Part shown: one piece after another, positions 1 to 44,993 of the stretch
Position numbering within the stretch: position 1 is the first letter of the stretch
Layout of the letters: each line of letters begins with the position of its first letter
Origin: Methanolobus sp.
GTDB taxonomy: Archaea > Halobacteriota > Methanosarcinia > Methanosarcinales > Methanosarcinaceae
NCBI GenBank assembly: GCA_030154025.1
Contig: JASKKT010000017.1
Coordinates: forward strand, 1 to 44,993
Length of the DNA stretch: 44,993 bases
Reading direction: 5' to 3'
Made by a program: the position numbers and the translations under genes
Notes under the pieces: model-generated
The model's input: the letters and a program-made list of their open reading frames with translations, nothing else
The model's database searches: none
Told to the model about the DNA's origin: nothing

Positions 1-225
1 TCAGGCGAGATAAATGTGCCCATATCCTCGGGAACTTTCTCGGAGGCCGATATCTACGCCGAACTTGGCGAGGTTATCGCAGGCATTAAACCCGGAAGAC
101 GATCAGATGAAGAGATAACCATATTCGACTCCACGGGTCTTGCAGTCCAGGATCTCGTGACTGCGGATCTGGTTTACAGGAAGGCGCTGGAAAACGTTGT
201 CGGGAAGAGGGTGGAACTGTTCTGA
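1..225 (+). CDS. Ornithine cyclodeaminase / alanine dehydrogenase family protein, C-terminal part (5' truncated by window)
   Basis: The first 225 bases are open in frame 1 and end in TGA, giving about 74 residues. The segments GEINVPISSG and ITIFDSTGLAVQDL are typical of the C-terminal NAD-binding half of the ornithine cyclodeaminase / mu-crystallin family. In archaea this family includes NAD-dependent alanine dehydrogenases, which interconvert alanine and pyruvate plus ammonia. The N-terminal substrate-binding half lies outside the window, so ornithine cyclodeaminase and alanine dehydrogenase activity cannot be separated here. No terminator hairpin follows. The next gene is 339 bp downstream with its own promoter, so the two are probably separate transcripts. 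Confidence 0.8.
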   Translation, partial: SGEINVPISSGTFSEADIYAELGEVIAGIKPGRRSDEEITIFDSTGLAVQDLVTADLVYRKALENVVGKRVELF

Positions 226-378
226 CACAGCAATTTCTATTGGTCTTATATACTTTCTGATTGGAAAAAATCTAAGTAAACGGGTAATTCCATTTACTAT
301 TCTTAAGAAATGATAAAACTCCTGATAAAGGCAGATCTATTGTAAGATATCAGTTGTTACTGTCTCTTTTTCAGAGAT

Positions 379-420
379 TTTTATATAAACCTTTAATAAG
401 CATGAACGCATATAAGGTTC
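379..420 (+). promoter_or_regulatory. Two candidate TATA boxes upstream of gyrB, one inside an inverted repeat
   Basis: A TTTATATAA element at 379-388 predicts initiation near 409. A second TATA-like element (CATATAAG, 409-416) lies between GAAC (405-408) and GTTC (417-420). This makes an operator-like arrangement around a promoter about 130 bp before the gyrB start. The rest of the 226-546 gap is AT-rich, with no gene or RNA that I recognise. Confidence 0.45.
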
Positions 421-537
421 CATCATATTTCTCTAGGAAAAAGACGAGCTAGCGAATTGAAATAAATCTTTCTTTGACTGAATCTGAGGGAACGAACGAG
501 TGTACATTTTGGACGTAAATAGCATACTTTATGTTAA

Positions 538-2469
<1,932 letters not shown>

Positions 2470-2480
2470 GGTGAGGAAAA

Positions 2481-4994
2481 ATGGCAGACGATATAGACAA
2501 TGAAAATATTCAGAATAGCGGTTCACCTGACGAACCGGGAGATGAGACCTCCTTTGACATCCAGCCTACGGAAACAGGCGAAAGGATAGTGCCTGTTCTC
2601 ATTGAAGATGAGATGAGGAACTCATTCATCGATTACGCGATGAGTGTTATCGTGAGCCGTGCACTGCCCGATGCGAGGGACGGCCTCAAGCCCGTACACC
2701 GCAGGATACTGTACGCAATGAAGGAAGCAGGCATCACCCACGACAAGCCTTACAAGAAGTGTGCCCGTGTAGTGGGAGACGTGCTCGGTAAGTACCACCC
2801 CCACGGTGATACTGCGGTCTATGACTCCCTTGTGAGGATGGTGCAGGATTTCTCCCTGCGATATCCACTCATTGACGGGCAGGGTAACTTCGGTTCCATT
2901 GACGGTGATTCGGCAGCTGCCATGCGTTACACTGAAGCACGCATGGATAAGGTCGCGGATGAGATGCTCCTTGATATCGACAAGGAGACGGTGTCCACCC
3001 AGCCCAACTATGACGGTTCCCTTCAGGAGCCTGTTGTGCTTCCGGCAAAACTGCCGAACCTGCTTGTCAATGGCTCCACAGGTATAGCAGTGGGCATGGC
3101 CACAAACATGGCTCCCCATAACCTTAACGAGGTAATTGATGCAACACTGATGCAGATCGATAACCCGGATGTCAGCATAAACGAACTGATGAAGGTCATC
3201 AAGGGTCCGGATTTCCCCACGGGTGCTACTATCCTTGGTTCGCAGGGCATAAGGGATGCATATGAGACGGGGCGCGGCAGGATACAGCTTCGGGCTGTGG
3301 CCGAGATCGAGGAGATGAAGAAGGACAAGAATGCCATAATCGTCACAGAGATCCCTTACCAGGTCAACAAGGCCAAGCTCATAGAGAATATAGCAGAGCT
3401 TGTAAGGGAGAAGAAGATAATAGGCGTTTCCGACCTGCGTGATGAGTCTGACCGTGAGGGTATCCGTGTTGTTATCGAACTTACGCGGGGAACCAATCCC
3501 AATGTGGTCCTGAACCAGCTTTACAAGCACACGCAGATGCAGACAACCTTCGGTATCATCAACCTGGCCCTTGTGGACAATGTTCCGAGGGAGCTGGGCC
3601 TGAAGGACATGCTTCGCATCTACCTGGAGCACCGTATAGATGTCATCCAGAAACGCACGCTGTTCCAGCTCAGGAAGGCACAGGAGAGGGCCCACATCCT
3701 CAGGGGTCTCAAGATAGCCCTTGACCATCTGGATGCGGTCATAAGCCTCATCAGGTCTTCAAAGGATGTGGAAACCGCCAGGGTGGGTCTTATCAGTAAC
3801 TTCGGCCTGGACGAGATACAGGCAAAAGCCATTCTTGACATGCGCCTCCAGAAGCTGACAGGACTTGAAAGGCAGAAGATAGAGGACGAGTACAAAGAAC
3901 TCATAAAGCTTATTGCCGAACTGGAAGAGATCCTCAGTAGTGATGAAAAGAAATACAATATCATAAGGTCTGAGCTCCTCGACCTGAAGGAGCGTTTCGG
4001 CGATGAGAGAAGGACCAAGATAAAGGGGTCTGTTATTGAAATCGATACCGAGGACCTGATACCTGAGGAGGAGGTAGTTGTAACCATTACCAACAGTGGC
4101 TACATCAAGCGTCTTCCGGTGGACACTTATTCCCAGCAGCGCAGGGGTGGCAAGGGTATCATAGGTATGGATACCAAGGACGAGGACTTCGTGACAGACA
4201 TCTTCGTAGCCTCGACACATGACTATATTCTCTTCTTCACTACCAAGGGAAGGGTCTACTGGCAGAAGGTGTACGAGATACCCGAAGGCAGCAGGCAGTC
4301 CCGGGGCAAGGCCATAGTGAACCTGCTGGAACTGGGAGATGGTGAATCCGTCACAGCTATGATACCTGTGGACGAGTTCTCCGAGAACAGTTACCTGTTC
4401 ATGGCCACTCGCATGGGTACTGTCAAGAAGAGCCAGTTGTCCGATTTCAGCAATCCTCGCAAGGCAGGCATTATAGCATTGATACTTGATGATGGCGATG
4501 AGCTTGTGAACGTGGCACTCACAGACGGCTCAAAGGAAATGGTCATGGTCTCAAGACACGGTAAAGCTATCAGGTTCTCTGAAACCGACGTGCGCCCCAT
4601 GGGCAGAAGTGCAAGGGGTGTCCGCGGAATGAAACTGGAGCCCGGGGACCTGGTCGTCAGCCTGGATGTGGTGGATGAGACTGCATCGCTGCTCACTGTC
4701 ACTGAGAATGGCTTCGGTAAACGCACAGAGTTCTCCGAGTACCGTTCCATGCACAGAGGCGGGCAGGGCGTGATCACTATCGTGACCAGCCTGCGGAACG
4801 GTCCAGTGATCAATGTCAAGTCTGTCAAGGATAGCGATGAGATAATGCTCACAAGTTCCGAAGGTATTATTATCCGGATACCTGTAAAGGATATACGTGT
4901 CCAGGGCAGGAACACCCAGGGTGTCAAGATAATGGACGTGCGCCAGAACGATAAAGTGGTAGGTGTTGCGAGGATAAGGGCAGACGGGGAATAA
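2481..4994 (+). CDS. gyrA: DNA gyrase subunit A
   Basis: DNA-cleaving subunit of gyrase, 837 aa. The winged-helix domain holds the catalytic tyrosine (Tyr150 in [10 protein letters not shown]). A coiled coil with a leucine-rich [15 protein letters not shown] segment follows, then a C-terminal beta-pinwheel with a GyrA-box (QQRRGGKG, about residue 548). The pinwheel and box are what distinguish gyrase from topoisomerase IV. An acidic N-terminal extension of about 35 residues precedes the conserved core. The residue equivalent to E. coli Ser83 is Thr111, and the Asp87 equivalent is Asp115. GAGGTGAGG at 2468-2476 is a strong ribosome binding site for ATG 2481. It is co-transcribed with gyrB (11 bp gap). 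Confidence 0.97.
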
Positions 4995-5027
4995 TGTAAA
5001 TGCTTTTAAGCATTGACCATGTTTAGT

Positions 5028-5040
5028 AGTCTATATACAC
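5028..5040 (+). promoter_or_regulatory. Candidate TATA box for pdxS
   Basis: AGTCTATATACAC at about 5028-5040 predicts a start near 5060 and a leader of about 40 nt with GGATGAT before ATG 5099. A small inverted repeat (ATGCT/AGCAT, 5000-5013) lies just after the gyrA stop. Confidence 0.45.
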
Positions 5041-5098
5041 ACATATCAAAAAAACATTATACTGATAATGCTTTAGGATAATTTACAAGGATGATAAT

Positions 5099-5995
5099 AT
5101 GGAACTTGAGAAATTAAGACACGGTACGGAACTCATCAAGCGCGGTTTTGCAAAGATGCAGAAAGGTGGCGTTATTATGGATGTCACAACTCCCGAGCAG
5201 GCACGTATAGCAGAGGAGGCAGGAGCAGTTGCGGTCATGGCCCTTCAGGCAGTGCCCGCTGACATCAGGAAGGCCGGCGGTGTTGCAAGGATGGCAGACC
5301 CGCAGATAATTGCCGACATAATCGACACCGTGACGATCCCGGTAATGGCAAAGGCACGCATAGGGCACTTTGTGGAAGCTGAGATACTGCAGGCCCTTGG
5401 TGTTGATATGGTGGATGAGTCCGAGGTGCTCACCCCTGCTGACCACAAGTACCACATCGAGAAGACCGACTTCACTGTTCCTTTCGTATGTGGTGCCAGG
5501 AACCTTGGTGAAGCCCTGCGCCGCATCAATGAGGGTGCTGCCATGATACGCACCAAGGGTGAGGCAGGTACCGGTGACGTCAGTGAGGCTGTCAAGCACA
5601 TGAAGCAGATCATGGGCGAGGTACGTGCACTCAGGGGCATGACCAGGGAAGAGATGACCCGAGTCGCCCGTGAGATCGAAGCTCCCATAGAGCTTGTGCT
5701 TGAGACTGCTCAGATGCAGCGCCTGCCTGTGGTCAACTTTGCAGCAGGCGGTGTAGCCACACCTGCAGATGCGGCTCTGATGATGCGCCTGGGCGCTGAC
5801 GGTGTTTTCGTTGGCTCCGGCATATTCAAGGCAGAGATACCTGAGAAGATGGCAACTGCAATAGTAGAGGCAGTCAACAACTACGATAACCCCGAAGTGC
5901 TCGCTGAGATCTCAAAGGGCATCGGCGCAGGCATGAAGGGCATAAGTGTTGATACCATCCCCCAGGAACAGGTCCTTCAGACACGCGGATGGTAA
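5099..5995 (+). CDS. pdxS: Pyridoxal 5'-phosphate synthase, lyase subunit PdxS
   Basis: Builds pyridoxal 5'-phosphate from ribulose or ribose 5-phosphate, glyceraldehyde 3-phosphate and ammonia supplied by PdxT (the DXP-independent B6 pathway). The 298-aa protein is a full-length TIM barrel. The two lysines that hold the sugar intermediates are visible: Lys85 in MAKARIGHF and Lys153 in [10 protein letters not shown]. The segment [19 protein letters not shown] is the phosphate-binding end of the barrel. The family normally forms a 12-mer decorated with PdxT. pdxT follows after 42 bp, across a short T-tract. Confidence 0.97.
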
Positions 5996-6007
5996 TATCC
6001 ATCCTCT

Positions 6008-6018
6008 ATTCTTTTTTA
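6008..6018 (+). terminator. T-tract between pdxS and pdxT
   Basis: ATTCTTTTTTAG lies between the two genes with no clear hairpin. Archaeal termination uses such U-tracts, so some transcripts may end here and give more PdxS than PdxT. The effect is inferred. Confidence 0.3.
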
Positions 6019-6037
6019 GTTCAATAACGGTGTTTTC

Positions 6038-6631
6038 ATGCGTATTGGTGTTATTGCCATTCAGGGTGACGTCTCTGAGCATGTGGACGCTCTTGCCAGA
6101 GCGCTTGAGGAACGTGGCAGGCTTGCCGATATCGTGACAATAAAGCACAAGGGCATTGTACCGCAGTGTGATGCGCTTGTCCTTCCCGGAGGAGAGAGCA
6201 CCACCCTTGGCCGCCTGCTGGTCCGTGAAGGCATTGCAGACGAGATCAGGCAGATGCACCTTTCAGGAAAACCAATCATGGGCACCTGTGCAGGTCTCAT
6301 CCTGCTAGCAAGGGGAGGTGATGAGCAGGTCAGAAAGACCCATCAGCATCTGCTGGGCATTATGGACACAAAGGTGAACCGCAATGCATTCGGAAGGCAA
6401 CGCGAGTCCTTTGAGACGGAACTTGGGCTTCCTTTCCTTGATTCGCCTTATAGTGCTGTCTTCATCAGGGCTCCTGGTATCGTAGAATGCGGTGGCGATG
6501 TAAAGGTGCTCGCCAGTATCGATGATATGGTAGTGGCAGCCGAGCAGGGTAATCTCCTGGCGCTCGCTTTCCATCCCGAACTTACCCGGGATTCAAGGGT
6601 TCACCAGTATTTCCTGGATAAGCTGTTCTGA
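6038..6631 (+). CDS. pdxT: Pyridoxal 5'-phosphate synthase, glutaminase subunit PdxT
   Basis: Class I glutamine amidotransferase that hydrolyses glutamine and channels ammonia to PdxS. The protein is 197 aa, the usual length. The catalytic triad is intact: nucleophile Cys84 in GTCAGLILLA, and His179 and Glu181 in FHPELT. LPGGESTT (49-56) is the oxyanion and glutamine-binding loop. It lies directly downstream of pdxS, as in most organisms with this pathway. The ribosome binding site is weak (GGTG near 6029). Confidence 0.96.
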   Translation: MRIGVIAIQGDVSEHVDALARALEERGRLADIVTIKHKGIVPQCDALVLPGGESTTLGRLLVREGIADEIRQMHLSGKPIMGTCAGLILLARGGDEQVRKTHQHLLGIMDTKVNRNAFGRQRESFETELGLPFLDSPYSAVFIRAPGIVECGGDVKVLASIDDMVVAAEQGNLLALAFHPELTRDSRVHQYFLDKLF

Positions 6632-6633
6632 TA

Positions 6634-6653
6634 ACCTCTTTTTTCTTCTTTTG
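6634..6653 (+). terminator. T-rich terminator after pdxT
   Basis: CCTCTTTTTTCTTCTTTTGC begins three bases after the pdxT stop. There is no stem, so it looks like the oligo-U type of archaeal terminator. Confidence 0.5.
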
Positions 6654-6742
6654 CTATTCAGGCACTACTGATGAAAAAGTTTAAACTTCATTGGTGTGTA
6701 GAATATCTGACTCTTTTATTTTGATATGCAGAGGTGACATCA

Positions 6743-7150
6743 ATGGTAAAGTTAACAGATGAGATGAAAGCAGAATTTGCAAAGATGAAGATATTCCCAT
6801 TCGCAACAGCTTCAAAGGATGGTGTGCCAAACGTCATTCCTATCGGGATGTGCTATCTCCAGGAAGACGCAGAAACCCTGTGGATCGTTGACAATTTCTT
6901 CCTTAAAACCATGGAGAACCTCAGGGCAAACCCGAAGGGTGCCATCTATGTGTGGGGACCTGAGATCAACGGCTGCTTCCAGATAAAAGGTGACATCAAG
7001 ATCATAGACCGCGGTGAGGAATATGATGAGATGCGCAAGATCGTAAAGGCAAAGAGTGACCGCTTCCCTGCCAGATATCTTATAAAAATGAAGATCACAG
7101 ATGTCTTTGAGTGCAAAAGCGGGCCGGATGCAGGGAAGAAACTGCTCTGA
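6743..7150 (+). CDS. Pyridoxamine 5'-phosphate oxidase-like FMN-binding split-barrel protein
   Basis: A small soluble flavoprotein-type domain of 135 aa. The N-terminal stretch with FPFATASKDGVPNVIPIG is the first strand pair of the split barrel, and LKTMENLRANPKGAIYVW is the usual nucleotide-binding helix and strand. These proteins bind FMN, sometimes F420, and reduce varied substrates; the substrate here is unknown. I chose ATG 6743 because GAGGTG (6731-6736) precedes it by 6 nt; an upstream in-frame GTG at 6734 lies inside that ribosome binding site. It follows pdxST, but nothing visible ties it to B6 synthesis. Confidence 0.85.
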   Translation: MVKLTDEMKAEFAKMKIFPFATASKDGVPNVIPIGMCYLQEDAETLWIVDNFFLKTMENLRANPKGAIYVWGPEINGCFQIKGDIKIIDRGEEYDEMRKIVKAKSDRFPARYLIKMKITDVFECKSGPDAGKKLL

Positions 7151-7161
7151 TCTGCTTTCCT

Positions 7162-7197
7162 ATCTTTTTTTGTACTGCTTTTGTACTGTTTTTTCCA
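7162..7197 (+). terminator. Repeated T-tract terminator
   Basis: After the flavoprotein stop come three T-tracts, with TTTTGTACTG occurring twice. This is a good candidate for oligo-U termination before the next promoter. Confidence 0.45.
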
Positions 7198-7214
7198 GAT
7201 TATATAATTCAAGC

Positions 7215-7230
7215 AATATATTTATATATA
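7215..7230 (+). promoter_or_regulatory. TATA box for the Ig-repeat membrane protein
   Basis: AATATATTTATATATA at 7215-7230 predicts initiation near 7250, giving a leader of about 20 nt before ATG 7270. Confidence 0.5.
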
Positions 7231-7269
7231 GGAGCACAATCTCATTTATCTATCCTATATAGTGATCAA

Positions 7270-8607
7270 ATGAGACTGTCCAGGATTCCCCGCAGCTTCA
7301 AAGGCTCCCTCTCCTATGCCCTGCTGAACAGGGCAGGCGGAACAAGCGGAGCTGTTTTCCAGATATACTCGCTTGTCTGGATAATGTGGCTGGCCTTCTT
7401 CCTGGTTTTTATGCTGTACCAGCAGTCTTATTCTCCTGTTCTTCAGCCACTTGCCAATTCCCTGATGCCTTCATGGAGTGCTTTGCCTGCTGACGGAACA
7501 GCAGTCTCACTGCCTGTTTTCCTGTTATCTCTTACGCTCTTTGTGATGGCCCCTTATGTGCCGGTTCATGTGTTCTGGATATATGAGGGCAGGGTGGGAA
7601 TAAGCAGGAGGAGGCTCAGGGGTGCGCAGGTATGTGAAGCAGCGATAGTGGACTGTAATCTTTCCGGCAGTCTTGAACTGGGATTTCCCTGCACAGTAAC
7701 TTTCCGGGTGAGCAATCCAAGTGATACCGATATGGGGAATGTATGGCTCAGGTGGGTCTTTCCCAGGGCTTTGAGATGCGATTCTCCTCAGGTTAGCCTT
7801 GGTACGGTGAGAGCAGGTTCCTCAGGATATGTGTCCATACCTTTTGTCCCCCTGCATACTGGAAAGACATCTCTGGGGTCGGCGGATCTGTATTTTGAGA
7901 TACGCAGGCAGCAGTACACAAAATACAACATTTCCCAGGGAACTTGTACTGTCATCTGCTCTTCCATTTATGTGAATACAAGTGTTCCTGAGGTCCTGAA
8001 ATTCGGAGAAGAGGCGGTCCTGGGAATCTATCTTGCTAACAGGCTCTCCTGTTCCCTGGAAGACGTGCAGGTAAAGTGCTGTCTGAAGGACGGGATAGAC
8101 CCCGGCCTCATTATACTGAGTGCAGGCACTCTGCATCAGGGGTCCGGGCAGGTGCTGAACCTCAGTATTGTCCCGAAGATCATCGGCGAGTTCAGCCCTG
8201 GCCATTTTGAGGTTCATTTCAGGCTCGGTGCTAATGCCTGCATTGCAGGGCCCGAAGAACTTGGCGTGCAACATGTGCTCGCCCCCGAACTTTATGTCCG
8301 CATGAACACGCCGGACACCCTCTACAAAGGAATACCGGCCTCCCTTGGTTTTATTGTGGAGAACCGCTCTGAGGAACCCCTGTCAAATATAAGTCTTTCA
8401 AGTTGCTTCTCTTCACAGGTCGAGTGTGAGGTCCCGACCATCTGCATTGAGGGCTTGCTGCCATCCTCCTCAAGGTATGCATCTCTTGCCATCAGGCCTC
8501 TTACAAGCGGAAAGACTGATCTTGGGAACCTGAATGTGTCTTTTGAAGTAAACGGTATCATGTGCAGGATGGAACCAATAGTGCTTGGTGTGCACAAGAT
8601 CAATTAG
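7270..8607 (+). CDS. Membrane protein with two N-terminal TM helices and three Ig-like (CARDB/DUF11-type) repeats
   Basis: Unknown function, 445 aa. Two hydrophobic helices (about 30-50 and 80-103) are followed by three beta-rich repeats (about 122-218, 222-330, 331-445). The repeats share an ending: HTGKTSLGSADLYFEI, IIGEFSPGHFEVHFRL and TSGKTDLGNLNVSFEV. Basic residues flank TM1 on its N-terminal side and follow TM2 (SRRRLRG), so the positive-inside rule puts the repeats in the cytoplasm. Yet they carry seven N-x-S/T sequons and look like surface-protein modules, so the topology is uncertain. I placed the start at ATG 7270 because the promoter TATA lies within the upstream reading frame. 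Confidence 0.75.
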   Translation: MRLSRIPRSFKGSLSYALLNRAGGTSGAVFQIYSLVWIMWLAFFLVFMLYQQSYSPVLQPLANSLMPSWSALPADGTAVSLPVFLLSLTLFVMAPYVPVHVFWIYEGRVGISRRRLRGAQVCEAAIVDCNLSGSLELGFPCTVTFRVSNPSDTDMGNVWLRWVFPRALRCDSPQVSLGTVRAGSSGYVSIPFVPLHTGKTSLGSADLYFEIRRQQYTKYNISQGTCTVICSSIYVNTSVPEVLKFGEEAVLGIYLANRLSCSLEDVQVKCCLKDGIDPGLIILSAGTLHQGSGQVLNLSIVPKIIGEFSPGHFEVHFRLGANACIAGPEELGVQHVLAPELYVRMNTPDTLYKGIPASLGFIVENRSEEPLSNISLSSCFSSQVECEVPTICIEGLLPSSSRYASLAIRPLTSGKTDLGNLNVSFEVNGIMCRMEPIVLGVHKIN

Positions 8608-8635
8608 GTATTAACAGGACAGGGAATAAACCGGG

Positions 8636-8683
8636 CTTAAAAAAGTGATGAAAAATAGATTCAAAGAGTGATCGCTCACTCTT
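8636..8683 (-). terminator. Hairpin plus T-tracts at the rps6e stop
   Basis: A perfect 8-bp stem AAGAGTGA/TCACTCTT (8664-8671 and 8676-8683, 4-nt loop) spans the rps6e stop codon. On the minus strand it is followed by TATTTTTC and ACTTTTTTAAG. Confidence 0.6.
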
Positions 8684-9071
8684 CTGCTGCCTCGCCGCCG
8701 CCGACGATGGCTTCGATGGCCTTGTCGCCATACTCCACAACAACAGTGTTGACCTGTATGATGTCAGGAGCGATCTCTCTTCCGCGCATCATCTTCCTGC
8801 GGCGGACGCCACTTGATACAGGGGAGTAACCTACGCCCTGTGCAACAAGGACCTTCTGTCTCCTCGGGCCGGGGATCTCAGGTCTCATGACCATGCCGCT
8901 CTTGTCGCTTCCGCCTGTGATCTTGAGTGCATAGCCTGAAAGTCCGACGATTGCTCCGTCCACGGTCTGGCCTATGGATTTTCCGATGAGCTTGTTAGCC
9001 TCGGGTCCTGTTACATTGAACTGGTATGATTTTGTCTTCGGGTCTGATACTACTACTTTGAAATCTGCCAT
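8676..9071 (-). CDS. rps6e: Small ribosomal subunit protein eS6
   Basis: 131-aa archaeal S6e, a structural protein of the 30S subunit with no bacterial counterpart. The core [19 protein letters not shown] and the basic [13 protein letters not shown] segment are characteristic. Archaeal S6e is about half the length of the eukaryotic protein and lacks its phosphorylated tail, as here; the C-terminus is acidic (GGGEAAEE). It is the last gene of the translation cluster, 71 bp after infB. Confidence 0.95.
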
Positions 9072-9142
9072 ATTTATTCCTCCAATTTTTTGTTCGTTCC
9101 TACGTTCCTGTGATGCTTATGATCATGCGCTGCCCTGAATGC

Positions 9143-10918
9143 TTATTTAGCCCAGAAGGGGTTACCCCTTCTCTTGAGTTCAAGGAACGCGTCCAGTGTC
9201 TCTAATTCATCTGCCGTCAATGAGTCGTTAATTTCATTTTCCATGCGTTTGGCATGCCGCTCCGGGACATTGATAAAGAGCGTATCTCCTTCCTTTATCT
9301 GCCTTCCGACTGTCGGGCCCTCTATAGCCATTGCAACTTCCATGCCGACCTTTGCCTGTGAGATGTTCTCTCCGCTTGACTGAAGCCCTTTCACCTTGCC
9401 TACTATAGTGCCGTCAAGTGCCATGATGTCAAGATTCGTCTTGACAACACCTCCGATTATCCTCACGCCGACAACAGCCGGTTTGCTTTGCCTGAACGTG
9501 CAGTTTGGCAATATCTGGAATCTCCCCGGTTTAATGATGGTGTCAGCCATCTCTTTTTCGGCAAGCTCCTTCTGCTCCTGCACCCAGTCCTTATAATCAT
9601 CTATCAGGCGATATATGACATCGTTCTGGAAAAGGTGGATATTGGTGTCCTGCACCTTGTCCCTTGCATCAGGAAGCACCTTTATGTTGAAGCCGACAAT
9701 GACTGCATAGAAGGGGTCCTCGATAGCGGCAACTTCCACGACATCACGCTGGGAAACGTCTCCCACAGTAGCTTTCCTGATGGGTATATTCTCCTTCTTA
9801 AGCTCGTTAACAAGAGCCTCAAGGGAGCCTATAGTATCTGCTTTTATTGTGATGCCCATAGAATCGGTATCTATCTGCACATCCTCTATCTCGCTCTGCA
9901 CCTCCTGGGTGATGGCGTCGATAGTTTCGGGTGTTGCGATCCTGACTGGAGAGCCGGCAAGTGCACTTTCAAGCCCTGGTGCAGATATCTTTACACCTAT
10001 GGCTGCTGTGACCGAAGAGACCTGTTCGAACTTCTCCTCGGATTTAATCTCTGTGAGGGGCCGGGGTTTCAATAGTGCACGGACCTTGGTCTGGATGGGT
10101 TTTCCAAGACTTCCCACAACGATAGTATCTCCCTTCTTGAGAGTCCCGTCGTAGAGGATAACATCTATGGTAGTTCCAAGCCCTTTCTCTTCCTTTACCT
10201 CAAGAACAGTGCCCACGCCAGGAATGTTAGCGTCATAGTGCAGGTTTGCTTCAAGGAATTTCTGGGCAAGTCCCAGCAGCACCATGAGGACATCGGGAAT
10301 ACCCTCCCCTGTCATTGCACTTATGGGGATTATTCCTATATTGCGCTGGAAATCGTTGATCCTGTCATGCCTTTCGGAGTTGAATCCAAGATTGTACAGC
10401 TCGCCGACTACTTCATAGAACTTCCTGTCCAGCTCACTCTTAACGCGCTCGTTCTGCTTGTTATAGGATGCCACGAAGGGCATGTTCCTTTGCGGGTTCC
10501 ATCCGTGTATCCTGTCTATCTTGTTCGCAACCACCACGAAAGGTGTCTTGAATCTTTTAAGGATCTGGAGGCTCTCTATGGTCTGTGGCTTGAAACCTTC
10601 GTTTATATCCACAATAACTATAGCGAGGTCCGCAAGAGCTCCGCCGCGGCTTCGGAGTGATGTGAATGCATGGTGTCCTGGAGTGTCAATGAACAAAAGG
10701 CCGGGCACTATGAACTTGTCCCTGAGGGCGGGATTGCCGCACTTGTTGACTATGACATCAATTGGAACCTCAGTGGCACCGATGTGCTGGGTGATGGCAC
10801 CTGCCTCCCCGTCAGCAACAGTACTGCCCCTGATCTTATCAAGCAATGTAGTCTTTCCGTGATCTACATGTCCCATTACAGAGACAATTGGTGTGCGTAA
10901 GTTTCCCTTGACTGCCAT
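9143..10918 (-). CDS. infB: Translation initiation factor aIF5B (IF-2 homologue)
   Basis: GTPase that promotes ribosomal subunit joining and initiator tRNA positioning; 591 aa, typical for archaea. G1 is GHVDHGKTT near the N-terminus, G3 is DTPGHHAF and G4 is NKID. A beta-barrel, the IF2-specific domain III and a second barrel follow. No intein is present. I chose the second ATG (10918) because GAAGGG sits 6 nt before it; the ATG at 10924 overlaps that spacing. The RGGALADLAIVIVDINEGF region is intact. A strong hairpin (10968-11004) separates it from ndk, so it may have its own promoter. Confidence 0.96.
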   Translation of the reverse strand: MAVKGNLRTPIVSVMGHVDHGKTTLLDKIRGSTVADGEAGAITQHIGATEVPIDVIVNKCGNPALRDKFIVPGLLFIDTPGHHAFTSLRSRGGALADLAIVIVDINEGFKPQTIESLQILKRFKTPFVVVANKIDRIHGWNPQRNMPFVASYNKQNERVKSELDRKFYEVVGELYNLGFNSERHDRINDFQRNIGIIPISAMTGEGIPDVLMVLLGLAQKFLEANLHYDANIPGVGTVLEVKEEKGLGTTIDVILYDGTLKKGDTIVVGSLGKPIQTKVRALLKPRPLTEIKSEEKFEQVSSVTAAIGVKISAPGLESALAGSPVRIATPETIDAITQEVQSEIEDVQIDTDSMGITIKADTIGSLEALVNELKKENIPIRKATVGDVSQRDVVEVAAIEDPFYAVIVGFNIKVLPDARDKVQDTNIHLFQNDVIYRLIDDYKDWVQEQKELAEKEMADTIIKPGRFQILPNCTFRQSKPAVVGVRIIGGVVKTNLDIMALDGTIVGKVKGLQSSGENISQAKVGMEVAMAIEGPTVGRQIKEGDTLFINVPERHAKRMENEINDSLTADELETLDAFLELKRRGNPFWAK

Positions 10919-10967
10919 GTGCATCCCTTCAAATCTGATTGACTGCCCCGTAATTGACTATTAAGTT

Positions 10968-11004
10968 ATTCCGGGCATGTATCAAATAAGAAGGTGCCCG
11001 GAAT
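10968..11004 (-). terminator. 10-bp perfect hairpin between ndk and infB
   Basis: ATTCCGGGCA (10968-10977) pairs perfectly with TGCCCGGAAT (10995-11004) across a 17-nt loop. It lies 11 nt past the ndk stop. There is no long T-tail on the minus strand, so it may be a processing, attenuation or stability element rather than a terminator. A weak TATA-like ACTTAATAG follows, near 10962. Confidence 0.5.
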
Positions 11005-11015
11005 GGTCTTAAAGT

Positions 11016-11465
11016 TTACTCGTAGAGGCAAACCTCATCGATCTTTGAATAGCTGACGATCTCCGAATCCTTAAAGTGGATGGAGATCTCACGTTTGGCC
11101 GATTCCGGGGAATCGGATGCATGGACAACATTCCTTCCCGTCTCGATGGCAAAGTCGCCACGGATCGTGCCGGGTGCCGCGTTAACGGGGTTGGTTGCAC
11201 CGTTGACCGCGCGCATGATGGCAATAGCGTTCTTGCCTTCGACCACCATTGATACGGAAGGGCCTGATGTGACGTACTCTATGAGCGATGCGAAGAACGG
11301 TCTCTCTGCATGTTCCCTGTAGTGCTCTTTTGCACTCTCGGCACTCATTACGCCCAGGCGCATGGCTGCAACCTTCAGGCCGCGTTTCTCTATCCTGGAG
11401 ACTATCTCTCCGATAAGCCCGCGCTGTACGCCGTCGGGCTTGATCATGATGTATGTCTGTTCCAT
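11016..11465 (-). CDS. ndk: Nucleoside diphosphate kinase
   Basis: Transfers the gamma phosphate between nucleoside triphosphates and diphosphates through a phosphohistidine. His115 in RNVVHASDS is the catalytic residue, and the N-terminal [17 protein letters not shown] is the family signature. It has 149 aa. ATG 11465 is preceded by GGTG; a GTG at 11474 is in frame but lies within that ribosome binding site. It is 13 bp from rpl24e in the compact rpl7ae-rps28e-rpl24e-ndk order common in archaea. Confidence 0.97.
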
Positions 11466-11478
11466 GCCTGACACCGGA

Positions 11479-11667
11479 TTACGCCTTCTTCAGATAGATC
11501 CTGCCCTGCTCGGTCCACTCGGTACGCCTTGGAAGCCTTCCAAGATCGAAGTTGCTTTCGCATTTCGAGGAACAGAAGAAATAGTTTGATCCGTCCCTCT
11601 TCACAAAGAGCTTACCTGTTCCCGGCTCAAGGAATGCGCCGCAAAAAGAACATTTCCTTTGTTCCAT
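11479..11667 (-). CDS. rpl24e: Large ribosomal subunit protein eL24
   Basis: 62-aa zinc-ribbon ribosomal protein. Cys6-x2-Cys9 and Cys32-x3-Cys36 form the metal site, and [19 protein letters not shown] is diagnostic. ATG 11667 has AGGTGATC as its ribosome binding site, which overlaps the stop codon of rps28e. This suggests translational coupling. The in-frame GTG at 11676 is part of the ribosome binding site and not a likely start. Confidence 0.95.
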
Positions 11668-11672
11668 TATGA

Positions 11673-11888
11673 TCACCTGGTGGTCAGTTTCTTTGCTTCT
11701 CTGGATGTTTCGATCAGCATCAGTATGTCGCCTACCCTGATCGGACCTACACAGTTGCGGGTGATTATACGGCCTTTGTCACGTCCCTCAAGCACACGGC
11801 ACTGTATCTGGCTTGCTTCGCCATGCATACCGGTGTTGCCGATGACATCGATGACTTCGGCCGCATAGCCTGTATCTTCATCTGCCAT
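11673..11888 (-). CDS. rps28e: Small ribosomal subunit protein eS28
   Basis: 71-aa OB-fold protein of the 30S platform. The C-terminal [18 protein letters not shown] and central [25 protein letters not shown] region match the family closely (seen as two adjacent segments). It is part of the ribosomal operon, 21 bp after rpl7ae and touching rpl24e. Confidence 0.96.
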
Positions 11889-11909
11889 AATGATACCTCA
11901 CGTATCAGA

Positions 11910-12266
11910 TTATTTCAATGCACTTACTTTCTGTGCGATGTCTTCAACAAGTCCGCTGCCCTTGCCGGTGTCGATGATTGCTACGGCTGCACAGGCAACA
12001 CCTATACCGCAAGCTGCTCCAAGTTCCTTCTGCTGCTTGACAAATATGTACGGAGTGTTCTTCTCTTCACAGAGTGGTGCGATGTGGGCGATGACTTCAG
12101 CAGGGCTTACGTCCTCTGCAATTACCGCGAGCTTTGTAATGCCTCTCTCAATTGCTTTTGTCACTTCGTTTGTGCCCTTTTTCAGTTTTCCTGTGTCCCT
12201 TGCGAGTTCTACGCTCTCAAGTGCTTTGTTTGCTAATTCTTCCGGAACGTCAAATTTTGCTGCCAT
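11910..12266 (-). CDS. rpl7ae: Ribosomal protein eL8 / L7Ae
   Basis: 118-aa kink-turn-binding protein. In archaea it serves in the 50S subunit, in C/D and H/ACA guide RNPs and in RNase P. The core [20 protein letters not shown] and [20 protein letters not shown] motifs carry the RNA-binding residues. ATG 12266 has AAGGAGA at good spacing; the upstream in-frame ATG at 12317 would read through a hairpin and is unlikely. It is first in the operon, and its leader holds two hairpins, which matters because L7Ae is known to bind its own mRNA leader in some archaea. Confidence 0.95.
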
Positions 12267-12283
12267 ATTATTAATCTCCTTCG

Positions 12284-12340
12284 AAACCGCGAAAAACTGC
12301 GGTTTTTCATTATTCATTGCAGATCAGGACAGTAGCCTGA
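12284..12340 (-). promoter_or_regulatory. Two hairpins in the rpl7ae leader
   Basis: AAACCGC/GCGGTTT (12284-12290 and 12299-12305) lies just before the ribosome binding site. TCAGG/CCTGA (12324-12328 and 12336-12340) lies upstream. A TATA-like GGCATATAAC (minus, near 12391-12400) could start this leader at about 12366. Confidence 0.4.
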
Positions 12341-12514
12341 AACTAATTTGGCCTTATGATTGCTACAAATTAATATCACTAACTGACACTGTTATATGCC
12401 AAGGTAATGGCTATCAATCGCTACATTCGGATATATATCTTTCGGCAAATGGCGATTTGATTCCAAAACACTCTATTAATGTATAAACCTTATGCCAAGA
12501 GAGAGAAACAACAT

Positions 12515-12541
12515 AAAAAATGAGGTGAGACAAGTATCTCA
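12515..12541 (-). terminator. Hairpin plus T6 after the suf-linked gene
   Basis: On the minus strand TGAGA/TCTCA (12526-12530 and 12537-12541) is followed by CCTCATTTTTTATG. It lies 27 nt past the stop of the unknown gene at 12568, so it probably ends the suf transcript. The rest of 12267-12567 holds only the rpl7ae leader and promoter. Confidence 0.5.
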
Positions 12542-12567
12542 TCCGGGTTCCTGCACCTGGCAGCTGC

Positions 12568-13428
12568 TCATCGGAGCTGTTCAAGTACCAGGTTATAGAA
12601 GTTTGTGGCATTGGTCGTGATCATAACCTTTGTCACATTATCGCTGTCGTAGCTGGTCACATTGTATGCCAGGCCGCGCTCCGTACTGTTTGCCTCAAGG
12701 GCACTTATGTTCTCAAGCAGGCTTTGTTGTGGCTCGACGAATACTTCGGTCCTTGTATAGGTGTTCCCCTCATCTGCAGACCTGAATTCAAGATAGTGTT
12801 GCGCAGCGATGCTGTCTGTGGACGTGAGCAACTGGTATTCAGCACCGGCTTCTATATATGGCATTATCCTTGCAAAATCGCTGGAATTGCCAAGGTTGCC
12901 TGATGTAACATCAATTACCTGCTCAAGTGAATCCCTCGGACCAAGCAGCATAGGACTGCCCACTATATTGTATACCTGGCCGTTGCGGGACAGCATGTAA
13001 TATCCATTATAGGGCTGTTCGGAAAGCATATATTCAAAGTTTATTACCTCAGGATATATTATATGAGCTTCGAACCCGAAATCCCCGCTGTCATTGTATG
13101 CAGAGTATCTCTGCATGATCATGGAGTTATACACAGAGTACACATCAGTTATGTTCGGAGCCAGCACTTGGAGTGGTGTCCCATACACTCTTGAATAATC
13201 CACGTAACTTGCTACAGTAATGCCTTCAGGTGTCATGCTCAGGCCGTCCTGCAGTGAGTTCAGCTCCTGGTTTACTTCTGTACCCGGTATTGTATCAAAT
13301 CCGGGTGCCTGTGATACGTCATTCTGATTGCCATTCTGGTTGGATAGGGGACCGGCAAAAAAGTATGTTCCGATCGACATTAGCATTATGGCTGCCAGAA
13401 AAATGCCTATTGCCTTTTGATAATTCAT
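12568..13428 (-). CDS. Unknown membrane-anchored extracytoplasmic protein downstream of sufB
   Basis: 286 aa, not recognised. One N-terminal hydrophobic helix (about 5-25, after NYQK) is followed by a Q/N-rich linker and a soluble domain. There is no lipobox cysteine, so it is probably an uncleaved anchor. Eight N-x-S/T sequons, rich in the last third, fit a glycosylated surface location. There are no cysteines in the mature domain, so it is unlikely to bind Fe-S clusters itself. The start has AGAGGA as ribosome binding site. It lies 44 bp after sufB with no visible TATA between, so co-transcription with sufCB is likely. A function in Fe-S assembly is not implied by sequence. Confidence 0.8.
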   Translation of the reverse strand: MNYQKAIGIFLAAIMLMSIGTYFFAGPLSNQNGNQNDVSQAPGFDTIPGTEVNQELNSLQDGLSMTPEGITVASYVDYSRVYGTPLQVLAPNITDVYSVYNSMIMQRYSAYNDSGDFGFEAHIIYPEVINFEYMLSEQPYNGYYMLSRNGQVYNIVGSPMLLGPRDSLEQVIDVTSGNLGNSSDFARIMPYIEAGAEYQLLTSTDSIAAQHYLEFRSADEGNTYTRTEVFVEPQQSLLENISALEANSTERGLAYNVTSYDSDNVTKVMITTNATNFYNLVLEQLR

Positions 13429-13472
13429 TTGTATCCTCTTGTAAGTTTAGGTCGGTTGATCTGCTTTCACTT

Positions 13473-14699
13473 TCAGATAGCATTTTCGCCTATCTTTGCT
13501 ATGGTCGCGTCAATATCTGCCTTTAACTCATCGGGTATGCCCTGGATGCCCACATCAAGGAATCCCCTGACGATCATGCCTACGGCATCTTCTTCTGTTA
13601 GCCCGCGCGCCATCAGGTATTCTATCTGTTCCCTGGCAATGCGGCCAACAGCAGCCTCATGGGAGAGTTCGATATCCTCGACGTTTGCCTCCAGTATGGG
13701 TATCGCCCTCTGGGTGCCTCCGTCGCTTAGCACGAGCCCGTGGCATTCCAGGTGACCCTTGGCCCCGTTGGCGTTGCCTATCATCTCTCCCCTGGCGATG
13801 GATATGCCGCCGGTAGTTATGGTTCGTGATATAAGCTCTGCCGAGGTATCCTCTGCATTGAAGATGACCCTGCTTCCAAGATCGAGCTCCGAGCCGGCGT
13901 GGGCGACAGCTATCGTATTGAGTCTTGTGAAAGCACCTTTCCCCTCCAGGACTACCGTGGGATATGACTGGATGGACCTGACTGGTTTGAGCGTCACATA
14001 ATTGCTGATGTATTTGCCACCCTCTTCAACGTGCACCACTGTCCTTGGCCTGACACCTATCTGGTCTGCCCAGTTGTGGATCATGGTGAAATTGAGAGTT
14101 GCTCCCTTCTTGATGTACATCTCGGAGATACCAAGGTGAAGTCCCTTCTCGATCCCGTGTTTTGTGGAGCAGCCGGTGATGACCTCAAGCTCAGCTCCCT
14201 CCTCCACGATGATAAGGTTATGGACGGTCTGTGAGACATCTTTCGAGCCTATCAGGAGACATGTCTGCACAGGCATCTTCGACTTCTTGCCTGCCGGGGC
14301 CCGGATGAAATATCCGTTTGCTTCCTGCAGGTAACTCATGGCCGTGTACTTGTCTGCATCAGGCTTTACAAGCTTCCATACGTAATCCCTTACCCAGCCG
14401 TGGACTTTCATCGCATCCCTGAGAGACATCAGCTCGACCACATCGCTGTTGTGCAGTGAGGTGTGGGCTATGGCGTTATCTATCATTATAAGACTGCCTG
14501 ACCTGTTCTCTTCCCCGGGAGTGAAACCGACATTAAGAAGCGTTCTCTGATCTTCTTCCGCAAGCTCTGTCAGTTTTTCTGTATAGGGAACCTCTGCTGC
14601 TCCCACGCCGTATTCATCAAGGTTGAAGTCCTCGCCATATGCGGCGCTCTTCCTGAGGGCATCTTCTGCCCTTTTCCTCATATCTCCATCAGCTTGCAT
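13473..14699 (-). CDS. sufB: Fe-S cluster assembly scaffold SufB (SmsB type)
   Basis: Scaffold that forms a complex with the ATPase SufC to assemble Fe-S clusters. It has 408 aa and a beta-helix core with the family C-terminal segments AEDTSAELISRTI, KGHLECHGL and ELSHEAAVGRI. A conserved ITGCSTKHG cysteine is present. No sufD, sufS or sufU is nearby, matching the minimal two-gene SUF-like (SMS) systems of methanogens. The chosen ATG has GAGGAG 8 nt upstream inside sufC, giving a 22-bp overlap and likely translational coupling. An in-frame GTG at 14708 is possible but has no better site. Confidence 0.93.
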   Translation of the reverse strand: MQADGDMRKRAEDALRKSAAYGEDFNLDEYGVGAAEVPYTEKLTELAEEDQRTLLNVGFTPGEENRSGSLIMIDNAIAHTSLHNSDVVELMSLRDAMKVHGWVRDYVWKLVKPDADKYTAMSYLQEANGYFIRAPAGKKSKMPVQTCLLIGSKDVSQTVHNLIIVEEGAELEVITGCSTKHGIEKGLHLGISEMYIKKGATLNFTMIHNWADQIGVRPRTVVHVEEGGKYISNYVTLKPVRSIQSYPTVVLEGKGAFTRLNTIAVAHAGSELDLGSRVIFNAEDTSAELISRTITTGGISIARGEMIGNANGAKGHLECHGLVLSDGGTQRAIPILEANVEDIELSHEAAVGRIAREQIEYLMARGLTEEDAVGMIVRGFLDVGIQGIPDELKADIDATIAKIGENAI

Positions 14700-15424
14700 T
14701 TGATACACTCCTCGTATCCCTGTTCCTTAATTTCGTTGAGCATTTCGCGTGGGTTGCCCGAGCATACTACTGTCCCATTGCAAAGTATGAACGCCCTGTC
14801 GGTTTCCACATAGTCCAGCACCTGTCCGGTGTGCGTTATCACAAGTGCGGATTTTCCATGCTTGCATTTCTCACCCGGGCACTTGCAGTCCCTGTTCAGG
14901 AGGGTATTGATGGTCTTTCCCAGAAGTTCGATGCTTGCAAGATCCACCCCTGACTCGGGTTCATCTAGGAGCAGCAGGTCGGGATTCTGTGCTGAGAGCT
15001 GGAGAAGTTCCGATCTCTTGATCTCGCCGCCTGAAAATCCTACGTTAACGTCCCTGTCAAAGAACCTTACCATATCAATTGACTCTGCAAGCTCTTCGGT
15101 TTCCTTTGGGTCTTTTGCTATTACTTTCAGGAGATCATGAAGTTTCACGCCGCTCAGGTTGGGCGGTCTCTGGGTCATGATGCCCATACCCATCTGGGCC
15201 CTCTGGGAAACAGACAGGCGGGTGATGTCCTCACCCTTGAAGATGATCTCTCCTCCTACAACATTATAGCCGCTGAACCCCATCAGGGTCATGAGGAGTA
15301 CGGATTTGCCGGCACCGTTTGGGCCGAACAGGACATTCGTATAGCCTACATCGACTCCCAGGTTCACACCTTTCAGTACCCTGCGGCCTCCGACCTCGAC
15401 TGTTAGATTGTTGATCTCCAGCAT
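14678..15424 (-). CDS. sufC: Fe-S cluster assembly ATPase SufC (SmsC type)
   Basis: Soluble ABC-type ATPase of the SufBC complex, 248 aa. Walker A is GPNGAGKS (34-41), the signature is FSGGEIKRSELLQL and Walker B is LLLLDEPESGVD. A Cys-rich insertion (CKCPGEKCKHGK) before the H-loop and a CIKCK tail are notable; such cysteines are common in methanogen copies but their role is unclear. AAGGAAGG precedes ATG 15424. It is the first gene of the suf transcript, with a TATA box near 15470 and an inverted repeat further upstream. Confidence 0.94.
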   Translation of the reverse strand: MLEINNLTVEVGGRRVLKGVNLGVDVGYTNVLFGPNGAGKSVLLMTLMGFSGYNVVGGEIIFKGEDITRLSVSQRAQMGMGIMTQRPPNLSGVKLHDLLKVIAKDPKETEELAESIDMVRFFDRDVNVGFSGGEIKRSELLQLSAQNPDLLLLDEPESGVDLASIELLGKTINTLLNRDCKCPGEKCKHGKSALVITHTGQVLDYVETDRAFILCNGTVVCSGNPREMLNEIKEQGYEECIKCKLMEI

Positions 15425-15469
15425 AAGTATGGTCCTTCCTTTGAGATTTATTATATCAAAAACATGAGT

Positions 15470-15477
15470 ATATAAAA
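15470..15477 (-). promoter_or_regulatory. TATA box for sufC
   Basis: ATTTTATATACTC on the minus strand (about 15466-15478) predicts initiation near 15447, leaving about 20 nt with AAGGAAGG before the start codon. Confidence 0.5.
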
Positions 15478-15496
15478 TATTGAATAGGATAATACT

Positions 15497-15533
15497 GGTT
15501 ATGACTTAAAAAGGTATTGAGTTTCTCATAACC
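15497..15533. promoter_or_regulatory. Perfect 8-bp inverted repeat upstream of the sufC promoter
   Basis: GGTTATGA (15497-15504) and TCATAACC (15526-15533) are exact reverse complements separated by 21 bp. They sit just upstream of the TATA box, where an archaeal activator or repressor could bind. Confidence 0.45.
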
Positions 15534-15697
15534 GTTATACTTACGACTGATATGCCTGCATGAATGCTCAAAACCAGGTATTATGAAAAGCTTTTCCGGA
15601 AGTAGCAACTATATGCAGGTCTGACAAGAACCTTGTTTTCAAAAGAAGCTGCGTTTACCAGAATTGAGACAAGTATCTGCAATGCTACTTTCGTATG

Positions 15698-15931
15698 TCA
15701 TAATCCGAGTTCCTGTGCAATCTCCTGGAACTCCTTTCCTTTCTCTGTTGTCACATATAGGCTGTCTTTCTTTTCGATCAGTCCTTTCTCCTCTAACATG
15801 GTGAGATATCGGTTGACAACCTCAAAGTTAAGGTTTGCACGATAGACTATGTGGGTCTTTTTTGCTCCTTCCATAGCAGCCCTTAATATTTCCACGCTGA
15901 TGGCAGTTCTGCTTCTTCTGATATGAATCAC
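15698..15931 (-). CDS. Small winged helix-turn-helix DNA-binding protein
   Basis: 77-aa single-domain protein. The segment AAMEGAKKTHIVYRANLNFEVVNRYL is the recognition helix region and EKKDSLYVTTEKGKEF is the wing. This matches the archaeal HTH_45/Sso10a-like group of predicted transcription regulators. It has no ligand-binding domain and no cysteines. The start is GTG 15931 with GGAG unusually close (2 nt), so the exact start is uncertain. It lies 273 bp upstream of sufC on the same strand; a role in suf control is possible but only by position. Confidence 0.8.
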   Translation of the reverse strand: MIHIRRSRTAISVEILRAAMEGAKKTHIVYRANLNFEVVNRYLTMLEEKGLIEKKDSLYVTTEKGKEFQEIAQELGL

Positions 15932-16395
15932 ATCTCCGTTTGATTAACTAGGTGGAGTGAGGTTCAGGTTGAACTATGTTTTGCGGATGCTCTGCATTCC
16001 GATACGAAGCACTTGTATGAAGGCCCTTTTAAGTCGGAGGCATCGGACGTATTTGTAGCACAGTACATTATCTTGCAAAGGACCGACCCCGCAGCATCGA
16101 GTTCAGAAAATAGGGTCACTGTAACCCTTAATACTGAATCTGTGATGACAGGATCGGCCTTTGCGCCGCCTTTCCCCTTTATCCCGGCCAATACCCTTCT
16201 TCTAACCCCGGTACAATATACGGAATTTAATCTAATAAACAGGTACGAATCTAAGTTACTTATTAATGGTCGCAAACATAATTACTTGGGACTCAGGCCC
16301 GGCTTTGGAAAAGTCCACAGCGGCTGGAATGTATCAACCAGCTGCTTCTGGTACAACGGGATATGTATATATGAGTATAAACAGCAATGTACTAT
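15932..16395. other. Gene-poor stretch with a nested inverted repeat
   Basis: No recognisable gene. Overlapping frames of 103 aa (minus, 15964-16275) and 130 aa (plus, 16013-16405) match no family I know, and neither has a convincing ribosome binding site. A nested inverted repeat lies at 16102-16138: TTCAG/CTGAA arms outside a 15-bp near-palindrome GGGTCACTGTAACCC (16113-16127). The stretch may be decayed coding sequence or a regulatory or RNA region. Confidence 0.4.
16364..16375 (+). promoter_or_regulatory. Candidate TATA box for a structured RNA
   Basis: TGTATATATGAG at 16364-16375 predicts a start near 16396, just before the hairpin-rich segment. Confidence 0.4.
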
Positions 16396-16588
16396 TGATT
16401 ACTAGGAACACGCCTGGTTGAGTGGTAAGTATAGCAGTTGGATTTGCCGTTTAAACAAAAAAGAGGCAGGTGTCTTCCTCCACCTGTCTCTTGAATCGTA
16501 TTTCGCGGCAAGGTGGTACTTGGTGGTAACTCTATCAGCTCTTCTGGCTCTCCCCAGAGGACAAATCAACCACCAAATTTTATTGGGC
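16396..16588 (+). ncRNA. Candidate structured small RNA with pyrimidine-rich loops
   Basis: Three nested or adjacent stems are visible. The first is AAGAGGCAGGTG/CACCTGTCTCTT (16461-16472 and 16481-16492) with loop TCTTCCTC. The second is TCTTCTGG/CCAGAGGA (16540-16547 and 16554-16561) with loop CTCTCC. The outer stem TTGGTGGT/ACCACCAA (16520-16527 and 16569-16576) encloses the second. The first two contain a G-U wobble on the plus strand that would be an A-C mismatch on the minus strand, favouring a plus-strand RNA. AAATTTTATT follows the last stem. Both loops resemble anti-Shine-Dalgarno sequence. The ends and function are inferred; it is not a tRNA, SRP or RNase P RNA that I recognise. Confidence 0.4.
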
Positions 16589-16744
16589 GCATGTGGCAAT
16601 AAAGGAGTAAGAAATATTGCTGCTTAGTAGAGTTACATAAGATATATTGTGATGTGAGCCCAAAATAGTGTGTTCTATTCTTTCACTTTTATTTCTTTCT
16701 ATTGTGTAAAACGGATGTTGCAGCAAGAGAATATTATCTAAGGG

Positions 16745-16978
16745 TCAAAGCTTTTTAAGAGCTGCCCTTGCCATGTAATTGCTTACAAGCGTATAGACGA
16801 ATATGATTATTCCCAGCCAGAGTAAAGGCTCGCCAATACCTCTGTAATCCTCAAAGTAGGATAGTGCAAGTCCCAAACTTAAAATGATCACATTTATCTT
16901 CAACAGCTTCCTGTTCCTGTAAAGGATGGCTATATTTCGCTGTTTTTCGTGTAATGCCTCTTGCTTCTCTTTTTTCAT
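16745..16978 (-). CDS. Small two-helix membrane protein, unknown
   Basis: 77 aa. A charged N-terminus (KKEKQEALHEKQRN) precedes two hydrophobic segments (about 28-42 and 50-67) separated by EDYRGIGEPL. GAGG at good spacing precedes ATG 16978. It lies 25 bp after sua5 on the same strand and is probably co-transcribed. I recognise no family and infer no function beyond membrane location. Confidence 0.65.
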   Translation of the reverse strand: MKKEKQEALHEKQRNIAILYRNRKLLKINVIILSLGLALSYFEDYRGIGEPLLWLGIIIFVYTLVSNYMARAALKKL

Positions 16979-17003
16979 GTAGCCTCACGTCCGTGTTCTC
17001 TGC

Positions 17004-18056
17004 TCAGACTTTTATTATCGTGCCTGCTGCCTTACGTATCCTGTTACTTACGGCTGCGCCGATGCCCAGGTGACTGAAAGAGCCGTCAACCAGTATCAGG
17101 TCCACACCTTTTGAATCCATATATCTCAGTCCCGAAAAGAGGTTAAGGGCGATCTCTCCTGGTCTGTCCTTGCTGCCAAGGGCAAGCTGGTCAGCATGCC
17201 TGATCATCTTATTGCTTTCATCCGTTAAAAGCAGTCCTATCCTGACTTGCCTGGAAGGGGAATTCCCAAGTAGTTCCTGTATCCTGCTGATGACCATTTC
17301 ATGTTCCCCTTCAATAAGTGTAACAGCTGCATCAGGGGCATAGTGCGTGTATTTCATTCCCGGGGAGCGCACAACGGTCGATTCGGGGTGGATCTTGTCT
17401 TCATATCCTATAATTACTGCCCCTATGACCTTCTCGATATCCTCGCGGCTGATCTCGCCGGGCCTTAGTATGGCAGGCACTGCCGGGGTCATGTCTACGA
17501 CCGTTGATTCCAGGCCTACCTTCACGCTCCCTCCGTCAATAACGGCATCTATCCGCCCTGAAAGGTCTTCGATGACATGCCGTGCATTGGTGGGACTTGG
17601 CTTGCCGGAGAGGTTGGCACTGGGCGCAGCAAGGGGCTTCCCGGATGCCCTGATAAGCCCGAGGGCTATTTCGTTGTCGGGCATTCTTAATGCCACAGTA
17701 TCCAGTCCGCCTGTTGTCACATCCGGTACGATCTCAGTCCTGTCCAGTATCAGTGTGAGGGGTCCGGACCAGAACTCATCCATGAGTGCAAAGGCTTTCT
17801 CGGGAATGTTCCTGGCGAGTTCTGAACACTGTTGCTTTGAAGCTACATGCACTATAAGAGGATTATCCGCAGGCCTGCCCTTTGCCTCGAATATTGCCTG
17901 CACAGCTTTTGCGTTCAGTGCATCGGCTCCCAGGCCATAGACCGTCTCTGTAGGGAAAGCCACCAGTCCCCCTCGTCTGATAATAGCTGCAGCTTCTTTC
18001 AGAGATGTCCTGTGGTCGTTTTCAGTGGCATGAAGTATGAGGGTTTTCGTAGTCAT
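17004..18056 (-). CDS. sua5: Threonylcarbamoyl-AMP synthase Sua5 (YrdC plus Sua5 domains)
   Basis: Makes threonylcarbamoyl-AMP from threonine, bicarbonate and ATP, the first step of t6A formation at tRNA position 37. The N-terminal YrdC domain includes GGLVAFPTETVYGLGADA, KGRPADNPLIVH and the PSANLSGKPSPT segment. The C-terminal Sua5 domain begins after the SPGMKYTHYAP linker and ends near SNRIRKAA. It has 350 aa, the long Sua5 form rather than TsaC. I placed the start at ATG 18056; in-frame codons up to 18152 overlap the promoter (TATA near 18124-18132) and read as non-conserved sequence. Confidence 0.94.
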   Translation of the reverse strand: MTTKTLILHATENDHRTSLKEAAAIIRRGGLVAFPTETVYGLGADALNAKAVQAIFEAKGRPADNPLIVHVASKQQCSELARNIPEKAFALMDEFWSGPLTLILDRTEIVPDVTTGGLDTVALRMPDNEIALGLIRASGKPLAAPSANLSGKPSPTNARHVIEDLSGRIDAVIDGGSVKVGLESTVVDMTPAVPAILRPGEISREDIEKVIGAVIIGYEDKIHPESTVVRSPGMKYTHYAPDAAVTLIEGEHEMVISRIQELLGNSPSRQVRIGLLLTDESNKMIRHADQLALGSKDRPGEIALNLFSGLRYMDSKGVDLILVDGSFSHLGIGAAVSNRIRKAAGTIIKV

Positions 18057-18123
18057 GGAAGAGTTCGTCTTGAAAACAGGTTTTATTCGGAACCAGTATG
18101 CACCGTCATGCAGATAAGTTTTT

Positions 18124-18134
18124 TGTATATATGG
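18124..18134 (-). promoter_or_regulatory. TATA box for sua5
   Basis: CCATATATACA on the minus strand predicts a start near 18103 and a leader of about 45 nt without a clear Shine-Dalgarno sequence. Confidence 0.45.
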
Positions 18135-18220
18135 TCCTGTTGCAACGTTCACGTATCAGGAGTACTTAATTGATACAGTGCCTCTTCCTTCATAATTTTC
18201 GATAAACCAAAATAGGAATA

Positions 18221-18229
18221 CTTATATAA
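18221..18229 (+). promoter_or_regulatory. TATA box driving the C-rich hairpin RNA
   Basis: CTTATATAA preceded by a purine-rich AATAGGAATA (BRE-like). The usual spacing puts the transcript start at about 18251, exactly at the base of the downstream hairpin. Confidence 0.5.
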
Positions 18230-18250
18230 GATAATGTCTTCTATGCACTA

Positions 18251-18367
18251 AGTGAGCGGGTCTGTTTTTAACCCCACTCCCACACTAACCCCCACTCCCC
18301 AACCCGCTCACAATCATTACAGGGAGTAAAGATGTGGGCCATGGATATTTTGGCTGTATCTCACTGA
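18251..18367 (+). ncRNA. Candidate leader or small RNA: 10-bp stem, C-rich loop, 11-codon ORF
   Basis: GTGAGCGGGT (18252-18261) pairs perfectly with ACCCGCTCAC (18302-18311). The 40-nt loop holds two copies of an AACCCC(C)ACTCCC unit. Downstream, GGGAG (18322-18326) precedes ATG 18332 by 5 nt, opening an 11-codon ORF (MWAMDILAVSH, stop 18365-18367). ACTCCC occurs twice in the loop and is the exact complement of GGGAGT at this ribosome binding site; CCCAC in the loop also complements GTGGG overlapping the start codon. The RNA could act in cis or as a trans-acting small RNA. Both are inferred. Confidence 0.45.
18272..18300 (-). other. Canonical G-quadruplex motif on the minus strand
   Basis: The minus strand reads G4-AGT-G5-TTAGTGT-G3-AGT-G4, four G-tracts with loops of 3, 7 and 3. 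It lies between the mrp operon end and the sua5 promoter, in the same interval as the C-rich loop. Confidence 0.6.
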
Positions 18368-18375
18368 TAGGATAT

Positions 18376-18392
18376 TATCGATACTATCGATA
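18376..18392. repeat. Tandem palindromic octamers TATCGATA
   Basis: TATCGATA occurs at 18376-18383 and 18385-18392, separated by one C. Each copy is a perfect palindrome. This could be a protein-binding site. Confidence 0.4.
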
Positions 18393-18443
18393 CATTACAT
18401 TCAGTGCATGTCATCAATGAACTGCAGTTTTGCTCAGTCGCTG

Positions 18444-18480
18444 TGCCTGCTGCATTAAACGGGTCAGCAGGCAGTAAAAA
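18444..18480 (-). terminator. 9-bp hairpin downstream of mrpG
   Basis: TGCCTGCTG/CAGCAGGCA (18444-18452 and 18465-18473) with a 12-nt loop lies 40 nt past the mrpG stop. A T5 run (minus, 18476-18480) comes before the stem and not after it, so it is not a standard terminator. It may instead protect the 3' end. Confidence 0.35.
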
Positions 18481-18512
18481 TGCAATTGTCCTGAAGCCTG
18501 ATTCACTATTCT

Positions 18513-18893
18513 TTACAGTTTCTTGTCAGGATCACAATTCAGTTCATCCTTTTTTGCTGCACAGTCCTCAGCATACTCATCTGCCACAGATCCTGTCCAT
18601 AGCTTGGTACCGGACCGGTGTGCAGCCCTTGCTATTATATGTGCTGCAACAGGTGCCGTCAGGATCAGGAATATTCCCACCATTATAGCTTTTAGGCCCA
18701 TGGTTGAAAAGCCGGTCTTGACCGTTATTGCAATCATAACGCCGAAGGCTCCGAGCGTCGCTATCTTTGTGGTGGCATGGAGGCGGTTGTACACGTCGGG
18801 CAGGCGCAGCAGCCCCACCATCCCCACGAAAACGAACAGTATGCCAATGAGAAAGAATATGTTACTTGCTACCTCTATCACTGTGGAAAGCAT
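18513..18893 (-). CDS. mrpG: Mrp Na+/H+ antiporter subunit G
   Basis: Small membrane subunit, 126 aa, with three predicted helices. FVFVGMVGLLRLPDVYNRLHATTKIATLG is the diagnostic MnhG/PhaG region (seen across residues 20-50). The C-terminal tail after IIARAAHRSG is hydrophilic and acidic, longer than in many homologues. It is the last gene of the operon, starting 2 bp after mrpF. A TGA-proximal ribosome binding site lies inside mrpF. Confidence 0.93.
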   Translation of the reverse strand: MLSTVIEVASNIFFLIGILFVFVGMVGLLRLPDVYNRLHATTKIATLGAFGVMIAITVKTGFSTMGLKAIMVGIFLILTAPVAAHIIARAAHRSGTKLWTGSVADEYAEDCAAKKDELNCDPDKKL

Positions 18894-18895
18894 GC

Positions 18896-19156
18896 TCAGA
18901 ATATCTCCCCCTCTTCAAGGTACCTGGCTATGGCAATGGTTCCAATGAATCCAATTATCGCCATCACAAGGGCCGCATCCAGGAAAAAGGAAGACTCCTG
19001 GACGTATGAGTAAGCACCAAGGATAACTACTATGACAAGTGTCAATGCATCAAGTCCCACTACCCTGTCTGCAATTGTCGGTCCGAATGCTATCCTGTAC
19101 AGGCAGGGGATCAGTGAGAGTGTCATTACCACAAGAGCCAGATCAAGCAGGTTCAT
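18896..19156 (-). CDS. mrpF: Mrp Na+/H+ antiporter subunit F
   Basis: 86-aa membrane subunit with three helices. The core IAFGPTIADRVVGLDALTL is the family signature, carrying the conserved Asp and Arg between helices 1 and 2. It overlaps mrpE by 4 bp (ATGA), implying translational coupling. Confidence 0.93.
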   Translation of the reverse strand: MNLLDLALVVMTLSLIPCLYRIAFGPTIADRVVGLDALTLVIVVILGAYSYVQESSFFLDAALVMAIIGFIGTIAIARYLEEGEIF

Positions 19157-19647
19157 TCGAAAGCCTCCAGTACATATTTTTCAAGCTTGTCACGAATTGA
19201 ATGCCTGAGAGCCTCTGGTTCAGAGACATCTATGGCATGGACGTACAGTTTTGTCAGGTCGTCCGATACATCGACAGTAAGCGTTCCGGGAGTCAGGCTG
19301 ATGGTATTTGCAATGGCCGTTATCGAGGCATCCTTTGTTGCGCGTATAGGGACGGCAACAATGCCCGGCCTGATATCCATCCTCGGGCTCAGGATTATCC
19401 TGGCCATCTGGACGCTGGCCTTTGTGATCTCAATCAGCAGGACCGCAAAGTAAACTACGAGCTTTGGGAGATGCTCTGTGATGCTTCTGAAGGTCATGTC
19501 CTTATCAGGCCGGTAGAGCTTCTCCAGGGACCGGACTATGAGCAGGCCTAATATTGATCCGATTACAAAGTTCAGTACACTGATATCTCCGCTGACAAAG
19601 GACCAGACAAGTCCCAGGATCAGTGCATAGGCTATATACTGTTTCAT
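19153..19647 (-). CDS. mrpE: Mrp Na+/H+ antiporter subunit E
   Basis: 164-aa subunit with two to three N-terminal helices and a cytoplasmic domain. The segments ALILGLVWSFVSGDISVLNFVIGSILG (residues 7-33) and ITLTPGTLTVDV-like ISLTPGTLTVDVSDD match MnhE. It overlaps both mrpD and mrpF by 4 bp. Confidence 0.93.
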   Translation of the reverse strand: MKQYIAYALILGLVWSFVSGDISVLNFVIGSILGLLIVRSLEKLYRPDKDMTFRSITEHLPKLVVYFAVLLIEITKASVQMARIILSPRMDIRPGIVAVPIRATKDASITAIANTISLTPGTLTVDVSDDLTKLYVHAIDVSEPEALRHSIRDKLEKYVLEAFE

Positions 19648-21182
19648 CGCACACTCCTCTCAAGTACGGCTGTGATATAAGGTTGCGGGTCAAGCAATTG
19701 CTCTGCTATGGTACCTGATAGTGACAGGAGGTGTTCCGGGTACACTCCCATATAGATGACCACGCAGGCAAGAAAGGCGAGGGCCACCTTGATGGCGACA
19801 GTCGGGTTGCGTCCAGCATAGGCATCCGCTTTGTCAGTATCCTTGATCTCTCCCCAGAAAATGGCAAGCCATGTCCTGAAAAGATAGAAGAGCGTGAATA
19901 TTGCAAATATCAGTGCTATTGCGACTGGAACATAGTACTCGGAGCTAAGGCCGGCGTCAAAGAGCACCAGCTTGGAGAAGAATCCTCCGGTTGGCGGGAG
20001 TCCTGCGATGGACATGGCTCCTATAAGGAAGATGGAACCCAGGAAAGGAGACGATTTGGCGAATCCTCCCATCTTCCTGATATCCTTCGTGCCTGCATGA
20101 TAGAGTGTCTCTCCTGTGGCCAGGAAGAGCATGGACTTGGCAACTGCGTGGTTGACAAGATATACAATAGCTGCTGTCAGGGCGTACGCAGTTCCCATAC
20201 CCACTCCAAGCAGCACATAACCGATCTGGCTCACGCTTGAGTATGCAAGCATCCTCTTGAGGTCATACTGCCCTATGGCTGAAGTGGCTCCTACAGCTAT
20301 TGTGATAAGGGACAGCAGGATCAGGATGGGCTGGAGCATGAACATGGTCTCATTGAATATGAGGTAGTGGACCCTCAGTATACCGTAGACTCCCACCTTG
20401 ATGACCATTCCGCTGAGCATGGCATGGATGGGCGCAGGTGCTGAAGGATGCACGTCAGCCAGCCAGAAATGCAGCGGGAACATTGCCGCCTTATAGCCGA
20501 AGACCACGATAAGTGTCATTGCTATCACGTGGAAGTGCCATGGAAGTGTTCCAGCCTCAGCCAGGTAAGCAACTTTGACTGCTATGTCCGCCATGTTGAG
20601 CGTACCTACGGTGGCGTAGAGGGAGGCTATGGCGACCAGCATCAGGGTGATACTGACTATATTAAGTATCAGGTACTTGAATATGGCCTCCAGTTTGTCC
20701 GCCATCTTCGTATGGTCACCCCTGCCTGTCAGGACTATGAGCCCGCATGAGGAGAGCACCAGTATCTCAAAGAAGACGAACATGTTGAAGATGTCCCCGG
20801 TGAGGAATATACCGTTAAGGCCCGCAGCCATGAGGTTGAAGAGAGGGAAGAATGTGGCATCCAGGGCTTTCCTGTCCATGTAGTCGGTGGCGTATATCAT
20901 AGCCATAAGGGATATCAGGGAACTGAGGACCACCATTCCTGCACCCAGGAGGTCCGCCACAAGCAGTATGCCGTATTTTCCCCATTCTCCGACCTCATAC
21001 ACAAGAATGCCGTTGTCCCACACGTAGAACAAAAGGCGCAGGCTGAGGATGAAGAGCAGTGCGAACACCCCTACATTAAGTGCCTTCTGCAGCCCTGACT
21101 TTGATCTGAAGAGTATCGTGAAAGCCGCGAAGAAAACCGGCAGAGCGATCATGATAATGGGAACGTGTTGTATTATGTCCAT
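19644..21182 (-). CDS. mrpD: Mrp Na+/H+ antiporter subunit D (NuoM/N-like)
   Basis: 512-aa polytopic subunit homologous to the antiporter-like subunits of complex I. Key segments are FEILVLSSCGLIVLTG with the TM5 Glu, KAAMFPLHFWLADVHPSAPAP with the TM7 Lys, and LKRMLAYSSVSQIGYVLLG near TM8. About 14 helices are expected. Together with MrpA it should form the ion-translocating channels. Its start overlaps the mrpC stop by one base (TAATG). Confidence 0.95.
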   Translation of the reverse strand: MDIIQHVPIIMIALPVFFAAFTILFRSKSGLQKALNVGVFALLFILSLRLLFYVWDNGILVYEVGEWGKYGILLVADLLGAGMVVLSSLISLMAMIYATDYMDRKALDATFFPLFNLMAAGLNGIFLTGDIFNMFVFFEILVLSSCGLIVLTGRGDHTKMADKLEAIFKYLILNIVSITLMLVAIASLYATVGTLNMADIAVKVAYLAEAGTLPWHFHVIAMTLIVVFGYKAAMFPLHFWLADVHPSAPAPIHAMLSGMVIKVGVYGILRVHYLIFNETMFMLQPILILLSLITIAVGATSAIGQYDLKRMLAYSSVSQIGYVLLGVGMGTAYALTAAIVYLVNHAVAKSMLFLATGETLYHAGTKDIRKMGGFAKSSPFLGSIFLIGAMSIAGLPPTGGFFSKLVLFDAGLSSEYYVPVAIALIFAIFTLFYLFRTWLAIFWGEIKDTDKADAYAGRNPTVAIKVALAFLACVVIYMGVYPEHLLSLSGTIAEQLLDPQPYITAVLERSVR

Positions 21183-21598
21183 TATCCCTTGAGCCTCCTG
21201 ATCTCGCTGACGTCAGTGGTGCCCTGTTCCTGGTAGAGTCTGTAGCAGAGTATGAGCAGGAACGCAGTGGTGGCAAGGCTGATAACGATTGCTGTAAGCG
21301 TGAGTGCCTGTACAAGGGGGTCAACATAGGCCATTTCTGTTCCTTCGGGAATTACCGGGGCAAGAATTCCTGCCGCCAGGTCGTCAATGAAGATCCCTCC
21401 TGTGCTGACGGCCTCCTCGCCGGTGATTATAGGTGCCCTGTCTCCAAGGAAGGCCCCCGTTGAAACGATAAGCATGTTCGTTGCATGGGACAGGAGTGTG
21501 ACTCCTATTGCAACCCTGATGAGATCCCTCCTCAGGATCATGAATGTTGCGATCCCGAAGACAAGTGCTATGGATACTGAGAGCAGGGTATCGTTCAT
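21182..21598 (-). CDS. mrpC: Mrp Na+/H+ antiporter subunit C (NuoK-like)
   Basis: 138-aa NuoK-type subunit with three helices. RRDLIRVAIGVTLLSHATNMLIV is the conserved second-helix region (residues 23-45) and PLVQALTLTAIVISLATTAF is the third. The loop between them (about residues 50-90) is long and partly acidic, as usual for MrpC relative to NuoK. ATGA overlap with mrpB. Confidence 0.94.
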   Translation of the reverse strand: MNDTLLSVSIALVFGIATFMILRRDLIRVAIGVTLLSHATNMLIVSTGAFLGDRAPIITGEEAVSTGGIFIDDLAAGILAPVIPEGTEMAYVDPLVQALTLTAIVISLATTAFLLILCYRLYQEQGTTDVSEIRRLKG

Positions 21599-22011
21599 TC
21601 GTCTTCCCCCATGGTCTTGAACACAAAAAGCAGGCTGCCTGTGACCACAAGATATACTCCTAGGTCAAAAAGGGTCGTTGATATCAGCTTGATATCGCCC
21701 AGTAGCGGGAGGCTGACGGTCAGGTAAGTGCTCCTCAGGAAATTATACCTGAAGACCATGGCCCCGATACCTGTGAGAGTGGCAAGCATGAGGCCGGCGG
21801 CAAACCACTTGTCCCATCTGTACCTGTAAAGGGAATCAATATACTTCAGCCCGAAAACAATATACAGCAGGGATATGGCTGAAGCGAACATCACTCCGCC
21901 TATGAACCCTCCTCCCGGATAGTTATGCCCTGCAAGGAGCAGGGAGATAGAGAACAATATGATTATGGGCACACAGGCCTTTGATACAGTCTTGGCAATC
22001 AGTGTTGTCAC
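21595..22011 (-). CDS. mrpB: Mrp Na+/H+ antiporter subunit B (MnhB)
   Basis: 138-aa membrane subunit with four helices. LLLAGHNYPGGGFIGGVMFASA is the diagnostic MnhB motif (about residues 24-45). It starts with GTG 22011, whose GTGA overlaps the mrpA stop. No separate ribosome binding site is obvious, so coupling to mrpA translation is likely. Confidence 0.94.
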   Translation of the reverse strand: MTTLIAKTVSKACVPIIILFSISLLLAGHNYPGGGFIGGVMFASAISLLYIVFGLKYIDSLYRYRWDKWFAAGLMLATLTGIGAMVFRYNFLRSTYLTVSLPLLGDIKLISTTLFDLGVYLVVTGSLLFVFKTMGEDE

Positions 22012-24377
22012 TTGCTATCACTCCTGCTTTTGAGCAGATTGTAAACTCCCAGTCCCGCCAGGCAGAGCACCACTATCTCTCCCAGGGTGTCATATCCCCT
22101 GAAATCGACAAGTATGACGTTGACCATGTTATATCCTCCGGCAAGTGGTACGCTATTCTCTATGAAATAGTATGAGAGCGATTCAAAGGGTGACACTATT
22201 CCCTGGGATGCATTAAGCAGCAATATAAGTACTGTGACGCTCACTGCGGATGAGATAAGAAGGTCCCTTGCCAGGACGGACCTTGTGATCCTCTCCCTGA
22301 ATGTCTGGGGCACTTTTATTATTACCAGCAGGAAGATTATGGTTGCAAGGGTCTCCACAAGTATCTGTGTGATCGCAAGATCGGGCGCCTGCAGGTAGAT
22401 GAACACAAGGCTCACAAGATATCCCACAGCTGATACCGCAATTATGGCATGGAGGTATTTTTTCAGCACCGCCGTGCCAAGAGAGGCGAGTACGATCAGC
22501 CCCAGAAGCACTGCTTCGTACGCAGGTACGTCAAAGTTCAGCTCGGCCGGGATCAGTGTCCCTGCAACCATTACTGCAGGTACGGCGCTCAGGAGCAGGA
22601 AGATCATAAGCATAGCAACAAGGTAAGGCCTGAGAGGACCCGGTTGCATCACTTTTGCAAAAGCTGTGCTCGTCCCCGAGGCTCCGTCGACGAACCTGTC
22701 GTACAGGCTGTTGAAGCTCCAGGCAGGGTGGCGTGCATTCACCCTGTCCTGCCAGGCTGCGATGGCACCATACTTTGCATAGAGAGCGGCACCTGCAATA
22801 AAAGTGATGATCGTCATCAGAAGTGCAGCAGTGAAGCCATGCCAGAGGGATACGTGAAGGTGTACGTCCTCAAGCAGTATTCCTGAGGCTGCCGGCTCGA
22901 TGATATAATGCACTGTGGCAGACGGGAAGATGCCTATGAGAATGACAAGGATGGCGAGCAGTGCAGGCGGCGCAAGCATTACGGGTGTCGGTTCATGCAT
23001 ATGCTTGGGCAGGTGCTCGCTGCGTCTTCTTCCGAGGAAGATCCCGTCAATGAACCTTATGGAATATGCAAAGGTAAATGCGCCTCCAAGGACTGCTGCA
23101 GCAGGTATAAGGTACTCTAAGGGCCCGCCCAGTATATGGCCCATTTCAAGCGAACTTTCATAGAACATCTCCTTACTGAGGAAACCGTTCAGGGGCGGGA
23201 CTCCTGCCATAGAAAGGGCTGCAATTGTGCCAATGATGAAGGTTATCGGCATGTCCTTGCGAAGCCCCCCCATCTTTGTTATGTCCCTTGTGGCAGTCTC
23301 ATGTGCCACGATACCGGCAACGAGGAAGAGACAGGCCTTGAAAGTTGCGTGATTGAACAGGTGGAAGGTCGCAGCAGCCACTCCTATTCCCGGATACTGG
23401 TAGCTTGTGTAGCCGTACATTGCCATCATGTATGCCAGCTGGCTTATTGTCGAGTAGGCAAGTATGCCTTTGATGTCCGTCTGGCGGAATGCAAGGAAAC
23501 CGGCTGCCAGCATGGTGATAATCCCCAGGCCGCTGACGAGGACGAACCAGGCTTCAGTGCCGGAGAATATTGGATGTATCCTGGCAACAAGGTAAATGCC
23601 TGCCTTGACCATTGTCGCAGAATGAAGGAATGCGCTTACAGGGGTTGGTGCTTCCATTGCGTTCGGAAGCCATATATAGAAGGGTCCCTGAGCTGACTTT
23701 GCAGCCGCCCCTATGATTATAAGGACAAGCGCAGGGAGGAAAAGTTCATGCCCCTTTATCAATGCTATCATGGATGTGTTCTGCAGGATCGTAGCAATAT
23801 CAAATGTTCCTGTGATGATACCCAGCAGCAGGAAGCCTGCAAGCATGAATATCCCTCCACCTGCTGTCACAAGCAGAGATTTGGTGGCCCCGTAGACGGA
23901 CATGGGGCGGTTGCGCCAGTATCCGATAAGCATGAAGGAAGTGATGCTTGTAAGTTCCCAGAAAACGAAAAGCTGGATAGCGTTCGACGAGAATACCATG
24001 CCAAGCATGGACCCCATGAACATGAGCAAGTACCTGTAATAGCGGGAGAGGTCTTCACGCTTTGACATGTATTCATTTGAGTACGACATTATCAGTATGC
24101 CAACTCCGGAGACTATCAGGCCGAACATCACGCTCAAGCCGTCCCCGTAAAAAGACAACTCTACTCCCAGGGAGGGGATCCAGGGTAAAGAACCCATCAC
24201 TGTCTCTCCGTTCACCACAGCAGGCAATGCCTGTGCCACAAGGAGCAAGCAGATGAACGCAACCGCCGCTGCATACCAGCCAACCCTGTTTTTAAGGATC
24301 TTCTCAGCCGTAGGCAATATGGCAGCCATGATAAATGGTAAAAAAACCGCCAGAGTGATTGCTGTAAACAAATCCAT
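22008..24377 (-). CDS. mrpA: Mrp Na+/H+ antiporter subunit A (NuoL-like)
   Basis: 789-aa polytopic protein, the largest Mrp subunit. The N-terminal two thirds are NuoL-like, with Glu141 in FVFWELTSITSF and Lys227 in AAAKSAQGPFYIWLPNAM; both residues are needed for ion movement in the family. The C-terminal part (about 620-789) has the extra helices specific to MrpA. The antiporter exchanges Na+ and H+; in Methanosarcina acetivorans Mrp supports growth on acetate. The TATA box puts the transcript start only 0-5 nt before ATG 24377, and no Shine-Dalgarno sequence is visible, so a leaderless mRNA is likely. Confidence 0.96.
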   Translation of the reverse strand: MDLFTAITLAVFLPFIMAAILPTAEKILKNRVGWYAAAVAFICLLLVAQALPAVVNGETVMGSLPWIPSLGVELSFYGDGLSVMFGLIVSGVGILIMSYSNEYMSKREDLSRYYRYLLMFMGSMLGMVFSSNAIQLFVFWELTSITSFMLIGYWRNRPMSVYGATKSLLVTAGGGIFMLAGFLLLGIITGTFDIATILQNTSMIALIKGHELFLPALVLIIIGAAAKSAQGPFYIWLPNAMEAPTPVSAFLHSATMVKAGIYLVARIHPIFSGTEAWFVLVSGLGIITMLAAGFLAFRQTDIKGILAYSTISQLAYMMAMYGYTSYQYPGIGVAAATFHLFNHATFKACLFLVAGIVAHETATRDITKMGGLRKDMPITFIIGTIAALSMAGVPPLNGFLSKEMFYESSLEMGHILGGPLEYLIPAAAVLGGAFTFAYSIRFIDGIFLGRRRSEHLPKHMHEPTPVMLAPPALLAILVILIGIFPSATVHYIIEPAASGILLEDVHLHVSLWHGFTAALLMTIITFIAGAALYAKYGAIAAWQDRVNARHPAWSFNSLYDRFVDGASGTSTAFAKVMQPGPLRPYLVAMLMIFLLLSAVPAVMVAGTLIPAELNFDVPAYEAVLLGLIVLASLGTAVLKKYLHAIIAVSAVGYLVSLVFIYLQAPDLAITQILVETLATIIFLLVIIKVPQTFRERITRSVLARDLLISSAVSVTVLILLLNASQGIVSPFESLSYYFIENSVPLAGGYNMVNVILVDFRGYDTLGEIVVLCLAGLGVYNLLKSRSDSK

Positions 24378-24399
24378 GCAATCTAAGATTTAACTACCC

Positions 24400-24419
24400 G
24401 TATATAATGGTTATTAACC
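24400..24419. promoter_or_regulatory. mrpA TATA box abutting an 11-bp palindrome
   Basis: CATTATATACGG (minus, about 24398-24409) is the mrp promoter. GGTTATTAACC (24409-24419) is a perfect palindrome around a central T, at the BRE position, and lies between the divergent mrp and HAD genes. Confidence 0.45.
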
Positions 24420-24516
24420 GCAATTATTATTCGTGATGGATCTCTGCATTCCATTCATGCTTTTTTTGCATGGCTTCCGGCAAACTTATTCTAAGATGGG
24501 TACAATAGTGTCCAGT

Positions 24517-25179
24517 ATGCTGAAGGGAATTGTTTTTGATTCGGACGGGGTGCTTGTGGATTCCATGCCTTACCATGCACAGGCCTGGGTGCAGGTCTTC
24601 AGGGATGAAGGTATCGATGTGAGCAAAGAGGCTATATATGAGGTGGAAGGCTCCAACCACGTAGGCGTGATAAACACCATGTTCGGGAAGAATGGAAAAA
24701 AGCCTGATAAAAGCACTTATGATACGCTCCTCGATAAAAAGAGGGAGCTTTTCATGAAAAATAACCAGGCAAAGCGCTTTGACGGTATGTATGAATGCCT
24801 GAGCTTACTGAAGGATAGATACAAGATAGCAGTTGCTTCCGGTGCTGACAAGACCATCGTGAAGGATCTCATGGAAAGGTTCTATCCTGATGTTTTTGAT
24901 GTGCTCGTTACAGGGGAAGATGTGGAGAACGGAAAACCAGACCCCGAACCTTATATCAAAGCTGCAGGTATGCTTGAAGTGGGAAAGGATGAGTGCATGG
25001 TCGTGGAGAATGCTCCTCTTGGGGTAAAGGCGGCCAAGAACGCAGGCATGTACTGCGTGGCAGTTGCCACTTACGTACCTGCTGAAGAGCTTTCGGAAGC
25101 AGACAGGGTCTTCAGTGACCACTCAGGCCTGATAGCTTACCTGAAGAGCCTGGCGCAGTCCGATGGATCGCAATTGTAG
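24517..25179 (+). CDS. HAD-superfamily phosphatase / phosphomutase (beta-PGM-like)
   Basis: 220-aa soluble hydrolase. Motif I FDSDGVLVDS (Asp8 nucleophile, Asp10 acid/base), motif II VASGADKTI, motif III Lys in ENGKPDPEPY and motif IV VVENAPLGVKAA are complete. The alpha-helical cap inserted after motif I is type C1, as in phosphoglycolate phosphatases and beta-phosphoglucomutases; the substrate cannot be told. I chose ATG 24517 because conservation begins there. In-frame ATGs at 24433 and 24496 would add an atypical hydrophobic extension. No good ribosome binding site is visible, so the mRNA may be leaderless. Confidence 0.88.
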   Translation: MLKGIVFDSDGVLVDSMPYHAQAWVQVFRDEGIDVSKEAIYEVEGSNHVGVINTMFGKNGKKPDKSTYDTLLDKKRELFMKNNQAKRFDGMYECLSLLKDRYKIAVASGADKTIVKDLMERFYPDVFDVLVTGEDVENGKPDPEPYIKAAGMLEVGKDECMVVENAPLGVKAAKNAGMYCVAVATYVPAEELSEADRVFSDHSGLIAYLKSLAQSDGSQL

Positions 25180-25209
25180 GCAGCTGGGCTGGTTTGTCAG
25201 CTTATGATA

Positions 25210-25249
25210 GAAAAATAGGAAGAAAGAGTACGGTCATACCAGCCGTACT
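25210..25249 (-). terminator. Hairpin across the fttA stop codon plus T-rich tail
   Basis: AGTACGG/CCGTACT (25227-25233 and 25243-25249, 9-nt loop containing the TGA) is followed on the minus strand by CTTTCTTCCTATTTTTC. It lies between convergent fttA and the HAD gene. Confidence 0.55.
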
Positions 25250-27144
25250 GTTTCCAGGTTTGTAAGTGCCCTGGTCTCGAGCTTGTTCTTCTTGTGTATC
25301 GAACTTGCAAGATCAAGGCAGGAGCGCTCATCTCCGTGTTCCGTGTACACTCTTTCGGGGCGTGGCTTCATCTTTTTGATGTAGTCCATAAGCTGTCTCC
25401 TATCGGAGTGTCCTGAGAACCCGTCGACCACTTCCACCTGCATGTTCATGCTTATGACATGGGTGCCGTTGCTGGTCGAGAGAGGGATCTCTTTCCAGCC
25501 TTTCTGGATCCTGCGTCCCAGTGTCCCGTCCGCCTGATAGCCGACGAACACCAGTGTGTTCTTCTCGTCCTCCGCGAACCTCTTGAAATATTCAACCACG
25601 GGGCCGGCATTCATCATTCCTGATGTAGCCAGGATCACACATGGCTGCGGCTCATCAAGGATCTTCTGGCGCAGTTCGTTTGAATCCACGGGCCTGAAGC
25701 ACTCTGCCAGGAACGGGTTCTCGCCCTTCTGGAAGATAAGCTTGCGCAGGTCATTGTTGAGGTATTCGGGGTAGGTGGCGTGAATAGCTGTTGCTTCCCA
25801 TATCATACCGTCAAGGTAGACCGGAACATTTGGTATCTCACCTTTGCGGATAGCATCCTCAAGGACTATCATTACTTCCTGGCTTCTCCCCACAGCAAAT
25901 GCAGGGATAAGGACAACACCATTCCTGCTCAGGGTCTTATTGATCACGTTCTTGAGGTTGTTCTCAGCTTCCTGGAGGGATGGTTGCAGGGCAGTGGCGC
26001 TTCCGTATGTGGATTCCATCACAACGCTCTCCACACGGGGGAACTTGTTGACCGCGGCATCGAACAATCTTGTCTTTTCGTACTTGAAATCGCCGGTAAA
26101 GACAACATTGTGCAGCCCGTCGCCTATGTGGAAGTGGGACACAGCAGAGCCCAGGATGTGTCCGGCATTATGGAAGGTCAACTTGACATCCGGTGCGATA
26201 TCTGTCACCTCTTCATAGTCCAGCACGATGGTATGTTTCAGCCCCTCCCTTACGTTCGCTGAGGAGTACGGAGGCCTCTTCCCTTCTTTTGCAGCAACGT
26301 CTATGTAGTCAAGCTGCAGGAGCGCCATAAGGTCCCTTGTGGGTGGTGTGCAGTAGATCGGTCCCTCAAAACCGTACTTGTAGAGCAGTGGTACAAGACC
26401 CTGGTGGTCCAGGTGAGCGTGCGTCAGCACAACTGCATCGATCTGGTTTATCGGGAAGGCCTCAGGAACATAGAGATAGGGTGTCATGTTATCGTCAGAA
26501 GCAACGTTGACACCACAGTCTATCATTATCCTGGATTCGGGGGTCGATATGATAAAACAACTTCGACCTACTTCCTTTGCCCCGCCCAGGGATGTTATCC
26601 TTACCCACTGGTCCTTGGAAGTGCATCCCCTGTGGATCTTCCTGCCCACGGCCTTGAGGATGTCCTTTCTTTCCTTGTGGTTAGTGCGCATGAATTCACG
26701 GATATTCTTGACCGTGTGTGACTTTATAGGGGGTGCCCTTACAACTTTAGGTGTCCAGCCGATCTTCTTTGTTATCTCCCTGAGAGTCTCCCCATGCTTT
26801 CCGATCACAAGGCCGGGTTTCTCAGCCTCGATGATCACTTCGCCCACATCGGGGTCAAAGTGGTAGTTGGATACCATGGACTCCTCAGGTACGGTCTCAT
26901 CTATCTTCTGAATGGACTCCTCTGGCGGCATAAGCACTTTCGGATCCGGGCGCACCACAATGCGTGTCCTGAGTACTTTGGCCAGGTTCCTGACAATGTT
27001 GCCGTTATCTGCGAATTTCTTTGGTTCCTCTGTGTAAACAACAAGCTGCGGACCTTCAAATTCAACACTAGAAATAGTCGTGCCGCTTGGCAACTTCTCT
27101 TCGATTTTCTTCTTTAGATCAGATAGTACTTCTTCTACCGCCAT
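25234..27144 (-). CDS. fttA: Transcription termination factor FttA / aCPSF1 (KH, metallo-beta-lactamase, beta-CASP)
   Basis: Ribonuclease that cleaves nascent RNA at U-rich sites and drives general transcription termination in archaea; a homologue of eukaryotic CPSF73. It has 636 aa: an N-terminal KH-like domain (about 1-70), a canonical KH domain with [11 protein letters not shown] (111-121), then the metallo-beta-lactamase core with HAHLDH (His242, His244, Asp246, His247). A beta-CASP insertion follows, and [10 protein letters not shown] and EHGDERSC supply late metal ligands. All metal ligands needed for nuclease activity are present. Its leader holds a 20-bp palindrome and two long U-tracts, the kind of sequence the protein itself recognises. 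Confidence 0.96.
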
Positions 27145-27158
27145 TAAAACAGCCTTCC

Positions 27159-27208
27159 TGTAAAAAAGTAAAAAAATTAGTTAGAAAGTGTAATTTTTAA
27201 AAATTACA
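27159..27208 (-). promoter_or_regulatory. fttA leader: perfect 20-bp palindrome and two U-tracts
   Basis: A perfect AT-rich palindrome spans 27189-27208 (central TTTTTAAAAA flanked by TGTAA/TTACA). On the minus strand it is followed by AATTTTTTTAC and CTTTTTTAC, which end about 17 nt before the fttA ATG with AGGAAGG between. It may terminate psmB transcripts, control fttA, or both. Confidence 0.45.
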
Positions 27209-27233
27209 TTATTTCATTTTTATGTAATGCGGA

Positions 27234-27875
27234 TCAGTTCGCAGCAGTTAGCGACTCCCTGATCTTCTTGACATCGTCGAATTCAATCCTGGTGTATTTA
27301 TTCTTGGTAATGACAACGACATCAATCCCGTCGCCGGACGCAGAGTCCCTTTTCATGGCATTGTGAAGTGCCCTGACAGCCAGTTCCACGCCTTCGTCGG
27401 TGGTCATGTTCTCTTTGTACCTGTCCTCAAGCACACCGTATGCAATGGGTGAACCGGAACCGGTTGCAACTACTCTCTTCTCATCGATGTTCCCCCCGAG
27501 GGCGTCGATGGAGTAGAGCTCAGGACCGTGCTTGTCATAACCTCCTACCAGTAACTGCACCATCAGCGGGTAATAACGCTGCCCGCTCAGGAGATTCGAT
27601 AAAAGGGTCGTTAATCCCTTGATCGTCATTGATTCTTTTCGTCTCATCTTGTAAAGTTTTGATTCGACGCTTATGATACGAACGATCTGCTGAGCGTCTC
27701 CAACAGAGCCAGCAGTTGTCATTGCTGCGAAGTCGTCGATCTGGTAGATCTTTTTCGCAGTCTTGCTCGCGATAAGATGCCCCATTGTTGCACGCTGTTC
27801 GGTCGCCATAACAACACCGTCACTGCAAACTATCCCAACTGTGGTTGTACCTTTCAAATACTTATCATCGGTCAT
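27234..27875 (-). CDS. psmB: Proteasome beta subunit
   Basis: Catalytic subunit of the archaeal 20S proteasome. The 213-aa precursor has a nine-residue propeptide ending in LKG; autocleavage exposes Thr10 (TTTVGIV), the nucleophile. The conserved lysine in [10 protein letters not shown] and the [12 protein letters not shown] and [12 protein letters not shown] segments are present. GAGGT precedes the ATG. It has its own promoter (TATA near 27964), and fttA follows 89 bp downstream. This family needs an alpha subunit, which is not in the window. Confidence 0.97.
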
Positions 27876-27957
27876 TGGTTATACCTCTAACTAAAAATGA
27901 GAAAACAATGTGATAAAAACGTGTTATGCATTTTATTGCACAGCTACCCATTAGTGA

Positions 27958-27970
27958 TTTTTATATAAAT
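27958..27970 (-). promoter_or_regulatory. TATA box for psmB
   Basis: ATTTATATAAAAA on the minus strand predicts a start near 27938 and a 60-nt leader. The element is nearly symmetrical. Confidence 0.5.
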
Positions 27971-27986
27971 AATTATCCCTTGTGTT

Positions 27987-28505
27987 CTACTGAACGCCAA
28001 TCTCTTCAGCAAGCGCTTTGACCCTGTTGATGCTGTCAATATTGATATTCTTATCCGTCATCATCGAAATACGTTCATCCAGGCTTATTTTCTTTGTGCC
28101 GACTATAAGGTTATCTGCATGGGCCACAATTTTTTCCTCAAGGGTCCGCGGCACATAATCGTCTTCCGGCAGTCCCAGCTGAGTGGCCTCTTCTACACTT
28201 AGGCCTGCGCCGATATGCCTTTTTATGATCTCTACAAGCCTTCTCTCAAGACCAAGCTTCCTGGCAATCGATGCGCCTTCCACTGCATGGGAGATGCCGT
28301 GCGTCCTGGATCTCCCAAGATCGTGCAGCAGCCCCCCAATCTCCAAGAGTTGCAGATCAGGCTGCTTTCCCTCAGAAGAGAGCTTCATGCCAATATATGA
28401 GGCCAGCTCGGAGACGGCGACACAATGGTCAATGACATTGCTGCTGCAACCGGCGTCTTCCAGTATCTTCAAAGCTGTCTCACGTGAGATCATATCAGTC
28501 GGCAT
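27987..28505 (-). CDS. HD-domain protein (TIGR00295-like)
   Basis: 172-aa predicted metal-dependent phosphohydrolase. The HD residues are His in DHCVAVSELA, the HD pair in GGLLHDLGRSRTHG, His in GISHAVEGA, the IIKRHIGAG histidine and a late Asp in VAHADNLIVG. The arrangement matches the archaeal HDIG family TIGR00295, whose substrate is unknown. Its ATG overlaps the tfe stop by one base (TGATG), so it is translated from the tfe transcript. Confidence 0.88.
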   Translation of the reverse strand: MPTDMISRETALKILEDAGCSSNVIDHCVAVSELASYIGMKLSSEGKQPDLQLLEIGGLLHDLGRSRTHGISHAVEGASIARKLGLERRLVEIIKRHIGAGLSVEEATQLGLPEDDYVPRTLEEKIVAHADNLIVGTKKISLDERISMMTDKNINIDSINRVKALAEEIGVQ

Positions 28506-28999
28506 CAGTCTTTTTCCAGCTGACAGAGACGTCTCTGGATTATATTTGTGAATAAATGGTTATCCTCGAACATCATGTCCTCGCCGCATAGCGGACAGAG
28601 GAACTCGCACTCAGTGGCTTCATTGAAGTTCATCCGGGTGCATCCTTCGGGACAGGTGTAAAACACGTTGTCCTCCTCGAATGCAAGGCGTGACCTGAGA
28701 TTCTTGACAAGCCTCTTCTTTTCCTTCATAAGCTGGGGTTCGATGTCTGACATATCCAGGGTCCAGAGATAGGTCAGCCACCCGCTACTGGAGTCTCGTT
28801 CCCTCCTGCATACTGCCAGCTTGTTCTCATTGAGAATGAAAAGTGTCCTGCGCACAATGTTAAGGAGAATCCCTGTTGCCTGTGCAATCTGTTCATCCGT
28901 AACCTCACCTTCGGGCATATTCTTTATCATTTCCAGCCCTTCTTCGCCCACCAGCCGGATAAGATATCCCCTGATAACTGGATTATTCAGATCTATCAA
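28505..28999 (-). CDS. tfe: Transcription initiation factor TFE alpha
   Basis: Archaeal TFIIE-alpha homologue that helps RNA polymerase open promoters; 164 aa. A winged helix (about 5-85, with VTDEQIAQATGILLNIVRRT) is followed by a zinc ribbon, Cys116-x3-Cys120 and Cys135-x2-Cys138. The start appears to be TTG 28999, preceded by GAGGTGAA; the nearby ATG is out of frame. A TTG start for a general transcription factor would favour modest expression. A TATA-like CTTAATATTG lies near 29049. Confidence 0.94.
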   Translation of the reverse strand: MIDLNNPVIRGYLIRLVGEEGLEMIKNMPEGEVTDEQIAQATGILLNIVRRTLFILNENKLAVCRRERDSSSGWLTYLWTLDMSDIEPQLMKEKKRLVKNLRSRLAFEEDNVFYTCPEGCTRMNFNEATECEFLCPLCGEDMMFEDNHLFTNIIQRRLCQLEKD

Positions 29000-29120
29000 A
29001 AAGCATTCACCTCATGAAACGTATGTCTATGCAATTTATTACAATATTAAGTTTTGCTAAAAGCCTCTGCCACGGGCTCCATAACTATTTGTCCTGCCTT
29101 TCCGGCAAAGCCTTCCGGGA

Positions 29121-30290
29121 CTACTCTACATTTAAGCGTTGACGTATAAACATAACGCTTTGTTCGATTTCACCCATTACCTTTTTCCTAGTATCGCCTG
29201 TCGATATCACCGATGTGACCGGTTCATTCTCTCTGATGATGTCGCCTGTCCTGGGTATGTCTGCCGTTTGTTTTCCATCTATTGCGTCCATAGCCTGTCC
29301 TGTAATGTGGGTCCTTTGCTCCGCGTACATTACTGCTCTGGCTGCATACTGCCTGTAGACAGGCTCCGTTAATCTTTCCCGCAGTATATGCCCTTCAAAG
29401 GCCTGCATATGTTCTTCAAAGATATTAGCTCCGGTTGCAAGCTCCACTGTATCCATGCTTCCCTGGAAACGGGCATTGACCTCCAGTGGAACAGGGCCAT
29501 TATCCGTAATGAGGAAATCCACTCCGCTGGACCCAATGAGTCCAATTTCAGTTATTAGTTCTTCAGCTATATTTTTCATTTGCTTGGCATATGGAGTCAG
29601 AAAGGGGGTCACATTGCCGCAGTATGCAAAAGGTAGTTTGGTAAGCCAGGGAACTCCGATCAGTTGCTCGTTCACTGCAACGGTGCAGGCCCTGTCCGGC
29701 GTGGATATGAGCGAAACACTGGCTGGCATCCCTGACATATATTGCTGGAATATCATATCTTCTTCCTTAAGGTGTACCTGGTCACTTTGAAGGCGGAGGA
29801 TGTAGCCATCCAGCTCTTCCTGGCTATGCACGACCCTGTTGAATATACCACCTCCGGCACAGGCCGGTTTGACCATCAGGGGAAAGCCGTCACTCTCCAG
29901 TTCTGAATAGGAATATGTCTGTGGATGGGGTATACCCATTGATCCAAGTAATTTTGCGAACCTTGACTTATCAGTAACCTTTTCCAGCGCCGTAAGGCTG
30001 TTTTGCAGCACAGGGTGCCTGCTGCCGGGCAGCTCCAGGGTCTCAAAACCGGATGCAGGTATAATGGCATCAAAATCCACGCCGAAGCTTTCTATTGCTT
30101 CCATGAGTACCGAAGGATAGACAAGCTTGCTGTCGAACCGGTCTTCCGGGAGAAGCCTTCTTGCATCTGCTGCACATCTGAGCATATCCTGGTCGCAGAA
30201 CGCATCGATGGCATACATATTGTAGCCTGCCCTGCGTCCGGAGCATATTGCATTGCGGGTGCTGAATCCGATGACAAGTACGTTTTTCAT
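29121..30290 (-). CDS. ATP-grasp enzyme (COG2232-like carboligase family)
   Basis: 389-aa ATP-grasp ligase with the usual order: an N-terminal pre-ATP-grasp fold (VLVIGFSTRNAICSGRRAGY), the ATP-binding region FPLMVKPACAGGGIFNRVV, and the late Mg-binding EVNARFQGSMDTVE. Such enzymes join a carboxylate to an amine or thiol through an acyl phosphate. Substrates of this methanogen subgroup are unknown to me; roles in cofactor biosynthesis are plausible by family only. It starts 11 bp after nmd3, so the two are co-transcribed. Confidence 0.85.
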   Translation of the reverse strand: MKNVLVIGFSTRNAICSGRRAGYNMYAIDAFCDQDMLRCAADARRLLPEDRFDSKLVYPSVLMEAIESFGVDFDAIIPASGFETLELPGSRHPVLQNSLTALEKVTDKSRFAKLLGSMGIPHPQTYSYSELESDGFPLMVKPACAGGGIFNRVVHSQEELDGYILRLQSDQVHLKEEDMIFQQYMSGMPASVSLISTPDRACTVAVNEQLIGVPWLTKLPFAYCGNVTPFLTPYAKQMKNIAEELITEIGLIGSSGVDFLITDNGPVPLEVNARFQGSMDTVELATGANIFEEHMQAFEGHILRERLTEPVYRQYAARAVMYAEQRTHITGQAMDAIDGKQTADIPRTGDIIRENEPVTSVISTGDTRKKVMGEIEQSVMFIRQRLNVE

Positions 30291-30301
30291 AGCAGGACCA
30301 C

Positions 30302-31369
30302 TCAGCAGCCTTCCTTCCGGGAAGCTTCATCGGGCAGTGCCACAAGGCCAATGCTTGCTCTTATCACCGGGACTTCATCGCCTTCGGACGCACTGAAAGG
30401 CACGGGTACCTTCACGGTTACCGTTTCGTAGGTATCAGGGTCAAGCAGCATCATCTCATCCTTTTCCATTGAGACTACCACGGCTTTTTTGGCAGTGCTT
30501 CTCTTTGCGACGAGTGTTGCCCCTTTCATGTCGTCCGGGGAGGAACTGAATCTGGAGCTTTTGATAAGGTCCGTACCTGTCACGCTCTTTGAGAACTTCC
30601 TGATCTCTATGACCTTCTTCCCGAGCTCGACTATGTCGCCAGGCATGAACTCGGGGAGACGGAGGGAAAATGTCATCCTGTATATCTCTTTTCCATCCTT
30701 CCTTCCGAACAGGGAGGAGGATTCAGTGAAACCTCCTCCAAGCTCGGAAACTATCTCTTTGCAGATGATCCTTGTGGCATTGGCCGAGCCCATGTAAAGA
30801 TCGATACCATCCCTGGCTTCAGCGGTGTCTGAGATAAAAGCCATCCTGTCGCCTTTCTTCAGCATCTTGCCCAGGGTGCCGTTTATGATGGACATGCATC
30901 GTGCCTTCTCCTCCTCGGTAGGATAGCGTCTGGCTGCCCTTATCTGGAGTATTGCCTCAAAGTACTTGCCTGACATCCTGCTGCACATATCGCAGGCTAT
31001 GCGGACTATACGCACTTCGGTCTCGGCTGTCTGTTGCACTGGCTCTCCCAGGATAGTGGCATTGGCTTCGATAAAGGCACGATACAGGTGTGGGGTCATC
31101 TGCTTCGGCTCAACAGCGAGCTCGATATCATCTGCTTTTTCATGGATGAGGAGTGCATCCTCCACGGTCTGGGTCACGATCTCTTCTATATTGTGCTCAT
31201 TGTTCCATCTGCCACGCGCCAGTTGCGCTCCGCAGGTGGAGCACATCTTTGCATACAAGACCAGAGGTATTTCGATCAGATTCGACGTTTTAAAAAAGCA
31301 GTCTGTGCAGAGGCCATCAACAAGCCCCTGTGTAAATTTCCCGCATCTGGGACATGTGATATCGTTCAT
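30302..31369 (-). CDS. nmd3: NMD3 family ribosome biogenesis protein
   Basis: 355-aa archaeal NMD3. Zinc-binding pairs are CPRCG (6-9), CTDC (21-24), CSTCG (43-46) and CDMCSRMSGKYFEAILQIR, the last leading into the family core. In eukaryotes NMD3 accompanies the 60S subunit to the cytoplasm; the archaeal role is probably late 50S maturation. The C-terminal SH3/OB-like region is present. A TATA box near 31397 (ATTTATAAGC) predicts a very short leader. Confidence 0.93.
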   Translation of the reverse strand: MNDITCPRCGKFTQGLVDGLCTDCFFKTSNLIEIPLVLYAKMCSTCGAQLARGRWNNEHNIEEIVTQTVEDALLIHEKADDIELAVEPKQMTPHLYRAFIEANATILGEPVQQTAETEVRIVRIACDMCSRMSGKYFEAILQIRAARRYPTEEEKARCMSIINGTLGKMLKKGDRMAFISDTAEARDGIDLYMGSANATRIICKEIVSELGGGFTESSSLFGRKDGKEIYRMTFSLRLPEFMPGDIVELGKKVIEIRKFSKSVTGTDLIKSSRFSSSPDDMKGATLVAKRSTAKKAVVVSMEKDEMMLLDPDTYETVTVKVPVPFSASEGDEVPVIRASIGLVALPDEASRKEGC

Positions 31370-31426
31370 TGTCTCTCAATCCTTGGGCCGGCTTATAAAT
31401 TTTCCGCTTGTTATCACTGTGTCTGC

Positions 31427-32491
31427 TCAACGCAATGAATACTGCAGGCTTCCTGCTCCCATCCTGGCTGCGTATTCCAGGTGTATAACGGGGTCCACAC
31501 CCCACAAGCCTGCGATCTGTCCTGTGTGATCATGGCTCATTCTCCTGTTAATAAGATCAATACTTGCCATGTCTATTGCTACAGGGTCTTTTGATGCGAG
31601 TATCCCTACATCCCTTGCAAATGCGGGCGCTGAGAAATTGAAACAATCGCAGCCAGGTGTGAGGTTGAATATCCAGTTGATATATCCGATCCTTCCCTCC
31701 AGCAGCTTTATGGGTCCGAAGGCTGCTTCTCCCAGCCTGGCCTGCATCTCACCGGTATGTCCTTCAGGAGGCAGTATCGCCCCGTACCTGCAGCTGCCGG
31801 CACATGAAAGGTCGCCCTTGCACATCCCACTGTCCACCACGGCCTTTCCTTCCTCCATATTCAATGCACCCCAGGGGCACTCTGATATGCACTTTTCACA
31901 TCCGGTACATTTGCCTGGGTCTATTCCCGGCACTCCCGGTTTGTGCACAAGGGTCTTGCCTGCCTTGTCCAGGCATCCCATTCCCAGATTCTTGACCGCA
32001 CCTCCAAATCCGGATGCTGGGTGGCCTTTGCAATGGGAGAGCATTATCATGCAGTCTGCCTTGGCAATGGCAGAGGCAACTGTGATGTCCGATACTTTCG
32101 CCCCGTCTATCCTGACATTCACGCTGTCGTCTCCCAGCAACCCGTCTGCGCATATGAATGGGGCTCCCATGCCGGCATGTGAGAAACCGTTCCATGCGGC
32201 AGTGCATGCCAGGTCTGCTGCGTTGAACCTCCTGCCTTTGTAAAGGACTGTGGTGTCCGTGACAAAAGGTATGCCTCCTGCTCCTTTTACAAGGTCCACT
32301 ACGGTTTTCACAAGCACCGGATGAATGTGTGTAGTGTTGCCATATTCCCCGGGGTGTATCTTCACAGCAACGATATCCCCTTCACGGACAGGCGATACAA
32401 GTGGGAACAGGTCTGTAATCTGGTCTATCTGGGTCTCATCAGGGCCGATGTTTTCCGCAGCTTTGAAAAAAACGTCACTCATCTTTATCAT
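31427..32491 (-). CDS. DUF362-domain Fe-S protein (COG2768-like)
   Basis: 354 aa. The DUF362 core (VKIHPGEYGNTTHIHP, MIMLSHCKGHPASGFGGAVKNLGMG) contains a ferredoxin-like insertion: CTGCEKCISECPWG, then CKGDLSCAGSCRYGAI, giving one clear 4Fe-4S site and a second irregular Cys cluster. C-terminal GCDCFNF adds two more Cys. The function is unknown; an electron-transfer or metal-centre role is inferred. A minus-strand TATA (ATACATATATGC, near 32519) puts the transcript start within a few bases of ATG 32491; ATG 32482 (MSDVFF) is an alternative start. Confidence 0.88.
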   Translation of the reverse strand: MIKMSDVFFKAAENIGPDETQIDQITDLFPLVSPVREGDIVAVKIHPGEYGNTTHIHPVLVKTVVDLVKGAGGIPFVTDTTVLYKGRRFNAADLACTAAWNGFSHAGMGAPFICADGLLGDDSVNVRIDGAKVSDITVASAIAKADCMIMLSHCKGHPASGFGGAVKNLGMGCLDKAGKTLVHKPGVPGIDPGKCTGCEKCISECPWGALNMEEGKAVVDSGMCKGDLSCAGSCRYGAILPPEGHTGEMQARLGEAAFGPIKLLEGRIGYINWIFNLTPGCDCFNFSAPAFARDVGILASKDPVAIDMASIDLINRRMSHDHTGQIAGLWGVDPVIHLEYAARMGAGSLQYSLR

Positions 32492-32599
32492 TCCGTCGTT
32501 TGTAGAATCTTCAGCATATATGTATGCGCATCATGAATGTACTTTTTGTATGCATTTCCAGCCTCGTTGTTTTAAGCCTTACTCTTACCCATGTATACA

Positions 32600-32628
32600 T
32601 TCTATATATGTTAGCTTAAAATATATGG
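32600..32628 (+). promoter_or_regulatory. Promoter region of the microprotein cluster
   Basis: Two TATA-like elements, CTATATATG (about 32602-32610) and AAAATATATGG (about 32618-32628), lie 70-100 nt before ATG 32700. TATATGTATGCG is repeated at 32517-32528 and 32644-32655, flanking this region. Confidence 0.4.
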
Positions 32629-32699
32629 ATTATTTACGCAAGCTATATGTATGCGAAAACAGCTCTATAATGTGTACAGGAGATAAGGAGAAACAAATC

Positions 32700-32852
32700 A
32701 TGCATAACATTGAAAATTGCATAAAAAGATATAAATGTCAGAAGATTGATACAGAATATAGGTCCGTTAAAAACGGTCAGTACGAAAAGACATTGGATTC
32801 CGAGGAACTGGACCTGATAAGATTCATGATCGGCGGTATTGACTCAAAGTAG
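32700..32852 (+). CDS. Microprotein 1, 50 aa, unknown
   Basis: ATG 32700 is preceded by AAGGAG at 9-nt spacing, a strong ribosome binding site. The protein is hydrophilic and starts with a CIKRYKC pair (Cys7, Cys13). It ends in an acidic and hydrophobic helix (SEELDLIRFMIGG). No family recognised. It is the first of three closely spaced tiny genes on this strand. Confidence 0.55.
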   Translation: MHNIENCIKRYKCQKIDTEYRSVKNGQYEKTLDSEELDLIRFMIGGIDSK

Positions 32853-32884
32853 CGGACAACACAGAAAAATGAAGGGGGCTTCGT

Positions 32885-33052
32885 ATGGGTGGAATTTGCA
32901 GTGTGTCCTGTGAACACTGTGACATCGTGCTTAAGAGGCAGTTCGTAGGATCGAATATGTTCTATTACTGCAAAAGATGTGGCAGGATCACCTCTGAAAA
33001 AGATATGGGTGTGGTAGAAGCAGATTGTAGTATGGTGGGAGCATGTGTGTGA
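32885..33052 (+). CDS. Microprotein 2, 55-aa zinc-ribbon-like
   Basis: ATG 32885 follows GAAGGGGG by 6 nt. Seven cysteines include Cys5-x3-Cys9-x2-Cys12 and Cys29-x2-Cys32 in FYYCKRCGRIT, the spacing of a zinc ribbon or small metal knot. Two more Cys lie near the C-terminus (48 and 54). This looks like a stand-alone metal-binding module with DNA, RNA or protein partners unknown. It lies 32 bp after microprotein 1. Confidence 0.6.
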   Translation: MGGICSVSCEHCDIVLKRQFVGSNMFYYCKRCGRITSEKDMGVVEADCSMVGACV

Positions 33053-33222
33053 TTGAAACAATGGGGTACTCGAAAGAGAACAAGTTAATGTACTGTAGCA
33101 GTTGCATAATTTACAGGAAAACAGGGAAATGCGAATATCTCAGGTATCTTGAATCAAAGGTTGCAGTAGATCTTGCAAGCGATTCTGTGCAGGAAATGTC
33201 CGCCACTGACTGCGGCCTTTAA
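33049..33222 (+). CDS. Microprotein 3, 57 aa, Cys-containing
   Basis: GTG 33049 overlaps the stop of microprotein 2 (GTGA), with GGTGGGA 8 nt upstream as ribosome binding site. ATG 33043 is an alternative start. The protein has CSSC (16-19) and Cys28 in RKTGKCEYLRY. The arrangement suggests a three-Cys metal site, perhaps completed by Cys55 near the end. No family recognised. Overlapping start and stop supports an operon with microprotein 2. Confidence 0.55.
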   Translation: MIETMGYSKENKLMYCSSCIIYRKTGKCEYLRYLESKVAVDLASDSVQEMSATDCGL

Positions 33223-33230
33223 GCGGCCGC
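33212..33230 (+). terminator. GC hairpin across the microprotein 3 stop
   Basis: GCGGCC (33212-33217) pairs with GGCCGC (33225-33230) across a loop holding the TAA stop. There is no T-tail, so it may be a stability element. Confidence 0.35.
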
Positions 33231-33267
33231 TGACAACTTTCAGCATCATACCATCTATTGGTTTGCA

Positions 33268-33615
33268 TCACTGGACGAACCAGTCCACATAAGCCATAAG
33301 ATTTTTCTTTTCCCATCCCTGCAGCCGGGGCGGGCTGTCCCTGCGGGAGGCGCCGAAAAGTGCTTCAAGCTGCTCTCTGTCAAGCACATGCACTTTGTAT
33401 TTCCCGCCGGCGCTGTCACGGATAAAGTAGCCGGGCTCCATGGAGTCTGATTTTTTCCACATGCTTATCCTATCATAGTCCCATAAGGTATTAGCCCATT
33501 CTGTAAGCTTGAGGATGTATTCATCGGTGACACCTGCAATATTGCCCACTATGGTGCAGTGTTTCCCATTTCTTGTAAGCTCGAGGCTGTTCTCACTTCT
33601 TATGATAGGTTCCAT
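33268..33615 (-). CDS. Unknown 115-aa protein downstream of the ACDS operon
   Basis: Soluble, no recognised domain. The N-terminal half has beta-strand-like LELTRNGKHCTIVGNIAG. Aromatic-rich ILKLTEWANTLWDYDRISMW follows, with a basic tail RRDSPPRLQGWEKK. GGGAG at 4-nt spacing precedes ATG 33615. It lies 118 bp after cdhE but beyond a strong hairpin, so it may be read only at low level from the ACDS promoter or have its own. Confidence 0.65.
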   Translation of the reverse strand: MEPIIRSENSLELTRNGKHCTIVGNIAGVTDEYILKLTEWANTLWDYDRISMWKKSDSMEPGYFIRDSAGGKYKVHVLDREQLEALFGASRRDSPPRLQGWEKKNLMAYVDWFVQ

Positions 33616-33679
33616 TTGTCTCCCAGTTTAGAATTCAGCAAGCCCTATAAGAATATTGTGATTCGTAAGTTGTGTGCCC

Positions 33680-33720
33680 GAAAGAAAAGTGTGGATCTCC
33701 GTGCCTGTGGCATGGAGATC
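33680..33720 (-). terminator. Strong hairpin downstream of cdhE
   Basis: GATCTCCGTGCC/GGCATGGAGATC (33694-33705 and 33709-33720, 3-nt loop) lies 13 nt past the cdhE stop. On the minus strand it is followed by CACACTTTTCTTTC. One pair is G-U on the plus strand and A-C on the minus strand. Confidence 0.6.
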
Positions 33721-33733
33721 AAAGCTGAATGGC

Positions 33734-35140
33734 TTATTTTTTCGGAGGCCAGTTCTTCTCCAGCCATCCGGGTATGCGACCAGAGTCAGCAGGACCTATG
33801 AGGATCTTTGACCCGGTCTCATCCTCAACATCTCCCTGCAGGCGTGCCGCAAGTCCCGGCAGGATGATGGTGTTGTGGGATGTGTCGGTCTTCATGTCGA
33901 AGCCGGACTCCTCAATGCCCTTCTTTATCTTGGCAGCTGTGAGCTGACCGCCCGCGACAGCAGCCTCGACACCAATACCATCGGTGTCGATTGCCCAGAG
34001 GAAGCAGTCTATCTTGTTGGATGAGATGTCGCTCTCGACTGTGTAGTAAGTAAGGGCGAAGTTGGTAGTCACGAACACAGGTGAGTCCTTTGTTGGTGAG
34101 CCGATCTTGTACATGCCGGGGTCCACGGTCACAGGCTTTCTCGGGTCTGTGTAGATGGTGTCACGGATGTGCAGTTCCGGCAGCATGGCATAAGGCTCGG
34201 TGCTGTGGAGGATCATTATGTCGCCGTACTTGATGGTGAAAACTGATGCAATGACCGTCTCCCAGTAGGATGCGCTTACAGGGTCGTCATGGACCATCCA
34301 TGCCATCAGGGGAACTGCCATGAGCGGATATGCGATCTCGCGGTCGCCGTCAATGCCTGCCCTGCGAACCTTGATGAAGTTATTGAATGTTTGCCTAAAC
34401 TGCTTTCCTGAGGGGAATGTTCCCGGGTCAAGCACAAGCTTCTCGGTACCCATTTCAGCAAAGGTCTTTGCAAGTGACTTGAGCAGATCGAGGTCATTGG
34501 GTGCGAAAAGCGTTACAGGTACGTCGTATTCCAGCGCAAGTGCAGCCACCTGCTGCCAGTTGTCCTTATTAGCGGCATACAGCAGCGGGTTTTTGTCCTT
34601 TGCGACCTCAAGGCCGGCCTTCAGTACTTCAGGATTGAATGAGCACAGCACCAATGGCATGTCCGTGGTCTCAATGACCTTCTTCACGGCTGAAGCGAAC
34701 TTTTTAGGGTCGTTGGATGTGCTGCGCACAGCTACCATGTCAACGGTCAGGAAGTTACCTACATAGAACTTCTTGAAGTCCTGGATCTTCTTCACCCTTT
34801 CCACAAGTTCCTTATCGTCCATGGTGTCCCACACGTCATAGGCAAATGCGGTCTGGTTGAAGAATGTCAGCTTGTGGCGATAGAGTACGTCATCGCCGCC
34901 GATCTTCACGGTCCTCTCACCGACACCGATCTCGACCTCTCTGATCTCGGGTGCCAGCAGTCCCTGGAGCTGCTCAAGCTTCTTGCTGAACTTTTCCTCG
35001 AGCATCGGGGTACATTCGCTGAGTTTCCTGGACCTGTCTATCAGGTGCGCTGCAAAGGCCATACATGTCTGCTCACCGCACACCGTACAGTTTGTGCCCG
35101 GCAGGTATTTGTAAGCCTCAAGAGGGCTGTTGATCTTCAT
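33734..35140 (-). CDS. cdhE: ACDS gamma subunit (corrinoid Fe-S protein, large)
   Basis: 468-aa subunit that, with CdhD, carries the methyl group between tetrahydrosarcinapterin and the A-cluster. The N-terminal 4Fe-4S cluster ligands are Cys18, Cys21, Cys26 and Cys43 in NCTVCGEQTC and LSECTP. A TIM barrel follows. The corrinoid-binding C-terminus includes GQLTAAKIKKGIEESG and a Rossmann-like LPGLAARLQGDVEDETG. GAGGT precedes the ATG, 3 bp after cdhD. It is the last gene of the operon. Confidence 0.97.
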   Translation of the reverse strand: MKINSPLEAYKYLPGTNCTVCGEQTCMAFAAHLIDRSRKLSECTPMLEEKFSKKLEQLQGLLAPEIREVEIGVGERTVKIGGDDVLYRHKLTFFNQTAFAYDVWDTMDDKELVERVKKIQDFKKFYVGNFLTVDMVAVRSTSNDPKKFASAVKKVIETTDMPLVLCSFNPEVLKAGLEVAKDKNPLLYAANKDNWQQVAALALEYDVPVTLFAPNDLDLLKSLAKTFAEMGTEKLVLDPGTFPSGKQFRQTFNNFIKVRRAGIDGDREIAYPLMAVPLMAWMVHDDPVSASYWETVIASVFTIKYGDIMILHSTEPYAMLPELHIRDTIYTDPRKPVTVDPGMYKIGSPTKDSPVFVTTNFALTYYTVESDISSNKIDCFLWAIDTDGIGVEAAVAGGQLTAAKIKKGIEESGFDMKTDTSHNTIILPGLAARLQGDVEDETGSKILIGPADSGRIPGWLEKNWPPKK

Positions 35141-35143
35141 GTT

Positions 35144-36475
35144 TTATACCTCCGCTCCTATCCAGTTGCTAATATCCAGTTCCTCTGCCTCGATGGAGCC
35201 GTAGAGTGTCTGGGTGATTTCCTTGAGTACCTGGACGGATGTCGGGTGCATCATCATGAACATATCATTGCCTGCAAGGGAAAGCGCAAGACCGGTAATG
35301 ATCTCCCAGATCGGGCCGCGGTATTCCCTCGGTCCCCAGTCGGAGTCCTGGCTGAGCGGGGATGAGACCATCCATGACTCACGGGCGCCCCATGCGTTGG
35401 TGGTACCGGAGGACATCGGGAAGGTGAGCTCGTCATCACCCATGAGTCCTGCGAGCCTTATGCGTTCCATGTTGGTGTATGCGTAATCAAGGCCGTATCC
35501 CAGTGCTGCTGTTGTCGGGTCCATCACGATGCTGTCCCTTGGGACCTTGCACTGCTTCATGAGCTTCCTGTTAAGCTCCTTCTGGGCATTGATCTCAAGC
35601 TGTGTCCATGAAAGCACGACATGGCCGTGCTCCACGGCAGCCCTTGCAATCCTCTCATAGTCGAGGTTAAGGCTTGCCGAAGCCAGCAGCACGCGCTCAC
35701 CGGCTGCGACCTCTGCGGCCTTTTCCAGCACCTCAGGGTCTTTCTCGGGGTTGCCCGAGCCGCCTATGACAATAGGTACTTTCACTGCCTGCAGTACATC
35801 CTCAACGACCTTTGCCGCATCCTTTGCGGAAGTGTCCTTGATGAGCGGGTCAGTGGAGATAAGGTGGATCGTCACCATGTCCGCATTGAACTCACGGACT
35901 ACCTTCTTGGCCCATTCCGCAGGGTCATTGATGACGTCATCATAATTGGATTTGACTGCCTTCGCCATTCCAATGGGCATGTCGAACACGTCCATTGTCA
36001 CATAGTTCCTGTGGGGCATTGCGGCATCAAAGTAATAAGGAAGTGCGTTCTCTCCGCCTATAGTTACCGTGTTCTTCCTGGAACCGCCGTCTGCGGATGT
36101 GGCACCAAGTGTCACTTCCTGGATGGGGTTGTTCCAGTTGTTCATTTTTGCAACCTCGAACTTGGAGGCAAGAAGCTCCTGTATCCCCGGAGTGGTTCCC
36201 AGTGAAGGTGCCTGAGGCTCCTGCATGCCGGCCATGCCAAAAGCAGATGCGAATAACTGTTCTGCAGGGAATCCCAGCATTCTTCCTATATTGGCCATGT
36301 GCAGGGATATCTGTGATATCTCGTGTCCGAGTGCATAGGCAAGTGCAGGGTTAAGCCCTCCTCCGCCGCTGATATTGAGTTCTATATCTCCCTCGATGGT
36401 CACTCCCTCGAGAGATTCTATATTGAGTTCCTGCAGCATCTCCGTGAGTTGCGTCAACTTCATTTTATTTGTCAT
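35144..36475 (-). CDS. cdhD: ACDS delta subunit (corrinoid Fe-S protein, small)
   Basis: 443-aa partner of CdhE in the corrinoid/iron-sulfur component. It has a TIM-barrel fold, with the family segments [38 protein letters not shown] and the C-terminal [13 protein letters not shown] (the first is a 21-residue region quoted here by its ends, IGGSGN to AEVA). I chose the ATG of MTNKMKL (36475) because GGTGGA lies 6 nt before it. The in-frame codons up to 36520 overlap the end of cooC. Confidence 0.96.
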
Positions 36476-36516
36476 GTGCATTCCACCATATAATGATACT
36501 CTTGATACAAACCTGA

Positions 36517-37269
36517 TCACAAACCTAGTTTTGCTGTGATCCTTTCAACTTCCATGACAGCAGCTGAATCGTCAGGAAGGTCGAACAGCGGCTCTCCGGC
36601 AAGGTCCTTGCGGATGAGCATCTCATCGACCGGGATCATACCTATAAGTTCCAGGCCAAGTTCCTTTGCTGTGCTTGCGATGATCTCACGGTTCGTTTCT
36701 GTGACCTTGTTTGCAATAACATAAATATTTGATACGTCTGTCTCCATCTCATCCACAAGTTCCCTGATGCGCTCTGCGGTACGCAGTCCGCGGCGGGACC
36801 CGTCCGTTACTACTATCAGGTCATCCACTCTGCGGAATATCCGGCGGCTGAAATGCTCCAGCCCTGCCTCAGCATCAATGATGAGGACGTCGTAGTTTTC
36901 CACGAGCTTGTCCATGATGCCCCGCAGGAGGTTGTTCACATAGCAGTAGCAACCTGCCCCTTCTGGCCTTCCCATGACGAGCAGGTCATACTTTGGCATC
37001 TCCTCGATGATCTCGTAGAGCTTTGACTTGAGCACAGATTCCTTGTTCGTGTCAGGAGGCAGGTTGTCACGCTCGCTGTGCATGAACTCCTTGATATCGC
37101 CGATAGTCTTGCTGACATCGCATCCAAGGGTCTCGGGAAGGTTAGTGTCGGGATCCGCGTCCACTGCAAGGATGACCTTGTTCCCTTTTGCAAGCTGGCG
37201 GATGAGGAGGGCCGACGTTGCGGTCTTCCCGGTTCCTCCCTTGCCTGTCACTGCAATGATCCTGGCCAC
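36517..37269 (-). CDS. cooC: CooC-like nickel-insertion ATPase
   Basis: 250-aa MinD-type P-loop ATPase that matures nickel sites of CO dehydrogenase or acetyl-CoA synthase. A deviant Walker A is [29 protein letters not shown] is the switch region, and [14 protein letters not shown] contains the CxC metal-binding pair of CooC. The start is GTG 37269 with GAGGTG upstream. It sits inside the cdh operon between cdhC and cdhD, the usual position in Methanosarcinales. Confidence 0.94.
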
Positions 37270-37280
37270 AGAACACCTCT

Positions 37281-38702
37281 TTAATCCTGTTTCTGGATTA
37301 TGATCTTATCGACGGTCACCTTTGCGTTCTTCAGGATGATCCTGACACCACCGGAGCCACTGCCCATCATTGGCATGGCTGATGGCATGAAGTTGGCCGG
37401 CATCTGCATCATCTGAGGCAGGGCAAATCCTGCCTGAGGAGCTGCAGCCTGTGCCGGTGCATCCTCTTTTGCCTCTTCCTCGGCTTCCTCTTCCACCCAT
37501 CTCTCGATTATCGGGTGCTTCTTCTCCTTGAGGAAGTTCCTGAGAGCCTCGATATCCTTGACATCCTCTTCCGTGGCTATCTTGTCGCGCAGGTCTTCGG
37601 GAATGTCCTGGAATACTTTCTCCTTGAGCATCTTTGGCATCCATACCACCCTGTTCCAGCCGCCGTCAGCCTGGATGAACTTTGGTGAACGGAAGTAGTT
37701 GACACCGATTCCAAGGAATCCCACAACCTGCTTTCCGCCGCCGGTCTGTCCTGCCATTGTGGAGAACTGGAGCCCGTTGGGTGCCGTGCCTGCGAAGTCC
37801 CTGTCCACCCAGCCGATCGCGTCAACTTCGGGAATGTAGAATCCGACAACCTCAAAGCATCCGCAGGAGGTGTGAGGGTATTCCAGGAACGAGTGCAGCT
37901 TGATCCTGTCATATTCGCCGCTTGATAGCTTCTTTGCAAACTCGTTCACACCGGAGTACTCTCCGGATTCTGCATCAAGGAGCTCTCCCTTGGGGATGGC
38001 GAACTGTGGTCCCTCAGGGTCCACCTTTGCTGCTGCCCTGCCGTCAAACCAGTTGATGGCACCACAAAGGGATATCCTGTCAGGGGTCACCACACACACG
38101 TTGGTGGGTGCGAAGGATGCACACAAGGTACAGCCATAGAAAGTGTCAACATCCTCATCGTGCAGGCCGCGGGTCCTTTCGTCTCTTGCCTTGTAGACGT
38201 CCCTGGCGTTGTCGACCTGTTTCTCGACCTCTTCCATGTCGGTGATATAGGTTGCCTCGACCTTTTCTATGAAGGGGAGCTCGTTCTTGAAGAGCATCAT
38301 TACGGCTTTTGCGATCTGCTCAAAGGAGTTCATTCCCTTGCCGACGGCTTCCTTACCTATCCTTATCCACACATCGTCCCTCTGGTTGAGGTGCATCATG
38401 CCCTGGATATAGTTCTGGAATTCGTGGTTCCTTCTCTCGACAATGGACTCAAGGTCTGCCTCCACAAGTTCGCCAGCGATCTTATAGACCATAGCAAAGG
38501 GGTGTCTTGATCCCTCTTCCATGTCCTTGAGGTCGGGCCCTATAAGTGTGAACCTGCCGTCTTCGACTTCGCTCATATCTGCAGCCCTTACAAGCTCGAA
38601 ACCTTTGGATTTCGGGCCTGCAAGTTCAACGTGCATGCCTTCTTTTCTTATTCTCTCTCCCTCGAACATAGGAGATATCTCAAAAGGAAATTCATCTGCC
38701 AT
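37281..38702 (-). CDS. cdhC: ACDS beta subunit (acetyl-CoA synthase, A-cluster)
   Basis: 473-aa subunit that forms or cleaves the C-C and C-S bonds of acetyl-CoA. A-cluster ligands are Cys191, Cys194, Cys203, Cys213, Cys280 and Cys282 (GCTLCASFAPTNVC, SLCGAINW, HTSCGCFE). This is the short archaeal form, lacking the N-terminal CO dehydrogenase-binding domain of bacterial enzymes. A low-complexity Glu/Ala and Met/Pro linker (about 400-445) precedes a basic C-terminal tail. ATG 38702 has GGAG 8 nt upstream; an upstream in-frame ATG at 38723 lies before that ribosome binding site. Confidence 0.97.
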   Translation of the reverse strand: MADEFPFEISPMFEGERIRKEGMHVELAGPKSKGFELVRAADMSEVEDGRFTLIGPDLKDMEEGSRHPFAMVYKIAGELVEADLESIVERRNHEFQNYIQGMMHLNQRDDVWIRIGKEAVGKGMNSFEQIAKAVMMLFKNELPFIEKVEATYITDMEEVEKQVDNARDVYKARDERTRGLHDEDVDTFYGCTLCASFAPTNVCVVTPDRISLCGAINWFDGRAAAKVDPEGPQFAIPKGELLDAESGEYSGVNEFAKKLSSGEYDRIKLHSFLEYPHTSCGCFEVVGFYIPEVDAIGWVDRDFAGTAPNGLQFSTMAGQTGGGKQVVGFLGIGVNYFRSPKFIQADGGWNRVVWMPKMLKEKVFQDIPEDLRDKIATEEDVKDIEALRNFLKEKKHPIIERWVEEEAEEEAKEDAPAQAAAPQAGFALPQMMQMPANFMPSAMPMMGSGSGGVRIILKNAKVTVDKIIIQKQD

Positions 38703-38732
38703 GACTAGTTCTCCGCATTTCACATCAAATGA

Positions 38733-39245
38733 TCATAGATTCTCAATAAATTCATCAAGTGCCTCAACATGTACTTCAGGCTTCAGGTTACCAAAGGACA
38801 AAGTCGCATTCTGCATGAAATGCCTTTCGATTGCGATGGTCTTCAGGTCAGAGAAGTTCTTCAATCCGGAAAGTACCTGGTCCAGGTAGTATTTCTTGTG
38901 CCCAAGGAAGACTATCATATCATATGAACCCTCCCCGTCAAATCCCTTCCAGTTCTTGTCCCCGAGGTAATGGGCAAGTGCATGGATGTTGATATATTTT
39001 GCATTCACATCCTTGCCGTGGAAAACTGTAATCGAGTGGCCTGTCGCAGCAATCTGCACTCCCTTCTTTCCAATAGCAACGGCTCTCTGCGCAAGCTGCT
39101 CGTTGTCAACGATCTCAGAGCCGGTTACCAGAAGTGGTCTCTTTGCTTTTGAGACCATCTTGGCAGCTACATTGGGGTTGACCGGCTTTGCGGTCTTTCT
39201 GCCCCATGTGGTATAGACAAGTGTGTTCTTGGTTGCGTCTACCAT
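38733..39245 (-). CDS. cdhB: ACDS epsilon subunit
   Basis: 170-aa subunit with a Rossmann-like fold that binds CdhA and may help electron transfer with FAD or F420. The segments [18 protein letters not shown] and [19 protein letters not shown] are diagnostic. ATG 39245 begins 2 bp after the cdhA stop, with GGGAGAG inside cdhA as its ribosome binding site. cdhC follows after 30 bp. Confidence 0.96.
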
Positions 39246-39247
39246 TT

Positions 39248-41656
39248 TCAGCACTCTCCCTTGCACAGCCTCTTAAGGTTGGTAGGCTGGGCCGAAACAT
39301 CTGACTTCATCTTCGGGCCGGATATGATCTTCTTCCTCTTCCAGTCGATCTCCCAGCCGTGTTCCTTTTCAAGTATCTTCAGGAGTTCCTCACGCTTTGC
39401 AAGTGGAAGGTCCGTCTCAGTCCTGACGAACCTGTGCCAGTCGTCGGGCATCTGCCCAAGGTATTTCTGGCTGAGCTCGATATAATGGGTCAGCTTGATC
39501 ATCCTTCCCATATTGTTGTCAGACGGGCGTATGCAGTTCTTTGCAAGCATGGGCATAAGCTCTTCAACAGTCTCGACGGTTGTAAGCAGGAACTCCGGGG
39601 ATGCAGGTATCGGCAGGGTCTCTCCGTTCCTGGCATCATAGAGTTTCCAGTGCTCTTCCTCATATGGCTTGCCTATAAGTGCTCTCCTGTACTTTGAACC
39701 GTGAGGTCCGACAACAACAGGGATTCCCAGTCTGTTGCAACCAGTTCCGATGGCGACGGCTTTCTGGGAGTAAGCACCCCAGGCGACACCGACAGCACCT
39801 ATGCGGTTCATGACGTAGTCGGCTATCTCCTCGTAGTTGCCTGTGATATTGCGCTGGGCAAAGATGGCTGCCACCTTGATGGCTGTTCCGCTTATATGGG
39901 AGTTGGAGACGCAGGAGCCCACGTTGATGAGGTTACCTCCGAGGAACTTGGCAGGATACCTTTCATAGAGTGTCTTTCCTTCCTCATCCTTGTACATTCC
40001 CAGGTCCATTGCAGAGCATCCTGAAGTGACCATGATATAGTTCCTCTTGAGCATCTCCTCGGCAAGCCTGTAAAGGTCCTTGGTGCCTTCCGGATAGTTG
40101 GAGCAGCCTACAAGAGCGATGATACCCGGTGTGGTTCCCATGACAAGGTTGACACCTTCCTGCCTGATCTCCGGATCGCTGATCTGTCCTCTGCCGGATC
40201 GCACAACGCCCTTCTCCTGGCTGATGACCTTTTGGGAGGCCTTCTCGATGACGTCCAGAACAGGTATGTCCTTCGGACAGTCCTGGTCACATCTTCCACA
40301 GGCTACGCAGTGGTCATGAAGGATCTCGAACTTTGTCAGGTCTCCTTCGACACAGGCTTTCATTGCGTCCATTATCTCGAGGTTGTTCGGGCAGACAAGT
40401 TCGCATGCGCCGCAGTGTACGCATTTTGCAGCCAGAGCTGCCAGTTCTTCGTCGTTGGGTAGTGCCTTGATACCCTTTTCCTTGCGCATGGGGGCCACCT
40501 TCAACGCAAGTCTTGGAGCAACCTCGCCAACCAGATCAAGGTCAAGTATGAGTGCACCTGCTTCCTTACCGCTTGCAAGATCCTCTATTATCGTGTCAGC
40601 GTTGTCCTTTGAGCGGTTACGCAGGCCGTACATGATCTTTTCGTTGGTGGTGATGACCGGGATTGAGAGCCTCTTTGCCTCATCAAGCACATCTGCCCTG
40701 ACACACTGTTCATCGACAACGATCACGTCAGGGATACCGGAACGTATCATCTTGAGTTCCTTTGCGAGGGTTCCTACCACCTTTGCGTAGGGCTTGCCTC
40801 CCGTATCCATCTGGTAGCGGATCATATCGATAGCTGTACAGCACAGACCACCTAGTTCTATCTTGTCGGAGAGCTTGTTCTCATGCATGTAATCTATCAT
40901 GTTGGCAACACCTGCAACGTTGTGTCCGATGACAAGCAGCACCGGTTTGGTGGCATCTATGCATCCCATGCCGATCTCTGCCAGCGGTGCATCCGGGTCG
41001 GACTTCGGCATTCCCAGGCAGGACACCTGTGCAAGGTCGGATATCTCCATGCCCACGTGGTCAAGCATTCCTCCATGCATTGCCTTTGACTCAAAGTCTA
41101 CGGCTGCTCCTTCCTGTCCCATGTGGACTGTTGCAAGCAGCTGTGTGAGTTGCTCTTCAACATACTCGATCGCCTCTTCCAGGTCACCAAGGGTCTTTGG
41201 CTTGATGCCGGTAACCATCTGTACGTTTGGTGCAAGCAGGTTTGATGGTCCCAGGTCAAGGGGGTGGTCGCGTCCGTAGCGTTCTATAAGATAGTGCAGG
41301 AGATGCCTCCCATGTCCGGAGTGAGCAGCAGCACCTGTGATCACCCTGAGCAGGAACTCGCGGGACTGGTGGGCCCCAAGATTGATGCCACAGGCTCCCT
41401 CCTTATTTCCTCCCAGGTCGCACTTCCCGAAAGTACAGTAGCAACACTGGTCACACATTGGGGTATATACAGGCTGGTAGCGGGAAAGTACTTGGTGGTC
41501 CCAGTCCCTCAGTCCGGAGACTCCCGGTTTCGGGGTTGGTCCCATGTCGCCTTCTTCCTCCACTTTCTTTTCTATAGCACCGACTATCTTGCCGATGGTG
41601 ATCTGAACATTTTCCAGGTCTTCTATGGAAAAGCGCCCGGTTGATATCTTGCTCAT
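39248..41656 (-). CDS. cdhA: ACDS alpha subunit (nickel CO dehydrogenase)
   Basis: 802-aa CO dehydrogenase that interconverts CO and CO2. N-terminal Cys68-Cys89 carries the B/D cluster ligands. Two ferredoxin-type sites (Cys412/415/418/422 and Cys450/453/456/460) feed electrons. The C-cluster (Ni-Fe-S) ligands are probably His245, Cys272 or Cys273, Cys318, Cys518, Cys547 and Cys582. The two extra ferredoxin domains are typical of the archaeal enzyme. The start is the MSKIS ATG at 41656, with AGGAGAAGAAG upstream. It opens the cdhABC-cooC-cdhDE operon. Confidence 0.97.
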
Positions 41657-41772
41657 TATATCTTCTTCTCCTGTATGTGTGGTATTAATCAATATGATCG
41701 TGCGAGAAAATGTTAAAAGCCACTCCGCGCGTAATAAATTCAAACTGTTTTGTAGATGTTTGTAACAATACT

Positions 41773-41903
41773 ATTATATATAAACGTTTCTGCAATCTAT
41801 AACGATTATTTATGATAGAGTGTTGTAGTCCTACACCATTAGAGAAATAATCAATAATAATTGTTTTGGCCCAAGGGGGATAGGCTATTTTCCCATATAA
41901 GGC
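41773..41903 (-). promoter_or_regulatory. cdh promoter region: two TATA boxes, long possible leader
   Basis: A proximal TTTATATATAATA (41773-41784) predicts a leader of about 95 nt. A distal CCTTATATGGG (about 41895-41903) predicts about 220 nt. TGTAG-TC-CTACA (41824-41835), a near-palindrome, lies between them. The rest of the 41657-42008 gap holds only the divergent promoter of the rhomboid gene. Confidence 0.45.
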
Positions 41904-41967
41904 TTCCGACATTTATCATGATTATTCTTGATACTCAGTGACACACTTTTCCTTTAATCCGGGAAAT

Positions 41968-41978
41968 AGTTTTATTTA
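41968..41978 (+). promoter_or_regulatory. TATA box for the rhomboid gene
   Basis: AGTTTTATTTAA near 41968-41978 predicts initiation close to 41998, giving a leader of about 10 nt. Confidence 0.4.
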
Positions 41979-42008
41979 ATGCGAACCTTATGACCTTCAA
42001 CATTTATT

Positions 42009-42860
42009 ATGGTGAAAACATTGGATAAAAAATGCTGGATTTGCGGCAGGGAAGATTACATGCCCTTCAAATGCCGTTTTTGTGGAAAGGTCTTCTGTTC
42101 GCAGCACAGGCTTCCGGAACAGCATGCGTGCGAAGGCCTTGAGCACTTAAAGCAGTATGGTGCCGACGGGTCTGACCGTGCTTATAGGCAGCCAGGGTCA
42201 GATGATCTTGTGAAAGACATGCTGAAAAGCACTGCAAAATATGCAGCAAAAAGCGCTGTCCGGGGAATGCGCGACAATATAAGTTACTCCATGAAAAGCA
42301 GTCCCTCCATGGCTATCATCTATCTTTGCCTGTTCTCATTCTTCCTGCAGCTTGTTCCGGGGTATTTTGATGCTTTAAAGCTGGTTCCTGATATGCTGCT
42401 TTCCCGTCCATGGACACTGATCACGCACATGTTCCTGCATGTGGGATTTTTCCACCTGTTCTTCAATATGCTGGTACTTTTCTTCTTCGGACCTGAACTT
42501 GAACGCAGGGCGGGGAAAGGTACTTTCCTGAGGGTCTATTTCGTTGCAGGTATTGTGGCTGCCTTGGGCTATTCCCTGACCAGTTCACAGCCGGTTGTCG
42601 GTGCCAGTGGTGCCATAATGGGAGTGTTCGCAGCACTTGCAGTTATCGCACCTGAGATACGTGTTTACGTGTATTTCATACCCATGAGGATAGTTCATGC
42701 GCTGATCCTATTCGCACTGGTGGATTTTATCTTCCTCGGTGCCAACGACATGGTTGCCCATACTGCCCACCTGACTGGAATACTCATAGGCCTGATCATG
42801 GGACTGAGGATCAAGAAAGACCAGCGGCGATCCGGCTGGCACGACCCATATCGGTATTGA
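42009..42860 (+). CDS. Rhomboid-family intramembrane protease with N-terminal AN1 zinc finger
   Basis: 283 aa. An AN1-type zinc finger occupies the first 45 residues (Cys9, Cys12, Cys22, Cys25, Cys30, His33, His39, Cys41). Six membrane helices follow from about residue 100. The rhomboid dyad is Ser200 in GASG and His254 in AHLTGILIG; His144, His149 and Asn153 form the expected oxyanion-side motif. It is therefore a probably active serine protease within the membrane, with the zinc finger on the cytoplasmic side. This fusion is known in archaea; substrates are not. Confidence 0.9.
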   Translation: MVKTLDKKCWICGREDYMPFKCRFCGKVFCSQHRLPEQHACEGLEHLKQYGADGSDRAYRQPGSDDLVKDMLKSTAKYAAKSAVRGMRDNISYSMKSSPSMAIIYLCLFSFFLQLVPGYFDALKLVPDMLLSRPWTLITHMFLHVGFFHLFFNMLVLFFFGPELERRAGKGTFLRVYFVAGIVAALGYSLTSSQPVVGASGAIMGVFAALAVIAPEIRVYVYFIPMRIVHALILFALVDFIFLGANDMVAHTAHLTGILIGLIMGLRIKKDQRRSGWHDPYRY

Positions 42861-42886
42861 AGAAGGTGGGATGACTGGATAAGGAT

Positions 42887-43285
42887 ATGACTCGTCTTAA
42901 GAGCCTTTTCCCGAGGCCTGAAGAAAACGAAGAGATCCCCATCCAGTTCATCGACATGCAGCAAAAACTGGCGGGCTGGTCCCCAAAACTCAAGCACTCG
43001 GTGTACGTGGATGACTTCAGGGACACAGAGGATCTCAAAAGAGTAAGGGATGTAACCCTTCTCCGTGTATACAACTGGTTTCTTGATGGTGAGAGCCTGA
43101 TTGAGTTATCTGAGATGGAAAGGGCCCAGTTCGAATCCATTATGGATATGTTTATAAAATATGGTGGAGAAATTCGTTATACAAGGAAGAAAGTTGGGGG
43201 AAGGCTGGTCAATTACTTCAGATTGGAGGCAGGCCGCAAGTCAGAACGGAAAATAGAGGCATTTTCGCTCTCCGATATTCTTTGA
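42887..43285 (+). CDS. Unknown 132-aa soluble protein
   Basis: Charged and mostly helical, with no recognised domain. RDTEDLKRVRDVTLLRVYNWF, a 21-residue helix seen from residue 45, and ESIMDMFIKYGGEIRY suggest a small winged or helical fold. AAGGAT precedes the ATG. It begins 26 bp after the rhomboid gene and is probably co-transcribed. There is no signal peptide or membrane helix. Confidence 0.7.
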   Translation: MTRLKSLFPRPEENEEIPIQFIDMQQKLAGWSPKLKHSVYVDDFRDTEDLKRVRDVTLLRVYNWFLDGESLIELSEMERAQFESIMDMFIKYGGEIRYTRKKVGGRLVNYFRLEAGRKSERKIEAFSLSDIL

Positions 43286-43391
43286 TCCCGGATGAGGGTT
43301 TGAGTAACTGGCCACAATATTTATGGTATTCAGTAACAATTATATGCTATCAGGATTAAGATTTACCTGTAATTATACTGTCATTGATTAT

Positions 43392-43406
43392 GAACCTAAT
43401 ATATCT
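43392..43406 (+). promoter_or_regulatory. TATA box for the NYN gene
   Basis: CCTAATATATCTATC near 43392-43406 predicts a start near 43425 and a short leader with GTGAGG before ATG 43440. Confidence 0.45.
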
Positions 43407-43439
43407 ATCTAGTCTTATGAATCATTATAGTGAGGAATC

Positions 43440-44045
43440 ATGGCCAACGTGAAAACCGGACTGAACTCTATAGTTAAGTATCTTAGTACAAAGAAAGAAA
43501 CTGGCAGACGCAGTATCGGTCTTCTTGTCGATGGCCCCAATGTGCTCAGAAAGGAGTTCAATGTCAATCTCGAAGAGATAAGGGATGTGTTGAAGGAATA
43601 TGGCAATGTCAAGATAGGACGTGTGTTTCTCAACCAGTATGCATCTGACAAACTTGTGGAAGCCATTGAGAATAACGGCTTTGAGCCTATCATCTGCTCA
43701 AGCGATGTGGATGTCAGGCTTGCAGTGGAAGGGATGGAGCTTGTTTACAATCCCTCCATAGACACTCTTGCCCTGGTCACGAGGGATGCTGACTTCAAGC
43801 CGCTGCTCAATAAGGCCAATGAGCACGGGAAGGAAACCATCATCTTTGGTGTTGAGCCGGGTTTCTCAACTGCCCTGCGTAACTCTGCCGACTATGTTAT
43901 CATTCTGGAGAACGACCGTATGAACTACTATGAGGATTTCGTCTCAGCCACTGCTGATCAGGAAGAGGACAAGGCACTGGATATGGCAGAAGATGATCAT
44001 GTGCCGGGCCACCGCCGGAAAAAAGGTACGGTTGTGGATTATTAG
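43440..44045 (+). CDS. NYN/PIN-like domain protein (TIGR00288 family)
   Basis: 201 aa. The NYN domain begins at LLVDGPNVLRKEF with the first catalytic Asp. SSDVDVRLAVEGMEL and LALVTRDADFKPLL supply the remaining acidic residues of a PIN-type nuclease centre. GKETIIFGVEPGFSTALRNSAD is the typical end of the domain (seen in two parts). An acidic tail ends in HRRKKGTVVDY. It is a likely RNase, substrate unknown. Its stop overlaps that of the convergent synthase gene by 4 bp. Confidence 0.88.
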   Translation: MANVKTGLNSIVKYLSTKKETGRRSIGLLVDGPNVLRKEFNVNLEEIRDVLKEYGNVKIGRVFLNQYASDKLVEAIENNGFEPIICSSDVDVRLAVEGMELVYNPSIDTLALVTRDADFKPLLNKANEHGKETIIFGVEPGFSTALRNSADYVIILENDRMNYYEDFVSATADQEEDKALDMAEDDHVPGHRRKKGTVVDY

Positions 44046-44993
44046 GCTGCACAGATCTCGTTGATCATTTCGTTAAGCCTTCTGGGGGATATCCCCTTCT
44101 TTGCCTCGGTGCAGTTCTTTATTCTTTCAAGCAGGGCGCAGAGCTGGTCCTTCTCAAGGTTGTATCCCATACTTTTAGTGATGCCCCTGAGTGCTTTCAT
44201 CCCTGTGTGCTTCCCCACTATCAGGTGACGGGTACCTCCGACCATCTCAGGGCTGAAAAGCTCATAGGTCCTGGGTTCCTCAAGGATGGCACAGACATGT
44301 ATGCCGGACTCGTGTGAGAACGCATGTTCACCTACGATGGCCTTGGTGATCGAAGGCCGGATACCTGAGAACTCATTCACCATTCCTGAAAGCTTCATCA
44401 GTCTTGTAGTATTATACTTTTCGATCCCGTATTGCACTCTCAGGGAAACAAGGACTTCTTCCAGGGAAGCGTTCCCCGCCCTCTCACCGATGGCATTGAC
44501 TGTGGTATGGAGCTGCTTTGCTCCTGCTTCTGCAGCGGCCAGCGTATTCGCGGTTGCCATCCCCAGGTCGTTGTGGCAGTGGATACAGATGGGTGTGCGT
44601 ACCACTTTCTTTATCTCACTGACAAGATAGTGGGTGGTGCTTGGGGAAAGTATCCCGATGGTGTCGGCAATACTGACATAGTCCACCTTGTATTCCTCTG
44701 CAGCCATGAAGGCTTTCTTCAGTACATTGATATCAGTTCTTGAGCCGTCCTCTGCTGCGAACCTGACGCCTACTCCATGGTCCTTGGCATACTGCACAGC
44801 TTCCATTGCACTGGAAAACATCTCCTCGTAGGTCTTATGATATTTGTACTTGAGGTGCAGCTCTGACATGGCTATGAATATGCTGATAAAATCGACATCA
44901 CAATCCACAGCAGTTTCCACATCACTTATAACAGAACGTGAGAGGCAGCAGGTCTTGGCTTTGAGACCCATGTTCGCTATCTCCTTCACTATG
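44042..44993 (-). CDS. Homocitrate / isopropylmalate synthase family protein (AksA- or NifV-like), 5' truncated by window
   Basis: At least 316 residues of a DRE-TIM metallolyase that condenses acetyl-CoA with a 2-oxoacid. VRFAAEDGSRTD, CIHCHNDLGMATANTLAA and AIGERAGNASLEE are catalytic or metal-binding segments. EHAFSHESGIHV is the communication-domain motif. The protein stops soon after this, without the roughly 130-residue LeuA/CimA regulatory domain. That favours the homocitrate synthase type (AksA, coenzyme B precursor 2-oxosuberate) over LeuA or CimA. The true start lies beyond the window. Confidence 0.9.
   Translation of the reverse strand, partial: IVKEIANMGLKAKTCCLSRSVISDVETAVDCDVDFISIFIAMSELHLKYKYHKTYEEMFSSAMEAVQYAKDHGVGVRFAAEDGSRTDINVLKKAFMAAEEYKVDYVSIADTIGILSPSTTHYLVSEIKKVVRTPICIHCHNDLGMATANTLAAAEAGAKQLHTTVNAIGERAGNASLEEVLVSLRVQYGIEKYNTTRLMKLSGMVNEFSGIRPSITKAIVGEHAFSHESGIHVCAILEEPRTYELFSPEMVGGTRHLIVGKHTGMKALRGITKSMGYNLEKDQLCALLERIKNCTEAKKGISPRRLNEMINEICAA

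Follow-up and report, generated by a model that had tools for sequence, protein, structure and literature searches.

A very likely freestanding small RNA gene of Methanolobus, member of an ancient multicopy hairpin family with a near-invariant C-rich loop

The comparative data suggest that a 60-nt hairpin in a Methanolobus sp. contig (JASKKT010000017.1; the window, i.e. the whole stretch of 44,993 nt that was analysed) marks an interval that is, very likely, the freestanding gene of an ancient, multicopy family of small non-coding RNAs. We suggest, as a reading that we give about an even chance, that this freestanding sRNA presents its loop on a stem to one common partner, likely a protein, and that a 3' G-tract has a tuning role in the paralogue found in the window. 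The near-ubiquity of the family in a class of archaea that make methane or oxidise it anaerobically, and its near-invariant loop, make it very likely an important RNA, and few archaeal sRNAs have known functions. Those Methanosarcina species that are genetically tractable have 3-4 copies, making functional work feasible, and such work might uncover a new archaeal regulator that binds RNA.

The neighbours of the hairpin are all minus-strand genes: a Sua5/YrdC gene at 17004-18152, and mnhG and mnhF, which belong to an Mrp-type antiporter operon. The hairpin therefore lies between genes and is not followed directly by a gene in its own direction. The features that had been described by the first-pass annotation, i.e. 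a TATA box, a perfect stem, a 40-nt loop with two copies of ACTCCC, a GGGAGT, a GTGGG and a short ORF, were all located where it had placed them, and together with the elements recognised by comparison they are as follows.

18221-18229, plus strand: TATA box of the sRNA gene, CTTATATAA, kept in orthologues
18252-18311, plus strand: sRNA hairpin, covariance-model match G000:C15:18252-18311 (E 9e-12 in its own genome), nearly invariant within the genus
18252-18261, plus strand: 5' arm of the perfect 10-bp stem, GTGAGCGGGT in DNA, GUGAGCGGGU as listed for the arm
18262-18301, plus strand: loop of 40 nt
18265-18269, plus strand: loop U-tract, a run of T on the 5' side of the C-rich motif, recurrent across aligned copies
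18272-18281, plus strand: first C-rich unit, CCCCACUCCC (direct repeat D2), an extra unit of the window paralogue that is present in the orthologue group
18276-18281 and 18294-18299, plus strand: the two loop copies of ACTCCC
18283-18300, plus strand: core C-rich motif, CACUAACCCCCACUCCCC, which adjoins the 3' arm and is a near-invariant core class-wide
18302-18311, plus strand: 3' arm of the stem, ACCCGCTCAC in DNA, ACCCGCUCAC as listed for the arm, with compensatory changes
18322-18327, plus strand: 3' G-tract, GGGAGU, with possible pairing to the loop ACUCCC and thus a possible pseudoknot
18332-18367, plus strand: 11-codon ATG ORF, judged to lie outside the conserved element
18334-18338, plus strand: GTGGG

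By itself, a 10-bp hairpin is at chance level in the window, which holds three perfect 10-bp inverted repeats (loops up to 60 nt) versus 1-5 in 20 dinucleotide shuffles. The 60-nt hairpin folds far more stably than its own shuffles (z -5.1), and the 120-nt interval folds no better than shuffles (z -0.27). The hairpin rises above chance because it is conserved in relatives. In a first search, which compared a 281-base query with genomes of the same genus, the hairpin was found in 24/24 Methanolobus genomes with the stem, the loop and the TATA box kept and the remainder diverged, and shorter matches uncovered paralogues, both in the same genome and in other families of the order. A covariance model (R1) identified the element in 102/112 genomes of the taxonomic family, 175/186 of the order and 224/238 of the class, and in 149 of the 151 good genomes of the class. 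With a refined model (R2), 106 of 391 genomes of the phylum were matched, every one inside the class, and no match was obtained outside the class in this phylum-wide sample. The RNA family spans the class of Methanolobus, Methanosarcina and ANME-2, probably with Methanothrix-like archaea included; the taxonomic family f7, which belongs to a different order, is probably Methanothrix-like. In the class search, the element was not found in two small-genome genera (g16 and g18) or in family f6. The few lineages that lack the RNA are small-genome ones and are useful for tracing a co-lost protein partner.

The number of copies per carrying genome ranges from 1 to 24, with three in the genome to which the window belongs (covariance-model search). 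The maximum of up to 24 copies, the weakest of which are near the score limit, is found in one genome of a genus resembling Methanoperedens (G180, loci L224-L253). In several genomes tandem copies are 120-180 nt apart (L213, L214, L041). The high copy number and the tandem copies suggest dosage by duplication.

In 89/180 distinct copies the centre of the TATA box is 24-30 nt away from the stem on its 5' side, with a second peak at 32-34 nt. This spacing is as expected for transcription that begins at the base of the stem or immediately before it, which puts the predicted start at 18251-18252 in the window; with the TATA-to-stem spacing conserved, the proposal of the first-pass annotation that a promoter-linked hairpin transcript starts at the base of the stem is upheld for the predicted transcript. 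The copies are standalone and intergenic, and for most of the 123 copies examined the downstream neighbour gene is on the opposite strand; no conserved ORF or gene on the same strand follows just downstream, as it would for a cis-acting leader or an upstream-ORF attenuator. A shared gene neighbour was sought across genera and none is common to all, neighbours varying from genus to genus, and the flanking sequence past the hairpin also varies among copies. There is weak enrichment for a terminator signal: 71% have TTTT within 60 nt, versus 54% of shuffles. In total, the element has its own promoter, a position outside genes and leaders and compensatory stem changes, as is expected of a freestanding sRNA.

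These stem changes were scored in 97 distinct sequences aligned to fit the model structure, in which 94.9% of the stem cells are paired and double changes are found in 8/10 pairs, a number reached in 0/500 shuffles; a first alignment, built without the model, gives the same stem result. Doubly changed stem cells in the 97 sequences amount to 104 versus 26 in shuffles, and slid controls collapse. In three copies (L055, L062, L065) quite different stems enclose the same loop. The comparison supports that the stem, 9-14 bp long, is selected for pairing and not for sequence. Conservation and covariation had been named as a check on the element, and the outcome is that the stem covaries and that the hairpin and the TATA box recur across the genus.

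The loop consists of a U-tract followed by the core CACUAACCCCCACUCCCC near the 3' arm, and the core is near-invariant over the class. Some loops have extra C-rich units, giving 1-6 C-tracts per loop, and about four types can be told apart in Methanosarcina. In one orthologue (L020, G008:C1:1702716-1702874) the loop motif CACTAACCCCCACTCCCA has undergone an 18-nt tandem duplication, a recent growth in the number of C-tracts.

That the motif stays near-identical among paralogues across the class speaks for a single partner shared by all copies, and because base pairing is unsupported, as detailed below, this partner would most likely be a protein. We suggest that (i) the stem seals the 5' end and would display the loop as a single-stranded ligand, (ii) a single partner, most probably an RNA-binding protein reading spaced C-tracts, would bind all copies, (iii) the copies would be interchangeable, with copy number and C-tract count setting the dose, and (iv) in the window paralogue the conserved 3' G-tract would pair with a C-rich unit and could in that way close or tune the loop. 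The U-tract is perhaps a site for an Sm-like protein. More tentatively, and with a probability somewhat short of even, the family may constitute an ancient, class-defining ribonucleoprotein RNA in which redundant hairpins offer a C-tract loop as the ligand of a dedicated putative protein and in which one paralogue is gated by a 3' G-tract pseudoknot. Known RNAs resemble parts of such a design: CsrB and RsmZ are protein-sequestering RNAs with redundant copies or motif repeats in loops, and Y RNAs have a terminal stem and a large pyrimidine-rich loop. The hairpin family is similar to the former in its loop-presented repeats and redundant copies, as it combines a repeated identical loop motif (1-6 C-tracts) with redundant gene copies (1-24) in the way of a CsrB/RsmZ-like sponge, and to the latter in shape; it differs from both in its motif and in that the protein partner is putative here, and the resemblance is no more than a lead. 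The 9-nt motif is not enriched elsewhere, in a test that a short site such as CCCC would escape.

Alternatively, the RNA could be a trans-acting antisense sRNA in which the C-rich loop is a seed that blocks initiation on a limited number of mRNAs by pairing with their G-rich ribosome binding sites, in the manner of Methanosarcina mazei sRNA41 or of bacterial C-rich-loop sRNAs, a model that we consider unlikely on balance. In the bacterial sRNAs, such as sX13 of Xanthomonas and the RsaE-type RNAs of Staphylococcus, a C-rich single-stranded loop is carried on a stem and C-rich motifs are redundant. The stem-presented C-rich loop and the redundant motifs are shared with the archaeal family, which differs in domain of life and sequence and in that its pairing to start regions is no better than that of shuffled loops. 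In favour of the antisense model, the C-rich loop is single-stranded, GGGAG is frequent in Methanolobus start regions (27/298 versus 2 in controls), and masking of ribosome binding sites is known for methanoarchaeal sRNAs (PMC5867862, PMC6560208). In the pairing test the measure was the mean energy difference (kcal/mol; start regions minus internal controls), and the test is rough, as the rule used to choose starts is simple and biased towards Shine-Dalgarno words; the loops scored -0.83 and -1.06 on the 298 Methanolobus start regions versus -0.84 +/- 0.25 and -0.85 +/- 0.38 for shuffled loops, while the 16S anti-Shine-Dalgarno control was clearly specific (-1.10 versus -0.02 +/- 0.32). One Methanosarcina loop type displayed a weak tendency in this rough test (-1.20 versus -0.64 +/- 0.35 for shuffles), which speaks for the model. 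Given that the Methanolobus loops are no better than shuffled ones and that CCTCC is nearly absent, occurring in 4/180 loops, a general anti-Shine-Dalgarno action was rejected. Of the earlier suggestion that the loop could act in trans on other GGGAG sites, the action in trans stands as a possibility, and a general action on GGGAG ribosome binding sites does not, there being no gain over shuffled loops.

Sites elsewhere in the genome also argue against an antisense function. The perfect complement GGGAGTGGG is not enriched in the window's own genome, with 16 sites versus 23 in the reversed control; five of the sites are the hairpins themselves and the remaining 11 are not at starts. Moreover, a single motif is common to all paralogues, unlike what diversified targets would lead one to expect. 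Ribosomal RNA was rejected as a pairing partner: on a stretch of a Methanosarcina genome with the 16S rRNA, used because no rRNA is detectable in the window's assembly, most shuffled loops match equally well.

A second alternative is that the element functions at the level of DNA, either as a REP-like or MITE-like dispersed repeat or as a former of a G-quadruplex on the opposite strand. It is intergenic and multicopy, one genome having as many as 24 copies, and its minus strand has four G-runs, as this alternative would have it. A DNA-level function accounts poorly for the TATA box at a fixed spacing and for the different stems that enclose a constant loop with compensatory changes, and within the genus the orthologous positions are retained, unlike those of recent mobile repeats. 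We therefore regard it as improbable.

The window paralogue stands out by its 3' G-tract. In 25 of 28 informative orthologues a GGGAG, GGGG or GGGAA follows the stem at a distance of 6-14 nt (16 nt in one), versus 6/149 other copies; the 28 orthologues are related and so do not amount to 28 independent events. Those with the G-tract include related genera. The longest complement between tail and loop averages 5.9 nt versus 4.9 in shuffled tails, and 4.5 versus 4.5 in other copies. The complementarity of the G-tract to the loop, as claimed originally, is in this way borne out for this paralogue, and a pseudoknot or a loop-gating tail would be the simplest reading of it. Because any G-tract is complementary to a C-rich loop, the pairing of tail and loop could also be incidental. 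In the first-pass annotation GGGAGT was the ribosome binding site of the 11-codon ORF, and the loop, by covering it and the start codon, was to mask initiation in cis. The loop complementarity in the window and the conserved G-tract of this paralogue fit such a cis control. The matching ATG and 11-codon ORF after GGGAG, by contrast, are limited to the window species and its closest relative; in most orthologues that place lacks a start codon, and the other paralogues have neither the G-tract nor the ORF. As the ORF is not conserved, neither the role of GGGAGT as its ribosome binding site nor the masking in cis holds up, and we judge cis control to be very improbable. The least credible alternative, which can practically be set aside, is a small leaderless protein whose GTG start would coincide with the transcription start and whose frame would run through the hairpin: the window does have a 25-codon open frame, but a leaderless-frame test across copies indicates that the hairpin is not coding, given orthologue lengths of 60, 61, 62 and 63 nt that shift the frame, a stop inside the hairpin in 105/156 copies having a start, and the compensatory stem changes.

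The favoured RNA, with its loop presented to a common partner, appears to be undescribed as a family, consistent with the initial impression that no such element was known. Rfam 15 gave no match over the window, nor at 18150-18450 with E up to 1, and at eight other loci of the family it matched nothing except a neighbouring tRNA. The M. mazei literature reports sRNA41, sRNA154 and sRNA162 and hundreds of unnamed sRNAs (PMC5867862, PMC6560208), and in M. psychrophilus nine conserved cold-induced sRNAs are reported (PMC5378194), which are similar to the hairpin RNA in being conserved sRNAs of the same genus. None of the published methanoarchaeal sRNAs is described as this hairpin family, the comparison being one of descriptions and not of sequence tables, and single family members may already be listed as published transcripts. 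A literature search on the motif letters and on C-rich archaeal sRNAs gave nothing relevant, and those passages of Weinberg et al. 2010 that deal with archaea do not describe this hairpin. Among the nearest likenesses are sRNA41 and sRNA154 of M. mazei, anti-ribosome-binding-site sRNAs whose genes are intergenic and belong to the same archaeal family, and for which the loop or a single-stranded part has been proposed to act in trans (PMC5867862). The present loops show no preference for the ACDS start regions, which are the known targets of sRNA41 and rank from about the 5th to the 90th percentile of the background; on this basis, an indirect one that involves targets and not sequence, identity with sRNA41 was rejected. 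sRNA154 is described as an RNA with two stem-loops that is conserved in Methanosarcina (PMC5867862), whereas the family described here is a class-wide, multicopy single hairpin.

Two contigs from viral collections were also matched. A 17-base match to the loop core at L186:12305-12363, on a GC-rich contig, has no promoter or proper stem and was judged to be due to chance. L187:2053-2109 (IMG/VR UViG_3300037264_009246) is a genuine hairpin copy on a contig catalogued as viral, with the 3' end of a tyrosine-recombinase-like gene (2121-3512, minus strand) at a distance of 12 nt; it may be that an integrating archaeal element uses the sRNA gene as its attachment site.
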